Of a DNA stretch of 64,000 nucleotides, positions 1 through 64,000 are shown piece by piece. This DNA is from Dokdonella sp. Its GTDB lineage: Bacteria > Pseudomonadota > Gammaproteobacteria > Xanthomonadales > Rhodanobacteraceae. Made by a program: the position numbers and the translations under genes. Under the pieces are notes generated by a model. That model saw nothing but the letters and a program-made list of their open reading frames with translations, made no database searches and was not told where the DNA came from. The stretch is taken from positions 159,254 to 223,253 of the forward strand of contig JALOBC010000001.1 of assembly GCA_023228465.1 (NCBI GenBank), read 5' to 3'. Within the stretch, counting starts at the first letter, position 1; each line of letters opens with the position of its first letter.

Positions 1-720
1 GTGTCCTCCCAATCCGGCAGCGCGGACGTGCTCGAGGCGCTCGGCGCGGTCATCGATCTCGGCTCCGCGCAGGTCGCCGCCTGCTTCGCGGAAACGGGCA
101 TCGGTTTCATGTTCGCGCCCAACCATCATCCGGCGATGAAGAGGGTGGCGCCGGTGCGGCGCGAACTGGGCGTGCGCACCCTGTTCAACATCCTCGGGCC
201 GCTGACCAATCCCGCCGGCGCGCCGAACATCCTCATGGGCGTGTTTCACCCGGACCTGGTCGGCATCCAGACGCGCGCATTGCAGCGCCTGGGGGCCCGG
301 CACGCGCTGGTGGTATGGGGCAAGGATGGCCTGGACGAGATTTCACTGGGTGGCGCCACGCTGGTTGGCGAACTCAGGGATGGAGAGGTGCGCGAGTACG
401 AGATCGAGCCGGAGGACTTCGGCCTGGCCATGGCGTCGAGCCGCAATCTGCGCGTCCGCAACGCCGGTGAATCCATGGCCATGCTGCGCAACGTGCTGGA
501 CGGCGAGCCCGGCGTGCCGGGCGACATCGTCGCGCTCAATGCGGGCGCGGCGCTCTACGCCGCCGACGTGGTGAATTCCATCGCCGCCGGCATCGAGCGC
601 GCCCGCGCCGCGCTCGCCAGCGGCGCGGCGCGGGCGAAGATGGAAGCGTTCGTCGCCGCCACGCGGCGCCTGGCGTCCGACCCCTCGAACGCGAGTCCGG
701 TTCAAGCCAGCCCGGCATGA
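1..720 (+). CDS. trpD: Anthranilate phosphoribosyltransferase, 3' part (5' end outside window)
   Basis: TrpD transfers the phosphoribosyl group of PRPP to anthranilate, the second dedicated step of tryptophan synthesis in the cytoplasm. The visible 239 residues begin at the [11 protein letters not shown] motif and contain the [19 protein letters not shown] block typical of the family. The family is usually about 340 residues, so roughly the first 100, including the PRPP-binding glycine loop, lie upstream of the window. The first GTG is therefore internal and not the start. The stop overlaps an ATG (ATGA) that could begin trpC, so trpD and trpC are very probably cotranscribed and perhaps translationally coupled. 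Confidence 0.95.
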
Positions 721-770
721 CGCCAGACGGCCTGACGCCCGACCCGACTCACATCATCAATTCCACGTTC

Positions 771-1562
771 ATGGACATCCTTGCCCGAATCCTTGCCCGC
801 AAGCGCGAAGAAGTGGCCGCGCGCAGCGCGCGACTCCCGCTTGCCGAATTGGCCGGTCGCATCGACGAGCTGCCGCCCACGCGCGGCTTTGCCGCCGCAC
901 TGGAGGCAAAGCTGGAAGCCGGCTTGCCGGCGGTGATCGCCGAGATCAAGAAGGCCAGCCCCTCGCAGGGCGTCATCCGCGTGGATTTCGATCCGGCGGC
1001 CATCGCGGGCAGCTACGCGCGCGCCGGTGCGGCCTGCCTGTCGGTGCTGACCGATGTCGACTTCTTCCAGGGCGCCGATGAATATCTGGCCGCCGCGCGC
1101 GCGGCCTGCGCGCTGCCGGTATTGCGCAAGGACTTCGTCGTCGATGCCTGGCAGGTGTACGAGGCGCGCGTGCTGGGGGCCGACTGCGTGCTGCTGATCG
1201 TCGCTGCGCTGGAGGACGGTGCGCTGCTCGATCTCGCGCTGCTGGCAGCCGAGCTGGATCTGGACGTGCTGGTCGAAGTGCACGACGAGGCGGAGCTGGA
1301 GCGGGCGCTGGACGTGCCGGCGCCCCTGCTCGGCATCAACAACCGCAATCTGCGCACATTCGAAACGTCCCTCGACACCACCCTGCGCATGCGCGACCGG
1401 GCCGATGGCGGGCGCGTGCTGGTAACGGAAAGCGGCATCCACGCGCCGGCCGACGTCACGCGCATGCGCGCCGCCGGCGTGCATGCGTTCCTGGTCGGCG
1501 AAGCGTTCATGCGCGCGCCCGATCCCGGGGCCGAGCTGGCGCGCCTGTTCTTCCCGGCCTGA
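771..1562 (+). CDS. trpC: Indole-3-glycerol phosphate synthase
   Basis: TrpC closes the indole ring of CdRP to give indole-3-glycerol phosphate, directly after TrpD and TrpF in tryptophan synthesis. The motifs are clear: [10 protein letters not shown] with the catalytic lysine near the N-terminus, [27 protein letters not shown] and a final ESGI loop, all of the TIM-barrel family. The chosen ATG gives 263 residues beginning [11 protein letters not shown], which matches the usual family N-terminus. An in-frame ATG at 717 overlaps the trpD stop and would add 18 residues. Neither start has a good ribosome site. It converges on clp with about 10 bp between the stops. Confidence 0.95.
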
Positions 1563-1572
1563 CGCCCGCGTT

Positions 1573-2286
1573 TCAGCGCACGCCGAGCACCAGGATGGTC
1601 TTGCCGGCGACGTCGATCATGCCCTGCTCCTCGAGCTGCTTGAGCACCCGCCCGACCATCTCGCGCGAGCAGCCGACGATGCGACTGATCTCCTGGCGCG
1701 AGATGCGGATCTGCTTGCCGCGCGGGTGGGTCATGGCGTCGGGTTCGTCGATCAGATCGAGCAGGGTCTTGGCCACGCGGCCGGTCACGTCCATGAAGGC
1801 CAGGCGGCTGACCTTGCGCGAGGTGTGCAGCAGGCGGTTGGTGAGCTGCGAACCGATGGCGAACAGGATCTTCGGACATTCCTCGCGCAGCGGCCCCTCG
1901 AACAGCGCGAACATGCGCTCGTAGCTGATCTCGGCCAGCTCGCAGGGCGTGCGGGTCTTGACCATCACCTCGCGCCGCGGGGTTTCGACGAACAGGCCCA
2001 TCTCGCCGATGAACTCACCGCGGTTGATGTAGGCCAGGATCAGTTCGCGGCCTTCCTCGTCTTCGGAGGAGACCGTCAGCGAGCCCTCGATGATGTAATA
2101 GAGGATGTTGGCCGAGTCACCCGGGCGGATGATGGCGGTCTTGCTGGCATAGCGGCGGCGGTGGCAGGCCGCCAGGAAGCGCTCGATGGCGCCACGGTCG
2201 GGCGTGAGCATGGCCGGCGCCTGTACGCGATGGATCTCGCGTTGCAGGTTGTAGCGGAAATCAACGACTTTTGCTTGCGGTTCCAC
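1573..2286 (-). CDS. clp: Crp/Fnr-family global regulator, Clp type
   Basis: This is the CRP-like protein (237 aa) that in xanthomonads controls virulence and extracellular enzyme genes and is inhibited by cyclic di-GMP (family knowledge). The cyclic-nucleotide fold covers about residues 40-150, including GEFIGEMGLF. The Arg-Ser pair that holds the cAMP phosphate in E. coli CRP reads Arg-Glu here, as in Clp. The C-terminal winged helix contains ISRQEISRIVGCSREMVGRV. The GTG start was chosen because TGGAGG lies six bases upstream; a longer frame upstream has no support. It is divergent from speD. The large cyclic-di-GMP sensor at 9.9-14.5 kb would be a natural partner, but that link is inference. 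Confidence 0.92.
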   Translation of the reverse strand: MEPQAKVVDFRYNLQREIHRVQAPAMLTPDRGAIERFLAACHRRRYASKTAIIRPGDSANILYYIIEGSLTVSSEDEEGRELILAYINRGEFIGEMGLFVETPRREVMVKTRTPCELAEISYERMFALFEGPLREECPKILFAIGSQLTNRLLHTSRKVSRLAFMDVTGRVAKTLLDLIDEPDAMTHPRGKQIRISRQEISRIVGCSREMVGRVLKQLEEQGMIDVAGKTILVLGVR

Positions 2287-2383
2287 GTAATCCCTCCAGG
2301 TCGGATCGTGGCAAGGACCTTGGCAGGCGGAACGGGACGGATATCGGCCCGCTTGCGAGCCCGCGCTGCCGGGTCGGGGCCAT

Positions 2384-2412
2384 CTTATGGCACGTTGCAC
2401 CCGTGTTGACAA
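2384..2412 (-). promoter_or_regulatory. Candidate sigma-70 promoter for clp
   Basis: On the minus strand TTGTCA is followed after exactly 17 bases by CATAAG, about 100 bases upstream of the clp GTG start. Spacing is ideal and each box has four or five consensus matches. The call rests on the sequence match only. Confidence 0.5.
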
Positions 2413-2453
2413 TCGGCGGCCGCGGTGGCGGCCCCGGTTTGTGGCCTGGTCGG

Positions 2454-2482
2454 TTTCATCGCGGGGGCGCTTGCCGCATAAT
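2454..2482 (+). promoter_or_regulatory. Candidate sigma-70 promoter for speD
   Basis: A CATAAT -10 box lies 45 bases upstream of the speD start, with a weak -35 (TTTCAT) 17 bases before it. A perfect TTGACA at 2406-2411 has no -10 at the right distance on this strand and instead overlaps the clp promoter on the other strand. Confidence 0.4.
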
Positions 2483-2527
2483 TGCCCGCTTGCGTTCGAC
2501 GCGTGTCCGTTCCCGAGGTGTTCCGTA

Positions 2528-3313
2528 GTGGTCAAGCCGATCCCGCGCCTGCAACTGCAGGGGTTCAACAACCTGACGAAGGCGCTCAGCTTCAACATCT
2601 ACGACATCTGCTATGCAGTGTCCGAAGACCAGCGCCAGCGCTACATCGAGTACATCGACGAGCAGTACGACTCCGATCGGCTGACCCAGATCCTGACCGA
2701 CGTGGCCGACATCATCGGCGCCAACGTCCTCAACATCGCGCGCCAGGACTACGACCCGCAGGGCGCTTCGGTGACGATCCTGATTTCCGAGCACCCGGTG
2801 GTGGAGAAGCTTGGCAAGGACATGATTTCCGATGCCATCGTGGCGCACCTGGACAAGAGCCACATCACGGTGCACACCTATCCGGAAACGCACCCGCACA
2901 ACGGCATCGCGACCTTTCGCGCCGACATCGACGTGGCCACCTGCGGGGTCATCTCGCCGTTGCGCGCGCTCAACTTCCTGATCGACAGCTTCGAGTCGGA
3001 CATCGTGACCATGGACTATCGCGTGCGCGGCTTCACCCGCGACGTGAAGGGGCGCAAGCACTACATCGACCACAAGATCAACTCGATCCAGGACTACCTG
3101 GCGCGCCACATCCGCCAGAAGTACGAGATGTTCGACGTCAACGTCTACCAGGAGAACATCTTCCATACGAAGATGCACATCAAGGACTTCGACCTGGACA
3201 CCTACCTGTTCGAGGCCAACGCCGACGATCTCTCGTTCAAGGATCGCCAGCGCATCGAACAGCTCCTGCGCCGCGAGATCGAGGAGCTGTTCCACGGCCG
3301 CAATCTGGTCTGA
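2528..3313 (+). CDS. speD: S-adenosylmethionine decarboxylase proenzyme, class 1A
   Basis: SpeD makes decarboxylated AdoMet, the aminopropyl donor for spermidine. The 261-residue product aligns along its length with the E. coli enzyme: [20 protein letters not shown] near the start, [20 protein letters not shown], and [11 protein letters not shown] near the end. The HLDKSH motif places the self-cleavage serine at about residue 111; it becomes the pyruvoyl cofactor. The GTG start is preceded by GAGGTG at a suitable distance. No spermidine synthase gene is adjacent. It is divergent from clp, a pairing also found in xanthomonads. Confidence 0.95.
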
Positions 3314-3315
3314 AG

Positions 3316-3335
3316 GCCGGTTCTGGCGAACCGGC
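3316..3335 (+). terminator. Hairpin after speD
   Basis: A seven-base-pair stem (GCCGGTT/AACCGGC) with a six-base loop begins two bases after the speD stop. No T-run follows, so it may stabilise the transcript end rather than terminate on its own. Confidence 0.3.
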
Positions 3336-3437
3336 GGGCGTGCCTGTCGCGCGCGTCGCGCCTGTCGCAGCCATCCCCGGCTGCGGCGGTGTGCCGCGGC
3401 AATTCCCGCTTCATCCTTCCCTGCGCGTGGGCAGCGC

Positions 3438-4082
3438 TCACACGCGATAGGCCACCCGCTTCATCACGCCGGCAGCGAACTTCATGAGGCCGGGGATGGG
3501 GAAGGGCAGCTCAGCCGCGCCCGCCGCCTGGGCGTTGCGGGCGTGACGCGCTTCATCTTCCTTCATGCGCGCAACGATCGCGCGGCTGCGCGCGTCATCC
3601 TGGGGCAGGGTTTCCAGATGCTGGCCAAGGTGCGCCTCCACCTGGCGCTCGGTCTCGACGACGAAGCCGAGGCTGATGCGATCGCCGACCAGGCCGGCGC
3701 CGGCCCCGATGACCCAGGCGCCGGCATACCAGAGCGGGTTGAGCAGGCTCGCGCGGCTTCCCAGTTCATCCAGCCTCTGCCCGCACCAGGCGAGGTGGTC
3801 GGTTTCCTCCGCCGCGGCGTCCAGCAGTTGCCTGCGCAGGGGCTCCTCGCGCGCCACCGCGGCCTGGCCGAAGTAGAGCGCCTGCGCGCAGACTTCACCG
3901 ACATGGTTGATGCGCATCAGCCCGGCGGCATGGCGGCGCGCGCCGGCATCCAGTTCCGCGTCGGGAAGGTCGCCGGCAGGCGAGGGCTGCACCGACGGCG
4001 GGCTCGGCACGAAGGCGGTTTCCAGGGCGCGCCCGAACTCGACCAGCGCGCGATCCAGGACTGAAAGCTTGCGTATCGTCAT
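3438..4082 (-). CDS. coq7: 2-polyprenyl-3-methyl-6-methoxy-1,4-benzoquinone monooxygenase, Coq7 type
   Basis: This is the di-iron hydroxylase of a late ubiquinone-synthesis step, used in place of the flavoprotein UbiF of E. coli. The carboxylate and histidine ligands are visible in order: INHVGEV, EETDH, ERQVEAH and KEDEARH. The protein is 214 residues, normal for the bacterial family, and acts at the membrane face. The ATG giving [13 protein letters not shown] was chosen by similarity. Another ATG nine bases upstream is possible and neither has a strong ribosome site. It converges with speD and diverges from rplM. Confidence 0.93.
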
Positions 4083-4261
4083 GGCCGCCATTGTCCAGCG
4101 CAAACCGTGGCAATGCCAGCCATGGGTACACATTGCGGCGCCTCACCTGCCGATCGGCGGGCGGTCATCCCGCCGGGGTTGGGGATTTTCTGCCCCACCC
4201 TTGCAGTCGCGCCGGTGTTTCGTGCTAGCATTGCCGTCTTCCCCGGCGCCGGTTTGAGGAT

Positions 4262-4290
4262 TTGCCACTCGATGGCGATTCCGCTATTCT
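4262..4290 (+). promoter_or_regulatory. Sigma-70 promoter for rplM-rpsI
   Basis: TTGCCA and TATTCT are separated by exactly 17 bases and lie 56 bases upstream of the rplM start, leaving a leader of about 50 nt. This is the expected position for a ribosomal protein operon promoter. Confidence 0.6.
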
Positions 4291-4345
4291 CCCGCGCCCT
4301 CACACCGCGAGCCCGCATGCCGGGCCGAAGCAGAGTCATCCGGAC

Positions 4346-4780
4346 ATGAAAACGATCAGCGCCAAGGCAGAGGGCGTGAAGCGCGACTGGTACGTGGTCG
4401 ACGCCAGCGGCAAGACCCTGGGTCGCCTGTGCACCGAGCTTGCGCATCGTCTGCGCGGCAAGCACAAGCCCGTCTATACCCCGCACGTCGATACCGGCGA
4501 CTACCTGGTCGTGATCAATGCGGAGAAGGTGGCGGTCACCGGCAAGAAGCTGGAAGACAAGAACTACCACCGCTTCACCGGCCACATCGGCAACCTGAAG
4601 ACGATTTCGTTGAAGGACATGCTGGCCAGGCACCCCGAGCGCGTCATCGAGATCGGCGTCAAGGGCATGCTGCCCAAGAATCCGCTTGGCCGGGCCATGT
4701 ACCGCAAGCTCAAGGTCTATGCCGGCGCCGAACATCCGCATGCTGCGCAGCAGCCGCAGGTTCTGGATATCCCGGCGTAA
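4346..4780 (+). CDS. rplM: 50S ribosomal protein L13
   Basis: L13 is an early-assembling large-subunit protein. The 144-residue product has the family landmarks [37 protein letters not shown] and [11 protein letters not shown]. Its length matches the 142 residues of E. coli. The ATG was chosen for the normal N-terminus; the longer upstream frame has no support. It is followed after 63 bases by rpsI, the universal L13-S9 pair, and both are probably read from the promoter just upstream. Confidence 0.98.
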
Positions 4781-4843
4781 GGCGGGAAGCAACGCGTGAA
4801 CCGCGCGCCAGCGTGCGGATTTCCAAACAACAGCAGGTCATTC

Positions 4844-5236
4844 ATGGCGATTCAGCAGAATTACGGTACCGGCCGTCGCAAGTCTTCCACCGCGCGCGTG
4901 TTCCTGCGCAAGGGCAGTGGTGCGATCACCGTCAACGGCAAGCCGCTCGACACGTTCTTTGGCCGCGAGACCTCGCGCATGATCGTGCGCCAGCCGCTGG
5001 AGCTCACCCAGAGCCAGGACAAGTTCGACGTGCTGGTGACGGTCGAAGGCGGCGGCATGACCGGCCAGGCCGGCGCCATCCGTCTGGGCATCGCGCGTGC
5101 CTTGACCGAGTACGATGAAACCCTCAAGTCGCCGCTGCGCAAGGCGGGCTTCATGACCCGCGATGCCCGCGAGGTCGAGCGCAAGAAGGTGGGCCTGCAC
5201 AAGGCACGCCGCGCGACGCAGTACTCCAAGCGCTAA
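4844..5236 (+). CDS. rpsI: 30S ribosomal protein S9
   Basis: S9 is a small-subunit protein whose basic C-terminal tail reaches the P-site tRNA. The 130-residue product begins [20 protein letters not shown], contains LGIARAL and [20 protein letters not shown], and ends QYSKR, the conserved terminal Ser-Lys-Arg. Length equals that of E. coli S9. It lies downstream of rplM in the same operon. Confidence 0.98.
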
Positions 5237-5332
5237 GACGCAACCCCGGCCGGAGCCTGCGCATCGCTGCGTGGGTTCCCGGTTTCAGGCCCGCTGCGCA
5301 GGCCGTGGGCAATCGGGTAGAATTGCTTTCCT

Positions 5333-5407
5333 AGCCCCGTCGCCAAGTGGTAAGGCACCTGACTCTGACTCAGGCATTCGGTGGTTCGAATCCATCCGGG
5401 GCTGCCA
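5333..5407 (+). tRNA. tRNA-Gln (anticodon CUG)
   Basis: The cloverleaf closes fully. The acceptor arms AGCCCCG and CGGGGCT pair over seven bases, the D arm is GCC/GGC, the anticodon stem is CCTGA/TCAGG around loop CTCTGAC (anticodon CTG), and the T arm GGTGG/CCATC encloses TTCGAAT. The discriminator is G and the CCA end is encoded. The body closely resembles E. coli tRNA-Gln. A TAGAAT box ten bases upstream may be its -10. Confidence 0.97.
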
Positions 5408-5446
5408 GACCCGCAGATGCGCAAATGCTTCGCGCGTCCTGCCCAA

Positions 5447-5476
5447 CACAAGGCCCGCCGATCGGCGGGCCTTGTG
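5447..5476. terminator. Palindromic hairpin between tRNA-Gln and the convergent gene
   Basis: A perfect 13-base-pair stem, CACAAGGCCCGCC and its complement, closes on a GATC loop. It lies 40 bases after the tRNA and four bases before the stop of the opposing gene, so it can serve both directions. The downstream T-tract is short (CTTTC), so it is a good but not classical intrinsic terminator. Confidence 0.65.
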
Positions 5477-5479
5477 CTT

Positions 5480-7000
5480 TCAGCCACGCCGTGACCCGTG
5501 TCGGCGCAGGCCTAGGCTGGCGAACAGCAGCATCAATGCCCACATGATACCCCTGCCCGCCGCACCCAGCGTGGGGACAGGCGTGGCCGGCTCCGGTGGT
5601 GCGCCGGGCTGCCACTCGTAGGCGCCGATGTCGGCGGCGGCGCCGAACACGCGGACGAATGGACTGCCCCGCTGGTCATCGGCAAGGCCTTCCCGATTGT
5701 TGCCGGCGTCGATGGCCGGGCTGCCGGGTGCCAGCGCATGGGTCCGGGTGGGTCCGCCATTGGCCAGCAGGGGGCCGAGGCCCGCGTCGGCGTGCAGCGT
5801 ATCGCCGGGCAAGGACAGCTCGGGCGCGTTCGCGCCGATCAGGTTGTTGCCACCCTGGATCGACAGGGTTCTGCCGGCCGGCCCTTCGATGTCGGCGAAA
5901 TGCCCCGCACCGGCGAAGTTGCCCTGGATGAGCGTGCTCTGCAGTTGCGTGCCGTTCTCCGTCAACCAGAGACCGCCACCCGCCACGGCAACGTTGCCGG
6001 TCAAGGTGCTGTTGCTCGCGCGCAGCGCCGCTGGCCAGCGCAGGAACAGCGCCCCGCCCATGGCGCTGGCCGCGAGGTTGCCCGAGAAGGTACTGTTGAC
6101 CACCGTCATGCTGCTGAAGGTGGCGATTCCGCCGCCGCGACCGCCGCTCCGGTTGGCGTCGATGGTCGAGTTGCGTACCTCGCCGCCGCGCACGCTGACA
6201 ATGCCGCCGCCGATGTCATAGCTGGTGTAGCCCGGGCGCTCGCGATGGATGGCCTGGTTGCCGGACACCGTGCTGTCGGTCAGATCCATGGTGTACACGA
6301 ACGCCGCGCCACCGAAGGCGGCGGTGTCGGTGAGACCGTGCACGCCCAGTGCAGTGTTGCCCGACAGCGTGCTGTTGGCCATCGTCAGCCCGTAGGCATA
6401 CAGCGCGCCGCCGTAGGCGCCGATCGCCGCGGCGTAGCAGTTGCGCACGCTTGCATCGACGAGCGTGATGAAGGCGGCCGACGCAATGCAGGCGCCACCG
6501 GCAACGTCGAAGCGATCGGCACGGTTGAGGCCGTTCTCCACCGTCAGGCCGCGCAGCGTGAACGTGCCCTGGCCCGAGTGCACGAACACCCGGTCGTCGC
6601 GATGGCCATCGATCGTCAGCTGGTCGCGGCCCGGCCCGGCCAGCGTGAGGTTGTCCGCGTCCACCGCGATGGCTCCGGTGGCGAGCGTGATGCGCGCACA
6701 GGTGAGTCGGGTGAGATCGATGACGTCCCCATCGCCCGCCCCGGCGATCGTTCCGCGCAGGCTGCCGATGCCGTCATCGTCACAGTTGCCGACCAGGTGG
6801 GTCGCGTGCCTGCCTGGTGGCGTCGGGGGCCGGCGTGGCGCAGAAAGGTCCGCGAAGATGCGGCGTGCCGGATCGGCACGCAAGCCGGGCGGCACCGCGG
6901 GTGCCAGGTCGGGTGCGGATACCGCTGCCTGGGTGGTGCCGGCCACCAGGCCCGCCAGCAGCGCAACGGTCAGGCGTATGGGGTCGGGCTGCTTGGACAT
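5480..7000 (-). CDS. Exported parallel beta-helix protein with IPTL-CTERM-like sorting tail
   Basis: The 506-residue product has an N-terminal signal peptide ending near ...AGTTQA. Its long central region is full of right-handed beta-helix repeats built on NSTxSGN and GGGI/GGAL units (for example NSTLSGNTA, DSTVSGNQA, NSTFSGNLA), as in choice-of-anchor and Pmp-like proteins. The C-terminus has the IPTL-CTERM layout: VPTLGAAG, a hydrophobic stretch WALMLLFASLG, then a basic end LRRHGSRRG. That signal is known to be processed by a dedicated exosortase; none is encoded in this window. GAGGGAAG precedes the ATG. The protein is likely cell-envelope or surface exposed. Its substrate or partner is unknown. 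Confidence 0.8.
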   Translation of the reverse strand: MSKQPDPIRLTVALLAGLVAGTTQAAVSAPDLAPAVPPGLRADPARRIFADLSAPRRPPTPPGRHATHLVGNCDDDGIGSLRGTIAGAGDGDVIDLTRLTCARITLATGAIAVDADNLTLAGPGRDQLTIDGHRDDRVFVHSGQGTFTLRGLTVENGLNRADRFDVAGGACIASAAFITLVDASVRNCYAAAIGAYGGALYAYGLTMANSTLSGNTALGVHGLTDTAAFGGAAFVYTMDLTDSTVSGNQAIHRERPGYTSYDIGGGIVSVRGGEVRNSTIDANRSGGRGGGIATFSSMTVVNSTFSGNLAASAMGGALFLRWPAALRASNSTLTGNVAVAGGGLWLTENGTQLQSTLIQGNFAGAGHFADIEGPAGRTLSIQGGNNLIGANAPELSLPGDTLHADAGLGPLLANGGPTRTHALAPGSPAIDAGNNREGLADDQRGSPFVRVFGAAADIGAYEWQPGAPPEPATPVPTLGAAGRGIMWALMLLFASLGLRRHGSRRG

Positions 7001-7056
7001 GCGCGGGCTTCCCTCGGAACTTTGCCAGTGGATGGAGCGTGGCGCGCTGCCGACCC

Positions 7057-7701
7057 TCAGTCCATTTCCTCGGCGCCTACCAGGACCACGTCGGCGGGTC
7101 GTTGTGCGAACAGGCCGACCGTGACCACGCCGGCGATCTGGTTGATCTCGCGCTCCAGGCCCACCGGATCGGTGATGTGCAGGTGATGCACGTCGAGGAT
7201 CCAGTTGCCGTTGTCGGTGACCACGCCGTCGCGCCACACCGGCTGCCCGCCGAGCCTGACCAGCTGGCGCGCCACATGGCTGCGCGCCATGGGGATCACC
7301 TCGACCGGCAGCGGGAAGCGGCCGAGCACAGCGACGCGCTTTCCCGGATCGATGATGCACACGAACCGGCGCGAGGCGGCGGCGACGATCTTCTCGCGGG
7401 TCAGCGCGGCGCCACCGCCCTTGATCAGGTGCTTGGCGCCGTCGCATTCGTCGGCGCCATCGACATACAGCGGCAGTTCACCGGTGGCATTGAGATCGAG
7501 CACCGGAATGCCGTGCTGGCGCAGCCGCTGGGTTGATTGTTCCGAGCTTGAAACGGTGCCTTCGATGGCGTGGCGGCGCTCCGCCAGCGCATCGATGAAA
7601 TGCGCCACGGTCGAACCGGTGCCGACGCCGACGATCATGCCTTCTTCCACGTAGCGCATCGCCGCCTGCGCGGCAAGCCGCTTCTGTTCGTCCTGGTTCA
7701 T
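7057..7701 (-). CDS. rpiA: Ribose-5-phosphate isomerase A
   Basis: RpiA interconverts ribose 5-phosphate and ribulose 5-phosphate in the non-oxidative pentose phosphate pathway. The 214-residue protein shows [15 protein letters not shown], the catalytic VDGADE and [12 protein letters not shown] segments, [11 protein letters not shown] and VVTVGLFA, all co-linear with E. coli RpiA (219 aa). The ATG giving [15 protein letters not shown] was chosen because it matches the E. coli start and has GCGGA upstream. A longer frame would add 11 residues. It lies 56 bases upstream of the beta-helix gene on the same strand, with no functional link apparent. Confidence 0.97.
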
Positions 7702-7752
7702 CAGCAATTCCGCCGGCTGTTGTGGAGCCTGCATGGTACGCGAGCGGCTGCG

Positions 7753-8226
<474 letters not shown>

Positions 8227-8257
8227 GGGTCTTGACCTGATCATCGGGGGTTTCGCC

Positions 8258-8878
8258 TCACGGGGATGGCGCAAGGTCGATCAATTCGCGCTCCGTGGCA
8301 ATGCAGTCGAGCCGCACATCCCAGGGCATGGCCTCGATCGCGGCGACTTCCTGCATGGCGTAGCCGACGCCCACCAGCAAGGGCTTGCCTGCGCCCGCGC
8401 GATTGCGCAGGAATGCGAAACTTCGATCGTACCAGCCGCCGCCGAAACCGAGCCGGTTGCCGCGCCGGTCAAAGCCGAGCAGGGGCAGCAGCACCAGGTC
8501 CAGTTGCGCAGGTGACAGCAGGTCGCCGTCTCGGCACAGGGGTTCGGGAATGCCGTAGCGGTTGGGCGCAATGCCATCGCCTGGCTGCCAGGCCGCGAAG
8601 CGCAGGCGCCGATCGGCGCCGAGCACCGGCAGGTGCCAGATCTGGCCGCGCGCGCGCAGGCCAGGCATCAGGCCCGCCAGGGGCAGCTCGCCGTGGATCG
8701 CCCAGTAGCCGCCGACCAGGCGATCGGTGAGGAACTCGGGCAGGCGTTCGAGTTGGGCCAACAGGCCCTGCATGGCCGCCACCCGCTGCGCCGCCGAGAG
8801 GGACGCGCGTCGCGCCCGCAGTTCCTGGCGCAGGTGGCCGCGTTCCAGCTGCGCGGGTGTATTCGTTTCGGCAGGCAT
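8258..8878 (-). CDS. fau: 5-formyltetrahydrofolate cyclo-ligase
   Basis: The enzyme (YgfA) converts 5-formyl-THF to 5,10-methenyl-THF with ATP. The hallmark is LLGFDRRGNRLGFGGGWYDR in the second half, with LPVLGADRRLRFAAW and PEPLCRDG before it. From MPAETNTPAQ the product is 206 residues, normal for the family. It lies just downstream of the 6S RNA gene on the same strand, the ssrS-ygfA arrangement of E. coli, where both can be read on one transcript. Confidence 0.93.
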   Translation of the reverse strand: MPAETNTPAQLERGHLRQELRARRASLSAAQRVAAMQGLLAQLERLPEFLTDRLVGGYWAIHGELPLAGLMPGLRARGQIWHLPVLGADRRLRFAAWQPGDGIAPNRYGIPEPLCRDGDLLSPAQLDLVLLPLLGFDRRGNRLGFGGGWYDRSFAFLRNRAGAGKPLLVGVGYAMQEVAAIEAMPWDVRLDCIATERELIDLAPSP

Positions 8879-9044
8879 GCGTGGAGCTTCGCACGATCGC
8901 ACCGGGCATGCCATCGGCTGGCGAGGCACGCGCGCAAGCCGGCGTCGGCGCACTGCGCCGACCTGCATTGCGGCCATGCCTGGCCGCTCGGGAACCCGGT
9001 GAAGGCGGGCGATGCCGCCGCTCGCGTGACGTCCGCGCCAAGCC

Positions 9045-9062
9045 GCGATCAGGGATGATCGC
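9045..9062 (-). terminator. Hairpin at the 3' side of 6S RNA
   Basis: A seven-base-pair stem GCGATCA/TGATCGC with a four-base loop follows the predicted 6S 3' end. There is no T-run, so readthrough into fau is likely. Confidence 0.3.
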
Positions 9063-9067
9063 AGAAG

Positions 9068-9264
9068 TGAAGATGCCCTCCGCGGGGCCGGTGCGCATCG
9101 AACGACCTTGATCCATTGGGATCAGGTGGGAGGGCAGTGACGGAACCGCAGGCTTCCCGCTCGAGGGCGGACTTGCACAAAGGTTGCCGTCTTGCCGACC
9201 CGGGTCGTCTACAGGAACAAGGCATTTAGTAAGAATGCGCTGCCGGGCACAGCAGAGGACACCT
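9068..9264 (-). ncRNA. ssrS: 6S RNA
   Basis: 6S RNA mimics an open promoter and holds sigma-70 RNA polymerase in stationary phase. Three things support it. It lies between zapA and the 5-formyl-THF cyclo-ligase gene, the conserved place. The predicted ends form a 12-base closing stem, GGTGTCCTCTGC with GCGGAGGGCATC, allowing G-U pairs. The segment CACCTGATCCCAATGGATCA resembles the corresponding 3' part of E. coli 6S RNA, as does the GGCATCT near the 3' end. Length is about 197 nt against 184 in E. coli. Ends are estimated to within a few bases. Confidence 0.75.
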
Positions 9265-9268
9265 GAGC

Positions 9269-9559
9269 CTATTGTACGGACGTGTCGAAGGCGCGTTCAA
9301 GTCGCGCGTCGAGGGCGCGCAGTTGCTCGGCCAGGCGGGCGCTGCGTGCGCGCTCGGCAAGCAGTTCGTGGCTGGCATTGAGGGCAGCCATGATCGCGAA
9401 GCGATCCATGCTGGCCGTGCGCATGCTGGTGCGCATCTCGCGCATGCGCGCATCGAGGTGGCGCGCGGCGGCCAGCAGGCCGGCCTGCTCCTCGGCCGCG
9501 CAGGCAATCAGGAACTCACGGTCGAGGATGCTGACCGCCACGGGCTCATTGCTGCTCAT
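9269..9559 (-). CDS. zapA: Cell division protein ZapA
   Basis: ZapA cross-links FtsZ protofilaments at the Z-ring. The 96-residue product has the ZapA opening VAVSILDREFLIACAAEE, then the LLAAARHLDARMREMR helix and MDRFAIMAALNASHELL, followed by a coiled-coil end. The ATG with GGAGA seven bases upstream was chosen. An ATG at 9586 that overlaps the stop of the preceding gene (ATGA) would add nine residues and allow translational coupling. The end of this gene carries the promoter of the 6S RNA. Confidence 0.9.
   Translation of the reverse strand: MSSNEPVAVSILDREFLIACAAEEQAGLLAAARHLDARMREMRTSMRTASMDRFAIMAALNASHELLAERARSARLAEQLRALDARLERAFDTSVQ
9271..9300 (-). promoter_or_regulatory. Promoter of 6S RNA inside the zapA 3' end
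   Basis: On the minus strand TTGAAC and TACAAT are 18 bases apart. The -10 box overlaps the last codons of zapA and its stop. The first transcribed base would be near 9264, exactly where the 6S closing stem begins. Confidence 0.6.
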
Positions 9560-9582
9560 CGGATTCTCCGCGCCGGGCGTGC

Positions 9583-9801
9583 TCATGGCGTGTTCTGCTC
9601 CAGTGACTTCAGCCGCTCGATCATCGCCTCGACCCGCGAGCGCGCCTGTTCGTTGCGCGCCAGCAACTGCGCGCGTTCGCTGGCGAGCTGGGCGCGGCTC
9701 TGGCGCAGGCTGCGGTTTTCTTCCTGCAGCGTCGTGCAAAGCGCGAGCAGCCGCTCGACGCGTGCACCCAGCGCAGCGAATGCGTCTTCCGGCGTGGTCA
9801 T
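9583..9801 (-). CDS. Short coiled-coil protein, TIGR02449 type
   Basis: This 72-residue protein is almost wholly one coiled coil: LGARVERLLALCTTLQEENR, then SLRQSRAQLASERAQLLAR and VEAMIERLKSLEQ. Genes of this size and composition (TIGR02449 family) precede zapA in many gammaproteobacteria, and a role in cell division like ZapB has been suggested by analogy only. The stop overlaps a possible upstream start of zapA, so the two genes are tightly linked. It begins about 80 bases upstream of the end of the large sensor gene on the same strand. Confidence 0.8.
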   Translation of the reverse strand: MTTPEDAFAALGARVERLLALCTTLQEENRSLRQSRAQLASERAQLLARNEQARSRVEAMIERLKSLEQNTP

Positions 9802-9880
9802 GCGCGCGAATATAGCAAAGGCATGCGCGGGTTTGTGGGTCGTCGCGCCGCACGCGCGGCAAACGTGCCGGGTCAGGCTG

Positions 9881-12800
9881 TCATCCGGCCGGCTGCCTGG
9901 ATGGCACCTCGTTGCCCGCGGCGTGCCGGCGCAGGAAGGCCAGGCAGCGGCCGGGCGGCAGCGGGTAGGACAGCCAGTGTCCCTGGATCTCATCGCAGTC
10001 CTGTTCGCGCAGGTACTCGACCTGCTCGACGCGTTCCACGCCCTCGGCGATCACGTTCAGGCCCAGCGCATGCGCCATCATGATGATGGTCGCCGTAATG
10101 GCCTCGTCGTCGGGATCGCTGGTGATGTCACCCACGAATTCGCGGTCGATCTTGAGGGTGTCGATCGGCAGGCGGCGCAGGTAGCTGAGCGAGGAATAGC
10201 CGGTACCGAAGTCGTCGATGGCGAGGCTGACACCCACCGCCTTGAGCTCGCGCAGCGTCGTGATGGAGCGCTCGGGATCGGCCATCAGCATGCTTTCGGT
10301 CAGTTCCAGCTCGATCCGGTTGGGTGGCAGTGCATAGTGCGCCAGCACCTCGCGCAGGTGCCCGATCAGGTTACCGCGCAGGAGCTGGGCGACCGAGACG
10401 TTGATCGACATGGACAGATGCCTGAGGCCCGCCGCCTGCCAGGCCGCCAGCTGCGCGCACGCCTGTTCGACGACCCAGTTGCCAATCTCGATGATGAGTC
10501 CGGATTCCTCGGCGATCGGGATGAATACGCCCGGCGCCACGTCGCCGAATTCCGCGCTGCGCCAGCGCAGCAGGGCTTCGACGCCGGCAATGCGATTGTC
10601 CAGCAGCGACATCCGCGGCTGGTAGGCCAGCGAAAGTTCGCTGCGCTCGAGCGCCTTGCGCAACGCGCTGGTGGTGTTGGCGCGCAGGCGTGCCGTGGCA
10701 TCCATCGCCGCGGTGTAGATCATCCATGTCTTGCGGCCGTGATCCTTGGCCTGGTACATGGCGGTGTCGGCGCACTTGAGCAGGTCTGCCGCGGTCTGGC
10801 CGTGGTCCGGGTACAGGCTGATGCCGATCGAGGGCGAGACCACCACCTCCTGGCCGCCTTCCAGCGGCAGCGGCAGCTCGAAGGCGGCGATGATCTTGGC
10901 GGCGACGCGTTCCGCTTCACTGGCGTCGGCCACGTCGTCCAGCACGACGGTGAACTCGTCGCCACCGAGGCGGGCGATGGAATCGCCCTCGCGTACGATC
11001 TGGCGCAGGCGGTGGCCGATCGCGCGCAACACGCGGTCGCCGGTGGCGTGGCCCATCGAGTCGTTGATGTGCTTGAAGCGGTCGAGGTCGAAGAACAGCA
11101 CCGCCATCTTGCGGTTGCCGCGTGATTCGCGGGCGATGGCGTTGGCAATGCGGGCACTCAGCAGGGTACGGTTCGGCAGGCCGGTCAGCGCGTCGTAGTT
11201 GGCGAGATAGCGCAGCTCCTGCTCGGCGCGCTTGCGTTCGGTGATGTCGGCGATGACCGCCACGTAGTGCGTGCGGGCACCGCTGGCGTCGCACACCTCG
11301 GTGAACTTCGACCAGCTCAGGAACTCGCGATCGTCCTTGCGCCGCAGCCACAGTTCGCCGCGCCAGTAACCGCCGCGCGCAAGTGCGCCGGCCACCGCGC
11401 CGAAGTCGTCGCCCGGATGTTCGGCGCCGTGCAGCAGCGCGATGCCACGTCCGACAATCTCGTCCTGGCGCCAGCCGGTGATGTGGGTGAAGGCGGCGTT
11501 GACGGTCAGGAAGCGGAAGCCGAGGTCGGTGACGGCGACCGCTTCGGCCATGCTTGCAAACACGCCATGCGCGACGCGCCGCTCGTGTTCGGCCGCTCGC
11601 GCCGCCGTCACGTTGCGCGTGGTCCCGCACACGCGCACTGCGCGTCCGGCGGCGTCTCGCGCCACGGTCTTGCCGCGCACCAGGAGCCAGGACCATTCGT
11701 TGCTGCGGTTGCGCAGCCGGCATTCCAGTTCGAACTGGGGACTGCTGCCTTCCAGGTGCTCGCGCATGACTTGCTCGAAAACCTTGCGGTCGTCGCTGTG
11801 CAGGCGGGCAAGGAAGTCCTCCACCGTGATGGCGCCGCCGAGCCAGCCGCCGGCATTCACCAGGTCGTCCGAGGTGGTGATCACCACCTCGTTGTCGGCC
11901 ACGTTCCAGTCCCAGAAATCATCGCCCGAGCCCCACAGCGCCAGGCGTAGCCGGTTCTCGCGTTCGGCCAGGTCGTGGCGATGGGCACGCTCCAGCGCGC
12001 GTCGCCGGCGCGCGAGCCGCCAGGCGGCCGCAAGCACCAGCAGGCCGAGCCCCAGCCAGGCCGCGCGCGCGGACGTGCTCGACCACCACGGAGGCAGCAC
12101 GGTCAGGGCCACGCGCGTGGCGCCGGTGGTCTGACTGCCGTCCGCCCCGCTGTTCCGTACTTCGAACAGGTAACGGCCGGGGGCGAGGTTGGTGTAGGTT
12201 GCATCGTGCTCGGTTCCGGCCTGCACCCATTCGTCGTCGAAGCCTTCCAGGCGATAGCTGAAGCGGTTGCGCTCCGGTGCGGCGAAATCCAGCGCCGCGA
12301 ACTCGAAGCTGATGACGTGGCCGGCGGCGGGCATGCGCAGGCTCTCGCCCACCGGCGCGAACAGCTCGGTCTCGGTGCCGATGCGGACTGCCGTGATGGC
12401 CACCGGCACCTGCCGTTGGGTCGTGTCCAGCATGTGCGGCGTGACCAGATTGAGGCCGTTGACGCCGCCGAACACGAGGTCGCCATTGGCCAGTGCCGTG
12501 GCCGCGCCGGCGCTGAACTCCATGCCTTGCAGCCCATCGGCCATGGTGAAGCTGCGAAAGCGGTCGTGCACCTGGTCGAACATCACGATGCCGCGGTTGG
12601 TGCCCAGCCAGATGCGGTTGCTGCGGCTACTGGCGATGGACTGGATGGTGCCGCGAGGCAGCTGCACCCCACGCAGCCAATGGCTGAAGCGCGCGCTGCC
12701 GCCGGCATCGCGTTCGTCCAGGCGCGCCAGGCCGGCGCGCGATGCCAGCCACAGCACGCCATCGCGATCCACGTGCAGGGCGCGCACCGGGCCGGCCGGA

Positions 12801-14470
12801 ATCGCGTGCGGGTCGGCAGCATCATGACGATAGGCGCTCACCGATCCGGTGGGCGGATCGATCCGGCTGAGCCCGGCCACGCCGCCCACCCAGATCGCGC
12901 CCGCGTGATCTTCGGCCAGGGCAAGCACAAGGTCATCGGCCAGGCCGCCGAGGATGCCTTCGCCAGCCTGGGCGCGATAACGGGTCCAGGTGCGGCCCTT
13001 CGGGTCGTAGCGGTCCACGCCCCCGCCTGCCATGCCGATCCACAGGCTGCCATCATGCGCGGCCAGCAGCCGGTGCACGTTCTGCCCGGCCAGGCCGGGA
13101 CCCTGCTCGCCCTCGCGCGCAGGCAGCAGCGTCAGGCGCCGCTGCTGCGGGTCGAGCAGCCCGGTGCCGACATCACTGGCCACCCACACCTGGTGCGATG
13201 CGCTGGCGGCGCTCAGCGCGTACACGGTCAGCTGTTCGGGCTGTGCGAGCGGAGCCGGCTCGATCGTGATGCGGTTGAAATCCTCGAACTGCCCGCTGGC
13301 GGGCACATAGCGGCGCAGGCCGGCACGCACGCCCAGCCACAGGCTGCCATCGTCCGCCTCGGCCAGGGCCTGTACATGGTTGCGGGCACCGAAGCGGTGG
13401 CCGTCGTGGTTGTCCACGAGGTAGCGGAATACCGTGCCTTCGGGCCTGGCCTTGAGCAGGCCATGGTCCGCCGTGCCGACCCACAGCAGGCCGGCCCGGT
13501 CGACCGCCAGCAGGGCGATGCGCGCTTCCGGCAAGCCACCGGGGAGCATGGGCTGGGGCTCCAGCCAGTGGCCGCTGCCATGGTCCGCGGCGAGCACGGC
13601 CAGGCCCGTGTCCGACGCCGCCAGCCACACCTGGCCCAGCGCGTCTTCGACCATCGCCGTGAATGGCGAGCCGTCGGGTCGCGCCGGCCAGACCACGCGC
13701 GCGCTGTCCTCCGTGGTGATCTCGAACACTTGGCCGCCGGCCGCCACCAGCACCCGGTCGAGGTGGTCCACCAGCACGGCACGTGGGTCGTTGAAGGTGG
13801 CTGGCGCCACGCGTTCCAGCGCATCGGCATCCGCTGGCAGGCGCCACAGGCCACTGGAAGCGGCCAGCCAGAGCGTGCCGTCGGTGCCGAGGCAGGCCTT
13901 GTGCACGAAGGTCACGCCGGTGGCACCCGCCGGGATCACCAGGCGCCGGCGCTCGCGTCCGTCCGCCGGATCGAGCAGGATCAGGTCGGCGTTGCTGCCG
14001 ACCCACAGCCCACGGCCAGGATCGAAAAGCAGCATCTGGATGCCTGCCGGCAGTTCCGCGGAGCCCTGCAGCGCGATGGTTTGAAAGCTGCCCACCCCCG
14101 GCACATGCCGGATCAGGCCGAGGGCACGCGTACCGATCCACAGGTTGCCGGCGGCGTCTTCGGCGAGGGCCGACACCGGGCCATCCGGCGCGTTGCCACC
14201 GGCTTGCGTGAACTCACGGAAGGCATAACCGTCGTACTGTTGCAGCCCGCTCGAGGTGCCAACCCAGACGAATCCGGTACGGTCCTGCAGGAAGGCACCA
14301 ATGCTGTTCTGCGCCAGGCCCTGCTCGGTGGTGATCGCTTCGAAGCGGTAGTCGCGCCAGACCGCGTCGGCCCGACTTGCAGCGGGCCACACCAGCAGCA
14401 CCAGAGCGAACACCAGCCACCCTTGCCGGATCGACAACTTCCCCGCCTGCCTTGAAGAGACGCTGCCCAT
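9881..14470 (-). CDS. Propeller-Y_Y_Y-PAS-PAS-GGDEF-EAL cyclic-di-GMP sensor protein
   Basis: This 1,529-residue membrane protein probably makes or degrades cyclic di-GMP in response to an envelope signal. A signal sequence (about 1-33) is followed by two-component-type beta-propeller repeats with many WVGTxxGL and LWIGTRALGL units (to about 700), a Y_Y_Y domain (about 740-780), one membrane helix (about 797-820) and two PAS domains (about 828-955 and 965-1080). The GGDEF motif is at 1169-1173, with an intact RxxD inhibitory site (REGD) five residues before it. The EAL domain starts near 1265, with EALLR at 1298, ELTES, DDFGTGYSSL and EGVE. Both catalytic sites look intact, so its net activity cannot be told. 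The start was chosen at MGSVSSRQAGK before the hydrophobic stretch. Confidence 0.93.
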   Translation of the reverse strand: MGSVSSRQAGKLSIRQGWLVFALVLLVWPAASRADAVWRDYRFEAITTEQGLAQNSIGAFLQDRTGFVWVGTSSGLQQYDGYAFREFTQAGGNAPDGPVSALAEDAAGNLWIGTRALGLIRHVPGVGSFQTIALQGSAELPAGIQMLLFDPGRGLWVGSNADLILLDPADGRERRRLVIPAGATGVTFVHKACLGTDGTLWLAASSGLWRLPADADALERVAPATFNDPRAVLVDHLDRVLVAAGGQVFEITTEDSARVVWPARPDGSPFTAMVEDALGQVWLAASDTGLAVLAADHGSGHWLEPQPMLPGGLPEARIALLAVDRAGLLWVGTADHGLLKARPEGTVFRYLVDNHDGHRFGARNHVQALAEADDGSLWLGVRAGLRRYVPASGQFEDFNRITIEPAPLAQPEQLTVYALSAASASHQVWVASDVGTGLLDPQQRRLTLLPAREGEQGPGLAGQNVHRLLAAHDGSLWIGMAGGGVDRYDPKGRTWTRYRAQAGEGILGGLADDLVLALAEDHAGAIWVGGVAGLSRIDPPTGSVSAYRHDAADPHAIPAGPVRALHVDRDGVLWLASRAGLARLDERDAGGSARFSHWLRGVQLPRGTIQSIASSRSNRIWLGTNRGIVMFDQVHDRFRSFTMADGLQGMEFSAGAATALANGDLVFGGVNGLNLVTPHMLDTTQRQVPVAITAVRIGTETELFAPVGESLRMPAAGHVISFEFAALDFAAPERNRFSYRLEGFDDEWVQAGTEHDATYTNLAPGRYLFEVRNSGADGSQTTGATRVALTVLPPWWSSTSARAAWLGLGLLVLAAAWRLARRRRALERAHRHDLAERENRLRLALWGSGDDFWDWNVADNEVVITTSDDLVNAGGWLGGAITVEDFLARLHSDDRKVFEQVMREHLEGSSPQFELECRLRNRSNEWSWLLVRGKTVARDAAGRAVRVCGTTRNVTAARAAEHERRVAHGVFASMAEAVAVTDLGFRFLTVNAAFTHITGWRQDEIVGRGIALLHGAEHPGDDFGAVAGALARGGYWRGELWLRRKDDREFLSWSKFTEVCDASGARTHYVAVIADITERKRAEQELRYLANYDALTGLPNRTLLSARIANAIARESRGNRKMAVLFFDLDRFKHINDSMGHATGDRVLRAIGHRLRQIVREGDSIARLGGDEFTVVLDDVADASEAERVAAKIIAAFELPLPLEGGQEVVVSPSIGISLYPDHGQTAADLLKCADTAMYQAKDHGRKTWMIYTAAMDATARLRANTTSALRKALERSELSLAYQPRMSLLDNRIAGVEALLRWRSAEFGDVAPGVFIPIAEESGLIIEIGNWVVEQACAQLAAWQAAGLRHLSMSINVSVAQLLRGNLIGHLREVLAHYALPPNRIELELTESMLMADPERSITTLRELKAVGVSLAIDDFGTGYSSLSYLRRLPIDTLKIDREFVGDITSDPDDEAITATIIMMAHALGLNVIAEGVERVEQVEYLREQDCDEIQGHWLSYPLPPGRCLAFLRRHAAGNEVPSRQPAG

Positions 14471-14592
14471 TGGCGCCCTGTTGACGACCGCTGTGGGCCA
14501 GTGTAGGCAAACGGCCGCGCCGGCGCCACGTGCGCGCCCGCGGCCACCGCGTGCTGATAAACTGCCAGCACCGGCATTGGTGCCCACGAGAC

Positions 14593-15144
14593 ATGTCGAG
14601 CGATCTTCCCACCCACGCCGAACTCGCGCGCTCGCTTGCGGCTTCGGGACTCGGCGTCAACGCCAGCGACCTGCATGGGTCATTGAGTGGCTTCCTGTGC
14701 GTGGGCGGGCACGCCGATCCCGGCGACTGGCTGAATGCCTTGCAGCTCGATGGCGAGGCCCCGGCCCCGGCCTGCGCGGCAATCCTCGGGCAGCTCTATC
14801 GAAGCTGCCGCGCGCAGTTCGGCAACAGCTGCGTGGATGTCGTGCCATTGCTTCCGGGCGACGACGCGCCGCTGGCCCGACGCGCCGCGGCACTGGCCGA
14901 GTGGTGCCGCGGATTTCTTGGTGGTTGTGGCCTGGCCGGCACCCTGGAAGCGCAGGGCCTGAGTGAGGACACGGTCGGCATCCTCGCCGATCTGGGCGCC
15001 ATTGCGGCGACCCACTGCGACACGCTTGGCGGCGACGAGGACGAGCGTGCGTTCATTGGCCTGGTCGAATTCGTGGCCACCGCGGCCGCGCTGCTGCACC
15101 GGGAATCGTGCACCGGCTGGCGCGGCCAACGGCGACTGCACTGA
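14593..15144 (+). CDS. ygfB: YgfB / UPF0149 family protein
   Basis: The 183-residue product is a YecA/YgfB-type helical protein. The conserved parts are HGSLSGFLCVGG near the start, CRGFLGGCGLAG in the middle, and DERAFIGLVEFVATAAALL at the end. Its function is poorly defined; in Pseudomonas YgfB has been tied to regulation of beta-lactam resistance. It directly precedes pepP, as in E. coli ygfB-pepP. An extended -10 (TGATAAACT) about 30 bases upstream may be its promoter. It is divergent from the large GGDEF-EAL gene. Confidence 0.88.
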   Translation: MSSDLPTHAELARSLAASGLGVNASDLHGSLSGFLCVGGHADPGDWLNALQLDGEAPAPACAAILGQLYRSCRAQFGNSCVDVVPLLPGDDAPLARRAAALAEWCRGFLGGCGLAGTLEAQGLSEDTVGILADLGAIAATHCDTLGGDEDERAFIGLVEFVATAAALLHRESCTGWRGQRRLH

Positions 15145-15188
15145 GCCATGCACGCCAGCCACCCACACACGGTCGCCCGGGGCGCAGC

Positions 15189-16505
15189 ATGATCGACCAG
15201 AAGGAATACGCGCGTCGTCGCCGGCAGTTGATGCGCATGGCCGGCACCGATGCGATCGTGATCGTCGGTGCTGCACCGGAGCGGGTGCGCAACAACGACG
15301 CGCACTATCCCTACCGCCAGGACAGCGACTTCCACTACCTGACCGGCTGTGCCGAGCCCAGTGCCGTGCTCGCCCTGGTGCCGGGCCGGGACAGCGGGGA
15401 AACCATCCTCTTCTGTCGCGAACGCGATCCCGAGCGCGAACGCTGGGATGGCCCGCGCCTGGGCACCGAGGGCGCCGTTGCCACGCTGGGCCTGGACGAT
15501 GCCTTCCCCATCGACGACATCGACGACATCCTGCCGGGCCTGATCGAGGGGCGGCGGCGCGTCTACTATCACTTCGGGCGTGACACCGACTTCGACCTCA
15601 AGCTGATCGGCTGGGTCAACCGGGTGCGTGCGCACATGCGCCATGGCGCCACGCCGCCGCATGAGTTCGTCGCCCTCTCGCACCTGTTGCACGACCTGCG
15701 CCTGTACAAGTCGCGGGCGGAGCTGCGCCTGATGCGCAAATCGGCGCGGATTGCCGCCGAGGCGCACGTGCGTGCCATGCGCGCGGTACGCCCGGGCATG
15801 GCCGAGCACCAGGTCGAGGCCGAACTGCTGCATGTGTTCCGCCACCATGGCGCGGTGCCGAGCTACGAGCCGATCGTCGGCGGCGGCGCCAATGCATGCG
15901 TGCTGCACTACCGCGCCAATGATGCCGTGCTTGCCGCCGGCGATCTGCTGCTGGTGGATGCCGGTGCCGAATACCAGTGCTACGCCTCGGATATCACCCG
16001 CACCTACCCGGTCAGCGGACGTTTCACGCCCGCCCAGCGCGCGCTCTATGACCTGGTGCTGGCCGCGCAGCTTGCCGGCATCGAGGAGGTCCGGCCCGGG
16101 CGCTCCTTCGATGCCTTCCACCAGGCCGCGGTGCACGTATTGACCCGTGGCCTGGTCAAGCTGGGCCTGCTGTCCGGCAGCGTGGCCAAGAACCTGCGCG
16201 AGCACAGCTACCGCAAGTTCTACATGCACAAGACCGGCCACTGGCTGGGGCTGGACGTGCACGACGTCGGCGACTACCGCGTCGATGGCGAATTCCGCCT
16301 GCTGGAACCGGGCATGGTGGTCACGGTGGAGCCCGGCCTGTACATGGCGCCTGATCTCAAGGGCGTGCCGGCGGAATATCGCGGCATCGGCATCCGCATC
16401 GAGGACGACGTGGCCGTCACGCGCGGCGAGCCGGAGGTGCTGTCCGCAGGCGTGCCCAAGGAGGCCGATGCCATCGAGGCGCTGATGGCCGCGGGCCGGG
16501 GCTGA
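15189..16505 (+). CDS. pepP: Xaa-Pro aminopeptidase
   Basis: PepP removes N-terminal residues that precede proline, using two manganese ions in a pita-bread fold. The 438-residue length matches E. coli (441). The metal ligands are visible: Asp257 in VDAGAEYQCYASD and the second Asp 11 residues later, the His in GHWLGLDVHD, Glu in TVEPGLY and Glu in GIRIEDDV. The N-terminal creatinase-like domain begins MIDQKEYARRRRQLMRM, which fixed the start. In E. coli the ubiquinone gene ubiH follows, but here a small exported protein gene comes next. Confidence 0.96.
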   Translation: MIDQKEYARRRRQLMRMAGTDAIVIVGAAPERVRNNDAHYPYRQDSDFHYLTGCAEPSAVLALVPGRDSGETILFCRERDPERERWDGPRLGTEGAVATLGLDDAFPIDDIDDILPGLIEGRRRVYYHFGRDTDFDLKLIGWVNRVRAHMRHGATPPHEFVALSHLLHDLRLYKSRAELRLMRKSARIAAEAHVRAMRAVRPGMAEHQVEAELLHVFRHHGAVPSYEPIVGGGANACVLHYRANDAVLAAGDLLLVDAGAEYQCYASDITRTYPVSGRFTPAQRALYDLVLAAQLAGIEEVRPGRSFDAFHQAAVHVLTRGLVKLGLLSGSVAKNLREHSYRKFYMHKTGHWLGLDVHDVGDYRVDGEFRLLEPGMVVTVEPGLYMAPDLKGVPAEYRGIGIRIEDDVAVTRGEPEVLSAGVPKEADAIEALMAAGRG

Positions 16506-16615
16506 AGGCTGCCGCGGGCGGCATGCAGGGTGACGGCGTTCGCGGAAACGCCAGCCCGGATGTGCTTTCATTGGCGGCGACACGCCGGCCCGTGCCGGTA
16601 CCAGGGGGTGTCGTG

Positions 16616-17074
16616 ATGCGTACTGGAACATCCTTGGCCTGGCTGCTCGCCGGCTGTCTCTTCATGAGTGGCCTGCAGGCGCAGGATGCGGCCACCGAAG
16701 CGCGGGTCGCTGCGCAGATGCGTGCCGCGCTGGACGAAGGGCCGCAGGTGCCGGCTGCCCGGTCGGCGCCCGGACAGGAGTTGCCCTGGGAAACGCGGAT
16801 CATGGCCGAGGTGGTGCCGCCGCCGGCGCCCACCGTGCAGGAGGCCGACGGCGCCGGTGCGGTCACGACAGCCCCCGAAGATGGCGTTCCCTTCGATGCG
16901 CTGGCGCGCCTGGTAGGTCACCGCGTGACCATCGTCACGCGCGGCGCCCGCACGCACAAGGGAGTCGTTGCGAGTGCCAACGGCAAGCAGGTGCAGTTGC
17001 AGGTGCGCCGCGCCGGTGGCACCGCGACCTACACCCTGCTTCGCGATCAGGTGATGCGCATCGAAACGCGCTGA
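16616..17074 (+). CDS. Small exported protein with C-terminal SH3/LSm-like segment
   Basis: I do not recognise a named family. The 152-residue product has a signal sequence (SLAWLLAGCLFMSGLQA) that could be cleaved after LQA or, less likely, lipidated at Cys14 of the LAGC sequence. A proline- and alanine-rich linker follows. The last 55 residues, starting near LVGHRVTIVTRGARTHKG and ending YTLLRDQVMRIE, look like a small beta-barrel of LSm/SH3 type. AGGGGGT lies seven bases before the ATG. It follows pepP after 110 bases on the same strand. Confidence 0.75.
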   Translation: MRTGTSLAWLLAGCLFMSGLQAQDAATEARVAAQMRAALDEGPQVPAARSAPGQELPWETRIMAEVVPPPAPTVQEADGAGAVTTAPEDGVPFDALARLVGHRVTIVTRGARTHKGVVASANGKQVQLQVRRAGGTATYTLLRDQVMRIETR

Positions 17075-17172
17075 AGGCATGGCGCCGGCCACGTCGCGGC
17101 ACAAGCCCACTATCATGCAGGGTTTTCCGATCCCGCCCAGGCGGTGTCGACCCTGCTGCCGTGGACGTGCCC

Positions 17173-19011
17173 ATGAAACTTCCGGTTCCCTTCATCCAGC
17201 TGCCGCTCACCTTCGATGCTGCCGTGCTGGCCGACGAAATCGGCCGCTACGATGCCGCACTGTGGCGCGCGCATCCGGATGGCATCCCTGGCAACAGCGC
17301 GCTGCCGCTGGCCACCGTCGATGGCGATCCGGCGCGCGGCGACGCCCTGCAGGGACCGATGCGCCCGACTCCGGCGCTCGAGGCCAGTCCCTACATGCGC
17401 CAGGTGCTGGCCAGCCTGGAGGCGGTACTCGGGCGCATCCGGCTGATGCGCCTGGCCGGGCGCGGCGAAGTCTCCCAGCACGTCGATACCAACCACTACT
17501 GGAACGAACGCGTGCGCGTGCACGTGCCGATCCTGACCCAGCCAACGGTGCGCTTCCAGTGTGCCGACGCCGAGGTCAACATGGCGGCCGGCGAATGCTG
17601 GATCTTCGATACCTGGCGCATGCACCGCGTGCTCAACGCCGATGAGCGCCCACGCGTGCACCTGGTGATCGACACCATCGGCAGTCCGCGCTTCTGGAAG
17701 CTGGTCAACGCCGGGCGGCCGCACACCGCGCCGCGCGAAGGCTGGCAGCTGCGCCACGTCGCCCCGCAGCCGGAGGCCACGCCGGAGCTGGTATTCGAGT
17801 CCGTCAACCTGATGACGCCCATGAGCTACTGGGAGCTGCGCGGCCACGTGCAGTTCCTGCTCGGCGAGGCGCGCCAGCATCCGCGCATGCCGACCATCGT
17901 CGGCCTGGCCAGCGCCTTCGTCGGCGAATGGCAGGCGCTGTGGTACCGCTACGGCTCATCCAGTGACGGCCAGGAGGCCTACCGTCGCCTGCTGGATGGC
18001 TTCCTCGGCCAGGTCCAGCGCCTGGGCAGCGACATCCCGCTGCAGAACGGCGCGTCGCTGGCGGCCGCCGCGACCGGTCTGCTCGGACGTGCCGCGCAGC
18101 GCCCCGAGGTCGTCACGCCGACCGAGGAATCCGGGCGCAGCGGTACGCTCGCCGTTGCCCCGGCGCGTGCAGCGGCCCTCATCGAGCGGCCGGTGTTCAT
18201 CGTCTCCTCGCCGCGTTCGGGCTCGACCCTGTTGTTCGAGACGCTCGCCCGCGCGCCCGACCTCCACACCATCGGCGGCGAGGGCCATGGCGTGGTCGAG
18301 GGCATCGCCGGCCTGGACGTGCCGGGGCGCGGCCATGACTCCAATCGCCTGCTGGCCGCCGACGCGACGGCCGAGGTGGTCGCTCAACTGCACCAGCGCT
18401 ACGCCGCGCGACTGATCGATCGCGCCGGTCGCTCGGCAGCGCCCGACAGCCGCGTGCGCATGCTGGAGAAGACGCCGAAGAACGCACTGCGCATCCCGTT
18501 CCTGCGGGAAGCCTTCGCCGACGCGCAATTCGTCTATCTGTGGCGCGACCCGCGCCAGGTGCTGGCCAGCATGCTCGAAGCCTGGGAATCCGGTGGATTT
18601 CGCACCTATCCCGAGCTTCCCGGCTGGACCGGCCTGCCCTGGTCGCTGTTGCTGGTGCCGGGCTGGCGCGAACTCATCGGCAGGCCGCTGGCCGAGATCG
18701 TCGCCGCGCAGTGGGCCGCCACCACCACCGCCATCCTCGATGATCTCGCCGCGCTGGATCAGGCGCGCGTGTGCATTGCGCGCTACGACGACTTCATCGC
18801 CCGGCCGCAGGCCGAAGCCGAGCGCATCGCCGCGGCAATGGATTTCGGCTGGGACCACGCGTTGAGCGGAGCGCTGCCGCTCGCCAACCACACGGTGTCG
18901 CGCCCGCACGCCGACAAGTGGCGCCGGCGCGAAGCGGAAATCCTGCCGGCCCTGGCGCGTCACGCCGAGGTGGTCGAGCGCGCGGCGGCCTTCGTGGCGC
19001 GGGACACCTGA
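17173..19011 (+). CDS. Aspartyl/asparaginyl beta-hydroxylase-sulfotransferase fusion protein
   Basis: This 612-residue protein joins two enzyme domains. Residues about 10-200 are an AspH-type 2-oxoglutarate/Fe(II) hydroxylase: His103 in HVDTNHYW, His151 in WRMHRVLNADERP, and Arg161 just before VHLVID as the likely 2-oxoglutarate anchor. The middle (about 205-335) is unassigned. Residues about 340-570 are a sulfotransferase with the PAPS phosphate loop PRSGSTLL at 347 and a 3'-phosphate motif WRDPRQVLASML. The substrate is unknown; protein or peptide hydroxylation and sulfation of one target is a plausible inference. No signal peptide is seen, so it should be cytoplasmic. The ATG was preferred to a GTG 12 bases upstream. 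It faces a second AspH-type gene. Confidence 0.85.
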   Translation: MKLPVPFIQLPLTFDAAVLADEIGRYDAALWRAHPDGIPGNSALPLATVDGDPARGDALQGPMRPTPALEASPYMRQVLASLEAVLGRIRLMRLAGRGEVSQHVDTNHYWNERVRVHVPILTQPTVRFQCADAEVNMAAGECWIFDTWRMHRVLNADERPRVHLVIDTIGSPRFWKLVNAGRPHTAPREGWQLRHVAPQPEATPELVFESVNLMTPMSYWELRGHVQFLLGEARQHPRMPTIVGLASAFVGEWQALWYRYGSSSDGQEAYRRLLDGFLGQVQRLGSDIPLQNGASLAAAATGLLGRAAQRPEVVTPTEESGRSGTLAVAPARAAALIERPVFIVSSPRSGSTLLFETLARAPDLHTIGGEGHGVVEGIAGLDVPGRGHDSNRLLAADATAEVVAQLHQRYAARLIDRAGRSAAPDSRVRMLEKTPKNALRIPFLREAFADAQFVYLWRDPRQVLASMLEAWESGGFRTYPELPGWTGLPWSLLLVPGWRELIGRPLAEIVAAQWAATTTAILDDLAALDQARVCIARYDDFIARPQAEAERIAAAMDFGWDHALSGALPLANHTVSRPHADKWRRREAEILPALARHAEVVERAAAFVARDT

Positions 19012-19042
19012 GATACGCAACGGGTGGGCTGCGCAGCGTGAT

Positions 19043-19696
19043 TCAGGCGCGGGGCGCACCGGTCGCGTCGAACAACCGCGTGCGTACCGCGGGTTCATCG
19101 ACGCCAAGGTTCCGCTCGCCGGCAAGCAGCAGGTCGATCAGCGGCCGGCTGGGCAGGAAATCGCAGATCATGTGGATGCGCGGGCGCGCTGGATCGGCAT
19201 TCCATACGCCATGCAGGTTGGAATTGTTGAGCGCCCACACTTCGCCCTCGGCCATGTGGAAGCTGCGGTCGACGCTGAACATCCATACCTGCGCATGGGT
19301 CAGGATCGGCACGTGGATGCGGATCGTCTGGCCGAAATACGGCGCCTGATCCACATGCGGGCTGATCACCGCGCCGCCGGGCAGCAGTGCCAGCAGGCAG
19401 CGCAGCGGTGGCGCCTGCATGCGTTCGTGGATCAGCGCGTGCAGGCTCGGCAGCCAGCCCAGTGCCTCGCGGTCCTCGACCGGCTTGTCGCCCTCGGCCG
19501 GGGCGTGGCCACGCAGGAACACCGCCTGCGCCGGGCGGTGCACGCCTACGCGCCCGCCCTGGCTGCCCCACAGGTGCGCGGGCAGGGTGTCGAGTTCGGC
19601 GCGCACCTGCTCCGCATCGACGCGCAGCGCCAGCCGTGTGCAGCGCCCCACCAGGCGGTTCTTGTCGAGCAATGGGCGTCCCGGAACGATCAGCAT
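19043..19696 (-). CDS. Aspartyl/asparaginyl beta-hydroxylase family protein
   Basis: This 217-residue protein is a stand-alone AspH-type 2-oxoglutarate/Fe(II) dioxygenase. It has the same landmarks as the N-terminal domain of its neighbour: His114-x-Asp in PHVDQAPYFGQTIRIHVPIL, the second His in NLHGVWNAD, and an Arg in RPRIHMICDF. Animal AspH has Gly at the Asp position, so both proteins here show the fuller HxD triad. It converges with the fusion gene, the stops being about 30 bases apart. The substrate is unknown. The ATG has no clear ribosome site, so the start is provisional. Confidence 0.87.
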   Translation of the reverse strand: MLIVPGRPLLDKNRLVGRCTRLALRVDAEQVRAELDTLPAHLWGSQGGRVGVHRPAQAVFLRGHAPAEGDKPVEDREALGWLPSLHALIHERMQAPPLRCLLALLPGGAVISPHVDQAPYFGQTIRIHVPILTHAQVWMFSVDRSFHMAEGEVWALNNSNLHGVWNADPARPRIHMICDFLPSRPLIDLLLAGERNLGVDEPAVRTRLFDATGAPRA

Positions 19697-19914
19697 GGGT
19701 CAGGCAAGTGCAGGCAACCGCGCCGATGGTAATGCATCTGTACGCGGCCCCGGATCGCACGCAGCGTGCATGCGCGCACGGGGCACGGCGATGGAGGCGC
19801 GCAGTGGGAGCCCGCGTTCAGCCAGCGTCCGCCCGCGCTCGCTAGACTGTTGGCCCAAGCTGCAGGTCGATACGCGTACCCTGTATTCGCACCAGCCACT
19901 GAAGGAGTCAGGCC

Positions 19915-20541
19915 ATGTCCGCGACACCGTTTCTTTCCGACATCCAGACCATCCGCAAGCGCGCACGCCAGCACCTCGAGCGTGGTGCAGTCACCTCGAG
20001 CTATACACTCGATCGCGACGTGGTCCTGAAGCTCCTCAACGAGGCGCTGGCAACCGAGCTCGTTTGCGTGTTGCGCTACAAGGCGCATTACTACCTTGCT
20101 TCAGGGATCAACGCGCAGAGTGTGGCGGCCGAGTTCCTCGAGCACGCGAACGAGGAACAGGAGCATGCCGATCGGATCGCCGAACGGATCACCCAGCTCG
20201 ACGGCACGCCGAATTTCGCTCCGGATGGCCTGTCCTCGCGCAGTCATTCGGAGTTCGTCGTGCCGGGAAACCTGGCCGCGATGATCGAGGAGAATCTGGT
20301 CGCCGAGCGCATCGCCATCGACAGCTATCGCGAAATCATCAACTATATCGGCGATGCGGATACCACCAGCCGGCGCATGCTCGAGGAAATCCTCGCGGTC
20401 GAGGAAGAACATGCCGAAGACATGAAGACGCTGATGGAGGACTTCGGCAAGAAGGGCGAGCCGGCCAAGCCGGCCAAGCCGCGCGCTGCCCGCCCTGCAT
20501 CCGCAAAGCCTGCCAGCAAGCGCCAGATCAAACGCAGCTGA
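19915..20541 (+). CDS. Ferritin-like (bacterioferritin/Dps-like) protein with basic C-terminal tail
   Basis: The first 175 residues form a four-helix ferritin-like domain with paired di-iron ligands: LATELVCVLRYKAHYY, ANEEQEHADRIAERI (ExxH), NLVAERIAIDSYREII and AVEEEHAEDMKTLM (ExxH). Such proteins oxidise and store iron and limit Fenton chemistry. After the fold comes a lysine-, alanine- and proline-rich tail of about 35 residues (KPAKPRAARPASAKPASKR), which resembles histone H1-like or Dps DNA-binding tails. AAGGAG precedes the ATG. Catalase lies 10 kb away but is not linked in an operon. Whether the protein binds DNA is inference. Confidence 0.88.
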   Translation: MSATPFLSDIQTIRKRARQHLERGAVTSSYTLDRDVVLKLLNEALATELVCVLRYKAHYYLASGINAQSVAAEFLEHANEEQEHADRIAERITQLDGTPNFAPDGLSSRSHSEFVVPGNLAAMIEENLVAERIAIDSYREIINYIGDADTTSRRMLEEILAVEEEHAEDMKTLMEDFGKKGEPAKPAKPRAARPASAKPASKRQIKRS

Positions 20542-20588
20542 CCGCAAGCCCGACCCGCCGGTCGCGGGATGCCAAGCCGAGGAGTTCC

Positions 20589-21599
20589 ATGGAAACTGGG
20601 TCGTCTTACCGCCGACGCTGGCCGCTCGCGCTGCGGGTCATCGGCAGCGTGCTGCTGGCGTACGTCCTCGGCGTGCTGGTGCTCATGTGGTGGTGGGACA
20701 AGGAGCCGCCGCATTTCGACGTGACCGCCAATGCCCGGGCCAGGGTGCAGGCGCTCGACGCACGCATGGTCACCGGGTCGGTCAGCGCGGCCACGCTGGC
20801 GACGGTCGCCGAAACGCTGCTCGACAAGCGCGGCGGCTATCTCAGCAACGACCGCCTGCCGCCAGGCGTATTGATGGACAACGTGCCGAACTGGGAATTT
20901 GGCGTCGTGACCGCCACGCGCGATTTTGCCCGGGCCCTGCGCAACGAATTCAGCCGTTCGCAGACACAGTCGGTCGAGGACAAGGATCTGCAGGAGGCCG
21001 ACCCGCTGTTCAGTTCACCCAACGACCGCTGGTTGCTGCCCAGTTCGGAAAGCCAGTATCGCAAGGGCATCGCACGCGTTGACAGCTACCTGGTGCGGCT
21101 CGGCGAAGGGCCGGGCAGCGGCGCCGAGTTCTACGCGCGCGCCGACAATCTCGCCGACTTCCTGCAGATCGCCTCATCGCGCCTGGGGTCGCTTTCGCAG
21201 CGCCTGTCGGCCAGTGTCGGCCAGGATCGGATCGACAGCGATAGCGATGCGGCTACCAGCGACGCGAGTGCACCGATCGGCAACGTGATGGTGAAGACGC
21301 CATGGACGAAGATCGACGACAATTTCTACGAGGCGCGTGGCTACACCTGGGCGCTGCGCGAACAACTCGAAGCGATCCGCGTCGATTTCGCGCCGATCCT
21401 GCGCAACAAGAATGCCGTCATCAGCCTTGAGCAGGTGATTCGCGAACTGGAAGGGGCGCAGCGCCCATTGCGCAGCCCGATTGTCCTGAATGGCGCGCCG
21501 TTCGGGTTTTTCGCCAACCATTCCCTGGTGATGGCGAACTACATATCGCGCGCGAACGCGGCCATGATCGACCTGCGCGAACTGCTCAAGCGCGGCTGA
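20589..21599 (+). CDS. DUF2333 family membrane-anchored protein
   Basis: The 336-residue product has one N-terminal membrane helix (ALRVIGSVLLAYVLGVLVLM) and a long periplasmic domain. The domain contains the DUF2333 features LLDKRGGYLSND, PPGVLMDN, PNWEFG and FYEARGYTWALREQLEAIR. The family is common in gammaproteobacteria but its function is not known. AGGAG sits six bases before the ATG. It lies 47 bases after the ferritin-like gene on the same strand, so cotranscription is possible. Confidence 0.9.
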   Translation: METGSSYRRRWPLALRVIGSVLLAYVLGVLVLMWWWDKEPPHFDVTANARARVQALDARMVTGSVSAATLATVAETLLDKRGGYLSNDRLPPGVLMDNVPNWEFGVVTATRDFARALRNEFSRSQTQSVEDKDLQEADPLFSSPNDRWLLPSSESQYRKGIARVDSYLVRLGEGPGSGAEFYARADNLADFLQIASSRLGSLSQRLSASVGQDRIDSDSDAATSDASAPIGNVMVKTPWTKIDDNFYEARGYTWALREQLEAIRVDFAPILRNKNAVISLEQVIRELEGAQRPLRSPIVLNGAPFGFFANHSLVMANYISRANAAMIDLRELLKRG

Positions 21600-21685
21600 C
21601 GCACGGCCGCTCGCGGCGTGCGCGGGGCTTGGCGGCCGCTCGCGGCGCATGCCAAGATCGGTCATCTCCCGCCGAACCCATCCGC

Positions 21686-23350
21686 GTGAATCCATCCGCC
21701 CCGACCGCGCGCCCCGGCGCGACCGTTTGGCGTGCCGTGTGCGAGCATCCGCTCGCCATCGCACTGCTCGTGCTGCTGCCGGCCGTGTTCCTGGCACCCT
21801 TGCCGCTGGATGAGACGCGCTATCTGGCGGTGGCCTGGGAAATGCGCCAAGGCGGCGACTTGCTCGTGCCCCACCTCAATGGCGCGCCCTATCCGCACAA
21901 GCCGCCACTGCTGTTCTGGCTCATCAATGCGGGCTGGCTGGTCACCGGCGTGCACGCCTGGACGGCGCGCGCGCTGTCACTGGGCTGTTCGCTGGCCAGC
22001 GTGCTGCTGCTGGGTCGGCTGGCCCGACGCCTGACCGGCTCCGCGAAGGTCGCACGGCTGTCGATGTGGTTCTTCGCCGGCATCGCCTATTTCGCGCTGT
22101 TCGCGAACGCGATCATGTTCGATGTACTGCTGGCCACCTGCGTGTTGCTGGCCGTGCACGGCGTGTGCGATCTGGCCGACGGGCGCATGCGGCGCGGCAT
22201 CGTGATCTTGGCGGTCGCCATCGGGCTGGGTGTGCTGGCCAAGGGGCCGGTGATGCTGCTCGACGTGGCCTTCGTCGGCCTGCTGGCACCCTGGTGGCAT
22301 CCTTCGCGGCTTGCCGGTCGGCGCCTGCGGCACTACACCGGTTTCCTGCTCGCGGTACTGCTCGGCGCGGGCATTGCCCTGGCGTGGGCCGTACCCGCTG
22401 CCTTCGCCGGCGGCACCGACTACGCGCAGGCGGTGTTTCTCAACCAGACCCTCGACCGCATCGAGGGCGTGGAAGGCGCCAGCGTCCATGCGCGGCCCTG
22501 GTGGTGGTATCTGGCCATGCTCCCGCTGCTGCTGCTGCCCTGGGTGCTGGTGATGCGCGGTGCCTGGCGGCGCCTGCCGACGCTGCTCGGCTTGCCGGCG
22601 CTGCGCCTGGCGGCGGCCTGGTTCGTGCCGACGCTGCTGGTCTTTTCGCTGGTGGCCGGCAAGCAGGCGCACTATCTTCTGCCGCTGTTTCCGGCGTTCG
22701 CCCTGGCGCTGGCGTTGGCCGTCGAGCGGGGCGTGCTGGAAGTGCGTGCCCAGGCGTTTGGCCTCTTCCTGCTGCTCATGGGGGTGGCGCTGGCGGTTGT
22801 GCCGCACACCTCGCCGCAGATGCAGCCGGCCTTGCGCATGCTGGCGCCCGGCTGGGGGCTGGCGGTGGCCGCGATCGGCCTGGCGCTGCTGGCGCTGGCG
22901 CGTCAGGCGCGCACGCCGGTCGTGGTCACCATGGCTGCGCTGACGCTGGCGCTGGTGATCCGCCTGGCCATCGGCCTGGGCACCGGAACGCGCTATGACG
23001 TAGGGCCGGTCGCCAACCAGGTGCGGGCCGCCCAGCAGCAGGGGCAGGGCGTCGCCAGCCTGGGCTGGCACCATGGCGTGTACGAGTTTGCCGGCCGCCT
23101 GCAACGGCCCGTGCCGGCGTTGTTCGGCGAGCACGAGATCGTCGGCTGGGCCAGGCGCCACCCCGACGGTCTGCTCGTGGGCTTCAGCAAGAATGTCCGG
23201 CTTGCCGCCACACCTGCGTATCGGCAGGAATTCCGCGGCGGCGAGCTGTGCATATGGCACGCGCGTGACGCGCTGGCCGCCGGCCTGGTGCCGCCGGCGG
23301 CAAGATCGCGCGATCCGTCGGCCGCGCGAGACGGGACCTGCAACGACTGA
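21686..23350 (+). CDS. ArnT-like glycosyltransferase (GT-C fold)
   Basis: The 554-residue polytopic protein is a GT-C glycosyltransferase of the ArnT/PMT type. These take sugars from polyprenyl-phosphate donors and act at the outer face of the inner membrane. The first periplasmic loop carries the typical acidic motif DETRYLAVAWEM, then HLNGAPYPHKPPLLFWL. About 11 to 12 membrane helices follow. Members add aminoarabinose to lipid A or glycosylate other envelope targets; no arn genes are nearby, so the acceptor is unknown. The GTG start is a guess from the first hydrophobic segment and has no clear ribosome site. Confidence 0.85.
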   Translation: MNPSAPTARPGATVWRAVCEHPLAIALLVLLPAVFLAPLPLDETRYLAVAWEMRQGGDLLVPHLNGAPYPHKPPLLFWLINAGWLVTGVHAWTARALSLGCSLASVLLLGRLARRLTGSAKVARLSMWFFAGIAYFALFANAIMFDVLLATCVLLAVHGVCDLADGRMRRGIVILAVAIGLGVLAKGPVMLLDVAFVGLLAPWWHPSRLAGRRLRHYTGFLLAVLLGAGIALAWAVPAAFAGGTDYAQAVFLNQTLDRIEGVEGASVHARPWWWYLAMLPLLLLPWVLVMRGAWRRLPTLLGLPALRLAAAWFVPTLLVFSLVAGKQAHYLLPLFPAFALALALAVERGVLEVRAQAFGLFLLLMGVALAVVPHTSPQMQPALRMLAPGWGLAVAAIGLALLALARQARTPVVVTMAALTLALVIRLAIGLGTGTRYDVGPVANQVRAAQQQGQGVASLGWHHGVYEFAGRLQRPVPALFGEHEIVGWARRHPDGLLVGFSKNVRLAATPAYRQEFRGGELCIWHARDALAAGLVPPAARSRDPSAARDGTCND

Positions 23351-23374
23351 CGCGCGGCGGGTGCGGTGCCAGGC

Positions 23375-23923
23375 TCAGGCGGCGGCGCCGGACGCTTGCC
23401 GGCGATGACGCCGAACGCCGGCGAGGATTTCGCCTTGTGCCTCGTCCGCGCCGACCCAGCCGTCGATGCGCACCCATTTGCCCCGCTCGAGATCCTTGTA
23501 GTGCTCGAAGAAGTGGCCGATGCGCTCCAGCCAGTGACCGGAAACCTGCGTGATGTCGGAAATGTGCGCATAGCCGGCGAAGATCTTCGCCTGGGGCACC
23601 ACCAGCAGCTTTTCGTCTGCGCCGGCCTCGTCGGTCATGCGCAGCATGCCGACCGGGCGGCAGCGGATCACCGAGCCGGGCACCAGCGGCAGGGGCAGGA
23701 TGACCAGCGCATCGAGCGGGTCACCGTCGCCGCCGAGGGTGTGCGGTACGTAACCGTAGTTGCACGGGTAGCGCATGGGCGTGGACAGCACGCGATCGAC
23801 GAAGATCGCGCCGCTGGCCTTGTCTACCTCGTACTTGACCGGTTCGGCGTCCTTGGGGATCTCGATGATGACGTTGATTTCGCTCGGCACGTCGTCGCCG
23901 GCGGGAACCTGCTCCAGGGCCAT
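23375..23923 (-). CDS. ppa: Inorganic pyrophosphatase
   Basis: Family I soluble pyrophosphatase hydrolyses the PPi released by biosynthesis. The 182-residue protein has EIPKDAEPVKYEVDK, RYPCNYGYVPHT, and the metal-binding signature DGDPLDALVI, all co-linear with E. coli Ppa (176 aa). The ATG giving MALEQVPAGDD was chosen; a longer frame upstream is not conserved. It converges with the glycosyltransferase gene. Confidence 0.97.
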   Translation of the reverse strand: MALEQVPAGDDVPSEINVIIEIPKDAEPVKYEVDKASGAIFVDRVLSTPMRYPCNYGYVPHTLGGDGDPLDALVILPLPLVPGSVIRCRPVGMLRMTDEAGADEKLLVVPQAKIFAGYAHISDITQVSGHWLERIGHFFEHYKDLERGKWVRIDGWVGADEAQGEILAGVRRHRRQASGAAA

Positions 23924-24052
23924 GGGTTTGCCTGAGTTGCGATTGACGACGGGCCGACGATCGCCGGCCCGTTGCGCGGGGCGCGCAGCATACGGCAAAC
24001 ATTGCGGCGGCGCAGCATGCGGGCGGCGTCGAACGCTTCCGCGGCCGGCGGC

Positions 24053-24526
24053 TCAGGAGCGCGCGCGCGCCTCGTCGTAGGCGCCAAAATGCAGGTTCGC
24101 CAGTGCCGTATCGTCATCGGTCTGCAGGCGGCGCAGATGGTCGAGGACGGCGTCGTTGGCGGGACGCGGCCAGATGGGCGTGCCCAGCAGCGTGATGATG
24201 CGGGTCAGCAACCCGGGGGGCGGGCGACGACGGCTGCGCCTGGCGGGGGGTGCACTGCTCAGGCCGACTTCCATGCGCAAGGCCCAGGCCTCGACATGCG
24301 CGCGTGCTTCATCCAGCGAATCGAAGAGTTCCAGTTGGCGTGCCGGCATCGGGCGATCCCACCAGGTCAGGGCATATTTGCCCGACCAGGGGCCGGAGAT
24401 GCCTGCCACGCGCCGTGATCCGATGCAGGCGACCGCGAACACGCCCTCGTAGCGATCCTCCCAGGTCAGCATCGATTGCAGGGGGGAATCGGTATCCACG
24501 ACAAATGCCTCGGCGTGATAGTTCAT
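24053..24526 (-). CDS. Hypothetical protein
   Basis: I do not recognise this 157-residue protein. Its N-terminal half begins MNYHAEAFVVDTDSPLQSML and contains YALTWWDRPMPARQLELFDS, which suggests a small alpha/beta domain. A basic, proline-rich linker (ARRSRRRPPPG) joins it to an Asp-rich C-terminal helix region. There is no signal peptide or membrane segment. GGAG lies seven bases before the ATG, and codon use matches its neighbours, so it is a real gene. It is monocistronic, 130 bases upstream of ppa on the same strand. Confidence 0.7.
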   Translation of the reverse strand: MNYHAEAFVVDTDSPLQSMLTWEDRYEGVFAVACIGSRRVAGISGPWSGKYALTWWDRPMPARQLELFDSLDEARAHVEAWALRMEVGLSSAPPARRSRRRPPPGLLTRIITLLGTPIWPRPANDAVLDHLRRLQTDDDTALANLHFGAYDEARARS

Positions 24527-24810
24527 GGTCGTCTCCAGTCCAATGGAAGTTTGCTGTTCTCATGAAAGCAACATGCGTGCCAATGTTCGCCTGCGACCGG
24601 TCGATGCCGGTGCGTAGGCGCGTACGGGCACTGTGCTGGCCTGGCGCGCCAGCGACCCGCCAGGCGCGCAGTCCGATCGCGCGGGCGTGACAGGGCCATT
24701 TGTGACAAGCCGTGTCGCCTATCGGCAGCGGGCGATTTGCGCCAGCGACGCCGACCGGCGGGGCTCAACCGCTAGACTGCCCGGCTCGAGGGGAAGCTGG
24801 ACCGGGCAAC

Positions 24811-25170
24811 ATGGGCTTGGACTTCTTGCATTACGGCGTGCTGGGGGCCCTGGAGGCGGCTGGGCTGGCGGCCCTCGCGGGCTGCGTGCTGTATGCCCTG
24901 GCGCGCCTGCTGCGCCGCCCTTTGGGCTGGCGCGAAGGCACGGAGTTCGGCGTCGCCTTCGCACTCGCCGTCGTGGTCGGAGCCGGCGTGGACGCCTGGG
25001 ATCTGTTCACCCTGGGCATCGTGCGACCGGAATCCCCGTTCGCCATCCAGCAGCGCCTGGCCAGCATCCATGATCCGGATGCCCTCGGCATGCGCGTGGT
25101 GCTGGAGTTCCTTGGCGCCGCTGCCGGCGTCACGCTCGGCTGGCTGCTGCTGGCGCGGGGCAAGCGGTGA
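24811..25170 (+). CDS. Small hypothetical membrane protein
   Basis: The 119-residue product has three hydrophobic segments: GALEAAGLAALAGCVLYALA, FGVAFALAVVVGAGVDAW, and a C-terminal FLGAAAGVTLGWLLLA followed by basic residues. I recognise no family. The ATG was chosen as the first start followed by hydrophobic sequence; the ribosome site is weak. It precedes pgk by 74 bases, and the pgk promoter lies in that gap, so the two need not be cotranscribed. Confidence 0.6.
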   Translation: MGLDFLHYGVLGALEAAGLAALAGCVLYALARLLRRPLGWREGTEFGVAFALAVVVGAGVDAWDLFTLGIVRPESPFAIQQRLASIHDPDALGMRVVLEFLGAAAGVTLGWLLLARGKR

Positions 25171-25188
25171 GCACCGGCTGCCAGGGCA

Positions 25189-25217
25189 TTGCACGCCCGC
25201 GCCACTCGGGATGTAAT
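25189..25217 (+). promoter_or_regulatory. Sigma-70 promoter for pgk-pyk
   Basis: TTGCAC and TGTAAT are exactly 17 bases apart. The predicted start of transcription is about 20 bases before the pgk ATG. Confidence 0.6.
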
Positions 25218-25244
25218 GCCGCGCCCGCCTGACCTGGAGTCCAC

Positions 25245-26423
25245 ATGTCCATCATCCGCATGCGCGATCTCGACCTTGCCGGACGCCGCGTGTTGATCCG
25301 CGAGGATCTCAACGTGCCGATCGAAAAAGGTGTCGTCACTTCCCGGGCGCGCATCCTCGCGGCCCTGCCGAGCTTGCGCCTGGCGCTGGAAAAGGGTGCC
25401 GCGGTGATGGTCATGTCGCACCTCGGCCGGCCGACCGAGGGCCAGTGGAGTGAGGTCGATTCGCTGGCTCCGGTGGCCGCATGCCTGGCCGAGCTGCTGG
25501 GTCGGGACGTGCCGCTGGTGCGCGATTGGCTGGAGGGTGTCGAGGTCGCGCCGGGGCAGCTCGTGCTGCTGGAAAACTGCCGCATGAACGTCGGCGAGAA
25601 GGCGGACGACGCGGCCCTGGCGCGCAAGTACGCCGCACTGTGCGATGTCTATGTGATGGACGCCTTCGGCACGGCGCATCGTGCCCAGGCATCCACCCAT
25701 GGCGCATTGCGCTACGCGAAGGTTGCTGCCGGCGGGCCGCTGCTGATGGCCGAACTTGACGCCCTGACGCAGGCGCTGGAGCGCCCGGCCCGACCGTTAT
25801 TGGCGATCGTCGCCGGCGCCAAGGTGTCGACCAAGCTGACCCTGCTGGAATCGCTGCTCGGCAAGGTGGACCAGCTCATCGTCGGCGGCGGCATCGCCAA
25901 CACGTTCATTGCCGCCCAGGGCCATGCCGTCGGCAAGTCCCTGTACGAACCGGACCTGGTCGATACTGCCCGGCGCATCCTCGCCGCTGCCCAGGCGCGC
26001 GGCGCCGAGGTGCCGGTGCCCGTGGACGTGGTGGTCGCGCCCGCGTTCGCGGCCGATGCCCCGGCGACGGTCAAGCCGGTCGCTGCGGTGGATCCGGACG
26101 ACCTCATCCTCGACATCGGCCCGCAGACCGCGGCGCGCTATGCCGGCCTGATCGCCGCCGCCGGCACGGTGGTGTGGAATGGCCCGGTCGGCGTGTTCGA
26201 GTTCGATGCCTTTGGCGGGGGCACACGCGTGCTGGCCGAGGCCATCGCCGCCTCGCCAGCCTTCTCGATCGCCGGCGGGGGCGATACCCTGGCGGCGATC
26301 GAGAAATACGGCGTCGGCGAGCGCATTTCCTACATCTCGACCGGCGGCGGCGCCTTCCTGGAGTTCCTCGAAGGCAAGGAACTGCCAGCCGTGGCGGCCC
26401 TGCGTGCGCGTGCCGCGGGCTGA
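25245..26423 (+). CDS. pgk: Phosphoglycerate kinase
   Basis: Pgk makes ATP from 1,3-bisphosphoglycerate in glycolysis. The 392-residue protein begins with [15 protein letters not shown] and has the substrate site SHLGRP, then [22 protein letters not shown], and the nucleotide loop [20 protein letters not shown] precedes the ATG. It is followed after 79 bases by pyk and, further on, by the class I aldolase gene, so three glycolytic enzymes are clustered on one strand. Confidence 0.98.
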
Positions 26424-26502
26424 GGCCGAAGGCGGATTTAACCGCGCTGCACACACCGCCACGTATCATCGATGGTTCCTTGCCGTTACGTGAAGCCGCC
26501 AA

Positions 26503-28044
26503 GTGCCTGCACAACTGCGCCGGACCAGGATCATCGCCACGCTGGGCCCCGCCACCGATGGTGCCGGGGTTCTGGCGAGCCTGCTCGCCGAGGGCGTCGA
26601 TGTAGTGCGTCTGAATCTGTCCCACGGCGTGCCGGACGACCATCGCCGCCGCGCGGCGGCCGTGCGTGCGGCGGCCGATGGGCTCGGTCGCGAAGTGGCC
26701 CTGCTGTTCGACCTGCAGGGCCCCAAGATTCGCATCGAGCGCTTCCAGGACGGCGCGGTCGAACTTCGCCCCGGCCAGGGTTTCACGCTCGACTGCGCGG
26801 CCGACGCGCCGCCCGGCGACGCGAGCGGCGTCGGCGTCAGCTATGACGGCCTGTGGCGCGATGTCAGCGTGGGCGACGTGCTGCTGCTCGATGACGGCCT
26901 GATCTCGCTGGAAGTGAAGGCCATCGATGGCCGGCGCATCCATTGCCGGGTGTTGAATGGCGGGCGCCTGTCCGACCGCAAGGGCCTCAATCGGCAGGGC
27001 GGCGGACTGACCGTGGCGGCCCTGTCCGACAAGGATCGTGCGGACATCCGTCTGGCCGCCGAGCTGGGCGCCGATTTCCTTGCCGTATCGTTCGTCAAGA
27101 GCGCCGCCGACGTCGTCCAGGCACGCGCCCTGCTGCACGAGGCTGGCGGCGCGGCCGCGCTGGTCGCCAAGATCGAGCGCGCCGAGGCGATCGACAACCT
27201 CGATGAGATCATCGAGGCCGCCGAGGTGGTCATGGTTGCGCGCGGCGACCTGGGCGTGGAGATCGGCGATGCCGAGCTGCCTGGGCTGCAGAAGAAGATC
27301 ATCCGCGAAACCTTGGCGCGCAGCCGCGTGGTCATCACCGCCACGCAGATGATGCAGTCGATGGTCGAATCGCCGATGCCGACCCGGGCCGAGGTGCTCG
27401 ACGTCGCCAACGCGGTCATCGATGGCACCGATGCGGTCATGCTTTCAGCCGAGACAGCCACCGGTCGTCATCCATGCAAGGCGGTCGCGGCCATGCGTCG
27501 TGTCTGCCTGGGCGCCGAGCGTCAGTTCGAACCGGCCGACGACCTCAGCGTCGGCACCCATCGGCTCGCCCGCACCGACCAGGCGATCGCGCTGGCCGCC
27601 ATGTTCCTCGCCGCGCAGATCCAGGTCCGCGCGCTGGTGGCGCTGACCGAAAGCGGTGCCACGGCCCAGTGGCTGTCGCGCCACCGTTCGAGCGTGCCGA
27701 TCTTCGCCCTGTCGCGCAATGCCGGCGCGCGCCGACGCATGATGCTGTTCCGCGACGTGCATCCGGTCGCGTTCGACCCCGGCGTGTCCGATCCCACGCA
27801 CGCCGTGCGCGCCGCGATCCTGCATCTGCACCAGCGCGGTGATCTGGACGTGGAGGATCGCGTCATCATCACCAATGGCGACCATACCGGGCGCCTGGGC
27901 GGCACCAATACGCTGAAGCTGCTCAAGGTCGGGGCCGGCGGCATCGCCGAGGGCCTGGCCGATCTGAAGCCTTCGCGGGACCGTCGCAAGCCTGAACGGC
28001 CACGCCATGCGCCGGCGCCGGCTGCCGATGCGGCCGTAGAATGA
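26503..28044 (+). CDS. pyk: Pyruvate kinase
   Basis: Pyruvate kinase converts phosphoenolpyruvate to pyruvate with ATP formation. Visible motifs are RTRIIATLGPAT at the start, DLQGPKIRIERF, the metal-binding MVARGDLGVEIGDAELPGLQ, TATQMMQSM and PTRAEVLDVANAVIDGTDAV. The 513 residues exceed the usual 470-480 because of a proline- and arginine-rich C-terminal tail of about 25 residues (ending ADAAVE). The GTG start was chosen since the family opens with this sequence. The ribosome site is weak, so coupling to pgk is possible. Confidence 0.96.
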   Translation: MPAQLRRTRIIATLGPATDGAGVLASLLAEGVDVVRLNLSHGVPDDHRRRAAAVRAAADGLGREVALLFDLQGPKIRIERFQDGAVELRPGQGFTLDCAADAPPGDASGVGVSYDGLWRDVSVGDVLLLDDGLISLEVKAIDGRRIHCRVLNGGRLSDRKGLNRQGGGLTVAALSDKDRADIRLAAELGADFLAVSFVKSAADVVQARALLHEAGGAAALVAKIERAEAIDNLDEIIEAAEVVMVARGDLGVEIGDAELPGLQKKIIRETLARSRVVITATQMMQSMVESPMPTRAEVLDVANAVIDGTDAVMLSAETATGRHPCKAVAAMRRVCLGAERQFEPADDLSVGTHRLARTDQAIALAAMFLAAQIQVRALVALTESGATAQWLSRHRSSVPIFALSRNAGARRRMMLFRDVHPVAFDPGVSDPTHAVRAAILHLHQRGDLDVEDRVIITNGDHTGRLGGTNTLKLLKVGAGGIAEGLADLKPSRDRRKPERPRHAPAPAADAAVE

Positions 28045-28077
28045 GTCCACATGCAAATCCCAACGCGGAGGAACACC

Positions 28078-28530
28078 ATGATCCGACACGCACTGATTCT
28101 CCTGCTGGCTGCCGGTTGCGTCAGCGCCAGCGCCACGGCCCAGACCATGAGTGGAGCACTGCCCACTGTCGTACCCTCGGAGAAACTGGCGGACTGGTGG
28201 GTGATGGTGAACGACTCGCTGCAGGCGGAGGTTCCCAATTTCGGGCGCAACATCCAGACACCCGGCTGCGCCACGGTGTCCTTCGTCATCGAGCCGGACG
28301 GGCGCACCAGCACCATCAAGTTGCAGAAGGTCGCCCCCGAAGGCGACCTCGGCCGCATTGCCATGAGTGTTGCCGCGAACCTGCGTTTTGCGCCGACCGC
28401 CTTCAATGCGGCGCACCAGCGCGTGTTCAGCTGGCTGATCTTCCCCTTCAATCTGCCGGTCGAGAAGGCCGCGGCGACGGCTGTCATGCAGCAGTGCTAC
28501 GTCAAGGACCTCTCCTGGAAGGATCACTGA
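28078..28530 (+). CDS. Exported protein with TonB C-terminal-like domain
   Basis: The 150-residue product begins with a signal sequence (MIRHALILLLAAGCVSASATA) that may also read as a lipobox (LAAGC). The C-terminal part resembles a TonB_C domain: CATVSFVIEPDGRTSTIKL, AMSVAANLRFAP, then a hydrophobic strand. It lacks the proline-rich spacer of true TonB, so it is more likely a stand-alone periplasmic TonB_C-type protein than an energy transducer. GGAGG is seven bases before the ATG. It lies 33 bases after pyk, perhaps on the same transcript. Confidence 0.7.
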   Translation: MIRHALILLLAAGCVSASATAQTMSGALPTVVPSEKLADWWVMVNDSLQAEVPNFGRNIQTPGCATVSFVIEPDGRTSTIKLQKVAPEGDLGRIAMSVAANLRFAPTAFNAAHQRVFSWLIFPFNLPVEKAAATAVMQQCYVKDLSWKDH

Positions 28531-28635
28531 CGCCGGGCCGGCGGCGGCCCCGGCCACGCCGGGCGTTGCGCTGCGCAGCTGCGAGGTGCGCGCTCGCGTC
28601 GCACCGTGCGGGCGGCAGTCGGCTGCGATCTGGCC

Positions 28636-28641
28636 TATAAT
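28636..28641 (+). promoter_or_regulatory. -10 box upstream of the aldolase gene
   Basis: A perfect TATAAT lies 62 bases upstream of the aldolase GTG. No convincing -35 stands 16-18 bases before it, so it may depend on an activator. Confidence 0.4.
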
Positions 28642-28702
28642 CACGGGTTCCACTTTCGCCGCGGCGGTCGAACGGCCGCAGCCTGTATCGCACGGAGCTG
28701 AC

Positions 28703-29713
28703 GTGAGCATCGAACAACTTGAAAGCATCGCCCAGGCGATGGTTGCGCCGGGCAAGGGCATCATCGCCATCGACGAATCCCTCGGTACCATCAAGAAGCG
28801 CTTCGATTCGGTTGGTGTGCCGAACACCGAGGAGAATCGCCGCGCCTATCGCGAGATGCTGCTCACCACGCCCAGGCTCGGCGAGCACATATCCGGCGCG
28901 ATCCTCTTCGACGAAACCATCCGCCAGGCCACCAAGACCGGCGTGCCCTTCACGCGCATCCTCTCCGATGCCGGCGTCATTCCCGGCATCAAGGTGGACA
29001 AGGGCACCAAGCCGCTGGCCGGCTTCCCCGGTGAGTTGGTCACCGAGGGTCTGGACGGGTTGCGCGAGCGCCTCGCCGAATACGTGAAGCTCGGCGCCAG
29101 GTTCGCCAAGTGGCGCGCCGTCATCACCATCGGCGAGGACATCCCGAGTGGCACCTGCATCGAAGCCAACTCGCACGTGCTGGCGCGCTACGCCGCGCTG
29201 TGCCAGGAGGCCGGCCTGGTGCCGATGGTGGAGCCGGAAGTGCTGATGGACGGCGATCATGACATCGACGTCTGCTACGAGGTTACCGAAGCCACGCTGC
29301 GATCCCTGTTCGGCGCGCTCTACGAGCAGAACGTGATGCTGGAAGGCACCATCCTGAAGTGCAACATGGTCGTCCCCGGCAAGGCCTGCCCCGATCAGGC
29401 CGACGTCGAGGAGGTCGCCGAGGCCACGGTGCGCTGCCTGAAGGCTTCCGTGCCGGCGGCGCTTCCCGGCATCGTGTTCCTTTCCGGCGGGCAGTCCGAC
29501 GAGGACGCCACCGCCCATCTCAACGCCATGAACCAGATGGGTCCGCATCCCTGGCCGCTGTCCTTCTCCTACGGTCGCGCCATGCAATCGGCGGCGCTCA
29601 AGCTGTGGGGCAAGGACATGCAGGCCAACTACGACGAAGCGCAGGCCATGGTGGCGCTTCGCGCGAAGCAGAATGGCCTTGCCGCACTCGGCCAGTGGAA
29701 GCCCGGCGGCTGA
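28703..29713 (+). CDS. Class I fructose-bisphosphate aldolase
   Basis: This enzyme cleaves fructose 1,6-bisphosphate through a Schiff base. It is the animal-type class I aldolase, recognised by MVAPGKGIIAIDESLGTIKK, the active-site KWRAVI region, and the Schiff-base lysine in LEGTILKCNMV. The 336 residues are slightly shorter than the 360 of eukaryotic forms. The GTG with GGAG upstream was chosen and gives MSIEQLESIAQAM. A strong terminator follows, so it closes the glycolytic cluster. Confidence 0.96.
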   Translation: MSIEQLESIAQAMVAPGKGIIAIDESLGTIKKRFDSVGVPNTEENRRAYREMLLTTPRLGEHISGAILFDETIRQATKTGVPFTRILSDAGVIPGIKVDKGTKPLAGFPGELVTEGLDGLRERLAEYVKLGARFAKWRAVITIGEDIPSGTCIEANSHVLARYAALCQEAGLVPMVEPEVLMDGDHDIDVCYEVTEATLRSLFGALYEQNVMLEGTILKCNMVVPGKACPDQADVEEVAEATVRCLKASVPAALPGIVFLSGGQSDEDATAHLNAMNQMGPHPWPLSFSYGRAMQSAALKLWGKDMQANYDEAQAMVALRAKQNGLAALGQWKPGG

Positions 29714-29738
29714 TCGTCCGAGCAACGCCACGGGTCAG

Positions 29739-29769
29739 GAAAACGGGCGCCGCGGCGCCCGTTTTCTTT
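29739..29769 (+). terminator. Intrinsic terminator after the aldolase gene
   Basis: A 13-base-pair perfect stem, GAAAACGGGCGCC and its complement around GC, is followed by TTT within a TTTTCTTT tract. It begins 26 bases after the stop and is the clearest Rho-independent terminator in the window. Confidence 0.85.
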
Positions 29770-30074
29770 GCTCGCGTCGTTTGGTGGCTGCACGCTTTCC
29801 CGGGTTGGCATTTCGCGGCTACCATGGTGCGGCATCAATGCCTCACCATCCGCGCCGTCAAGCCATGACGTTCGCCTGAGGAGGCCGTGCACGCAAGCGG
29901 AACATGGATGCTCCGCAAGATGCCCCAGGCGCACCATCGCGAACGGCAGTCGCAAAGCGGCACGGCCTCGATGGGTGTCCGCTGCCGGGTTCACGGCCAT
30001 TGCCTCACGTGGCCAGGTGAGAATCGCCGGGTACGGCCTCCAGCAGCAACCGGTGGCCGCCGGCACCCACGCAC
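29770..30074. other. Gap between the aldolase terminator and catalase
   Basis: About 300 bases without a credible gene. Several open frames exist but have no ribosome site or recognisable protein. It presumably holds the catalase promoter; I see no clear -35/-10 pair. Confidence 0.5.
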
Positions 30075-30079
30075 AGGAG
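30075..30079 (+). promoter_or_regulatory. Ribosome binding site that decides the catalase start
   Basis: AGGAG stands one base before an ATG and seven bases before an in-frame GTG. Only the GTG has normal spacing. Confidence 0.55.
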
Positions 30080-30086
30080 AATGGCC

Positions 30087-31556
30087 GTGAACAAGACGAA
30101 ATCCGGTTCCACCATGAGCACCGGCGCGCCCGCGCCGAGCGACCGCAATTCGCTGACGCTGGGAGCGGACGGTCCGATCCTGCTCCACGACGTGCATTTC
30201 CTGGAGCAGATGGCGCACTTCAACCGCGAGAAGACCATCGAGCGCCAGCCGCACGCCAAGGGCGGCGGCGCCTTTGGCGTGTTCGAGACGACCGAAGACG
30301 TGTCGGCCTACACCCGGGCGGCGCTGTTCCAGCCGGGCGTCCGTACCGACATGCTGGCGCGTTTCTCGACCGTCGCCGGCGAGCAGGGCAGCCCGGACAC
30401 CTGGCGGGACGTGCGCGGCTTCTCGCTGAAGTTCTATACCGGCGAGGGCAACTACGACCTGGTGGGCAACAACACGCCGGTCTTCTTCGTGCGCGATCCG
30501 ATGAAGTTCCCGCACTTCATCCGCAGCCAGAAGCGCCTGCCCGACTCGGGGCTGCGTGACAACCACATGCAGTGGGACTTCTGGACCAGCAACCCGGAAA
30601 CCGCGCATCAGGTCACCTATCTCATGGGCGAGCGCGGCCTGCCGCGGAGCTGGCGGAACATGAACGGCTACGGCTCGCATACCTATATGTGGATCAATGC
30701 CGCCGGGGAGAAGTTCTGGGTCAAGTACCACTTTCATACCCGCCAGGGCATGGCATTCTTCTCCAACGAGGAGGCCGCGGCGATGGCCGGCAGCGACGCC
30801 GATTTCCACCGCCGCGACCTCTTTCAGGCGATCGCGCGCGGCGAGCACCCGGCCTGGGACCTGTCGGTGCAGATCATGCCTTATGCCGACGCGGCAAATT
30901 ACCGCTTCAATCCCTTCGATCTCACCAAGACCTGGCCGCATGCGGACTATCCACTGATCCGGGTCGGCACCATGACCCTGAACCGCAACCCGGAGAACTT
31001 CTTCGCCCAGATCGAACAGGCGGCGTTTTCGCCGGGCAATCTCGTGCCCGGCATCGGCCTGTCGCCCGACAAGATGCTGCTCGGCCGCGCCTTCGCCTAC
31101 AACGATGCGCAGCGCAACCGCATTGGCGCCAACTTCCACCAGTTGCCGGTCAACCAGCCGAAGGTGCCGGTCAACACCTACATGTTCGACGGCCCCATGG
31201 CCTACCAGCACAGCGGTGCCGCGCCGGTGTACGTGCCCAACAGCGGCGGGCGGGCGTGGGCCGACCAGACCGGGACGGTCGATGATGGATGGGAGGCGGA
31301 CGGCGAGATGGTGCGCAGCGCCTACACCCTGCGCGCCGACGATGACGACTTCACCCAGCCCGGCATCCTCGTGCGCGAAGTGTTCGACGACGGGCAGCGC
31401 ACGCGCCTGGTCGAGCAGGTCGCCGGCAGCCTCCTCGGTGGCGTCCGCGAGCCGGTCCTCGGCCGTGTCTTCGACTACTGGAAGGCCATCGACGCCGAAA
31501 CCGGTCGCCGCATCGAGGACAAGGTGCGTGCCGGCATGGGCCGCCCGCCGGCCTAG
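30087..31556 (+). CDS. Monofunctional haem catalase (small-subunit type)
   Basis: Catalase disproportionates hydrogen peroxide. The distal His is in [15 protein letters not shown], the distal Asn in [13 protein letters not shown], and the proximal haem-ligand Tyr in [15 protein letters not shown] (canonical RxFxYxDxxxxRxG). The 489 residues match the small-subunit clade, with an NADPH-binding-type C-terminal half. The GTG start was preferred to an ATG six bases upstream because of ribosome-site spacing. No signal peptide is seen, so it acts in the cytoplasm. An oxyR gene is not adjacent. Confidence 0.95.
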
Positions 31557-31918
31557 GTGTGGCGGGCGCCTGAGGGACGGGCAGGCGCGGAAGGGAACCG
31601 GGCCGCGGTGCATGGCATGCGTGGCGTGCAGGTGCATCGGCTGCATTGCCGCGCGCCCTGGCATGAGCGGCCGCCCTGCCGCGCGGCAATGCGTGGGCCG
31701 GGCGCCAGGCCTGCGCCGGCTCACGCGATGTCGTTGGCGAAGTTCAGTGGCGCATCCGGTTCGCAGGCACCCCGCGCCGCGTGTGGGGGCATGGCTTCGT
31801 CCTGTCCTTCCCGCGATGCACTTGTGCTTCACATGCGTGCCAGGAACGCGCCTGCGCCCGCCGGCGTGGGCGCCTGTACCATGGCGTTTCCGGGCTGCGT
31901 GACCGAGGAGTGACATCG
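31557..31918. other. Gap between catalase and the MFS-like gene
   Basis: About 360 bases without a supported gene. It holds the long inverted repeat annotated separately. I see no tRNA or clear promoter. Confidence 0.5.
31643..31692. repeat. Inverted repeat downstream of catalase
   Basis: GCATTGCCGCGCG is repeated as its exact complement 24 bases later, giving a 13-base-pair stem. It begins about 85 bases after the catalase stop and lacks a T-run. It could be a transcript-end structure or the remnant of a small mobile repeat. Confidence 0.5.
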
Positions 31919-33232
31919 ATGGCCGGGCAAGCCGCCGCTGAACGCCTGTACGCGCTGGTCGCCAACGAAGAAGACGCGCGCGTGTGCACCGACATCAGCG
32001 ACGCGGCCTGTCGTGAGGTGCCGGGCAATTTCCTGCGCATGGTCGGGGCCAATGTGCTGACCAAGATCGGCGATCTGCTGATCGACCCGAAGACGGTGCT
32101 GGCCTGGCTGGTGGTCGCGGTGGGTGCGCCCGCCGCGCTGGTCGGTATCCTGGTGCCGATCCGCGAATCGGGTTCGATGATCCCGCAGCTCGCGATCGGT
32201 GCCTGGGTGCGTCATTACCCGCTGCGCAAATGGTTCTGGGTGCTCGGCTCGGTGTTGCAGGGCATCGCCGCGGCCGCAATGGCGGCGGCGGTCTGGTGGC
32301 TCGAGGGTCCCGTGGCAGGTCTGGCCATCGTCGCGGGCCTGGCGGCTTTCAGCCTCAGCCGCGGCCTGTGCTCGGTGGCGATGAAGGATGTGCAGGGCAA
32401 GACCGTGCCGCGCGCGCGCCGCGGCCGCCAGGCGGGCCTGGCCGCGAGCCTCTCGGGGCTGGTCACGCTCGGCCTTGGCGTCGCCCTGCTCAGTGGTCGG
32501 AGCGATCCGGGCGTGGTTTTCTACACCGCGCTGCTGCTCGCGGCGGCCCTGTGCTGGTGGCTCGCCGCGGCGGTGTTCGCGCGCATCGAGGAGTTTCCGG
32601 GCGAGACTGCCGGCGGCGGCCATGCGCTGCGCGAGGCATGGCGCAACCTCGGCCTCCTGCGCACTGATGCGGACTTTCGCGGTTTCGTCCTGGCGCGAGC
32701 GCTGCTGATGGCCTCGGCGCTCGGCTCACCCTTCATCGTGCTGTTGGCCGAGCAGGGTTCGCGGCGCATGGCGCTGCTCGGCGGCTTCGTGCTGGCCTCC
32801 AGCCTGGCGAGTACGCTCAGCGCAAGCATCTGGGGCTTCCTGGCCGACACGTCCAGCCGCAAGGTGATGATCCGCGCTGGTGGCCTCGCCGCGCTGGTGT
32901 GCCTGCTCGTGCCGCTGTTCGCAGTGTCGCTCCCGAGCGCCGGGTTGCTGTGGATCTATCCCGTCGCATTTTTCGTGCTGGCCATCGCCCACGCCGGGGT
33001 GCGCATCGGGCGCAAGACCTATCTCGTGGACATGGCGCGCGGCAATCGGCGCACCGATTACACCGCGGTCAGCAACTCGGTGATCGGCGTGCTGCTGCTG
33101 GTGGTGGGCGCCTTCAGTTCCGCACTGGCCCTGTTGGGCGCAGCCTGGGCCCTGCTGCTGCTGGGTGTGATGGGGCTCGCCGGTGCGGTCATGTCCTGGC
33201 GCCTGCCCGAACTCGCCCACCGCAGCGGGTGA
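31919..33232 (+). CDS. MFS-like multi-pass transporter
   Basis: The 437-residue product has about 10 to 12 hydrophobic helices and a soluble N-terminal segment of roughly 40 residues (MAGQAAAERLYALVANEEDA). The short basic loops KTVPRARRGRQAG and LADTSSRKVMIRAGG between helices fit a major facilitator fold. No substrate-specific motif is recognisable. GAGGAG lies eight bases before the ATG, which settles the start. It converges with cysteine synthase, the stops being seven bases apart. Confidence 0.75.
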   Translation: MAGQAAAERLYALVANEEDARVCTDISDAACREVPGNFLRMVGANVLTKIGDLLIDPKTVLAWLVVAVGAPAALVGILVPIRESGSMIPQLAIGAWVRHYPLRKWFWVLGSVLQGIAAAAMAAAVWWLEGPVAGLAIVAGLAAFSLSRGLCSVAMKDVQGKTVPRARRGRQAGLAASLSGLVTLGLGVALLSGRSDPGVVFYTALLLAAALCWWLAAAVFARIEEFPGETAGGGHALREAWRNLGLLRTDADFRGFVLARALLMASALGSPFIVLLAEQGSRRMALLGGFVLASSLASTLSASIWGFLADTSSRKVMIRAGGLAALVCLLVPLFAVSLPSAGLLWIYPVAFFVLAIAHAGVRIGRKTYLVDMARGNRRTDYTAVSNSVIGVLLLVVGAFSSALALLGAAWALLLLGVMGLAGAVMSWRLPELAHRSG

Positions 33233-33239
33233 CGGCAGT

Positions 33240-34193
33240 CTACAGCGCCGCCAGCCAGCCCTCGTCGGAGCCTTCCTCGACATCCTCGAACAGGAACGTG
33301 GAAAGATAGCGCTCGCCCGTGTCGGGCAGCATGGCGAGCAGCACCGAATCGTCCGGCGCCGACCCGGCCACCTGCAGGGCTGCGGCGACGGTGGCGCCGG
33401 AGGAGAGCCCGGCGAAGATGCCTTCTTCTTCGGCCAGCCGGCGCGCGGTGTCACGCGCCACCACCTCGTCCACCTGCACGGTCGAGTGCGCGACCTTCCG
33501 TGACAGCACGCCGGGCAGGAAGTCCGGCGTCCAGCCCTGGATCCGGTGCGGGTGCCATTCCTCTCCGGCGAGTATTGCCGCCTGCGCGGGTTCGGCGGCG
33601 ATGATCTTCACTTCCGGGCGTGCCAGGCGCAGCATTTCGCCGACCCCGGTCAGTGTGCCGCCGGTGCCCCAGCCGGATACGAAGTAGTCAAGGCGCCGTC
33701 CGGCGAAATCGCGCAGGATCTCGGCTGCCGTGGTATTGCGATGCCAGGCCGGATTGGCTGCGTTCTCGAATTGTCGTGCCAGGAACCAGCCGTGCTTGGC
33801 GGCCAGTTCCTCGGCCTTGCGCACCATGCCGGCCCCGCGTGCGGCCGCCGGGGTCAGGATCACCCGCGCGCCATAGGCCCGCATCAGCTTGCGTCGCTCG
33901 ATGGAGAAGCTCTCCGTCATCACCGCGACGAAGTGGTAGCCGCGCGCCGCCGCGATCATCGCCAGCGCGATGCCGGTGTTGCCGGAAGTGGCCTCGACGA
34001 TGGTGTCGCCGGGCTTCAGCAGCTCTTTTTCCTCGGCATCCAGCACGATGGCCAGCGCCAGGCGGTCCTTGACCGACCCGCCAGGATTGAAGGATTCGAT
34101 CTTGGCGTACAGCGCGACGTGCGCCGGCGCCAGCCGGTGCAGCCGCACGATGGGCGTGTGTCCGATGGTGGAGAGGATGGAGTCGTGGATCAT
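33240..34193 (-). CDS. cysK: Cysteine synthase, O-acetylserine sulfhydrylase family
   Basis: This PLP enzyme makes cysteine from O-acetylserine and sulfide. The cofactor lysine lies in NPGGSVKDRLAL, the phosphate- and substrate-binding loops are TSGNTGIALAM and GWGTGGTLTG, and the late loop is GLSSGATVAAA. Length (317 aa) matches CysK. SIERRKLMRAYGA is also typical. The start giving MIHDSILSTIGHTPIVRL fits the family; longer frames do not. It is divergent from cysB, its expected regulator, across a 511-base gap. A cystathionine beta-synthase role is less likely, as the CBS domains are absent. Confidence 0.93.
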   Translation of the reverse strand: MIHDSILSTIGHTPIVRLHRLAPAHVALYAKIESFNPGGSVKDRLALAIVLDAEEKELLKPGDTIVEATSGNTGIALAMIAAARGYHFVAVMTESFSIERRKLMRAYGARVILTPAAARGAGMVRKAEELAAKHGWFLARQFENAANPAWHRNTTAAEILRDFAGRRLDYFVSGWGTGGTLTGVGEMLRLARPEVKIIAAEPAQAAILAGEEWHPHRIQGWTPDFLPGVLSRKVAHSTVQVDEVVARDTARRLAEEEGIFAGLSSGATVAAALQVAGSAPDDSVLLAMLPDTGERYLSTFLFEDVEEGSDEGWLAAL

Positions 34194-34704
34194 CTGGGCT
34201 GACGCAGTGGGCGAGGGAAGTGGCAGGATTGCAGCTGGCGGGTGAATCCAGTCCGATCGGAACGCGAGGCGATCGACTTCGCGGGTCTGGGTCTCAAGTG
34301 CAAGGCATCGGGACTGAAGCCCCTCCCACAGTGCCACAGTGGAGCACACTTCTGTGGGAGCGGCTTCGGCCGCGATGCGCCTGATCGGCACCCGGAGACG
34401 TCGGGACTGAAATCATTCCAACGGGCTGGCATCCGCGCTCCGTGCATCTGTCCCGGGTGCGGTTGCCGCGCAGCAATCGCCCACCGCTGCCGATGATTGT
34501 TGCGCCGCGCGGGCCGCGCCGCAAATTGCGGATCGGAACGTGCTCATTCCCGGGCGGAACCTTCGCTGCCGCGGGACGCGGAAAGGCGCGCGTCGAGGGC
34601 GAAGCGAAGGCGGAAGTCCATTGCATATGGACATCTGGACGGCCATATTCCATGGCGCTATGCTGCGCACGCAGCCGCCATGCCGCGCGGTGCCTGGATG
34701 TCCA
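34194..34704. other. cysK-cysB intergenic region
   Basis: About 510 bases between divergent genes. It contains a REP-like inverted pair and a degenerate third copy. CysB sites would be expected here but cannot be identified by eye. No additional gene is seen. Confidence 0.5.
34305..34378. repeat. REP-like inverted pair, copy 1
   Basis: The left arm runs GCATCGGGACTGAAGCCCCT then CCCACA. The right arm, TGTGGGAGCGGCTTCGGCCG then CGATGC, is its complement at more than 20 of 26 positions. The arms are separated by 22 bases. A third, degenerate arm (TCGGGACTGAAATCATTCCA) follows at about 34401. The same units recur near 44.6 kb. The core resembles Pseudomonas and Lysobacterales REP elements. Confidence 0.7.
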
Positions 34705-35703
34705 ATGACTCTCACCCAACTGCGCTGCATCGCGGCCATCGCCGATGCCGGCCTCAACATCACGCTTGCCGCCGAGCGTGTCCACGCGACCCAGCCCGGC
34801 TTGTCCAAGCAGCTGCGCCAGCTGGAGGACGCACTCGGCTTCCAGGTGTTCTCGCGCCGCGGCCGCAGCCTGACGGAAATCACGCCGCAGGGCGGCCAGG
34901 TGCTCGAACGCGCGCGCGTCATCCTTGCCGAGGCAGCCAACATCCGTGCGCTCGCGGCGAACCTGCGCAGCGACGCGCAGGGCGAGCTCAACATCGCCAC
35001 CACGCACACGCAGGCGCGGTTCGTCCTGCCAGCCGCGGTGGCGGCGCTCAAGAAGCGCTATCCGGCGGTGAGCGTGCATCTCAAGCCGCATGGTGATGCC
35101 GAGGTGATGGAGCGCCTTGCACGCGGCCAGGTGGATCTGGCCATCATCAGTACCAGTGGCGGCGAGCCATCCGCCGATGGCCTGGCGGTGCCGCTGTTCC
35201 GCTGGCGTCGCGCGGTGGTCGTGCCGCGCCCGCACCCGCTTGCGCGTGCCGCGCGGCCGCCCACCTTGGCGCAACTCGCCACGTACCCGCTGGTGAGCTA
35301 CGAATCCTCGCTACGCCCGGATTCCTCGTTGCGCCTTGCCTTCGCCGACACGGGTCTTGTGCCCAGCTTCGCCTGTACGGCGCGCGACGCGGATCTGATC
35401 AAGACCTACGTGCGCGCGGGGCTCGGCGTCGGCGTGCTGGCCGAGATGGCGCTCACGCCGGGCGACGCCGCAGACCTGGTGGCACTGGATGCCGCGCAAC
35501 TGTTTCCCGAGTGCACGACCTGGCTGGTGCTGCGCCGCGACCGCGTGCTGCGCAATCATGCCGCGGCCCTTGTGGAGCGGGTGGCGCCGCAGATCGACGG
35601 GCGCGAGTTGCGGCGTGTGCTCGCCGGTAATGCGCCGGCACGATGGCCGCCGCCACCCACCTGGCAGGCGCTGCGCGCGCGTTGGCCGGTTGCGGCGACC
35701 TGA
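34705..35703 (+). CDS. cysB: LysR-family transcriptional regulator CysB
   Basis: CysB activates sulfate assimilation and cysteine genes in response to N-acetylserine. The N-terminal helix-turn-helix (about 1-60) includes TLAAERVHATQPGLSKQLRQ. The effector domain has the CysB signature ATTHTQARFVLPAAV, then LVSYESSL and DADLIKTYVRAGLGVGVLA, which separate CysB/Cbl from other LysR proteins. The product is 332 residues (E. coli 324). Its location opposite cysK fits regulation of that gene. The ATG giving MTLTQLRCIAAIAD was chosen by similarity. Confidence 0.92.
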   Translation: MTLTQLRCIAAIADAGLNITLAAERVHATQPGLSKQLRQLEDALGFQVFSRRGRSLTEITPQGGQVLERARVILAEAANIRALAANLRSDAQGELNIATTHTQARFVLPAAVAALKKRYPAVSVHLKPHGDAEVMERLARGQVDLAIISTSGGEPSADGLAVPLFRWRRAVVVPRPHPLARAARPPTLAQLATYPLVSYESSLRPDSSLRLAFADTGLVPSFACTARDADLIKTYVRAGLGVGVLAEMALTPGDAADLVALDAAQLFPECTTWLVLRRDRVLRNHAAALVERVAPQIDGRELRRVLAGNAPARWPPPPTWQALRARWPVAAT

Positions 35704-35727
35704 GTGCCCCGAAGTGGCGCTGCCCGC

Positions 35728-36261
35728 TCAGCCGTCATGCGCGGCTGCGCGCCGCCAGGCAGCCGCCGTGTCGGCGCCGAAGCAACACAGCACGATGCGC
35801 CGCGGCGGCGCTTCGCCCGCGAGCCAGTCGCGCGCCTGGCACACGGCAATCGCGGCCGCCTGGTCCGGCGGATAGCCATACACGCCGCAACTGATCGCGG
35901 GAACGGCGATGCTGTCGATTCCGCCTTGTGCCGCCAGGGCGAAGGCGTTGCGATAGCAGGCGGCGAGCAGTGCGGCTTCGCCGTGCGATCCGCCGCGCCA
36001 GACCGGTCCGACCGTGTGGATCACGTAACGCGCCGGCAGGCGGAAGCCCGGCGTGATGCGCGCCTCGCCCGTGGGGCATCGAATCCCCGGTGACACCTCG
36101 GGCAGGGCGCGACATGCCTTCAGCAGTTCGGGGCCGGCGGCGCGATGGATGGCGCCGTCCACCCCGCCACCGCCGAGCAGGCCTTCATTCGCCGCATTCA
36201 CGATGGCATCGACCTGCAGGGTGGTGATGTCGGCTTGGATGACTTCCAGACCAGGCTTCAT
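35728..36261 (-). CDS. Macrodomain protein, O-acetyl-ADP-ribose deacetylase (YmdB type)
   Basis: The 177-residue protein is one macrodomain and aligns throughout with E. coli YmdB. The ADP-ribose site is visible in [35 protein letters not shown], and [13 protein letters not shown], which includes the catalytic Asn and the diphosphate loop. Such enzymes hydrolyse O-acetyl-ADP-ribose and ADP-ribosyl-carboxylates; E. coli YmdB also inhibits RNase III. No toxin or ADP-ribosyltransferase gene is adjacent. It is divergent from the GNAT gene. Confidence 0.93.
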
Positions 36262-36443
36262 CGGTGCGGCCTCACATGGACGCGGGGTTCGATTCTCGCA
36301 CGGCACGCCGGGGCTTCGCGCCGCGCGCCATGCCGGCGCATCGCCCGGGATCGCCTGCACCCAGCCAGTTGCGTGGATCGCGCGCCGTGACCTCGATCCC
36401 GCGCCGGGTCGCCGTACAGCGAATCGGCCGGGTAACATGGGGC

Positions 36444-37001
36444 ATGGACATCGACCGGTCAGCGCTGCTGCCGCGCCTTGATTGCCGACGCGCCCTGTTG
36501 CGCCCATGGCGCATGGACGACCTCGCCTGCCTGCAGGCGAACGCCAGCGCGGCGACGCTCGCACCCGGCGAGGTGGATGTGCTTCCCTATCCCTATGTCG
36601 GCACCGACGGGCGCGGCTGGCTGGCGCGGGCGGTTGCGGCGATCGATGCGGCGTGGGCGGTCGATGTCGGCGGCGCAGCCATTGGCGGCATCAGCCTCAA
36701 CATGGCAAGACGCGAGGTGGCTGCCGAGGCCGAGCTTGGCTACTGGTTGGGCCGGCAGCACTGGGGGCAAGGGTTGATGACCGCCATCGTGGGCACGTTC
36801 GTGCCGCGCGCCCTGGCGGCTTTCGGCCTCGCGCGCATGTTTGCGACGGTCTATGAAGGGCGCGCGGCTTCCGTGCGGGTACTGCGCAAGTGCGGTTTCA
36901 GTTTGGAGTCGACGCACATGTCGGCGGTGGCGCAGCAGGGTCGGGCTCTGCGCATCGAGATTCATGCGATTGCCGGTCCGCCCGGGAACGCGGCGACATG
37001 A
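36444..37001 (+). CDS. GNAT-family N-acetyltransferase, RimJ/RimL type
   Basis: The 185-residue product has the RimJ/RimL-like opening [20 protein letters not shown] and the acetyl-CoA site [15 protein letters not shown], followed by [20 protein letters not shown] and LRKCGF. The substrate may be a protein N-terminus or a small molecule; it cannot be told. The stop overlaps the ATG of the next gene (ATGA), so the two are translationally coupled. Longer upstream frames are not conserved. Confidence 0.88.
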
Positions 37002-37855
37002 ATCGACGTCCGCCACCGCGCGGTTCGCCCTGGTCGCGTGCCGAGATCGCCGGCAAGCCGCCCGCGGGCAGCGATGCGCGGGAACGCGCGGCAGCCTCGG
37101 CGCGCGGCGGGGAAATGCGCCTGTATGGCCTGCACGCGTGTCTGGCCGCGTTCGCCCACCGGCCCGAGGCGCTGCGCAAGGTCTACCTCGTGGAATCGCG
37201 CATTCCACTCCTGAAGGAGGTGCTGGCCTGGTGCGTCGCGCGCCGGCTTGGCTATCGCGTGGTGGAGGAAGGCGACCTCGAACGGCTGACTTCCTCGCGT
37301 CATCACCAGGGCGTGTGTTTCGATCTCGTGCGACCGGTGCCGCTCACGCTCGAGGCGCTGCTGGAGCGCCTCCCGGCCGCCCCGGAGCCCTCGCTCATGC
37401 TGTGGCTCGACGGGGTCGGCAATCCGCACAACCTCGGTGCGGTGCTGCGCAGTGCGGCGCATTTCGGGGTGGCTGGCGTGCTGGTGCCGGAGGCGTCCGG
37501 CCTGGAGGTTTCGGGTGCCGCCGCGCGCGTGGCCGAAGGCGCAGCGGAGCACGTACCGCTGGCGCAGGTGCCTTCCGCTACCCGGGGCCTGGCCGCGCTC
37601 GCAGGGCATGGCTACCGCGTGGCGGCCACGGTCCCGCGCACGGGTGCCTCGCTCTATGCGACATCATTGCCCGCGCGCCTGGTGCTGGTGTTCGGCGCCG
37701 AAGGCGAGGGCATGAGCGCGGCGATGCTCGCCGCAGCGGATGTTCGTCTCACCATTCCGGGCAGCGGCAAGGTCGAGAGCCTCAACGTGGCCGCCAGCGT
37801 CGCCGTGGTGCTGGGCGAGTGCTGGCGCCAGATGCAGCCACCCTTGCCGATGTAG
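36998..37855 (+). CDS. TrmH/SpoU-family RNA methyltransferase
   Basis: The 285-residue protein carries all three SPOUT motifs: GVGNPHNLGAVLRSAAHFG, LVFGAEGEGMS, and IPGSGKVESLNVAASVAVVL. It is thus a 2'-O-ribose methyltransferase of rRNA or tRNA. The N-terminal part has a basic leader and a substrate-binding domain (LYGLHACLAAFAHRPEALRK), as in RlmB and YfiF. The exact target nucleotide cannot be assigned. It overlaps the GNAT gene by four bases. Confidence 0.92.
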   Translation: MNRRPPPRGSPWSRAEIAGKPPAGSDARERAAASARGGEMRLYGLHACLAAFAHRPEALRKVYLVESRIPLLKEVLAWCVARRLGYRVVEEGDLERLTSSRHHQGVCFDLVRPVPLTLEALLERLPAAPEPSLMLWLDGVGNPHNLGAVLRSAAHFGVAGVLVPEASGLEVSGAAARVAEGAAEHVPLAQVPSATRGLAALAGHGYRVAATVPRTGASLYATSLPARLVLVFGAEGEGMSAAMLAAADVRLTIPGSGKVESLNVAASVAVVLGECWRQMQPPLPM

Positions 37856-37966
37856 CCCGGATACGCGGCACCCCATCGCGTCGTGTGGGTTGTCCGGTTC
37901 CGTCCGGTGATCAGGGCGCGCGCAGGTGGCCGCGCGGACAGGCCTGCGCCGATGATCCACGCACGT

Positions 37967-39394
37967 TCACTTGTCGCGATCGCGCGCAAACGCGCCCGGC
38001 GCCGAGCCGAAATCACCCTTGGCCTGCGCGGCCAGATAGGCGGCCACGACGTAGGCGGCGACGTTCTGGCGCAGCTGTTCGGGGTCGATCTTGTCGAGCG
38101 TGTCGTTGGCACTGTGATGCCAGTCGAAGTAGCGCGTGGCGTCCTGATGAAGGGACAGGGCGGCCATGCCGACGGCGTGCACGGCGGAAAGATCCGAGCC
38201 GCCCCAGCCGGGTGCGCCGGCGTCGTATTCGATTCCCAGCGGCTTGAGGACTTCCGCCATCTGCGTGATGGCTGCGCGTGCCTCGGGCTTGACCGTCGCG
38301 GTCATGCGATAGATGCGGTCGGCACCGAGATCCGACTCGCTGCCGAGCACGGCCCGGGCGATTTCCTGGCGATGCGCCTGGGCATAGGCCTTGCCGCCGT
38401 AGAGCCCCGATTCCTCGTTGGCGAACGCGATCACCCGGATGCTGCGTGCCGGGCGGGTGGGCAGCGCCGCGATCAGCTTTGCCGCGCCGACCGCAATGCC
38501 GATGCCGGCCGCATCGTCGATGGCACCGGTAGCCAGGTCCCAGGAATCCAGATGGCCGCCCATGACGAAGTATTCGTCAGGCTGCTTGCTGCCCTTCAGC
38601 TCGGCAATCACGTTGGCGCCGGTGTACTCCCCCTCGGTGCCGCAATCGAGTTCCATCTTCAGGACCAGCGTCTTGCTCATGGCGAGGATGCGCTCGACCT
38701 GGTCGGCATCCGGGCTGGACAGCGCCGCGGCAGGAATGGGCGTCACCCCTTCCTCGAAGCGCGTCATGCCGGTGTGCGGCAGGCGCACGTGACCGGTGCC
38801 GGCCGAACGGAGCACGAATCCCACCGCCCCCTTGCTCGCTGCGATCGAGGGTCCGCGCGTGCGCACCGCCGAACCGATGCCGTAGTCGTGACCGTCCCGT
38901 GAAGCCTGCATGCGCGGACCGACATAGGCGATCTTGCCCTTGAGCATCGACGGATCGGCGGCCTTGAGGGCATCGAGGCTGGGGAAGGAAACCACCTCGG
39001 CAACCAGGCCGCCTGCAGGGGTGGCGGGGGAACTGCCCAGCGCAGTCAGGATGACCGGCTGCGGGAACGGTGCGAGGATCGCCCCGGACTCACTGCGCCT
39101 GACCCATTTGGGATAGGTCACCGGCTCGGTCCACACCTTGTCGAAGCCAAGCGCCTTGAAGCGCGCGATCACCCATTCGCGGGCCTTCTCGTCGTTCTCG
39201 CTGCCGGCCAGACGCGGGCCGATCTCCGTGGTGAGCGCTTCGGTGAAGTCCCAGGCAGTGTCATCCTTGAGCGCCTTGTCGCGGAGTTCGGCCGCCGTGG
39301 CGAGATCGGCGCGATCCAGCGTGGTGGTCCTGGGCGCAGCCATCGCCAGCGGCGCGGCGAGCAGCAGCAAGGCTAGGAGAAGGGCGCGGCGCAT
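37967..39394 (-). CDS. M28-family zinc metallopeptidase, exported
   Basis: The 475-residue protein has a signal peptide (MRRALLLALLLLAAPLAMA) and an M28 aminopeptidase fold. A PA-domain insert covers about residues 120-260. Zinc ligands are visible in GGHLDSW, AIDDAAG, NEESG, ESDLGAD and WHHSANDTLD. It is probably a periplasmic or secreted aminopeptidase or dipeptidase related to carboxypeptidase Q. AGGAG precedes the ATG. No partner gene is seen; it stands alone between opposing genes. Confidence 0.94.
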   Translation of the reverse strand: MRRALLLALLLLAAPLAMAAPRTTTLDRADLATAAELRDKALKDDTAWDFTEALTTEIGPRLAGSENDEKAREWVIARFKALGFDKVWTEPVTYPKWVRRSESGAILAPFPQPVILTALGSSPATPAGGLVAEVVSFPSLDALKAADPSMLKGKIAYVGPRMQASRDGHDYGIGSAVRTRGPSIAASKGAVGFVLRSAGTGHVRLPHTGMTRFEEGVTPIPAAALSSPDADQVERILAMSKTLVLKMELDCGTEGEYTGANVIAELKGSKQPDEYFVMGGHLDSWDLATGAIDDAAGIGIAVGAAKLIAALPTRPARSIRVIAFANEESGLYGGKAYAQAHRQEIARAVLGSESDLGADRIYRMTATVKPEARAAITQMAEVLKPLGIEYDAGAPGWGGSDLSAVHAVGMAALSLHQDATRYFDWHHSANDTLDKIDPEQLRQNVAAYVVAAYLAAQAKGDFGSAPGAFARDRDK

Positions 39395-39631
39395 GGCAGG
39401 CTCCTGCAGGCGAAACCGCGATTATGCGCTGCCAGCCGGGACGCGCGTTGGGCCAAAGGTCATGCGTTCCGTCGCCAGGCCGCACGGCCGCCTGGCGATC
39501 CAGACGGCGGACGTGGATGATTCCCCACTGCGCACGTGCAGGGCGCAGCAGCGAATGGAGCGCAGGATGATTGCCAGTTGCACGCCGCGGCCGCATGCTC
39601 GTCCACGCCACACTCGACATGGGAGACATTC

Positions 39632-39808
39632 ATGGCCAATCCGCGTTGGGAATACAAGGTCGTCCAGGCATCGGTGTCCTGGACCGGAACGATCAAGCCC
39701 GAACAGATGGCCGAGGTCCTCAATCGCGAGGGCCAGCAGGGCTGGGAACTGGTGAACACCGTGCTCTACGGGATGCGCCTGCACTTCATCCTGAAACGGG
39801 AACGCTGA
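39632..39808 (+). CDS. DUF4177 family small protein
   Basis: The 58-residue product matches the DUF4177 pattern: WEYKVVQASVSW near the start and LNREGQQGWELVNTVLYG then a final FILKRER. The fold is probably a small beta-sheet domain and the role is unknown. GGGAGA precedes the ATG. It converges with mscL; a GC-rich palindromic stretch lies between them. Confidence 0.8.
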   Translation: MANPRWEYKVVQASVSWTGTIKPEQMAEVLNREGQQGWELVNTVLYGMRLHFILKRER

Positions 39809-39859
39809 GCCGGCGGCGCGCCGGTTGCCGGCGCGCGCGCCCAGCCAGGCAGGCACGCC

Positions 39860-40267
39860 TTACCGGCCCTGCTTGAGCAGGTCGCGGATCTCGGTCAGCA
39901 GCACCACGTCCGCGGGCGGCGGAGGCGGCGCCTCCGGTGGAACCGGCGCGCGGTGCATCAGCCGGTTCATTGCCTTGATGACCAGGAAGATCGCGAAGGC
40001 GATGATGATGAAGCTGATCACCGTGTTGATGAAGCCGCCCCACATGATGGCAACCTCGCCGGTGCCATCGGGCGCCGCGGGCTTGAGCACCGTGCGGATG
40101 CGCGAGAAGTCGACGCCGCCGATCAGCAGGCCGATCGGCGGCATGATGACCCCATCGACCAGCGAGGAAACGATCTTGCCGAAGGCGGCACCGATGACGA
40201 TGCCGGTCGCCATGTCGACCACGTTGCCCTTCATGGCGAAGGTCTTGAACTCGGAAAGGAAGCTCAC
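39860..40267 (-). CDS. mscL: Large-conductance mechanosensitive channel
   Basis: MscL opens under membrane tension to release solutes during osmotic downshock. The 135-residue protein begins [19 protein letters not shown], followed by the gate helix [20 protein letters not shown], the second helix [20 protein letters not shown] and a proline-rich linker into the C-terminal helix. The start is GTG with GGAGA six bases upstream. It is monocistronic, convergent with the DUF4177 gene. Confidence 0.97.
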
Positions 40268-40397
40268 GGGAATCTCCTGTCGGTACGGGGGAAGGCAGCG
40301 GTCCTGTCGATAGGCTGGTTACTGTACGCCAGTGGCTTTCACGCCGCGTGGCCGGACACGTTTTTCCACGTCGGCCGACCGCCCCGGCGTGCAGTGG

Positions 40398-41651
40398 TCA
40401 CGGCCGCGCCTGGTCGAAGCCGTGCACGAAGATCGCGGTTTCGATTGCGGAAAGCTCGTTGCCAAGCTCGCCGCGGGTACCGACGCCCTCGATGAACCAG
40501 TGCACGCCTTCGAGCGCGAATTCGTCCTCGGGCAGCGGCCCGTCGAGCAGGCCCAGACGCTCGGCGCAACCGAGCAGGGCGCCGAAATCGATCTGGTAGC
40601 GGCGCCATGCCAGGTCGGTCCCGTAGCGCGGCAGGTTGATTCCGCAGTACGTGGACAGTTGCGTCCCGGCAACGAACGAAAGGACGCTTGCGCCGGGGAA
40701 AAAGAAGCTTTCCTGCACCGGCCAGTTCCAGCGCGATGCGCCGGGCGCATACGCCGAGTAGTCGGCCACGCCCTGCGAGAACAGGTCGAGGAACACCAGG
40801 TAGGGCACTCCGGCGACGCGCGTCAGCGCATACATGCCGACGTGCACGCCCGCGCCGGCTGGCGTGCAGATGCTTGCGGTGCCGGGCTTGCAGCCGGGGG
40901 TCTGGTAGCTGCTCAGCCGGGCGCGGAACACGATGGTGCCGCGCGGCGAGCCGAACCTTGAAATGTAGCCGACCGGTCCCGGGTTGCCGCGCCCCTGCTG
41001 CGCGCCTACGGACAGGAACGGAATGCTGTACTGGTAGGCGCCCATCTTGTGGCAGAAGAAATCCTTGTCGGTCAGGCTCAGGATCATGCGCAGGCGTTGA
41101 CCGCCGCGGGCCGGCGGAGCGGATCTCAGCACGTCGAACTTGAATGGGGTCGCCTGCTGCGTGCTGGCGCTGGCGAGTGGGTGGGAAAGTCCGGGCGGCC
41201 CTTCGTTGCATTGTTCGAATGATGGGTCATCGTTGGCGACCAGAGTCCAGTACGTGTCGCCCGGATCGTTGACGGCGAAATAGGGGCTGCTGTCATAGAT
41301 GGTGCAGCCGATCCAGGAGTCGCCGACGCGTGTCATCGAGCCGCCGCAGGCTTCGCGACCCTGCAGCGTGCCGGCCCAGACCGGTGCGCCCCCGGGCAGG
41401 GCCGGCAATCCTGCCCGCCCCGGGCACCCGGAGAACGAGTCCTGCGCATTCCACAGGCAGCCTTCTGCCCCGGCCTGGGTGTAGGAGAGCTCGAGCGGCA
41501 GACTCGCGCTGCCCACGCCGGGTTCGAGCTCGGTTCGCGCACGCGCCTCGATGATGCCGGCATCGTGAATCGATTGCGCTGCCGCTGCACCCTGCACGAG
41601 AAGCAATGCTGCCAGCAGTCGTGCAGCACGGCCGCCAGCTGGGCCCCTCAT
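40398..41651 (-). CDS. Exported cysteine-rich hypothetical protein
   Basis: I do not recognise a family. The 417-residue product has a signal peptide ending near QGAAAA and about ten cysteines spread along it (GCLW, GCPG, ACGG, GCTI, FFCHK, YCGI and others), which suggests disulfides in the periplasm or outside. Repeats and membrane helices are absent. The start codon overlaps the stop of the FAH-family gene (ATGA), so expression is coupled to that enzyme. The function is unknown. Confidence 0.7.
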   Translation of the reverse strand: MRGPAGGRAARLLAALLLVQGAAAAQSIHDAGIIEARARTELEPGVGSASLPLELSYTQAGAEGCLWNAQDSFSGCPGRAGLPALPGGAPVWAGTLQGREACGGSMTRVGDSWIGCTIYDSSPYFAVNDPGDTYWTLVANDDPSFEQCNEGPPGLSHPLASASTQQATPFKFDVLRSAPPARGGQRLRMILSLTDKDFFCHKMGAYQYSIPFLSVGAQQGRGNPGPVGYISRFGSPRGTIVFRARLSSYQTPGCKPGTASICTPAGAGVHVGMYALTRVAGVPYLVFLDLFSQGVADYSAYAPGASRWNWPVQESFFFPGASVLSFVAGTQLSTYCGINLPRYGTDLAWRRYQIDFGALLGCAERLGLLDGPLPEDEFALEGVHWFIEGVGTRGELGNELSAIETAIFVHGFDQARP

Positions 41652-42334
41652 CGAATCCGCGCCTCCAGCACGGCGACGCCGGCCAGCTCTGCGCGGACGT
41701 GGTCGCCGCGCGCCAGCGGCCCGACGCCGGCCGGCGTGCCGGTGAAGACGAGGTCACCAGGGGCGAGTTCCCACAGCTTCGAGAGCTCGGCGATGATTGC
41801 AGCGACCGGGAAGATCATGTCGGCGGTACTGGCCTGCTGGCGCAGTTCCCCGTTGATCTCCAGTGTCAGGCGCCGGGCTTGGGGGTGGCCGACCGCGCTC
41901 ACCGGCTGCAGCGCCGACACCAGCGCGGAATGGTCAAAACCCTTGGCGGCATCCCACGGATGTCCCTTGGCCTTGGCCGCCGCCTGCAGGTCGCGCCGCG
42001 TGAGGTCCAGACCCACGCCGTAGCCGAACACGCAGGCGAGCGCGTCGGCTTCGGCGATGTCGCGTCCGCCCCGCGCCAGTGCCACCACCATCTCGAGTTC
42101 GTGGTGAAGCTCCTGCGTCGCGGACGGATAGGGCACGTCCGCGCCATCGGTGACCACCGCGTCGGCCGGCTTCATGAAGAACATCGGCTGCGTGCGTGGC
42201 GCCTCCGCGCCCATCTCGCGCGCATGCTCGGCGTAGTTGCGGCCGATGCAGTAGATGCGGCGGACCGGGAAACGGGAGTCGCTGCCGGCGACGCCGAGGC
42301 TGGAGACGGCGGGGGCGGGGATCACGAAGTTCAT
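41648..42334 (-). CDS. Fumarylacetoacetate hydrolase family protein
   Basis: The 228-residue enzyme is an FAH-fold C-C bond hydrolase or decarboxylase. Motifs are RIYCIGRNYAEHAREMG, FFMKPADAVV, the metal-binding HHELEMVVAL, GYGVGLDLTRRDLQ, and FTGTPAGVGPLARGD. Close relatives act on fumarylpyruvate or acylpyruvates, but no aromatic degradation genes are nearby, so the substrate stays open. The stop overlaps the start of an exported protein gene. It is divergent from the ABC exporter operon. Confidence 0.9.
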   Translation of the reverse strand: MNFVIPAPAVSSLGVAGSDSRFPVRRIYCIGRNYAEHAREMGAEAPRTQPMFFMKPADAVVTDGADVPYPSATQELHHELEMVVALARGGRDIAEADALACVFGYGVGLDLTRRDLQAAAKAKGHPWDAAKGFDHSALVSALQPVSAVGHPQARRLTLEINGELRQQASTADMIFPVAAIIAELSKLWELAPGDLVFTGTPAGVGPLARGDHVRAELAGVAVLEARIR

Positions 42335-42522
42335 GGAAGTCGATCGACGACAGGGGTGTCAAAGATAGCAGCGCAAGCCATTTCAATCCGCTGGTTCGGG
42401 ATCGTCGGGGACGTGACAAACGTCAGGCCGTGCGCCTGACATCTTCTGCTGTACGGCGGGCAGGGTGCGTGCGAACCTATGCCATGCTTCAGCGCCGGGT
42501 CCATCGCTAAGGAAGTCGCGGA

Positions 42523-43749
42523 GTGGATAAGGAACACTTGCTGCACCAGTTGCGCATCGATCGCAGCGCGCCCGCGCGCGAGGGGCCGGCTTCGACTGCC
42601 TGGCTGCGTGCCCTGCTTGCCCTGCTGGTGATCGCGCTGCTGGCGGTGGCCGGCGGATGGTTCGTGGCCCGCGGCAAGACCATCGAGGTCGAAGCGGCGA
42701 CGGCGGTCGCGCCAAGCGCCGCGGCGGGTCCCGCCGCCGTGCTGCAGGCGACCGGTTACGTCACCGCGCGGCGCCAGGCTACGGTGTCGGCGCAGATCAC
42801 CGGCACCCTGGTCGAGGTGCTGATCGAGGAAGGCGAGCGGGTCGAGGAAGGTCAGGTGCTGGCGCGCCTGGAAGACACCGCGCAGCGCGCGGCCCTGGCG
42901 CAGGCCGAGGCATCGCTGCGGGCGGCGCAGGCGCGCCTGGAGGAACTCAAGCTCCAGCGGGAGCAGAGCCGGCGCGATCTCGCGCGGGTGGAGGACCTGG
43001 TCGGGCGCAAGCTGGTGTCGATCCAGGCGGTCGAGCTGGCGCGCACCCAGGCGCAGATGCAGGCGGCCGGTGTGCAGTCGCAGCTTCGCCAGGTCGATGT
43101 GGCCGAGGCGGTCGTGCGCGGCGCAAAGGTGCAGCTCGACTATTGCACCGTGCGCGCGCCGTTCGCCGGCGTGATCATTGCCAAGGCGGCCCAGGTCGGA
43201 GAGATCGTGTCGCCGCTGTCGGCGGGCGGCGGTTTCACGCGTACCGGCGTGGGCACCATCGTGGACATGGATTCGCTGGAAGTCGAAGTCGACGTCAACG
43301 AATCCTACATCCAGCGCGTGGCGGCCGGGCAGGCGACCGAAGCGGTGCTGGATGCCTATCCCGACTGGAAGATCCCCGGTCACGTGATTGCCATCATTCC
43401 GGCCGCCGACCGCAGCAAGGCGACGGTCAAGGTGCGCGTGGCCCTTGATCAGAAGGATGCGCGCGTGGTCCCGGACATGGGCGTGCGGGTGTCGTTCCTG
43501 GAAGGCGCCAGCGACGCGCATGCGGCGGCCCCGCCCAACGGCGTGCTGGTGCCGGCCACCGCCATCGTCACGCGCGACGGCAAGGAGTCGCTGTTCGTGA
43601 TCGACGGTGACCGGGCGCGCCTGCGTGCGGTGGTGGCCGGCCAGGCCATGGCGGACCTGCGTCTGGTTGAAGGCGTTCAGGCAGGCACGCGTATCGTGCG
43701 TGCGCCGCCAGCGGCATTGAAGGATGGCACGCGCATCAAGGTGAAGTAG
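42523..43749 (+). CDS. ABC exporter membrane-fusion (periplasmic adaptor) subunit
   Basis: The 408-residue protein is an HlyD/MacA-type adaptor. One membrane helix (LRALLALLVIALLAVAGGWF, about 27-50) is followed by the biotinyl-lipoyl halves (TGYVTARRQATVSAQITGTL and KVQLDYCTVRAPFAGVI) that flank a coiled-coil hairpin, and then beta-barrel domains (PATAIVTRDGKESLFV). It would link the inner-membrane ABC pump to an outer-membrane channel. The GTG has AAGGAAG upstream. It begins an operon with the ATPase and two permeases; no outer-membrane factor is included. Confidence 0.92.
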   Translation: MDKEHLLHQLRIDRSAPAREGPASTAWLRALLALLVIALLAVAGGWFVARGKTIEVEAATAVAPSAAAGPAAVLQATGYVTARRQATVSAQITGTLVEVLIEEGERVEEGQVLARLEDTAQRAALAQAEASLRAAQARLEELKLQREQSRRDLARVEDLVGRKLVSIQAVELARTQAQMQAAGVQSQLRQVDVAEAVVRGAKVQLDYCTVRAPFAGVIIAKAAQVGEIVSPLSAGGGFTRTGVGTIVDMDSLEVEVDVNESYIQRVAAGQATEAVLDAYPDWKIPGHVIAIIPAADRSKATVKVRVALDQKDARVVPDMGVRVSFLEGASDAHAAAPPNGVLVPATAIVTRDGKESLFVIDGDRARLRAVVAGQAMADLRLVEGVQAGTRIVRAPPAALKDGTRIKVK

Positions 43750-43849
43750 GTCGGGGCCGGGTCTGCGACGCGAGATCCAGGGTGTCGGCAGCGCAGGACC
43801 GACCTGCGGCAGGCGTTCCCTTCGGCAAACGTGACAACAGAGGTGGGCA

Positions 43850-44551
43850 ATGGCAGTACTGGTCGAAATCCGCGATGTCAGCAAGGTTTACGAACGCGGC
43901 AGGCAGAAGGTCGAGGTGCTCCACCACGTCAATCTCGACATTGCCGAAGGCGACTTCCTTGCCCTGATGGGGCCGTCCGGTTCGGGCAAGACCACGCTGC
44001 TCAACCTCATTGGCGGACTGGACTCGCCCACCGATGGCAGCATCACCATCGGCGGCGAGCGCATCGATCGCCTCGGCGAAGGGGCGCTGGCCAAGTGGCG
44101 CGCCGCCAACGTCGGTTTCATCTTCCAGTTCTACAACCTGTTGCCGATGCTCTCGGCGCAGAAGAACGTTGAGCTGCCGTTGCTGCTGACGCACCTGTCC
44201 GGTGCCCAGCGCAGGCAGAACGCGGCCATCGCGCTGCAACTGGTGGGCCTGGCCGACCGCGCCAGCCACAAGCCGACCGAACTTTCCGGCGGCCAGCAGC
44301 AGCGCGTCGCCATCGCCCGCGCGATCGTCTCCGACCCCAGGTTCCTGGTCTGTGACGAGCCCACCGGTGACCTCGACCGCCAGTCCGCCGAGGAGGTGCT
44401 GGGGCTCCTGCAGATGCTGAACCGCGAACACGGCAAGACCATCATCATGGTCACCCACGATCCGCGCGCCGCCGAGCATGCCCGTCAGACGCTGCACCTG
44501 GACAAGGGCACACTGGTCGAGGAACAGCAGGGATTGGCGGTTGGGCATTAG
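43850..44551 (+). CDS. ABC transporter ATP-binding protein, MacB/LolD type
   Basis: The 233-residue ATPase has Walker [13 protein letters not shown], the Q-loop [14 protein letters not shown], the signature [16 protein letters not shown], Walker [13 protein letters not shown] and an H-loop VTHDPRAAE. The DEPTGDLD form marks the MacB/LolD/FtsE branch that drives mechanotransmission permeases. It follows the adaptor gene after 100 bases and is separated from the first permease by a 204-base stretch full of REP-like repeats. Confidence 0.95.
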
Positions 44552-44755
44552 GGATGGTTTGTGGGAGCGGCTTCAGCCGCGAGGCTCACCTCCCGAATTC
44601 CGGGAAAATCATCGGGACTGATGTCCCTCCCAAAAGGCGTGTTGCTCCCGCTGCAGGATGCTGCGAGTGCAGCGGGACTGACACCTCTGCCACGAGGCTC
44701 CGATTGCAGCGCTGTTGACGAATCCCGATTCCCCAACCCCCAATCCCGGCCCGCC
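44552..44755. repeat. REP-like repeat cluster, copy 2, within the ABC exporter operon
   Basis: TGTGGGAGCGGCTTCAGCCG starts at 44560, followed by complementary-type arms ATCGGGACTGATGTCCCTCC (44611) and AGCGGGACTGACACCTCTGC (44671). A separate nine-base palindrome CCCGCTGCA/TGCAGCGGG lies at 44647-44676. These are the same units as at 34.3 kb in a different order. The cluster lies between the ATPase and first permease genes and leaves the latter without an obvious ribosome site. Confidence 0.7.
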
Positions 44756-45919
44756 ATGAAATACCTCCATCTCGTCATCGCCGCGCTGACCCGCCGCAAG
44801 GCGCGCACCGCCTTCACGCTGGTGTCGATCATCGCCGCGTTCCTGCTGTTCGGTTTGCTCAACGCGGTGCGGGTCGCCTTCAGTGGTGGCAGCGATACCC
44901 TGGCCGGCAACGAGCGCTTGGTGGTGGCTTCGCGCTTCTCGATCATGACCGGCCTGCCGCAGAGCCTGCAGGCGCGCATCGCGGCGATCCCGGGCGTGAA
45001 GGCGGTCGGCCACCAGAACTGGTTCGGCGGTGTCTACCAGGATCCGAAGAATTTCGTGCTCAGTTTTGCCGTGGACGAGAACTACCTCGACACCAACCCG
45101 GACATCGTGCTGACGCCCGAACAGCGCAAGGCCTTTGCCGAGACCCGTGACGGCGCGCTGGTCGGCAAGGCGCTGGCGGAGCGCTACGGCTGGAAGGTCG
45201 GCCAGAAGGTGCCGCTGATCTCGCAGATCTTTCCGCGCAAGGACGGCGACATGACCTGGCCGTTCACCATCGTCGGCATCTACGACGTCACCCCGGACGC
45301 GCCCAATGGCGCCGACCAGATGTTCTTCCTGCACTGGAAGTATTTCGACGAGGGCAACCAGTACGGCCAGCACGAGGTCGGCTGGTACGTCGTGCAGCTG
45401 TCCGATCCGGCCGACGCCGACCGCGTGGCGCAGGCCATCGACGCGCTGTCGGCCAACTCGGACCACGAAACCAAGACGCAGACCGCCAACGCCTTCAACG
45501 CCTCGTTCGCCAAGCAGCTCGGCAACATCGGCCTGATCGTCACGGCGATCGTCGGGGCGGTGTTCTTCACCCTGATCCTGCTGACCGGCAACACCATGGC
45601 GCAGGCGGTGCGCGAGCGCATCCCGGAGCTTGCGGTGCTCAAGACCATCGGCTTTTCCAATCGCAGCGTGCTGGGGCTGGTGCTGGCCGAGGCGGTGCTG
45701 ATGCTGCTCGTCGGCGGCATCCTCGGCATGCTGCTCGCCACCGCCGTGGTACCGGCGCTCGGCAAGGGCAGTGGCGGCATGATCCAGCTGCCGCAGTTGG
45801 GTATTCGCGACTGGATCGAAGGCCTGGTGCTGATGATCCTGATCGGGGTCGTGGTCGGCGTGCTGCCGGCGCTGCGCGGCATGCGCCTGCGCATCGTCGA
45901 TGCCCTGGCCGGGCGCTGA
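44756..45919 (+). CDS. ABC exporter permease 1, FtsX/MacB type
   Basis: The 387-residue permease has the MacB layout. A first helix follows LVIAALTRRKARTAFTLVSI, then comes a periplasmic domain of about 230 residues and three C-terminal helices with the FtsX-type loop VRERIPELAVLKTIGFSNRS. The product ends MRLRIVDALAGR. The substrate is unknown. The ATG is a best guess by similarity; the preceding bases carry no ribosome site. Permease 2 begins 11 bases after the stop, and the two probably form a heterodimer. Confidence 0.9.
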   Translation: MKYLHLVIAALTRRKARTAFTLVSIIAAFLLFGLLNAVRVAFSGGSDTLAGNERLVVASRFSIMTGLPQSLQARIAAIPGVKAVGHQNWFGGVYQDPKNFVLSFAVDENYLDTNPDIVLTPEQRKAFAETRDGALVGKALAERYGWKVGQKVPLISQIFPRKDGDMTWPFTIVGIYDVTPDAPNGADQMFFLHWKYFDEGNQYGQHEVGWYVVQLSDPADADRVAQAIDALSANSDHETKTQTANAFNASFAKQLGNIGLIVTAIVGAVFFTLILLTGNTMAQAVRERIPELAVLKTIGFSNRSVLGLVLAEAVLMLLVGGILGMLLATAVVPALGKGSGGMIQLPQLGIRDWIEGLVLMILIGVVVGVLPALRGMRLRIVDALAGR

Positions 45920-45930
45920 GGAAAACTGCC

Positions 45931-47244
45931 ATGAAGAAGTTCCTGTCCGGTCTGCTGCTGTTCCTGATCGTCATCGTCTGGCTGGTGGTGTGGACCGCGC
46001 TGCCATGGTTCCTGATCCTGGCGCTGACCGTGCTGCTGGCGCTCTGGCTGGGACTCACGCGTGGTGGGCGGCGCACCCTGTCGGTCACGCGGGTGGGTCT
46101 TTCCACGCTCGGTGCGCGGCTCGGCTCCACGGCCGTGATCGTGGTCGGCATCGCCGGTGTGGTCGGCGTACTGGTCGCGCTGCTGGCGATGGGCGAGGGG
46201 CTGTCCGCAACCCTCAAGCAGACCGGCAGCGATCAGACCGCCATCGTGCTGCGCGGCGGCGCCGGCGGCGAGGCCAATTCGGTGCTGACGCGTGACCAGA
46301 TCGATGTCATCGCGCAGGCGCCGGGCGTCGCGAAAGGCGCCAACGGGCAGCCCATTGCCTCCGCCGAGATCGCCGTGATCACCAACATTCCCAAGAAGAG
46401 CGACCCCGGGAGCGACGCCAACGTGTCACTGCGCGGGGTGGGCGAGGCGGCGTGGACGGTGTGGCCGAACGTGCACATCGTCGAGGGCCGCAAGTTCCAG
46501 CCGGGCCTGCGCGAGCTCGTCGTCGGACGCGCGGCGCAGCAGCAGTTCGTGGGCCTGGGCCTTGGCCAGCAGCTCAAGCTGTCGGGCCAGGAATGGACCA
46601 TCGTCGGTGTGTTCGAGTCGGGCGATGCGCACGCGTCGGAATTGTGGGGCGACGAGAAATCGGTGGCCTCGGCCTACCGGCGCGGCAGCAGCGCCCAGTC
46701 GGTGACCGTGCAACTCACCTCGCCGGCCGCCTTCGACGCCTTCAAGGCGGCGCTCACCAGCGATCCGCGTCTCAGGGTGGACGTGGACACCACGCGTGCC
46801 TTCTACGGCAAGCAGTCCGAAGGCTTCACCAAGGTGATCCGCGTGGTCGGCATCACGATCGGCGTGATCATGGCGATCGGCGCCATCTTCGGTGCGCTCA
46901 ACACCATGTACGCGGCGGTCGCGACGCGCGCGCGGGAAATCGCCACGCTGCGCGCCATCGGCTTCCGCGGTCTGCCCGTGGTGGTGTCGGTATTGCTGGA
47001 AACGATGCTGCTGGCGCTGCTCGGCGGCGCGCTTGGCGCTGCCATCGTGTGGCTGGTGTTCAACGGCTATACGGCGTCCACGCTAGGCGGCAACTTCAGC
47101 CAGGTGGTGTTCGAGTTTCGCGTGACCCCGAAGCTGATCTGGACCGGCATCAAGTGGGCGCTGGCGATCGGCTTCGTCGGCGGCCTGTTCCCGGCCATGC
47201 GCGCCGCGCGCCTGCCGGTGACCACGGCGCTGCGCGAACTGTAG
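45931..47244 (+). CDS. ABC exporter permease 2, FtsX/MacB type
   Basis: The 437-residue permease resembles permease 1 but has extra N-terminal hydrophobic sequence (FLSGLLLFLIVIVWLVVWTA and following) before the MacB-type first helix (GARLGSTAVIVVGIAGVVGV). The periplasmic domain is followed by three helices with the loop ATRAREIATLRAIGFRG and an end LPVTTALREL. GAGGAAAA is seven bases before the ATG. It is the last gene of the adaptor-ATPase-permease-permease operon. Confidence 0.9.
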   Translation: MKKFLSGLLLFLIVIVWLVVWTALPWFLILALTVLLALWLGLTRGGRRTLSVTRVGLSTLGARLGSTAVIVVGIAGVVGVLVALLAMGEGLSATLKQTGSDQTAIVLRGGAGGEANSVLTRDQIDVIAQAPGVAKGANGQPIASAEIAVITNIPKKSDPGSDANVSLRGVGEAAWTVWPNVHIVEGRKFQPGLRELVVGRAAQQQFVGLGLGQQLKLSGQEWTIVGVFESGDAHASELWGDEKSVASAYRRGSSAQSVTVQLTSPAAFDAFKAALTSDPRLRVDVDTTRAFYGKQSEGFTKVIRVVGITIGVIMAIGAIFGALNTMYAAVATRAREIATLRAIGFRGLPVVVSVLLETMLLALLGGALGAAIVWLVFNGYTASTLGGNFSQVVFEFRVTPKLIWTGIKWALAIGFVGGLFPAMRAARLPVTTALREL

Positions 47245-47400
47245 GGCGGCCCAGCGCCGCCGATGCACCGCGTTGGCGCGCGCCGACCCGTGCCGCGCGC
47301 TGCGGATGGCGCGGCGTTGCGATGCCCTGGTATTGCATGCGCAGATCGGCGCCGTGCCGCCACTGCATGGCGTTGCGAGGGCAGCAGCCCTCGCCGCAAG

Positions 47401-47820
47401 CTACTTGCAGAACAACTTGATCTGCTGGTTGGCCTTCTCGACCTTGGCTGCGTGCGCGTTGGCAGCGTCGGCGTCCAGGGGTTCGCCATTGTCATCCACC
47501 GCGGGCATGTCGGCCTGCAGGGCGGCGAGGTTCTGGCGTGCCACGCCGCAGTTGCGCACGATGTCCTCGGGCGAATAGCCGGCTGCGGCCGCCATCGCCG
47601 GGCCGCTCGATGCCGAATCCTTGGGGGCATCATCGGCGACCTGGCTGCTGCTGGTGATGCCCCCACGCACGTTGAGCTTCTGCACGTTCTTGACGCTCGC
47701 CGGTGGCGGCGAATCGGAAAAGTGCTTGACCCCGTTCGCGTCGGTCCAGGAATACATCTCGGTGGCGGCGGCCGGCACGGCCAGGGCCAGGGCAGCGAGC
47801 AGGAACCAGGTTGCTTTCAT
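47401..47820 (-). CDS. DUF4124 domain-containing exported protein
   Basis: The 139-residue product has a signal peptide (MKATWFLLAALALAVPAAA) and an N-terminal DUF4124 domain, recognised by EMYSWTDANGVKHFSDSPPP. The rest is low-complexity and ends in a helix with one Cys (NQQIKLFCK). The family is widespread in gammaproteobacteria and of unknown function. It converges with the ABC exporter operon and is divergent from pssA. Confidence 0.85.
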   Translation of the reverse strand: MKATWFLLAALALAVPAAATEMYSWTDANGVKHFSDSPPPASVKNVQKLNVRGGITSSSQVADDAPKDSASSGPAMAAAAGYSPEDIVRNCGVARQNLAALQADMPAVDDNGEPLDADAANAHAAKVEKANQQIKLFCK

Positions 47821-48035
47821 GGTGGAATCGTCCGGTGCGCGCCGCGCCCAGGGTGGCGCGGAATCCGCTGCGGACTGGATAACACCAGTCGCGCCGTGAA
47901 ACAAGGGACAGCTGCGCAGCCCGGCATTCGTGGCCGGCAAGTTGCCCCCGGCACGCCCTTGCGCAGGGCGCCGCGCGGCAGGCAGGGGGGTTCACGCTAC
48001 ACTTTCACCTCACCCCGGAGGAATACCGCTTCCGA

Positions 48036-48836
48036 ATGGACGACATGCCGACCGTGCCGCGCAAGCCGCCGCGCGGGATCTACCTGCTGCCGAACCTGTT
48101 CACGACCGGCGCGATGTTCGCCGGCTTCTATGCCATCGTGGCCGGGATCGGCGGGCGCTACACCGAAGCGGCCATCGCCGTATTCGTGGCGGCCATCCTG
48201 GATGGTCTGGATGGCCGCGTTGCGCGCCTGACCAACACGCAGAGCGAGTTCGGTGTGCAGTACGATTCGCTTTCCGACCTGGTCAGCTTCGGCCTCGCCC
48301 CGGCGCTGGTGCTCTACACCTGGTCGTTGTCGGCGCTCAAGGCCTACGGTTCCGGCTGGGGCAAGATCGGCTGGATGGCGGCCTTCGTCTACGCAGCCTG
48401 CGCGGCCCTGCGGCTGGCGCGCTTCAATACCCAGGTCGGCGTGATCGACAAGCGCTACTTCCAGGGCCTGGCCAGTCCCGCTGCGGCGGCGCTGTGCATG
48501 TCCTTCGTATGGACCGTCGAGGACGGCGGCCTGTTCGGCCTGCGCGCCGACAACCTCGATTTCGTCACGCCGATCGTGGCGGTGGTGACCGGCCTGCTGA
48601 TGGTCAGCCGCGTGCGCTACTTCAGTTTCAAGGCCTGGCCGCGCTCCGACCGCGTGCCGTTCTTCTGGATTCCGGCCGCGATGCTGGTGCTGGTGGCGCT
48701 GGCGATCGATCCGCCGCGCGTGCTGTTTGCCAGCACTGCGCTCTACCTTGCCTCCGGGCCGGTCATGACCCTGTGGGGCCTGCGCCGCACACGCGGCCAG
48801 CGCGCCTTGCGGGGGAGCGGCAAGGCACGCGAGTGA
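48036..48836 (+). CDS. pssA: CDP-diacylglycerol-serine O-phosphatidyltransferase
   Basis: PssA makes phosphatidylserine, the precursor of phosphatidylethanolamine. The 266-residue membrane protein has the CDP-alcohol phosphotransferase signature spread over DGLDGRVARLTNTQSEFGVQ and YDSLSD, with YLLPNLFTTGAMFAGF before it and six to eight helices. This is the integral-membrane (Bacillus-type) enzyme and not the E. coli peripheral one. The stop overlaps the GTG of the next gene (GTGA), which couples lipid synthesis to the regulatory and lipid-transport genes downstream. GGAGG lies unusually far (14 bases) from the ATG. Confidence 0.93.
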   Translation: MDDMPTVPRKPPRGIYLLPNLFTTGAMFAGFYAIVAGIGGRYTEAAIAVFVAAILDGLDGRVARLTNTQSEFGVQYDSLSDLVSFGLAPALVLYTWSLSALKAYGSGWGKIGWMAAFVYAACAALRLARFNTQVGVIDKRYFQGLASPAAAALCMSFVWTVEDGGLFGLRADNLDFVTPIVAVVTGLLMVSRVRYFSFKAWPRSDRVPFFWIPAAMLVLVALAIDPPRVLFASTALYLASGPVMTLWGLRRTRGQRALRGSGKARE

Positions 48837-50536
48837 ACGCGACGCCCGCCAGCCCGATGCTCCACCACGGCGTCGGCACGCTGGCCTTCCTGGCCGAGCT
48901 GTCGCAGGCGCTGGCAGTGTCGCTCGACCTGGAGACCACGCTGGCCGAAACGGTCGATCGCGTGCTCGGGTTCATGCAGGCGGAAGCGGCCTCGTTGTTC
49001 CTGATCGAGACCGATGGCAGCAGGTCCGTGCTCCAGTGCCACATCTGCGCCGGGCCGATCGACGTGCGCGGCCTGCGCCTGGCGCTCGGCCAGGGTGTGG
49101 TCGGACGGGCGGTGGCCGAAAATGCGATCCAGCTCGTTACCGATGCCGCGCACGACCCACGGGTCTGGCGGGCCGCCGACGAGACCCATGCATTCGACAC
49201 ACGCAGTCTGGTCTGCGCGCCGCTGGCAACCGCGGCGGGGCCGATCGGCGCGCTGGAGATCATCAACCGCCGCGATGGCCGCCCATTCACGGCCGCCGAC
49301 GCCGAACTGCTCGGCGTGATCGCGGCGCCTGCCGCACTGGCCATCAACAACGCGCGCATGGCGCGTGATCTCGTCCAGCAGCAGCGGCTCAAGCGCGAGT
49401 TCGACCTGGCGCGTCGCCTGCAGCGCTCGCTGTTGCCGCGCCGGCGCCGCGACGGCTTTCCCATCGTGGCGGTGAACCGGCCGGCGCACGAGGTGTCGGG
49501 CGATTTCTACGATTACTTCGACCTTCCTGATGGCCGCATCGGCTTCGTGGTCGGCGATGTATCAGGCAAGGGCATGGATGCGGCCCTGCTGATGGTGCGC
49601 GCGGCGAGTCTGCTGCGCTGGCTCGGCATGGAGAGCCCCGCGCCCGCGGACTGGCTGGCGCGCGCCAACCGGGAGTTGTGCCTGACCGCCCAGGATGGCC
49701 GCTTCGTGTGTGCCCTGGTGGGTTGCTGCGATGCCGACGCGACCCGCGTGCGGTTTGCCGGTGCCGGCTTTCCACCCGTGCTGGTGTGGCGCGATGGCAC
49801 GTTCACGGAGTATGCGGCCGGTGGGCCGCCGCTCGGCATCGCCGCGGACATGACCTTCGCGGAAATGGACATCGCACTCGACCAGGGCACCCTGTACGCC
49901 TACTCGGACGGTGCCACCGACGTGCGCGCAGCCGATGGCAGGCCGATCGGTACCGCGGGTATCCGCGAACTGATTGCCCGTCACGCGGCGGCGGCACCCG
50001 AGGCGCGTCTGCGTGCCCTGCTGGCCGAGTTGCGCCACATGCGCCTGGTGGACGACACCACCCTGCTGACCATCGAGGCGGCGCATGGCGGGCAGCCGGA
50101 ACGGGTGCTGGAGCGTCGCATCCGCGCCGCGCCGGAGGAATTGCGCGGTCTGCGCGTGGCCCTGCGTGGCGCGCTCGACGGCCTGGGCGTGGAGCCCGAG
50201 CTGCGCGATCGCCTGGTGCTGGCCATCGACGAGGCCTGTGCCAACATCATCCGTCACGGCTACGGGCCGGACGGGGATGGTCACATCGAATTGCGACTCA
50301 CGCGCGAGGGCAACCTGCTCAGCTTCGAGCTGTGTGACCAGGCACCGTGTGCCGACCCGCAGCGACTGCGTCCGCGGCCGCTTGGCGAGTGTCGCAGTGG
50401 TGGCTTCGGGCTGGCGTTGATCGACGCGGTCATGGACGATTGGCAGCTCGAACCCGCGCCTGGCGGGTGTGGCAACCGCCTCACCCTGCGCAAGCGCATT
50501 GCCTGCATCGACGACGAGGACAGCGACGGCTCATGA
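48833..50536 (+). CDS. GAF-PP2C phosphatase-HATPase kinase partner-switching protein
   Basis: The 567-residue protein fuses the opposing enzymes of a partner-switching system. A GAF sensor domain spans about 25-165. A SpoIIE/RsbU-type PP2C phosphatase spans about 190-385, with metal-binding Asp224 in SGDFYDYF, Asp242 in GDVSGKGMDAA and Asp359 in YSDGATDV. An RsbW-type HATPase spans about 400-560, with the N-box EACAN at 467-471 and a G-box RSGGFGLALID. It should phosphorylate and dephosphorylate a STAS protein, and one is encoded immediately downstream with a four-base overlap. The GTG start overlaps the pssA stop, with AAGG upstream. Confidence 0.9.
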   Translation: MNATPASPMLHHGVGTLAFLAELSQALAVSLDLETTLAETVDRVLGFMQAEAASLFLIETDGSRSVLQCHICAGPIDVRGLRLALGQGVVGRAVAENAIQLVTDAAHDPRVWRAADETHAFDTRSLVCAPLATAAGPIGALEIINRRDGRPFTAADAELLGVIAAPAALAINNARMARDLVQQQRLKREFDLARRLQRSLLPRRRRDGFPIVAVNRPAHEVSGDFYDYFDLPDGRIGFVVGDVSGKGMDAALLMVRAASLLRWLGMESPAPADWLARANRELCLTAQDGRFVCALVGCCDADATRVRFAGAGFPPVLVWRDGTFTEYAAGGPPLGIAADMTFAEMDIALDQGTLYAYSDGATDVRAADGRPIGTAGIRELIARHAAAAPEARLRALLAELRHMRLVDDTTLLTIEAAHGGQPERVLERRIRAAPEELRGLRVALRGALDGLGVEPELRDRLVLAIDEACANIIRHGYGPDGDGHIELRLTREGNLLSFELCDQAPCADPQRLRPRPLGECRSGGFGLALIDAVMDDWQLEPAPGGCGNRLTLRKRIACIDDEDSDGS

Positions 50537-50877
50537 CGAATCATGCCAACACGGTTGAAACCGAGCAGTGTGCCGGACACGTCCTGGTGCGGCTCGGCGG
50601 CGAGGTGGATCTGTCCTGGTCGCAGGATGTACGTCGCGCGGTGCTGGCGGCGTTGCAGGGTGGATTGCCGGTGGGCGTGGACCTTGCGGCGGTCGATTAC
50701 ATCGATTCCTCGGGTATCGCGGCGCTGGTGGAGGGCTTGCAGGGCGCGCGCTCGCGTGGCGTCGCCTTCGCGCTGATCGCCGTCAGTGCGCAGGTCCGTG
50801 CGGTACTGGAGCTGGCCCGGCTGGACCGGGTGTTCACGCTGGCGGCCACCACGGATGAGGCGTTTGCCGGCCCGTGA
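50533..50877 (+). CDS. STAS-domain protein (anti-sigma factor antagonist / MlaB-like)
   Basis: The 114-residue protein is one STAS domain of SpoIIAA/RsbV type: VRLGGEVDLSWSQDVRR, then VDYIDSSGIAALVEGL with the likely phosphorylation site Ser59, and VRAVLELARLDRVF. It is the expected substrate of the kinase/phosphatase protein encoded just before it. The stop also overlaps the start of mlaE (GTGA). In E. coli the STAS protein MlaB is a subunit of the Mla lipid transporter, and its Thr52 aligns with this Ser. The protein may therefore regulate the transporter and not a sigma factor; that is inference. Confidence 0.88.
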   Translation: MTNHANTVETEQCAGHVLVRLGGEVDLSWSQDVRRAVLAALQGGLPVGVDLAAVDYIDSSGIAALVEGLQGARSRGVAFALIAVSAQVRAVLELARLDRVFTLAATTDEAFAGP

Positions 50878-51671
50878 ACGTGCTGCTGCGCGCGCTCACG
50901 AACGTCGGGCGAGCCACGTTTGCGGCATTTTCCGGCGTGGGCCATGCCGCGGTGCTGCTGTTCGACGCCCTGCGCTTTGCCCTGCTTGGCTGGCGCGTCG
51001 GCCAGCCCCTGCGGCTGGCGCCGGTCGCGCAGCAACTGCGCGAGATCGGCGTGGACGCGCTGCCCATCGTGGTCCTGCTCGGCTTCACCGTCGGCCTCAT
51101 GCTCGGCATCCAGTTCATCGCCTCGCTCTCGGAGTTCGGTGCCCAGTCGCAGGTGATCGTGGCGGTGGCAAAGTCGGTCACGCGTGAATTCGGCGCGCTC
51201 ATCACCGCCATCCTCGTGGCCGGCCGCTCGGGCTCCGCGCTGGCGGCGCGGATCGGTTCGATGAAGGTTTCCCAGGAACTCGACGCGCTCAGCGTGATCG
51301 GCATCGAGCCGGTGCGCTACCTGGTGACCCCGGCGCTGCTGGCCATGCTGGTGATGCTGCCCGCCCTGACCATCCTCGCCAGCGCCGCGGCGCTGGTCGG
51401 CGCGGCGCTGTACAGCGCACCGGCGCTGGACATCACGCCGACCGCCTATCTCCTGCATACCATGAACCTGCTGGATGCCGGTGACCTCTGGCAGGGCCTC
51501 TCCAAGAGTTTCGTGTTTGCCCTGCTCATTACCCTGATCGGCGTCAGCACGGGCTTCTCGGTCAGCGGCGGCGCCGAGGGCGTGGGGCGCGCCACCACCC
51601 GTGCGGTCGTGCTGTCGATTTCCTGGATCATCGTGGTGGACATGGTGTTTTCGTTCTTCGTCAACCGGTAG
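50874..51671 (+). CDS. mlaE: MlaE-family lipid ABC transporter permease
   Basis: MlaE is the membrane subunit of the MCE lipid transporter that keeps outer-membrane lipid asymmetry. The 265-residue protein has the family signature LPIVVLLGFTVGLMLGIQ, then TREFGALITAILVAGRSGSA, ARIGSMKVSQELDALSVIGI and GGAEGVGRATTRAVV. The GTG start overlaps the STAS gene by four bases. The next gene, mlaF, begins 95 bases later. This order (STAS-E-F-D-lipoprotein) differs from the E. coli order F-E-D-C-B. Confidence 0.95.
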   Translation: MNVLLRALTNVGRATFAAFSGVGHAAVLLFDALRFALLGWRVGQPLRLAPVAQQLREIGVDALPIVVLLGFTVGLMLGIQFIASLSEFGAQSQVIVAVAKSVTREFGALITAILVAGRSGSALAARIGSMKVSQELDALSVIGIEPVRYLVTPALLAMLVMLPALTILASAAALVGAALYSAPALDITPTAYLLHTMNLLDAGDLWQGLSKSFVFALLITLIGVSTGFSVSGGAEGVGRATTRAVVLSISWIIVVDMVFSFFVNR

Positions 51672-51709
51672 GGCCGAAGGCCGCGGACCTGCGCCGGGAG
51701 CCGCGGCGC

Positions 51710-51738
51710 TTTGCGCCCGTGCCGGCGGCGGCTATGCT
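51710..51738 (+). promoter_or_regulatory. Possible internal promoter before mlaF
   Basis: TTTGCG and TATGCT are 17 bases apart in the only sizeable gap of the lipid-transport cluster. The -35 match is poor. Confidence 0.3.
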
Positions 51739-51766
51739 CTAGCGATTCCCCGCAGCCTTGATCCCC

Positions 51767-52630
51767 ATGCCTTCGCATCCCCGCGATGGGCCCGCCCTGC
51801 AGCCTCCGGGGCTCGGGCCCGAGCCCCCGGTGGCCTCAGCCCAGGCGCTGATCGACGTGCACCAGCTGCAGGCCTGGTATGGCCGCCGCCGGGTGCTGCA
51901 CGGGATCGACTTTCGCGTCGCTGCAGGCGAAATCCGCGTCATCATGGGCGGCTCGGGTTCGGGCAAGTCGACCCTGCTGCGCCACCTGATCGGCCTGCAG
52001 CGCCCGGCCAGCGGCACGGTGAAGCTGTTCGGCACGGATCTGGGCACGGCCAGCGAACGCGAACTGCTGGCCGTGCGCAAGCGCATCGGCGTGTCCTTCC
52101 AGGGCGGCGCACTGCTGACCTCGCTGTCGGTCGGCGAGAACGTCGCCCTGCCGCTGCGCGAGCACACGCGACTGGATGAATCGACCATCCGCATCATGAG
52201 CCGGCTCAAGCTGGAGGTGGTCAACCTCGGCGGCTTCCAGGACCTGATGCCCGGCCAGCTTTCCGGCGGCATGGTCAAGCGGGCGGCGCTGGCGCGCGCC
52301 ATCGTCATGGATCCGCGCCTGCTGTTCTTCGACGAGCCGTCGGCCGGCCTGGATCCGGTCGTTGCCGCCGAGCTCGACGAACTCATCCTGCGCCTGCGCG
52401 ATGCCCTGCGCATGACCATCGTGGTGGTCACCCACGAACTGGAAAGCGCATTCAAGATCGCCGATACCATCACCGTGCTCGACCAGGGCGAGATCCTCAT
52501 GACCGGTGCGGTCGAGGCGGTGCGCGCCGCACCCAATACGCGCATCCAGGATCTGCTCAACCGGCGCCCGCGCGAGGTGCAGGTCGATGCGGAAACCTAC
52601 CTCAGGCGCCTGACCGAGGAGGAAGGCTGA
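51767..52630 (+). CDS. mlaF: MlaF-family lipid ABC transporter ATP-binding protein
   Basis: The 287-residue ATPase powers the MlaE permease. It has Walker A GGSGSGKSTLLRHLIG, a Q-loop SFQGGALLTSLSVGENVALP, the signature LSGGMVKRAALARAIV, Walker B LLFFDEPSAGLDP and an H-loop VVVTHELESA. The SGGM signature and FQGGALL are typical of MlaF. The N-terminus has an extra proline-rich segment of about 25 residues before LIDVHQLQAWYGRR, so the true start may be further in. A TTG nine bases upstream is less likely. Confidence 0.95.
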   Translation: MPSHPRDGPALQPPGLGPEPPVASAQALIDVHQLQAWYGRRRVLHGIDFRVAAGEIRVIMGGSGSGKSTLLRHLIGLQRPASGTVKLFGTDLGTASERELLAVRKRIGVSFQGGALLTSLSVGENVALPLREHTRLDESTIRIMSRLKLEVVNLGGFQDLMPGQLSGGMVKRAALARAIVMDPRLLFFDEPSAGLDPVVAAELDELILRLRDALRMTIVVVTHELESAFKIADTITVLDQGEILMTGAVEAVRAAPNTRIQDLLNRRPREVQVDAETYLRRLTEEEG

Positions 52631-52650
52631 TAATGTGGCGCTACCGCAAC

Positions 52651-52656
52651 AGGAGG
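52651..52656 (+). promoter_or_regulatory. Ribosome binding site that decides a TTG start for mlaD
   Basis: A full-consensus AGGAGG lies five bases before the in-frame TTG at 52662. The alternative GTG at 52635 has no such site. Confidence 0.6.
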
Positions 52657-52661
52657 CACCC

Positions 52662-53585
52662 TTGAGACGCGACACGCTCAACTACGCCCTGGTCGGCGCG
52701 GTCGTCGTGGCGGCGGCCGTCCTGCTGCTGCTCGCGCTGGCGCTGATCGGCGGGCGCAGCGTTGCCAGCGCCGACTACACGGTGCGCTATCGCAACGTGA
52801 CCGGCCTGCGCGCGGGTGCGCCAGTGTTCTACGAGGGCTACCGCATCGGCGCCGTGGCGGACGTCACGCCCGAACGCGACGCGGCAGGCACGCGCTATCG
52901 GGTGACCCTGGCCGTGCGCCGCGACTGGCCCATTCCGCGCGACAGCCGGGCCCGCCTGCAGTCCAGCGGCCTGCTCGCCGACGTGTCGATCGGCATCCAC
53001 GAGGGCGCCAGCCACCAGATGCTCAAGCCGGGCGGCGAGATCGCGGGCGTGGAAGGCGGCAACATGTTCGCCGCCATGAACGACCTGGCGCTGGAACTGG
53101 GGGAACTCACGCGCACGCGCATTGCGCCGCTGATCGAAGTCCTCACCCGGCGCACCGATTCCATCGGCGCAGCGCTCGATGCGCATGCGCCGGAGCTGCT
53201 GAGCACTGCGCAGGCGCTGCTGGACCGTTTGAACCGTGCCGGCGATGCACTCAACGATGTGCTCAATCCGGCCAACCGCGCCGCCCTTGCCGGCACCTTG
53301 CGGGAATCGCAGGAGGGCCTGGCGGAGTTGCGCGCCACGCGCGCCAACCTCGACCGCGCACTCGGCGAGATCACGGGCATCGCGGCGGAGAACCGCGCCG
53401 ACGTGCGCCGCGCGGTGCGTGACCTGACCGGGGTGCTGGATACCCTGTCCAGCCGCGTGGACGTCATCATCCATCATCTCGAGGCATCCAGTCGCAACCT
53501 GGACCAGTTCAGCCGCGAGATCCGCCGTCGGCCGAACCGCTTGCTGCTGTCGCCCGAAGCCGACCCGCGCGAGGACCTCGAATGA
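52662..53585 (+). CDS. mlaD: MlaD-family MCE lipid-binding protein
   Basis: The 307-residue protein has one N-terminal membrane helix (ALVGAVVVAAAVLLLLALAL), then a single MCE domain (about 35-120, with YRNVTGLRAGAPVFYEGYRI and SSGLLADVSIGI), and a long helical C-terminal region (about 150-290) that probably forms a coiled-coil extension. MCE proteins form hexameric rings that carry lipids across the periplasm. The TTG start follows a perfect AGGAGG. The stop overlaps the start of the lipoprotein gene (ATGA). No mlaC is present. Confidence 0.93.
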   Translation: MRRDTLNYALVGAVVVAAAVLLLLALALIGGRSVASADYTVRYRNVTGLRAGAPVFYEGYRIGAVADVTPERDAAGTRYRVTLAVRRDWPIPRDSRARLQSSGLLADVSIGIHEGASHQMLKPGGEIAGVEGGNMFAAMNDLALELGELTRTRIAPLIEVLTRRTDSIGAALDAHAPELLSTAQALLDRLNRAGDALNDVLNPANRAALAGTLRESQEGLAELRATRANLDRALGEITGIAAENRADVRRAVRDLTGVLDTLSSRVDVIIHHLEASSRNLDQFSREIRRRPNRLLLSPEADPREDLE

Positions 53586-54199
53586 AGCCAGGCCGCCTGC
53601 CGATCCTGCTCGCCGCGTTGCTGCTGGCTGCCTGTGGCGGCGTGCCGGCGGTGCCGGACTACACCTGGTACCGGCTGCCACCGGCGCCGGAAATCGCGCC
53701 GGCGGGCGAAGTTTTCGCTTTGCCCGTGGTCGTGGGCAGTTTCGCCGCCGATGGCCTGTACGCCGACCAGGCGCTGATCCATGCGCTCGATGCTTCCGGC
53801 CAGCGTCTGCGCCAGTACCACTACCAGCTCTGGGTCGACCCGCCGGGTCGCATGCTGCAACGGCGCCTCATCGCGCGCCTGCGCGACGCGGCACTGGCGC
53901 CCCTGGTCACCGACGAGCTGGCCGCCGGCGCGCCGGCATTGCGCATCCGTGGGGTGATCCTGCGCATGGAGCGCGTGCCGGACGGGCAGGGCGGCACGCT
54001 CGCCGTGGTGGCCCTGAAGCTGCGCGTGGATGCCGCCGACCGGCGCCCGCTGGTCGATCAGGTCTATCGCGCCGAGGTGCGCGCCACGGACGGCAGCCTT
54101 GGCGCCACGGTGGCCGCCATGGGCACGGCGATCGACGAGCTCTTCGCGCGCTTCCAGGCGGATCTCGTGCGCCACGCGGACCAGGCCGATGCGCCCTGA
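53582..54199 (+). CDS. ABC-type transport auxiliary lipoprotein (PqiC-like)
   Basis: The 205-residue product has a lipoprotein signal with lipobox LLAAC at about residues 14-18 and a PqiC/DUF330-like domain: DYTWYRLPPAP, LPVVVGSFAADGLYADQALI, and YHYQLWVDPPGRMLQRRL. In MCE systems such as Pqi, this lipoprotein sits in the outer membrane as the partner of the MCE protein. It takes the place that MlaC or MlaA would have in the E. coli system. It overlaps mlaD by four bases and holD by eleven. Confidence 0.87.
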   Translation: MKPGRLPILLAALLLAACGGVPAVPDYTWYRLPPAPEIAPAGEVFALPVVVGSFAADGLYADQALIHALDASGQRLRQYHYQLWVDPPGRMLQRRLIARLRDAALAPLVTDELAAGAPALRIRGVILRMERVPDGQGGTLAVVALKLRVDAADRRPLVDQVYRAEVRATDGSLGATVAAMGTAIDELFARFQADLVRHADQADAP

Positions 54200-54698
54200 A
54201 GCCAGGCTTCGCCGTCTCGCTGAAATGGGCATCGAGGTCTGCGTGCCGCGCGCGCCGCTCGAGCCCGCAGCGGCCGGCGATCCGGCCGACGTCGCGCCGC
54301 AGGCGATCGGAGCCGGGGCGCTGGTGGCGCTGTTTGCCGATCCGCAGGTTGCGCTGGCGACGGGGCTCGTCGCCGATCTGGTGCGCGCGCTCAGGTTCGC
54401 CGGCATCCGCTGCGTGGCCGATTCCGGTCAGGCGCCGGCCGCGCTTGCCGTCGCTGCGGGCGCCATCATGCTCGGCCCGGCGGCGGCGCGGCGCGCCGGC
54501 GCCCTGCTGCCGGCGCAGCGCCAGACCGAACTCGCCTGGATCGTCACCGCGGAGCTCACGCAGTTGCGCGGCGACGTGCCGGCGCGGCGCGCGCTGTGGA
54601 GCGAAATCAGGCGCCTCGCCCAGCGCCTGGCCACGCCCGCCGGGCACGCGCCGGTGTCCGGCGGCGCTTGCGTGGCAACCGCGCAACGGCGAGCATAA
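54189..54698 (+). CDS. holD: Probable DNA polymerase III psi subunit
   Basis: Psi bridges the clamp loader and chi, linking the polymerase to SSB. The 169-residue product is not obvious by motif but aligns with E. coli HolD. LAEMGIEVCVPRAP matches its opening, LVADLVRALRFAGI matches its LVSDVLRALTVSP, and LRGDVPARRALWSEIRRL matches LRANPTARAALWQQI at the end. It lies directly before rimI, as holD does in E. coli. It is about 30 residues longer than E. coli psi (137). The ATG is inside the lipoprotein gene end. Confidence 0.62.
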   Translation: MRPEARLRRLAEMGIEVCVPRAPLEPAAAGDPADVAPQAIGAGALVALFADPQVALATGLVADLVRALRFAGIRCVADSGQAPAALAVAAGAIMLGPAAARRAGALLPAQRQTELAWIVTAELTQLRGDVPARRALWSEIRRLAQRLATPAGHAPVSGGACVATAQRRA

Positions 54699-54727
54699 GC
54701 CGTCACCCACGCTCGACCGGATTGCCC

Positions 54728-55210
54728 ATGGTCGCGATGCTCAGGCCGGAACTGCCGGCTTTCAAGCGCATGCAGCTGCGCCACGTGGATGCCGTGGTCG
54801 AAATCGAGGCTGCCGCCTACGAGTTTCCGTGGAGTCGCAGCATCTTCATCGATTGCCTGCGCGCCGGATACGCGGGCCGCGTGCTGGTGCGCGGCGAGCA
54901 GGTCATCGGCTACGGCATGCTGTCGGCGGCGGCGCAGGAAGCGCATATTCTCAATGTGTGCGTGGTCCCGGCCGAACAGGGCCAGGGCCTCGGTCGGCGC
55001 CTGGTGGCCCAGCTCCTGCAAATGGCCCGCTGGCATCGCAGCGAGCGCGTCTTCCTCGAGGTACGCCCGTCCAATGCGATTGCCATCGCCCTGTATCAGT
55101 CGATCGGCTTCAACCAGATCGGGCGCCGCCCGAACTATTACCCCGCGCGCAAGGGGCGCGAGGATGCACTGGTGATGGCGATGGAGCTGCTGCCCGACGC
55201 GGAAGCGTAG
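54728..55210 (+). CDS. rimI: Ribosomal protein S18 alanine N-acetyltransferase
   Basis: RimI acetylates the N-terminal alanine of S18. The 160-residue GNAT protein has RHVDAVVEIEAAAYEFPWS, the acetyl-CoA loop VVPAEQGQGLGRRL, FLEVRPSNAIAIALYQSIGF and RPNYYPARKGREDALVM, which is the RimI/NAA10-type ending. The first ATG gives a short N-terminal extension over E. coli RimI (148 aa). It converges with valS, with four bases between the stops. Confidence 0.95.
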   Translation: MVAMLRPELPAFKRMQLRHVDAVVEIEAAAYEFPWSRSIFIDCLRAGYAGRVLVRGEQVIGYGMLSAAAQEAHILNVCVVPAEQGQGLGRRLVAQLLQMARWHRSERVFLEVRPSNAIAIALYQSIGFNQIGRRPNYYPARKGREDALVMAMELLPDAEA

Positions 55211-55214
55211 CGCC

Positions 55215-58022
55215 TCAGAGGCCGGCCAGGCGTTGCCGCTGCTCACGCAGTCCGGCAAGCGTGCGGGTGAAGTCGGCCTGGCGCTGGCGTTCCTGTTCGA
55301 TCACCTGGCCCGGGGTCCTTTCGCCGAAGCGCGCCAGCTTGGCCGAGGACTTCTCGAGCTCGCCCTGCAGCCGCGCGATTTCCCGCTCCAGACGCGCCCG
55401 TTCGGCCGTGAGGTCGATCAGTCCGGCCAGCGGGATCAGGATCCTGAGCGAGCCGACGATGGCGGTCGCGCTGGCCGGCTCGGCTTCGTCGACGCCCAGC
55501 CAGCGCTGCTGCTCGGCGCGGGCGAGGAAGGCGACCGAAGGCGCGAAGCGTGCCTGGCGATCGCGGTCGCGCGCGTCGCCCGCCGCGTACACCAGGGGGA
55601 TCGCACGCCCCGGCGCGATGTTCATCTCGCTGCGGATGCGGCGGATCTGACCCAGTACCGCCTGCAGCCATTCGATGTCGGCCAGCGCGCCGGCATCGGA
55701 GGCGAAGTCCTGCGCGCGCGGATAGCGTTGGGTGGAGATGCTGTCGCCGGCGATGCCGAGCAGCGGCGCCACCTGCTGCCAGATTTCCTCGGTGATGAAG
55801 GGCGTGATCGGGTGCAGTGCGCGCAGTACCGCTTCCAGCACCACCAGCAGGGTGTGCCGGGTCGCACTTGCAGCGGCTGGATCGTCACCCTGCAGCGCCG
55901 GTTTGGAGAGTTCCAGGAACCAGTCGCAGTAGTCGTTCCAGACGAACTCGTACAGCGCCTGGGCGACCAGGTCGAAGCGGTAGAGCCGCATCTGTTCCTC
56001 GACTTCGGCCAGCGCGGCGTGCCAGCGCGACAGGATCCATTTCTCCGCCGCGCTCGCCGGTGCCGTTCCCGGCGCCGCTTGCGCCGTTGCGCTGTTCATC
56101 ACCACGAAGCGCGCCGCATTCCACAGCTTGTTGCAGAACGCCTTGTAGCCGTCGGCACGCTTGAGGTCGAAGTTGATGGTGCGCCCATGCGTGGCGAGCG
56201 CGGCAAAGGTGAAGCGCAGCGCATCGGCGCCCACCGGCGCGATGCCCTGCGGATAGTCGCGGCGGATGCGCTTCTCGACCTTCTCGCGTGCCTGCGGGAT
56301 GAGCAGCGCGGCGGTGGATTTTTGCACCAGCGCCTCGAGCTCGATGCCGTCGATCACATCCAGCGGGTCGATGGTGTTGCCCTTGGACTTGGACATCTTC
56401 TGGCCTTCGGCATCGCGCACGATGGCATTGATGTACACCTCGCGGAACGGCACCCTGCCGGTGAAGTACCGGGTCGCCATGACCATGCGCGCGACCCAGA
56501 AGAAGATGATGTCAAAGCCCGTGACCAGCACGCTGGACGGAAGGAAGGCCTGGAACGCCTGCCACTCGGCGGCGCGCTCGGGCGTGTCGCCCGGCCAGCC
56601 AAGGGTGGAGAACGGCCACAGGGCCGAGCTGAACCAGGTATCGAGCACGTCCTCGTCCTGGCGCAGCGTGCCGACCGGCGGCACTGCCGCATGCGCGCGT
56701 GCATCCGCCTCGTCCTCGCCAACGAAGATGTTGCCTGCCTCGTCGTACCAGGCCGGGATCTGGTGGCCCCACCAGAGCTGGCGGCTGACGCACCAGTCCT
56801 GGATATTCTCCAGCCACTGGCGGTAGGTGGTCGACCAGTTTTCCGGGACGAAGCGGATGGCGCCGTCCTGCACCGCGGCCAGCGCCGGTTCGGTAATGGC
56901 CTGGCGCCCGCCCGGACGGCCATCCGGCAGCGTGTCGCGGGTCAGGTCGAGGAACCACTGGTCGGTCAGCATCGGTTCGATGACCGCGTCGGAACGCTGG
57001 CTGATCGGCACCTGCAAGGTGTGCTTCCTGGTTTCCACCAGCAGGCCAGCGGTTTCGAGGTCGGCCAGCACGGCCTTGCGCGCGGCAAAGCGGTCGAGAC
57101 CGCGATATTTCCGTGGCGCGTTGTCGTTGACGGTGGCGTCCAGATCAAGCACGACGATGGGCGTCAGGCCGTGCCGCGCGCCGATCTGCCAGTCGTTGAA
57201 ATCATGTGCCGGCGTGATCTTCACGCAGCCGGTGCCGAATTCGCGGTCCACGTACTCGTCGGCGATGACCGGGATCTCGCGATCGGTCAGCGGCAGCTTG
57301 AGTGTCTTGCCGACCAGCGCCTGGTAGCGTGCATCCTGCGGATGCACCGCCACGGCGACGTCGCCGAGCATGGTTTCCGGCCGCGTCGTGGCGACCACCA
57401 GGCCCGCGCCGCCGTCGCTGGCCGGGTAGCGGATCGACCACAGCGCGCCTTCCTTCTCGACGTTGTTGACCTCCAGGTCCGATACCGCCGTCATCAGCAC
57501 CGGATCCCAGTGCACCAGGCGCTTGCCGCGGTAGATCAGGCCGTCGCGATACCAGGTGACGAACACGCGCCGCACCGCGGCCGACAGTCCGGCATCCATG
57601 GTGAAGCGTTCGCGCGACCAGTCCACCGAGGCCCCCAGCCGGCGCATCTGGCGGGTGATGGTGGAACCGGATTCCTCCTTCCATTGCCATACGCGCTCGA
57701 TGAAGGCCTGCCGGCCCAGGTCGTGGCGCGACTTGCCGGCCGCGGCGAGCTGGTTCTCGACGATCTTCTGCGTGGCGATGCCGGCATGGTCGGTGCCGCC
57801 CTGCCACAGCGTGCGGTCACCCAGCATGCGGTGGTAGCGGCTGAGCGCATCCATGATGGTCTGCTGGAAGGCATGGCCCATGTGCAGCGTGCCGGTGACG
57901 TTCGGTGGCGGCAGCAGGATGCAATACGGATCCCCGTCGCCGGCCGGCGCGAACAGGCCATCGGCCTCCCATTTCGCATACCACTTCGATTCGATCTGGC
58001 CGGGTTCGTAGCTCTTGTCCAT
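55215..58022 (-). CDS. valS: Valyl-tRNA synthetase
   Basis: ValS charges tRNA-Val. The 935-residue class I synthetase has the HIGH-type motif in [16 protein letters not shown], the KMSKS motif in [14 protein letters not shown], an editing domain between them ([17 protein letters not shown]), the anticodon-binding domain and a C-terminal coiled coil ([19 protein letters not shown]). The start was set at [15 protein letters not shown], the usual opening. A TAAACT box about 55 bases upstream may be its -10. Confidence 0.98.
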
Positions 58023-58457
58023 GGGCACGCCGTATCGCCGCGGCAGCGGCGTCTCGTGAAGGAAAGGAATCGCGCAGTTTAGCCGGGTGTGGCGCGCGCC
58101 CAAAATGGGCCAGGCCCCCACCGCGGGACGGGCGGGCGGTCACGGTCGGCGCAGGCGGCCAAGGCGGATGGCGCGCCACGTCGCCGGCGGACACGAGCTC
58201 GAAAGCCAGCCGCGAAGACGCGGGCGTACCTGGGCGGGTCGATGCAGCGCCGGCGAAGACCGGCCGTCCACCGCCGACAGGCAGGCAGCAGGAATGCCGC
58301 CATGCAGGAAGCCCCGGTTTCCTGCCAGGCTTGCCTCGGCACGACCGGGTTGCGCCATGCGCAAGCGGGATCGCGCCGGGCTCGACCGGCCCCCGGCCCC
58401 GCACTTCGTGCCTCACCGCGCCCAATCCGCCCCGCGTCGGGCCCCGACCACCCCGTG
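58023..58457. other. Gap between the cytochrome gene and valS
   Basis: About 435 very GC-rich bases without a supported gene. A hairpin built on GCAGGAA/TTTCCTGC near 58.3 kb could end the cytochrome transcript. The valS promoter should be near its right-hand start at about 58.08 kb. No RNA gene is recognisable. Confidence 0.5.
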
Positions 58458-58967
58458 TCAGGGCCCGCCACCGTCCGCCGCGGCGGGCGCGGCCGGCAGC
58501 ACCAGCTTCAGGTAGGGGGCAGGCGCTTCCTGGTCGGGCGGCACCCATGCGTGGGCCGGTTGGCCGGCGGGTCCGAGCGAACGGATGTAGGCGTAGATGT
58601 CGGCCAGGTCACGGTCGCCGAGATAGCGGAAGGTCCAGTACGGCATGGCCGGGCGCGACTTCAGCCCGCGCAGGCGCCCGATCCATTCAGCAGCGCTCAG
58701 ATCCTGTACGTACAGCCGCAGGTTGGGCGCGTAGGTGGTGCCCCATGGGCCCTGGAAATTCATCCCGCCACCGGTCAGCAGCACGTCCCGCGCCGCGTGG
58801 CCGCCGTTTTCCGCCCAGCCGGGCGTGTGGCAGTCCTGGCAGCCGCCGTAGTTCACCAGGAACTCGCCATGCGCGATGGACGGGCCGGAGGCGCGCGCGT
58901 CGGCTGCGGCGGTCGGAACCGACCCGAGAAACCCGAGGATGGCGAACGCCGCAATGGCCCTGACCAT
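58458..58967 (-). CDS. Exported c-type cytochrome
   Basis: The 169-residue product has a signal peptide (RAIAAFAILGFLGSVPTAAA) and one haem c motif, CQDCH in NYGGCQDCHTPGW. The likely axial Met is in SRPAMPYWTF, and a cytochrome c helix follows (LADIYAYIRSLGPAG). It resembles the small periplasmic cytochromes that pass electrons to oxidases or dehydrogenases; no partner gene is nearby. GAGG is eight bases before the ATG. It lies between holC and valS, which are usually neighbours. Confidence 0.9.
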   Translation of the reverse strand: MVRAIAAFAILGFLGSVPTAAADARASGPSIAHGEFLVNYGGCQDCHTPGWAENGGHAARDVLLTGGGMNFQGPWGTTYAPNLRLYVQDLSAAEWIGRLRGLKSRPAMPYWTFRYLGDRDLADIYAYIRSLGPAGQPAHAWVPPDQEAPAPYLKLVLPAAPAAADGGGP

Positions 58968-59207
58968 GACGTGCCTCGTATGCGCAGGGTGATCTCGCGG
59001 CGAGTATTGATCCGCCGCAAGGGCCGCGCAAGTGCCGGGCTGGGCGTCGCCGCGGCGCGCCGTGGAGCCCGTTCCATGCGTGCTCCATCGATTTCCGGAC
59101 ATCGCCAGGCCGCACGCAAGGCGGCTGACCGCCGATGAAACGTCCGCAGCGGCTTTCAGCGGTGTTCCAGGTCCCTGCACGCATGCGCCACGGGACCGCG
59201 AGGAAGG

Positions 59208-59630
59208 TCACATGTCGTGCTTGACGAGCTCGAAGCCGGCTGCCTTGTAGGTCTTCCAGCGTTCGCGTGAGCCGGCGCGCTGGTCTGCGTCGGCGGGCAC
59301 GACTTCCAGCACGCGCTCGAACTGCCCGGGTGCGCATTCGTCACGCAGGTTGATGACCAGCGGGCGGTCGGGCGTGGTGGTGCCCGGGGCTACGATCAGC
59401 ACCGGCGTGATGGCGTCGTCTTCCTCGCCGGCGATCTGGTGCGGGATGAAGGCTTCCTCGTCGAAGGCCCAGAGGATTTCATCCAGGGCCTGCGCCTGTT
59501 CGGCCGAGCGCGCCAGGATCAGGGTGGGCAGTTCGGCGGCGAAGGCCCTGCGCGCCAGCTCGCACACCAGCAGCAGGGGCTCGGCGCGAAAGCGCGGCTT
59601 GTCGATCAGGTAGAAGGCGGCCTGCGGCAT
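59208..59630 (-). CDS. holC: DNA polymerase III chi subunit
   Basis: Chi contacts SSB and, through psi, the clamp loader. The 140-residue protein aligns with E. coli HolC: AAFYLIDKPR at the start, LDEILWAFDEEAFIPHQIAG in the middle, and RERWKTYKAAGFEL at the end. It follows a small membrane protein gene by four bases and lies in the pepA-holC-valS neighbourhood common in gammaproteobacteria. A probable psi gene is on the other side of valS. Confidence 0.94.
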   Translation of the reverse strand: MPQAAFYLIDKPRFRAEPLLLVCELARRAFAAELPTLILARSAEQAQALDEILWAFDEEAFIPHQIAGEEDDAITPVLIVAPGTTTPDRPLVINLRDECAPGQFERVLEVVPADADQRAGSRERWKTYKAAGFELVKHDM

Positions 59631-59634
59631 GACG

Positions 59635-60087
59635 TCAGCCGACCGGCGCGGTCGCGGTGGGACCGCCGTGCATGGCGAGCGCCACGAACATGCCGATGGT
59701 CATGGCGATCAGGGCACCAAAGGCAATGCCGAAGAAGGCGAGGATGGCCGGACCCCGGCGGCCGGACGGGCGCGTCTTGTAGAGGTAGTAGGGCACGAAC
59801 ACCGAGGTCAGCAGGATGATGCCGACGTTCAGCCACCAGGGCCGGCGGATGTCGAGCTGGCGCGAATCGAAGTGCAGCCAGCCGAAGCAGGCCGCCAGGA
59901 TGGCCACTTCGTACACCAGGTTGATGCCGCTGCCACGCAGCGACGCCAGCGCCTGCTGGGCGTTCTCCGGGTTGATGGCAAGGTCCGGGTAGAGGGCGAC
60001 CAGCAGCATGCCGAACACCAGGTTGATACCGAACACGGCCGCGATGGCCTGGGTCTTGCGGCGCTGCAGCGGATCGTCCTCGCGCAT
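59635..60087 (-). CDS. Hypothetical four-helix membrane protein
   Basis: The 150-residue protein has about four hydrophobic helices: AIAAVFGINLVFGMLLVALY, LVYEVAILAACFGWLHF, LNVGIILLTSVFVPYYLY, and AFFGIAFGALIAMTIGMFVA. I recognise no named family. It begins two bases after the pepA stop and ends four bases before holC, so it is part of a pepA-orf-holC operon. It may belong to the same conserved block as its neighbours, but no function is known. Confidence 0.8.
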   Translation of the reverse strand: MREDDPLQRRKTQAIAAVFGINLVFGMLLVALYPDLAINPENAQQALASLRGSGINLVYEVAILAACFGWLHFDSRQLDIRRPWWLNVGIILLTSVFVPYYLYKTRPSGRRGPAILAFFGIAFGALIAMTIGMFVALAMHGGPTATAPVG

Positions 60088-60089
60088 GG

Positions 60090-61586
60090 TCAGCCGCAGC
60101 GGTCGATCAGGTACTGGGCGAGCAGGCGCACCGGGCGACCGGTGGCCAGGCCCTTGCGACCGCTTTCCCAGGCGGTGCCGGCGATGTCGAGATGGGCCCA
60201 GCGGCGCTCCTCGGTGAAGCGCGCGAGGAAGCAGCCGGCGGTGATGGCGCCGGCGTACTTGCCACCGATGTTGGCCACGTCGGCAAAGCCCGATTCCAGC
60301 TGGGTCTGGTAGTCGTCCCACAGCGGCAGGCGCCAGGCGCGGTCATGGCTGGCCTCGCCGGCGGCCAGCAGCCGGGTCGCCAGTTCCTCGTCACGCGTCA
60401 TGAGGCCGGTGGCGTGCTTGCCCAGCGCGACCACGCAGGCCCCGGTCAGGGTGGCGGCGTCGATGATGACTTCCGGGTCGAAGGTGCGCGCGGTCCAGGT
60501 AAGCGCATCGCAGAGGATCAGCCGCCCCTCGGCATCGGTGTTCAGCACCTCGATGGTGAGCCCGGACAGGCTGGTCAGGATGTCGCTCGGCCGATAGGCA
60601 CCGCCACCGGGCATGTTCTCCACCGCGGGTACGACGCAGACGAGGTTGAGTGGCAGCGCCAGTTCGACCGCGGCGAGGAAGGCGCCCAGCACGCCGGCCG
60701 CGCCGCACATGTCGAACTTCATTTCCTCCATGCCGGCCCCCGGCTTGAGCGATAGCCCGCCACTATCGAAGGTGACGCCCTTGCCCACCAGGGCCACCGG
60801 CCGGGCGTTGCCGCCGCCGTTCCAGGTCAGCGCGATCAGCTTGGGCGGGTTGGCCGAGCCCTGCGCGACCCCGAGCAGGGCACCCATGCCGAGCTGCTCC
60901 ATGGCGTCGCGTTCCAGCACCTGCAGGGTGACGCCGGCGTGACTGTCGGCAATCTCCTGGGCGCGCGCGGCGATCCAGGCCGGATTGCAGATGTTCGGCG
61001 GCAGGTTGCCGAGCTCGCGCGCGAAGCGCACGCCGCGGGCGATGGCGGCGGCTTCGGTCAGGGCGCGAACGCAGGCGTTGTCCGCCTCCGGCACCGTGAA
61101 GCAGATGGCGCCCAGCCGCGGTCGGGTCGCAGCCGGCTCCTTGGGCTTGAAGGTCGCGGTGTAGCGGTAGGCCTGCTGGTCGGCGGCCAACGCGGCAACG
61201 CGCAGTTTCCAGGCAAGATCCCGGTCCGGCACGTCCAGCTCGGCCAGGCACGACACGGCCGCGTCGACCGGCTGGCTGACGAGCGCGCGCACGGCATCGC
61301 TGGCGGCGCGGTGGAACGCGCCGGAATCGAACTTGTCCTTCGCGCCCAGGCCGACCACCAGCACCCGCGCGGCGCGAATGCCGGGCAGCGCGAACAGCAT
61401 GGCGCTGCTGCCCGGTTTGCCGGTGAGATCGCCGCTTTCGGCCAGCCGCGCGATCGCTCCCCCGGTGTGCGTGTCAAGGCGTCGGGCCGCAGCGCTGGGC
61501 TCGCGATTCTCGAACATGCCGACAATCAGGCACGCGGTATCGAGGTTTTCCGTGGCATCGGTGGTGGTGGCGAAAGTCAGTGTCAT
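60090..61586 (-). CDS. pepA: Leucyl aminopeptidase
   Basis: PepA is a hexameric, two-metal aminopeptidase; in E. coli it also binds DNA in Xer recombination. The 498-residue protein has GKGVTFDSGGLSLKPG with the metal-binding Lys and Asp, FDMCGAAGVLGA, and the family signature NTDAEGRLIL with Asp and Glu ligands. The start giving MTLTFATTTDATENLDTAC was chosen, with GCGGAA upstream. It is divergent from lptF, as in E. coli. Confidence 0.96.
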   Translation of the reverse strand: MTLTFATTTDATENLDTACLIVGMFENREPSAAARRLDTHTGGAIARLAESGDLTGKPGSSAMLFALPGIRAARVLVVGLGAKDKFDSGAFHRAASDAVRALVSQPVDAAVSCLAELDVPDRDLAWKLRVAALAADQQAYRYTATFKPKEPAATRPRLGAICFTVPEADNACVRALTEAAAIARGVRFARELGNLPPNICNPAWIAARAQEIADSHAGVTLQVLERDAMEQLGMGALLGVAQGSANPPKLIALTWNGGGNARPVALVGKGVTFDSGGLSLKPGAGMEEMKFDMCGAAGVLGAFLAAVELALPLNLVCVVPAVENMPGGGAYRPSDILTSLSGLTIEVLNTDAEGRLILCDALTWTARTFDPEVIIDAATLTGACVVALGKHATGLMTRDEELATRLLAAGEASHDRAWRLPLWDDYQTQLESGFADVANIGGKYAGAITAGCFLARFTEERRWAHLDIAGTAWESGRKGLATGRPVRLLAQYLIDRCG

Positions 61587-61798
61587 GAAGGGTTCCGCAT
61601 TGGCAGGTGGAGGGATCCTTGGCATGCGCGGGCGCCGTGCGGGGCGCCGTCGGCGCCGACAGCCGCAGCGGCCGCGCCAGCGGGTACACTGGTGCGGTGC
61701 ACCCGGACGCGGTGCATCGCGCGGACGCGCGGCCGGCTGGTCTGCATGCAGGCCCGGGCCCGTCATTCGCGGGATCCGGCTGCCTTCGACCAGCGCGC

Positions 61799-62971
61799 AT
61801 GAAGCTTCCCATTCTAAGCCAATCCCCGCGTGCCAGGCGTGTGCTGGCCGCGTTGCGTCCCGGCATCGCCGATCGCTACCTGCTGCGAGAAGTGGTGGCG
61901 AGTTTCCTTGCCGCCTCGACGGTATTGATGGTGGTGCTGGTGGGCGGCACCCTCGCCGACCTGCTGTCCAAGGTGGTGCGCGGGCGGGTGCCGGCCGACC
62001 TGCTGTTCACCCTGGTCGGCCTGCGCATGGTGGGCTCGCTCGCCATCCTGTTCCCGCTGGCGGCCCTGCTCGGCGTGCTGCTGGCTTACGGGCGCCTGTG
62101 GCGCGACAGCGAAATGGCCGTCCTGCAGTCCTCCGGCCTGGGCCTGCGTGGTCAGGCGCGGCCGCTGGTCCTGTTTGGCCTGGGCGTGGCAGCCGTACTC
62201 GCGCTGGTGTCCTTCTGGCTTGGGCCGGCGGCCGACCGCCAGGCCCAGCGCCTGTTGCAGGAGGCCAGTCGCTCGCTGGTCGTGGCGGGCCTGGAGCCGG
62301 GGCGCTTCGTTTCCCTGCCGGGGCGCGACGGCGTGATCCATGTCGGCGCCATGTCCGCCGACGGCACGCACTTCCAGCGCATGTTCATCGAAACCGAGCG
62401 CAACGACCGCCAGGGCGATCCGGTGCGCATCGACGTGATCACCGCGGCGCGCGGCTTCCTCTACCACGATGCCGATGGCGTCGGGCGCTACATGGCACTG
62501 GAGGATGGCTTCCGCGTCGAGGGCAAGCTGGGCGAGAACGATTACCGCCTGATGCGTTTTGCCCGCAACGATTTCCGTCTGCCCGACAGCGTCGCCAATG
62601 ACAGCGACGAGGTGCTCAAGCGGGCGGCGCCGACCCACATCCTGCTCGACAACCGCGACGATCCGGTGCTGCTGGCCGAACTCCACTGGCGCCTCGCCGC
62701 CCCGCTGTCCACCCTGGTGCTGGTGTTGCTGGCCTGGCCGCTGTCGCGCTCGAACTCGCGCGAACCGCGCTATGCGCGCCTGCTGCTGGCACTGCTGGCC
62801 TGGTTGATCTATTTCAACTTCCTGGTGCTGGCACGCACCTGGCTGGCGCAGGGCCAACTGTCCCCGCTGCTCGGCTTCTGGTGGATTCACGCCGTCACCG
62901 CCGCACTCGCCCTGTGGCTGGTGTGGCACGGACAGCGCTTGCCCCGCCCGCGCGCGGCGAGGACCACCTGA
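61799..62971 (+). CDS. lptF: LPS export ABC transporter permease LptF
   Basis: LptF and LptG form the inner-membrane channel of the LptB2FG complex that extracts LPS. The 390-residue protein has helices beginning at YLLREVVASFLAASTVLMVV, then GRLWRDSEMAVLQSSGLGL, a periplasmic jellyroll domain (about 150-290) and three helices at the end. The start fits similarity, although the ribosome site is weak. The stop overlaps the lptG ATG by one base. It is divergent from pepA across about 210 bases that should hold both promoters. Confidence 0.95.
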   Translation: MKLPILSQSPRARRVLAALRPGIADRYLLREVVASFLAASTVLMVVLVGGTLADLLSKVVRGRVPADLLFTLVGLRMVGSLAILFPLAALLGVLLAYGRLWRDSEMAVLQSSGLGLRGQARPLVLFGLGVAAVLALVSFWLGPAADRQAQRLLQEASRSLVVAGLEPGRFVSLPGRDGVIHVGAMSADGTHFQRMFIETERNDRQGDPVRIDVITAARGFLYHDADGVGRYMALEDGFRVEGKLGENDYRLMRFARNDFRLPDSVANDSDEVLKRAAPTHILLDNRDDPVLLAELHWRLAAPLSTLVLVLLAWPLSRSNSREPRYARLLLALLAWLIYFNFLVLARTWLAQGQLSPLLGFWWIHAVTAALALWLVWHGQRLPRPRAARTT

Positions 62972-64000
62972 TGGCCGCCTGGCGCATCAAGCGGGTGGAC
63001 TGGCTGGTGGCACTGGCCGTATTCGGCGCGGTCGCCCTGACCTGGACGGTCATCGTCGGCCTCGATGCGGTGCGTGCGTTCCTCTCCGAACTCGATGAGG
63101 TGGGGCAGGGGGGCTACAGCCTCACCACGGCACTGGTCCATATCCTGCTGACCCTGCCGCGGCGCTTCTATGAAATGTTCGGCCATGCCGCGTTGATCGG
63201 CACCCTGCTTGGCCTGGGCGGCCTGGCCAACAGCGGCGAGTTGACCGCGCTGCGTGCTGCGGGCCTGTCCAAACTGCGCATCTGCGCTTCCGCTGCGCTC
63301 GGACTCGGCGTCCTCACCCTGCTGGTGGTGGTGATGGGCGAAACCGTGGCTCCGGTCGGCGACCGCCGCGCGCAGGGCCTGGCGCTGGAGGCCAAGTCCG
63401 ACCACATCGCCCTCGCCTATGGTGGCACCCTGTGGGCCCAGGACGGCAACCGCGTGCTGGCCGCGCGGCGTGCCAGCGCGCGCGCCGACGGGCAGGTCCA
63501 GCTCGCCGGGGTGCGCGTGTTCGAGTTCGAGGCGGACGGGCGCCTGGCGGCGCTGTCGATGGCGGCCGACGCCACCCCTGCGGACGATGGCTGGACCCTG
63601 CGCGAGGTGCGGCGCACCGAGTTCGACCAGCATGCGGCGCGCACCACCACGGCGGCGCATTCGCACTGGCCCTCGAGACTCGATCCGCGCCTGCTGGCAC
63701 TCAGCATCGTGCGCCCGCAGTATCTCAGCCTGCGTGACCTTTCCCGCAACATCCGCTGGCTGCGCCGCAACCAGCAGGATGCCAGCGGCCTGCAGCGTAC
63801 CTGGTGGGCGCGCGTGTTCTATCCCGTCGACGTGCTCGTGCTTGCCTTCTGCGCGGTGCCGTTTGCCTTCGGCGCGCTGCGCAGTGGGGGTCTTTCCAAG
63901 CGCCTTTTCATCGGGATCATCGGTGCGCTGACCTTCTATTTCCTGCAGCGCGCGGCGGTCAATTTCGGCGCCGTGTACGGCCTGCATCCGGGTATCGCCA
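62971..64000 (+). CDS. lptG: LPS export ABC transporter permease LptG (3' end outside window)
   Basis: The visible 343 residues run to the window edge without a stop. The N-terminus (WLVALAVFGAVALTWTVIVG) is the first helix. LPRRFYEMFGHAALIGTLLG and SGELTALRAAGLSKLRI are the coupling region typical of LptG. A periplasmic beta domain and the first C-terminal helices follow. Family length is about 360 residues, so only about 15-25 are missing. It overlaps lptF by one base and is the second half of the LPS export channel. Confidence 0.95.
   Translation, partial: MAAWRIKRVDWLVALAVFGAVALTWTVIVGLDAVRAFLSELDEVGQGGYSLTTALVHILLTLPRRFYEMFGHAALIGTLLGLGGLANSGELTALRAAGLSKLRICASAALGLGVLTLLVVVMGETVAPVGDRRAQGLALEAKSDHIALAYGGTLWAQDGNRVLAARRASARADGQVQLAGVRVFEFEADGRLAALSMAADATPADDGWTLREVRRTEFDQHAARTTTAAHSHWPSRLDPRLLALSIVRPQYLSLRDLSRNIRWLRRNQQDASGLQRTWWARVFYPVDVLVLAFCAVPFAFGALRSGGLSKRLFIGIIGALTFYFLQRAAVNFGAVYGLHPGIA

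Follow-up and report, generated by a model that had tools for sequence, protein, structure and literature searches.

A candidate partner-switching module linked to an MCE-type lipid transporter in Dokdonella sp.

Gene content of the locus

The window, a 64,000-nucleotide stretch of contig JALOBC010000001.1 from Dokdonella sp. (assembly GCA_023228465.1), carries the following features:

48036..48836, + strand: pssA-like CDP-alcohol phosphatidyltransferase gene (phospholipid synthesis); open reading frame with Pfam PF01066 CDP-OH_P_transf, 3.5e-19
48833..50536, + strand: RsbU/RsbW-like switch enzyme gene, GAF-PP2C-HATPase in one chain (Pfam)
50533..50877, + strand: STAS switch protein gene, 114 aa, RsbV-like (Pfam STAS, 3.1e-18, run from 50527)
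50707..50709, + strand: codon of Ser59, first Ser of DSSG and presumed phosphorylation site, from STAS residue conservation
50874..51671, + strand: MlaE-family permease gene (PF02405, 3.3e-69)
51767..52630, + strand: MlaF-type ABC ATPase gene with a distinctive C-terminal extension (PF00005)
52635..53585, + strand: MCE (MlaD-domain) protein gene (PF02470, 5.7e-14), start codon tentative
53582..54199, + strand: ABC_trans_aux lipoprotein gene (PF03886, 5.6e-13), which we take to be PqiC-like

The first-pass annotation had described four-base overlaps joining the switch enzyme, STAS and MlaE genes, with pssA upstream and mlaF, mlaD and a lipoprotein gene downstream, and the open reading frames and Pfam matches bear out both the overlaps and the neighbors. 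Overlaps of 4 bp occur at three junctions (pssA-like/switch enzyme, switch enzyme/STAS and STAS/MlaE), with start codons GTG at 48833, ATG at 50533 and GTG at 50874. MlaE and MlaF are separated by 95 bases in the window, and three loci of the same genus (L046, L049 and L054) have a 4-bp overlap there. Loss of the overlaps in relatives had been named as evidence against a functional link; using a script that favoured overlapping starts where present, we found these three overlaps kept in 22/34, 21/32 and 13/32 relatives' loci, respectively.

The co-occurrence of an MlaE permease, an MlaF-like ATPase and an MCE protein in one operon identifies an MCE/MlaE lipid ABC transporter, although the canonical Mla equivalogs were missed by both MlaF (200.6 versus 441) and MlaD (68.2 versus 135). 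Pfam scanning of the segment that begins with the pssA-like gene and ends with rimI, nine genes in all, found neither MlaC nor a sigma factor gene.

The switch enzyme comprises a GAF domain (residues 32-171), a SpoIIE/PP2C phosphatase domain (232-415; PF07228, 6.4e-39) and an HATPase_c_2 kinase domain (431-554; PF13581, 6.8e-24). Residues D224, D242, D359, D407 and D408, presumably metal-binding, are invariant in 51/51 census PP2C sequences, as are kinase residues E467, N471, D502, G524, G526 and N548 in 58/58, the first five of which we take to be N, G1 and G2 box residues. Ser59 of the STAS protein is Ser in 28/28 sequences and in all 60 census STAS proteins; the best 80 of 420 STAS relatives say little on this residue because the patterns used to select them covered the DSSG serine or the block after it. 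A PP2C with its Asp set, an HATPase_c_2 with its box residues and a STAS protein with the DSSG Ser together make this a partner-switching module, and not a His-Asp phosphorelay as the earlier label "phosphorelay" implied. PP2C and HATPase are two separate genes in 8/34 relatives' loci. GAF, proposed earlier as the sensor, is the domain found in the window enzyme and not a general one: in other loci an HDOD or a receiver domain stands in that position, as seen in ten PP2C proteins that were hand-picked, mostly as low scorers against a GAF-containing model, so that the shares of each sensor are not frequencies. GAF as the constant sensor is thereby ruled out.

Linkage and co-occurrence across genomes

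The gene order extends to other genomes, as the first-pass annotation had proposed checking. The pssA-like gene lies directly upstream of the kinase/phosphatase gene in all 34 relatives' loci read, and also in three of four genomes where kinase/phosphatase and MlaE are unlinked, the fourth being at a contig edge. Among 81 relatives, in a table of the best MlaE-class match per genome, the kinase/phosphatase protein and the window MlaE class share an identical set of 34 genomes, with 47 lacking both; in two of these genomes (G056 and G074) they sit on different contigs and both are still present. For the best 80 of 420 STAS relatives, many of them from the same genomes as among the 81, MlaE follows STAS in 80/80 loci, even where the kinase is unlinked, and the kinase adjoins STAS in all but four. 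These four were considered as rule-breakers and rejected, as each genome encodes a 39-40% identical GAF-PP2C-HATPase protein elsewhere.

Confinement of the linkage to one genus was likewise rejected from the loci of wider relatives. In a census of 369 Gammaproteobacteria, 61 genomes had the STAS type, 60 the distinctive MlaF and 57 both, an association for which the Fisher value ignores descent. Sixty loci were counted from the 61 matching genomes (G768, outside the count, was read later as L337, and a second G708 match, L289, was dropped). A kinase gene lies no more than 400 bp upstream of STAS in 58/60, and in 53/60 an Mla gene lies equally close downstream; for 24 of these loci the reading covered ~1.5 kb per side, some cut by contig ends, making PP2C counts there lower bounds. 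STAS is not followed by an Mla gene in seven census genomes, four of which (G676, G891, G604 and G737) encode a matching MlaF elsewhere. In several distinct architectures the gene directly after STAS is MlaF or MlaE, and at L209 the order HATPase-STAS-MlaF-MlaE-MlaD-MlaC-PP2C, all seven by Pfam, places the kinase-STAS cassette on a canonical mlaFEDC operon. Overall, the kinase-STAS-Mla link spans many gammaproteobacterial families and some alphaproteobacteria.

There are exceptions. G863, a 99% complete genome, has STAS with neither a following Mla gene nor a window-type MlaF; the same holds for the weak STAS matches of G801 and G628, while G626 and G787 have MlaF and no STAS at 1e-15. In the class of G088, no MlaE follows STAS in 5/18 genomes. 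A phylum census matched 58/398 genomes, including G365, which has no window-type MlaF. Of 30 loci read, five have an Mla gene beside STAS; L174, L177 and 23 loci of family f49 have none, one of the latter (L185) having only 48 bases downstream. All 22 f49 loci with at least 1 kb there carry kinase-STAS pairs without a downstream Mla gene. Such STAS proteins in f49 and the G088 class therefore appear to serve other outputs as well.

The STAS protein and its candidate partner MlaF

The STAS protein had been proposed as the MlaB equivalent, which in the sense of orthology does not hold. The protein scores above the cut-off of the anti-sigma-antagonist model TIGR00377 (71 versus 53.45) and below that of the mlaB equivalog NF033618 (24.3 versus 90), and its AF2 model (pLDDT 93) has RsbV as the closest fold match by Foldseek. 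The model also bears a C-terminal strand (102-104) and helix (107-111), unlike the minimal STAS fold of E. coli MlaB, which is described as lacking the fifth strand and last helix (PMC7367683). An MlaB orthologue is thus ruled out and the protein is, by sequence, RsbV-like. The suggested pairing of Ser59 with MlaB Thr52 agrees with a profile match of equal length (residues 47-94 on E. coli MlaB 40-87) and holds if that alignment is gap-free.

Among the top six PDB matches of the window MlaF are MlaF chains from both P. aeruginosa and E. coli. The C-terminal extension of the window protein, RRPRxxxVDAxxYLRRLT, is conserved within the family and was seen in none of the paralogues; the tail motif [YF][LM]xRL occurs in 125/137 distinct MlaF sequences (some genomes counted twice owing to cut copies) versus 0/28 lower-scoring paralogues, a partly circular test in that the MlaF model was built from tailed family members, with a score gap from 255 to 316 bits. 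In E. coli, the MlaF tail is the part in contact with MlaB. The predicted MlaF structure was mediocre (pLDDT 73) and was left out of the argument. As a separate observation, columns at the likely STAS-MlaF interface hardly vary.

A separate MlaB-like STAS gene elsewhere whose product binds this MlaF had been named as evidence against the proposal. An MlaB-like STAS gene does exist (C37), beside the MlaF/MlaE of another transporter, and a third system (C9) has STAS fused to MlaE; no kinase or PP2C was found in the stretches examined around paralogous MlaB-type or STAS-MlaE transporters. The fusion transporters share the STAS-MlaE order, in one chain, followed by MlaF, MCE and mostly a lipoprotein gene, and the window MlaE is 42% identical to its own genome's fusion-type paralogue. 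In contrast to the window, the fusion site reads DTAG, DSAG, DSIG or DIAG in place of DSSG, and neither a kinase nor a PP2C was matched across the examined parts of the fusion loci.

The operon resembles E. coli MlaFEDB in its MlaE, MlaF with a C-terminal extension, MCE protein and small cytoplasmic STAS with Ser/Thr at the same site. It differs in its RsbV-like STAS, which fails the mlaB model, in having an ABC_trans_aux lipoprotein and no MlaC, and in its linked kinase and phosphatase; the available portions of the literature on E. coli MlaB name no kinase. Similarly, the module shares PP2C, HATPase kinase, DSSG STAS with intact residues and variable sensors with RsbU-RsbV-RsbW and SpoIIE-SpoIIAA-SpoIIAB, whereas its phosphatase and kinase are fused in the window, no sigma gene lies among the nine scanned and the usual neighbor is a lipid ABC transporter. 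SypE/SypA of Vibrio fischeri and PA3346/PA3347 of P. aeruginosa also combine kinase and phosphatase in one protein with a STAS target, and for SypA the unphosphorylated form is likewise the active one (PMC8256260). Their outputs, by contrast, are biofilm and swarming regulation, and the text of that review contains no mention of Mla, ABC transporter or lipid.

A possible phosphorylation switch on lipid transport

Linkage, co-occurrence in trans, re-use on mlaFEDC and intact residues strongly support partner switching as the probable mode of control of this lipid ABC transporter. Of the first-pass proposal, application of the switch to a transporter thus survives on genomic grounds, without MlaB orthology or GAF as the general sensor. 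We consider it likely that the window encodes an MCE-type transporter whose MlaF is switched by the module. Unphosphorylated STAS would dock on MlaF via the helical face used by E. coli MlaB and let the MlaFE engine assemble and run; the HATPase kinase would phosphorylate Ser59, upon which STAS would leave MlaF or stay held in the kinase complex; and PP2C, under the direction of its sensor domain (GAF in the window), would strip the phosphate and restore transport. That STAS binds MlaF, that the operon kinase phosphorylates Ser59 and that phosphate means "off" are inferred.

The sign of this scheme leans on E. coli, where Thr52 of MlaB is reported to lie at the center of the contact with MlaF, the T52E change reduces MlaF binding, and MlaF is not retained on the complex in the absence of MlaB (PMC7367683). 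Because T52E lowers binding and MlaB loss loses MlaF, we favor unphosphorylated STAS as the putative activator. The same data count against the inverse sub-case, in which phosphorylated or kinase-released STAS inhibits MlaF and the kinase activates transport. Sequence does not fix the sign, and T52A, which keeps binding with ATPase activity abolished (PMC7367683, PMC5016091), speaks for the inverse and is left unexplained by a simple on/off picture; we regard the inverse as unlikely.

STAS might instead be a constitutive MlaB-like subunit, sharing an operon for expression reasons with a kinase/phosphatase that acts mainly on another target. Its constant position before MlaE in the 80 best-matching loci, even with the kinase unlinked, and the kinase- and PP2C-free stretches around the STAS proteins (MlaB or MlaE-fused) of paralogous transporters would suit such a role. 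We judge it improbable given that the kinase is retained despite lack of linkage in the six genomes checked and stands directly upstream of STAS in 58/60 census loci, that the cassette also occurs on an mlaFEDC operon, and that neither the acceptor Ser nor the catalytic residues vary. An ordinary RsbUVW-type switch on a sigma/anti-sigma target, with the transporter as mere neighbor or regulated gene, would account for the RsbV/RsbW-like sequence and fold and for the Mla-free kinase-STAS loci of f49 and a few others, yet is very improbable in view of the lack of a sigma factor gene among the nine scanned, the joint occurrence with a single type of MlaF, in trans as well, and the placement of STAS directly before MlaF or MlaE in several architectures.

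Returning to the partner switch on MlaF, the gene arrangements suggest that envelope lipid traffic to the outer membrane may be turned on and off by phosphorylation. If true, this would be a signalling route controlling outer-membrane lipid balance after translation. Our literature search found no paper on a partner switch linked to an Mla transporter, and the authors of the MlaFB studies had asked whether phosphorylation regulates MlaB, and by what (PMC7367683, PMC5016091); with kinase, phosphatase and exchangeable sensor in one operon, that question becomes testable with purified proteins. In Lysobacterales, the switch may further be tied to phospholipid synthesis via the pssA-like overlap. 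Finally, seven census genomes have, besides the STAS-near MlaF, a second tailed-type MlaF in a separate operon with no such STAS beside it, of canonical type in six of the seven. One kinase/phosphatase pair with an exchangeable sensor could thus set whole-cell intermembrane lipid traffic, and we tentatively suggest that a single phosphorylatable STAS might be a detachable, rationed subunit gating envelope lipid transporters, one alone or several simultaneously.

Operon organization and identity of the STAS protein

The host genome carries three MlaE systems, organized as follows.

Window (contig C89), 48036-54199, + strand: genes for a pssA-like protein, a GAF-SpoIIE(PP2C)-HATPase_c_2 protein, STAS, MlaE, MlaF, an MCE protein and an ABC_trans_aux lipoprotein, in that order
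Contig C37: MlaF, MlaE and MCE genes with a separate MlaB-like STAS gene (site DSAT)
Contig C9: STAS-MlaE fusion (site DTAG) with MlaF, MCE and lipoprotein genes

The first four window genes are chained by start/stop overlaps of 4 bases, at 48833, 50533 and 50874; those joining the kinase/phosphatase, STAS and MlaE genes are as the first-pass annotation had claimed. MlaE and MlaF are separated by 95 bases, a gap replaced by a 4-base overlap in three same-genus loci. Beyond the lipoprotein gene lie an ORF without assignment and a rimI-like acetyltransferase gene; this ORF (54193-54698, 167 aa) matched nothing in Pfam or NCBIfam at 0.001 and, from its position, may be a HolD-like gene. Of the three systems, only that of the window has a match to this kinase and phosphatase in the stretch examined. 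A further SpoIIE/HATPase_c_2-like cluster, a weak match, is found at G000:C40:124851-128665 of the same genome. The possibility that a separate MlaB-like STAS protein is the partner of the window MlaF had been raised at the outset, and such a protein does exist on C37, but it adjoins another MlaF and MlaE. Because the three STAS proteins adjoin three different transporters, evidence of position makes this pairing less likely.

Classification of the window STAS protein as MlaB itself was rejected, as NCBIfam places it among anti-sigma antagonists and both fold and PDB profile are nearer RsbV/SpoIIAA. The closest fold to its model (pLDDT 93) is RsbV in the RsbV/RsbW complex (TM 0.82/0.92), with MlaB more distant (TM 0.59-0.64 by query), and a PDB profile search ranked TM1442 (2e-17) and SpoIIAA (2e-11) far ahead of MlaB (5e-3). 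Given the RsbV-like fold, sequence matches and NCBIfam class, the protein is predicted to be a phosphorylatable type standing at the place of MlaB, or of the fused STAS, in related systems. The residues required of such a module are invariant in our census of Gammaproteobacteria: the presumed phosphorylation site Ser59 is serine in 60/60 STAS sequences, kinase residues E467, N471, D502, G524, G526 and N548 are kept in 58/58, and PP2C residues D224, D242, D359, D407 and D408 in 51/51. The GAF domain proposed as sensor is present in the window protein, but other loci encode PP2C proteins with HDOD or receiver domains instead; among ten from such loci, chosen mostly for a low score against the model that contains GAF, HDOD is present in eight, GAF (with the HATPase fused) in one and a receiver in one. 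Swapped input with constant output is the pattern that a signalling module would show.

Linkage of kinase, STAS and transporter genes

Counted either as one gene or as split PP2C and HATPase genes, the kinase/phosphatase protein, at 41% identity or more, occurs in 34 of 81 relatives, counting the window's genome; window-class MlaE (at least 50%) occurs in the same 34, and neither protein in 47. Of the 34 loci read, 32 retain the gene order pssA-RsbUW-STAS-MlaE. PP2C and HATPase are two adjacent genes in 8/34 loci, and the fusion is therefore not essential. Linkage can also break with neither part lost: in G056 and G074, pssA-RsbUW stands by itself and a STAS-MlaE-MlaF-MCE-lipoprotein cluster lies on another contig. 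Three family f12 genomes have STAS-MlaE adjoining RsbUW with no MlaF after it. The operon of one of them, G059, is split between STAS-MlaE with pssA-RsbUW (L061) and MlaF-MCE-lipoprotein-rimI elsewhere (L331, G059:C34).

A pattern scan of 84,980 species genomes with the STAS alignment, confirmed by tblastn, yielded 420 relatives; the 80 best were examined. All 80 have a MlaE gene 3' of STAS on the same strand, within 250 bases in 79; the spacer at L102 is 674 bases, with no convincing gene inside. In 76 of these best 80, HATPase is no more than 400 bases upstream of STAS. Four loci (L147, from Marinicella, L150, L151 and L154) have no adjacent HATPase, and all four genomes encode a 39-40% identical GAF-PP2C-HATPase elsewhere, adjoining a pssA-like gene in three and at a contig edge in the fourth. 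L123 and L231, the same locus by coordinates, read pssA-HATPase-STAS-MlaE with no PP2C gene between, and a search of that genome for PP2C elsewhere returned distant matches only; L112 begins at a contig edge. The order PP2C-HATPase-STAS-MlaE-MlaF-MCE-lipoprotein, as in the window, is found in the alphaproteobacterium Caenispirillum (L155), with no pssA-like gene in the stretch examined.

Among 60 census loci, 58 have HATPase no more than 400 bases upstream of STAS, 51 have PP2C likewise upstream of HATPase, and 53 have a Mla gene within 400 bases downstream of STAS (46 MlaE, 7 MlaF). In the class of G088, 18/385 genomes match STAS at 1e-22, with MlaE directly downstream in 13 and absent there in 5; in an evenly drawn phylum set, STAS is found in 58/398 at 1e-18, with a Mla gene beside it in 5 of 30 loci read. 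In family f49, the 22 loci with 1 kb or more of downstream sequence have HATPase-STAS and no Mla gene there, which shows that kinase-STAS pairs of a nearby type have other outputs too; their STAS scores reach at most 93 bits, versus at least 100 for most Mla-linked STAS. The f49 loci L179-L201 comprise the HATPase-STAS pair with no Mla genes in the flank examined, and at L187 a gene that by eye is UbiD-like lies 3' of the pair.

MlaF in alternative architectures

The census comprised 369 evenly drawn Gammaproteobacteria genomes, searched with a STAS profile at 1e-15 (61 matches) and a MlaF profile at 1e-85, which excludes paralogues (60 matches). Both occur in 57 genomes, STAS only in 4, MlaF only in 3 and neither in 305 (Fisher 3e-58, shared descent ignored). 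In two discordant genomes the locus is truncated, the contig running out after MlaE in G768 and beginning within MlaE in G574, and two have weak STAS matches (G628, G801); true exceptions in present assemblies are G863 (STAS, no MlaF) and G626 and G787 (MlaF, no STAS). In 51 of the 57, MlaF is encoded no more than 5 kb downstream of STAS, on the opposite strand in four of these.

Several loci depart from the window order. L209 reads HATPase-STAS-MlaF-MlaE-MlaD-MlaC-PP2C, all seven assigned with Pfam; L290 has this order by our own models for the genes other than MlaC, as does L291 until its contig ends after MCE. PP2C-HATPase-STAS-MlaF-MlaE-MCE is found at L280 and L297, and at L239 to the extent of the stretch examined; MlaF lies beyond MlaE-MCE on the opposite strand at L271, L274, L277 and L285, and the cassette is accompanied by MlaF alone at L260, L275 and L278. 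In the first three architectures MlaE belongs to another family (~100-160 bits with the window-type model versus 310-475 for complete window-type genes). One switch is therefore associated with members of two MlaE families, and the element they share is MlaF.

Seven census genomes lack a Mla gene after STAS. A matching MlaF (393 bits or more) is encoded elsewhere in G676, G891, G604 and G737, where it shares an operon with an MlaE of the other family; it was not found in G863, G801 and G628 (best 230-246 bits), nor in G365 of the phylum set. Seven others (G799, G858, G840, G642, G677, G766 and G649) have two such MlaF, the second in a cluster without a window-type STAS beside it. By eye, divergent genes after kinase-STAS at L293, L296 and L237 (G676, G863 and G891) resemble an FHA protein, and those at L293 and L237 also include a PPM-type phosphatase-like gene.

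The C-terminal extension of E. coli MlaF is described as inserting Tyr261, Leu265 and Leu266 into the groove between MlaB and MlaF (PMC7367683). Members of the window MlaF family share a conserved tail, RRPRxxxVDAxxYLRRLT, and [YF][LM]xRL occurs within the last 45 residues of 125/137 distinct family sequences and in 0/28 lower-scoring paralogues, a partly circular comparison since the MlaF profile contains the tail, although only some tenth of the model's length comes from it. Of the 12 sequences without it, five are apparently truncated where a contig or locus ends, and most of the rest carry close variants (YIKRLT, YLKELT).

A probable partner switch on the transporter

MlaB Thr52 is reported to sit close to the middle of the interface with MlaF; T52E lowers binding, and MlaF does not remain on the complex without MlaB (PMC7367683). 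The same source poses control of active MlaB, perhaps via phosphorylation, as an open question. Ser59 here would align with Thr52 if the profile match contains no gap. MlaB phosphorylation had been proposed by analogy with SpoIIAA, and ATPase activity was absent in T52A (PMC5016091). Among open-licence papers we found none joining partner switching with the Mla transporter, and the terms Mla, ABC transporter and lipid are all absent from the text of a review of STAS-only proteins (PMC8256260). On the combined linkage, residue, sensor and literature evidence, we therefore take the module to be a partner switch that probably acts on MlaF; the sign of its effect on the transporter is held with less confidence. 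At L352, L353 and L357 (G966 and G1232), two STAS genes stand in tandem after HATPase and before MlaE; one may serve the kinase and the other MlaF.
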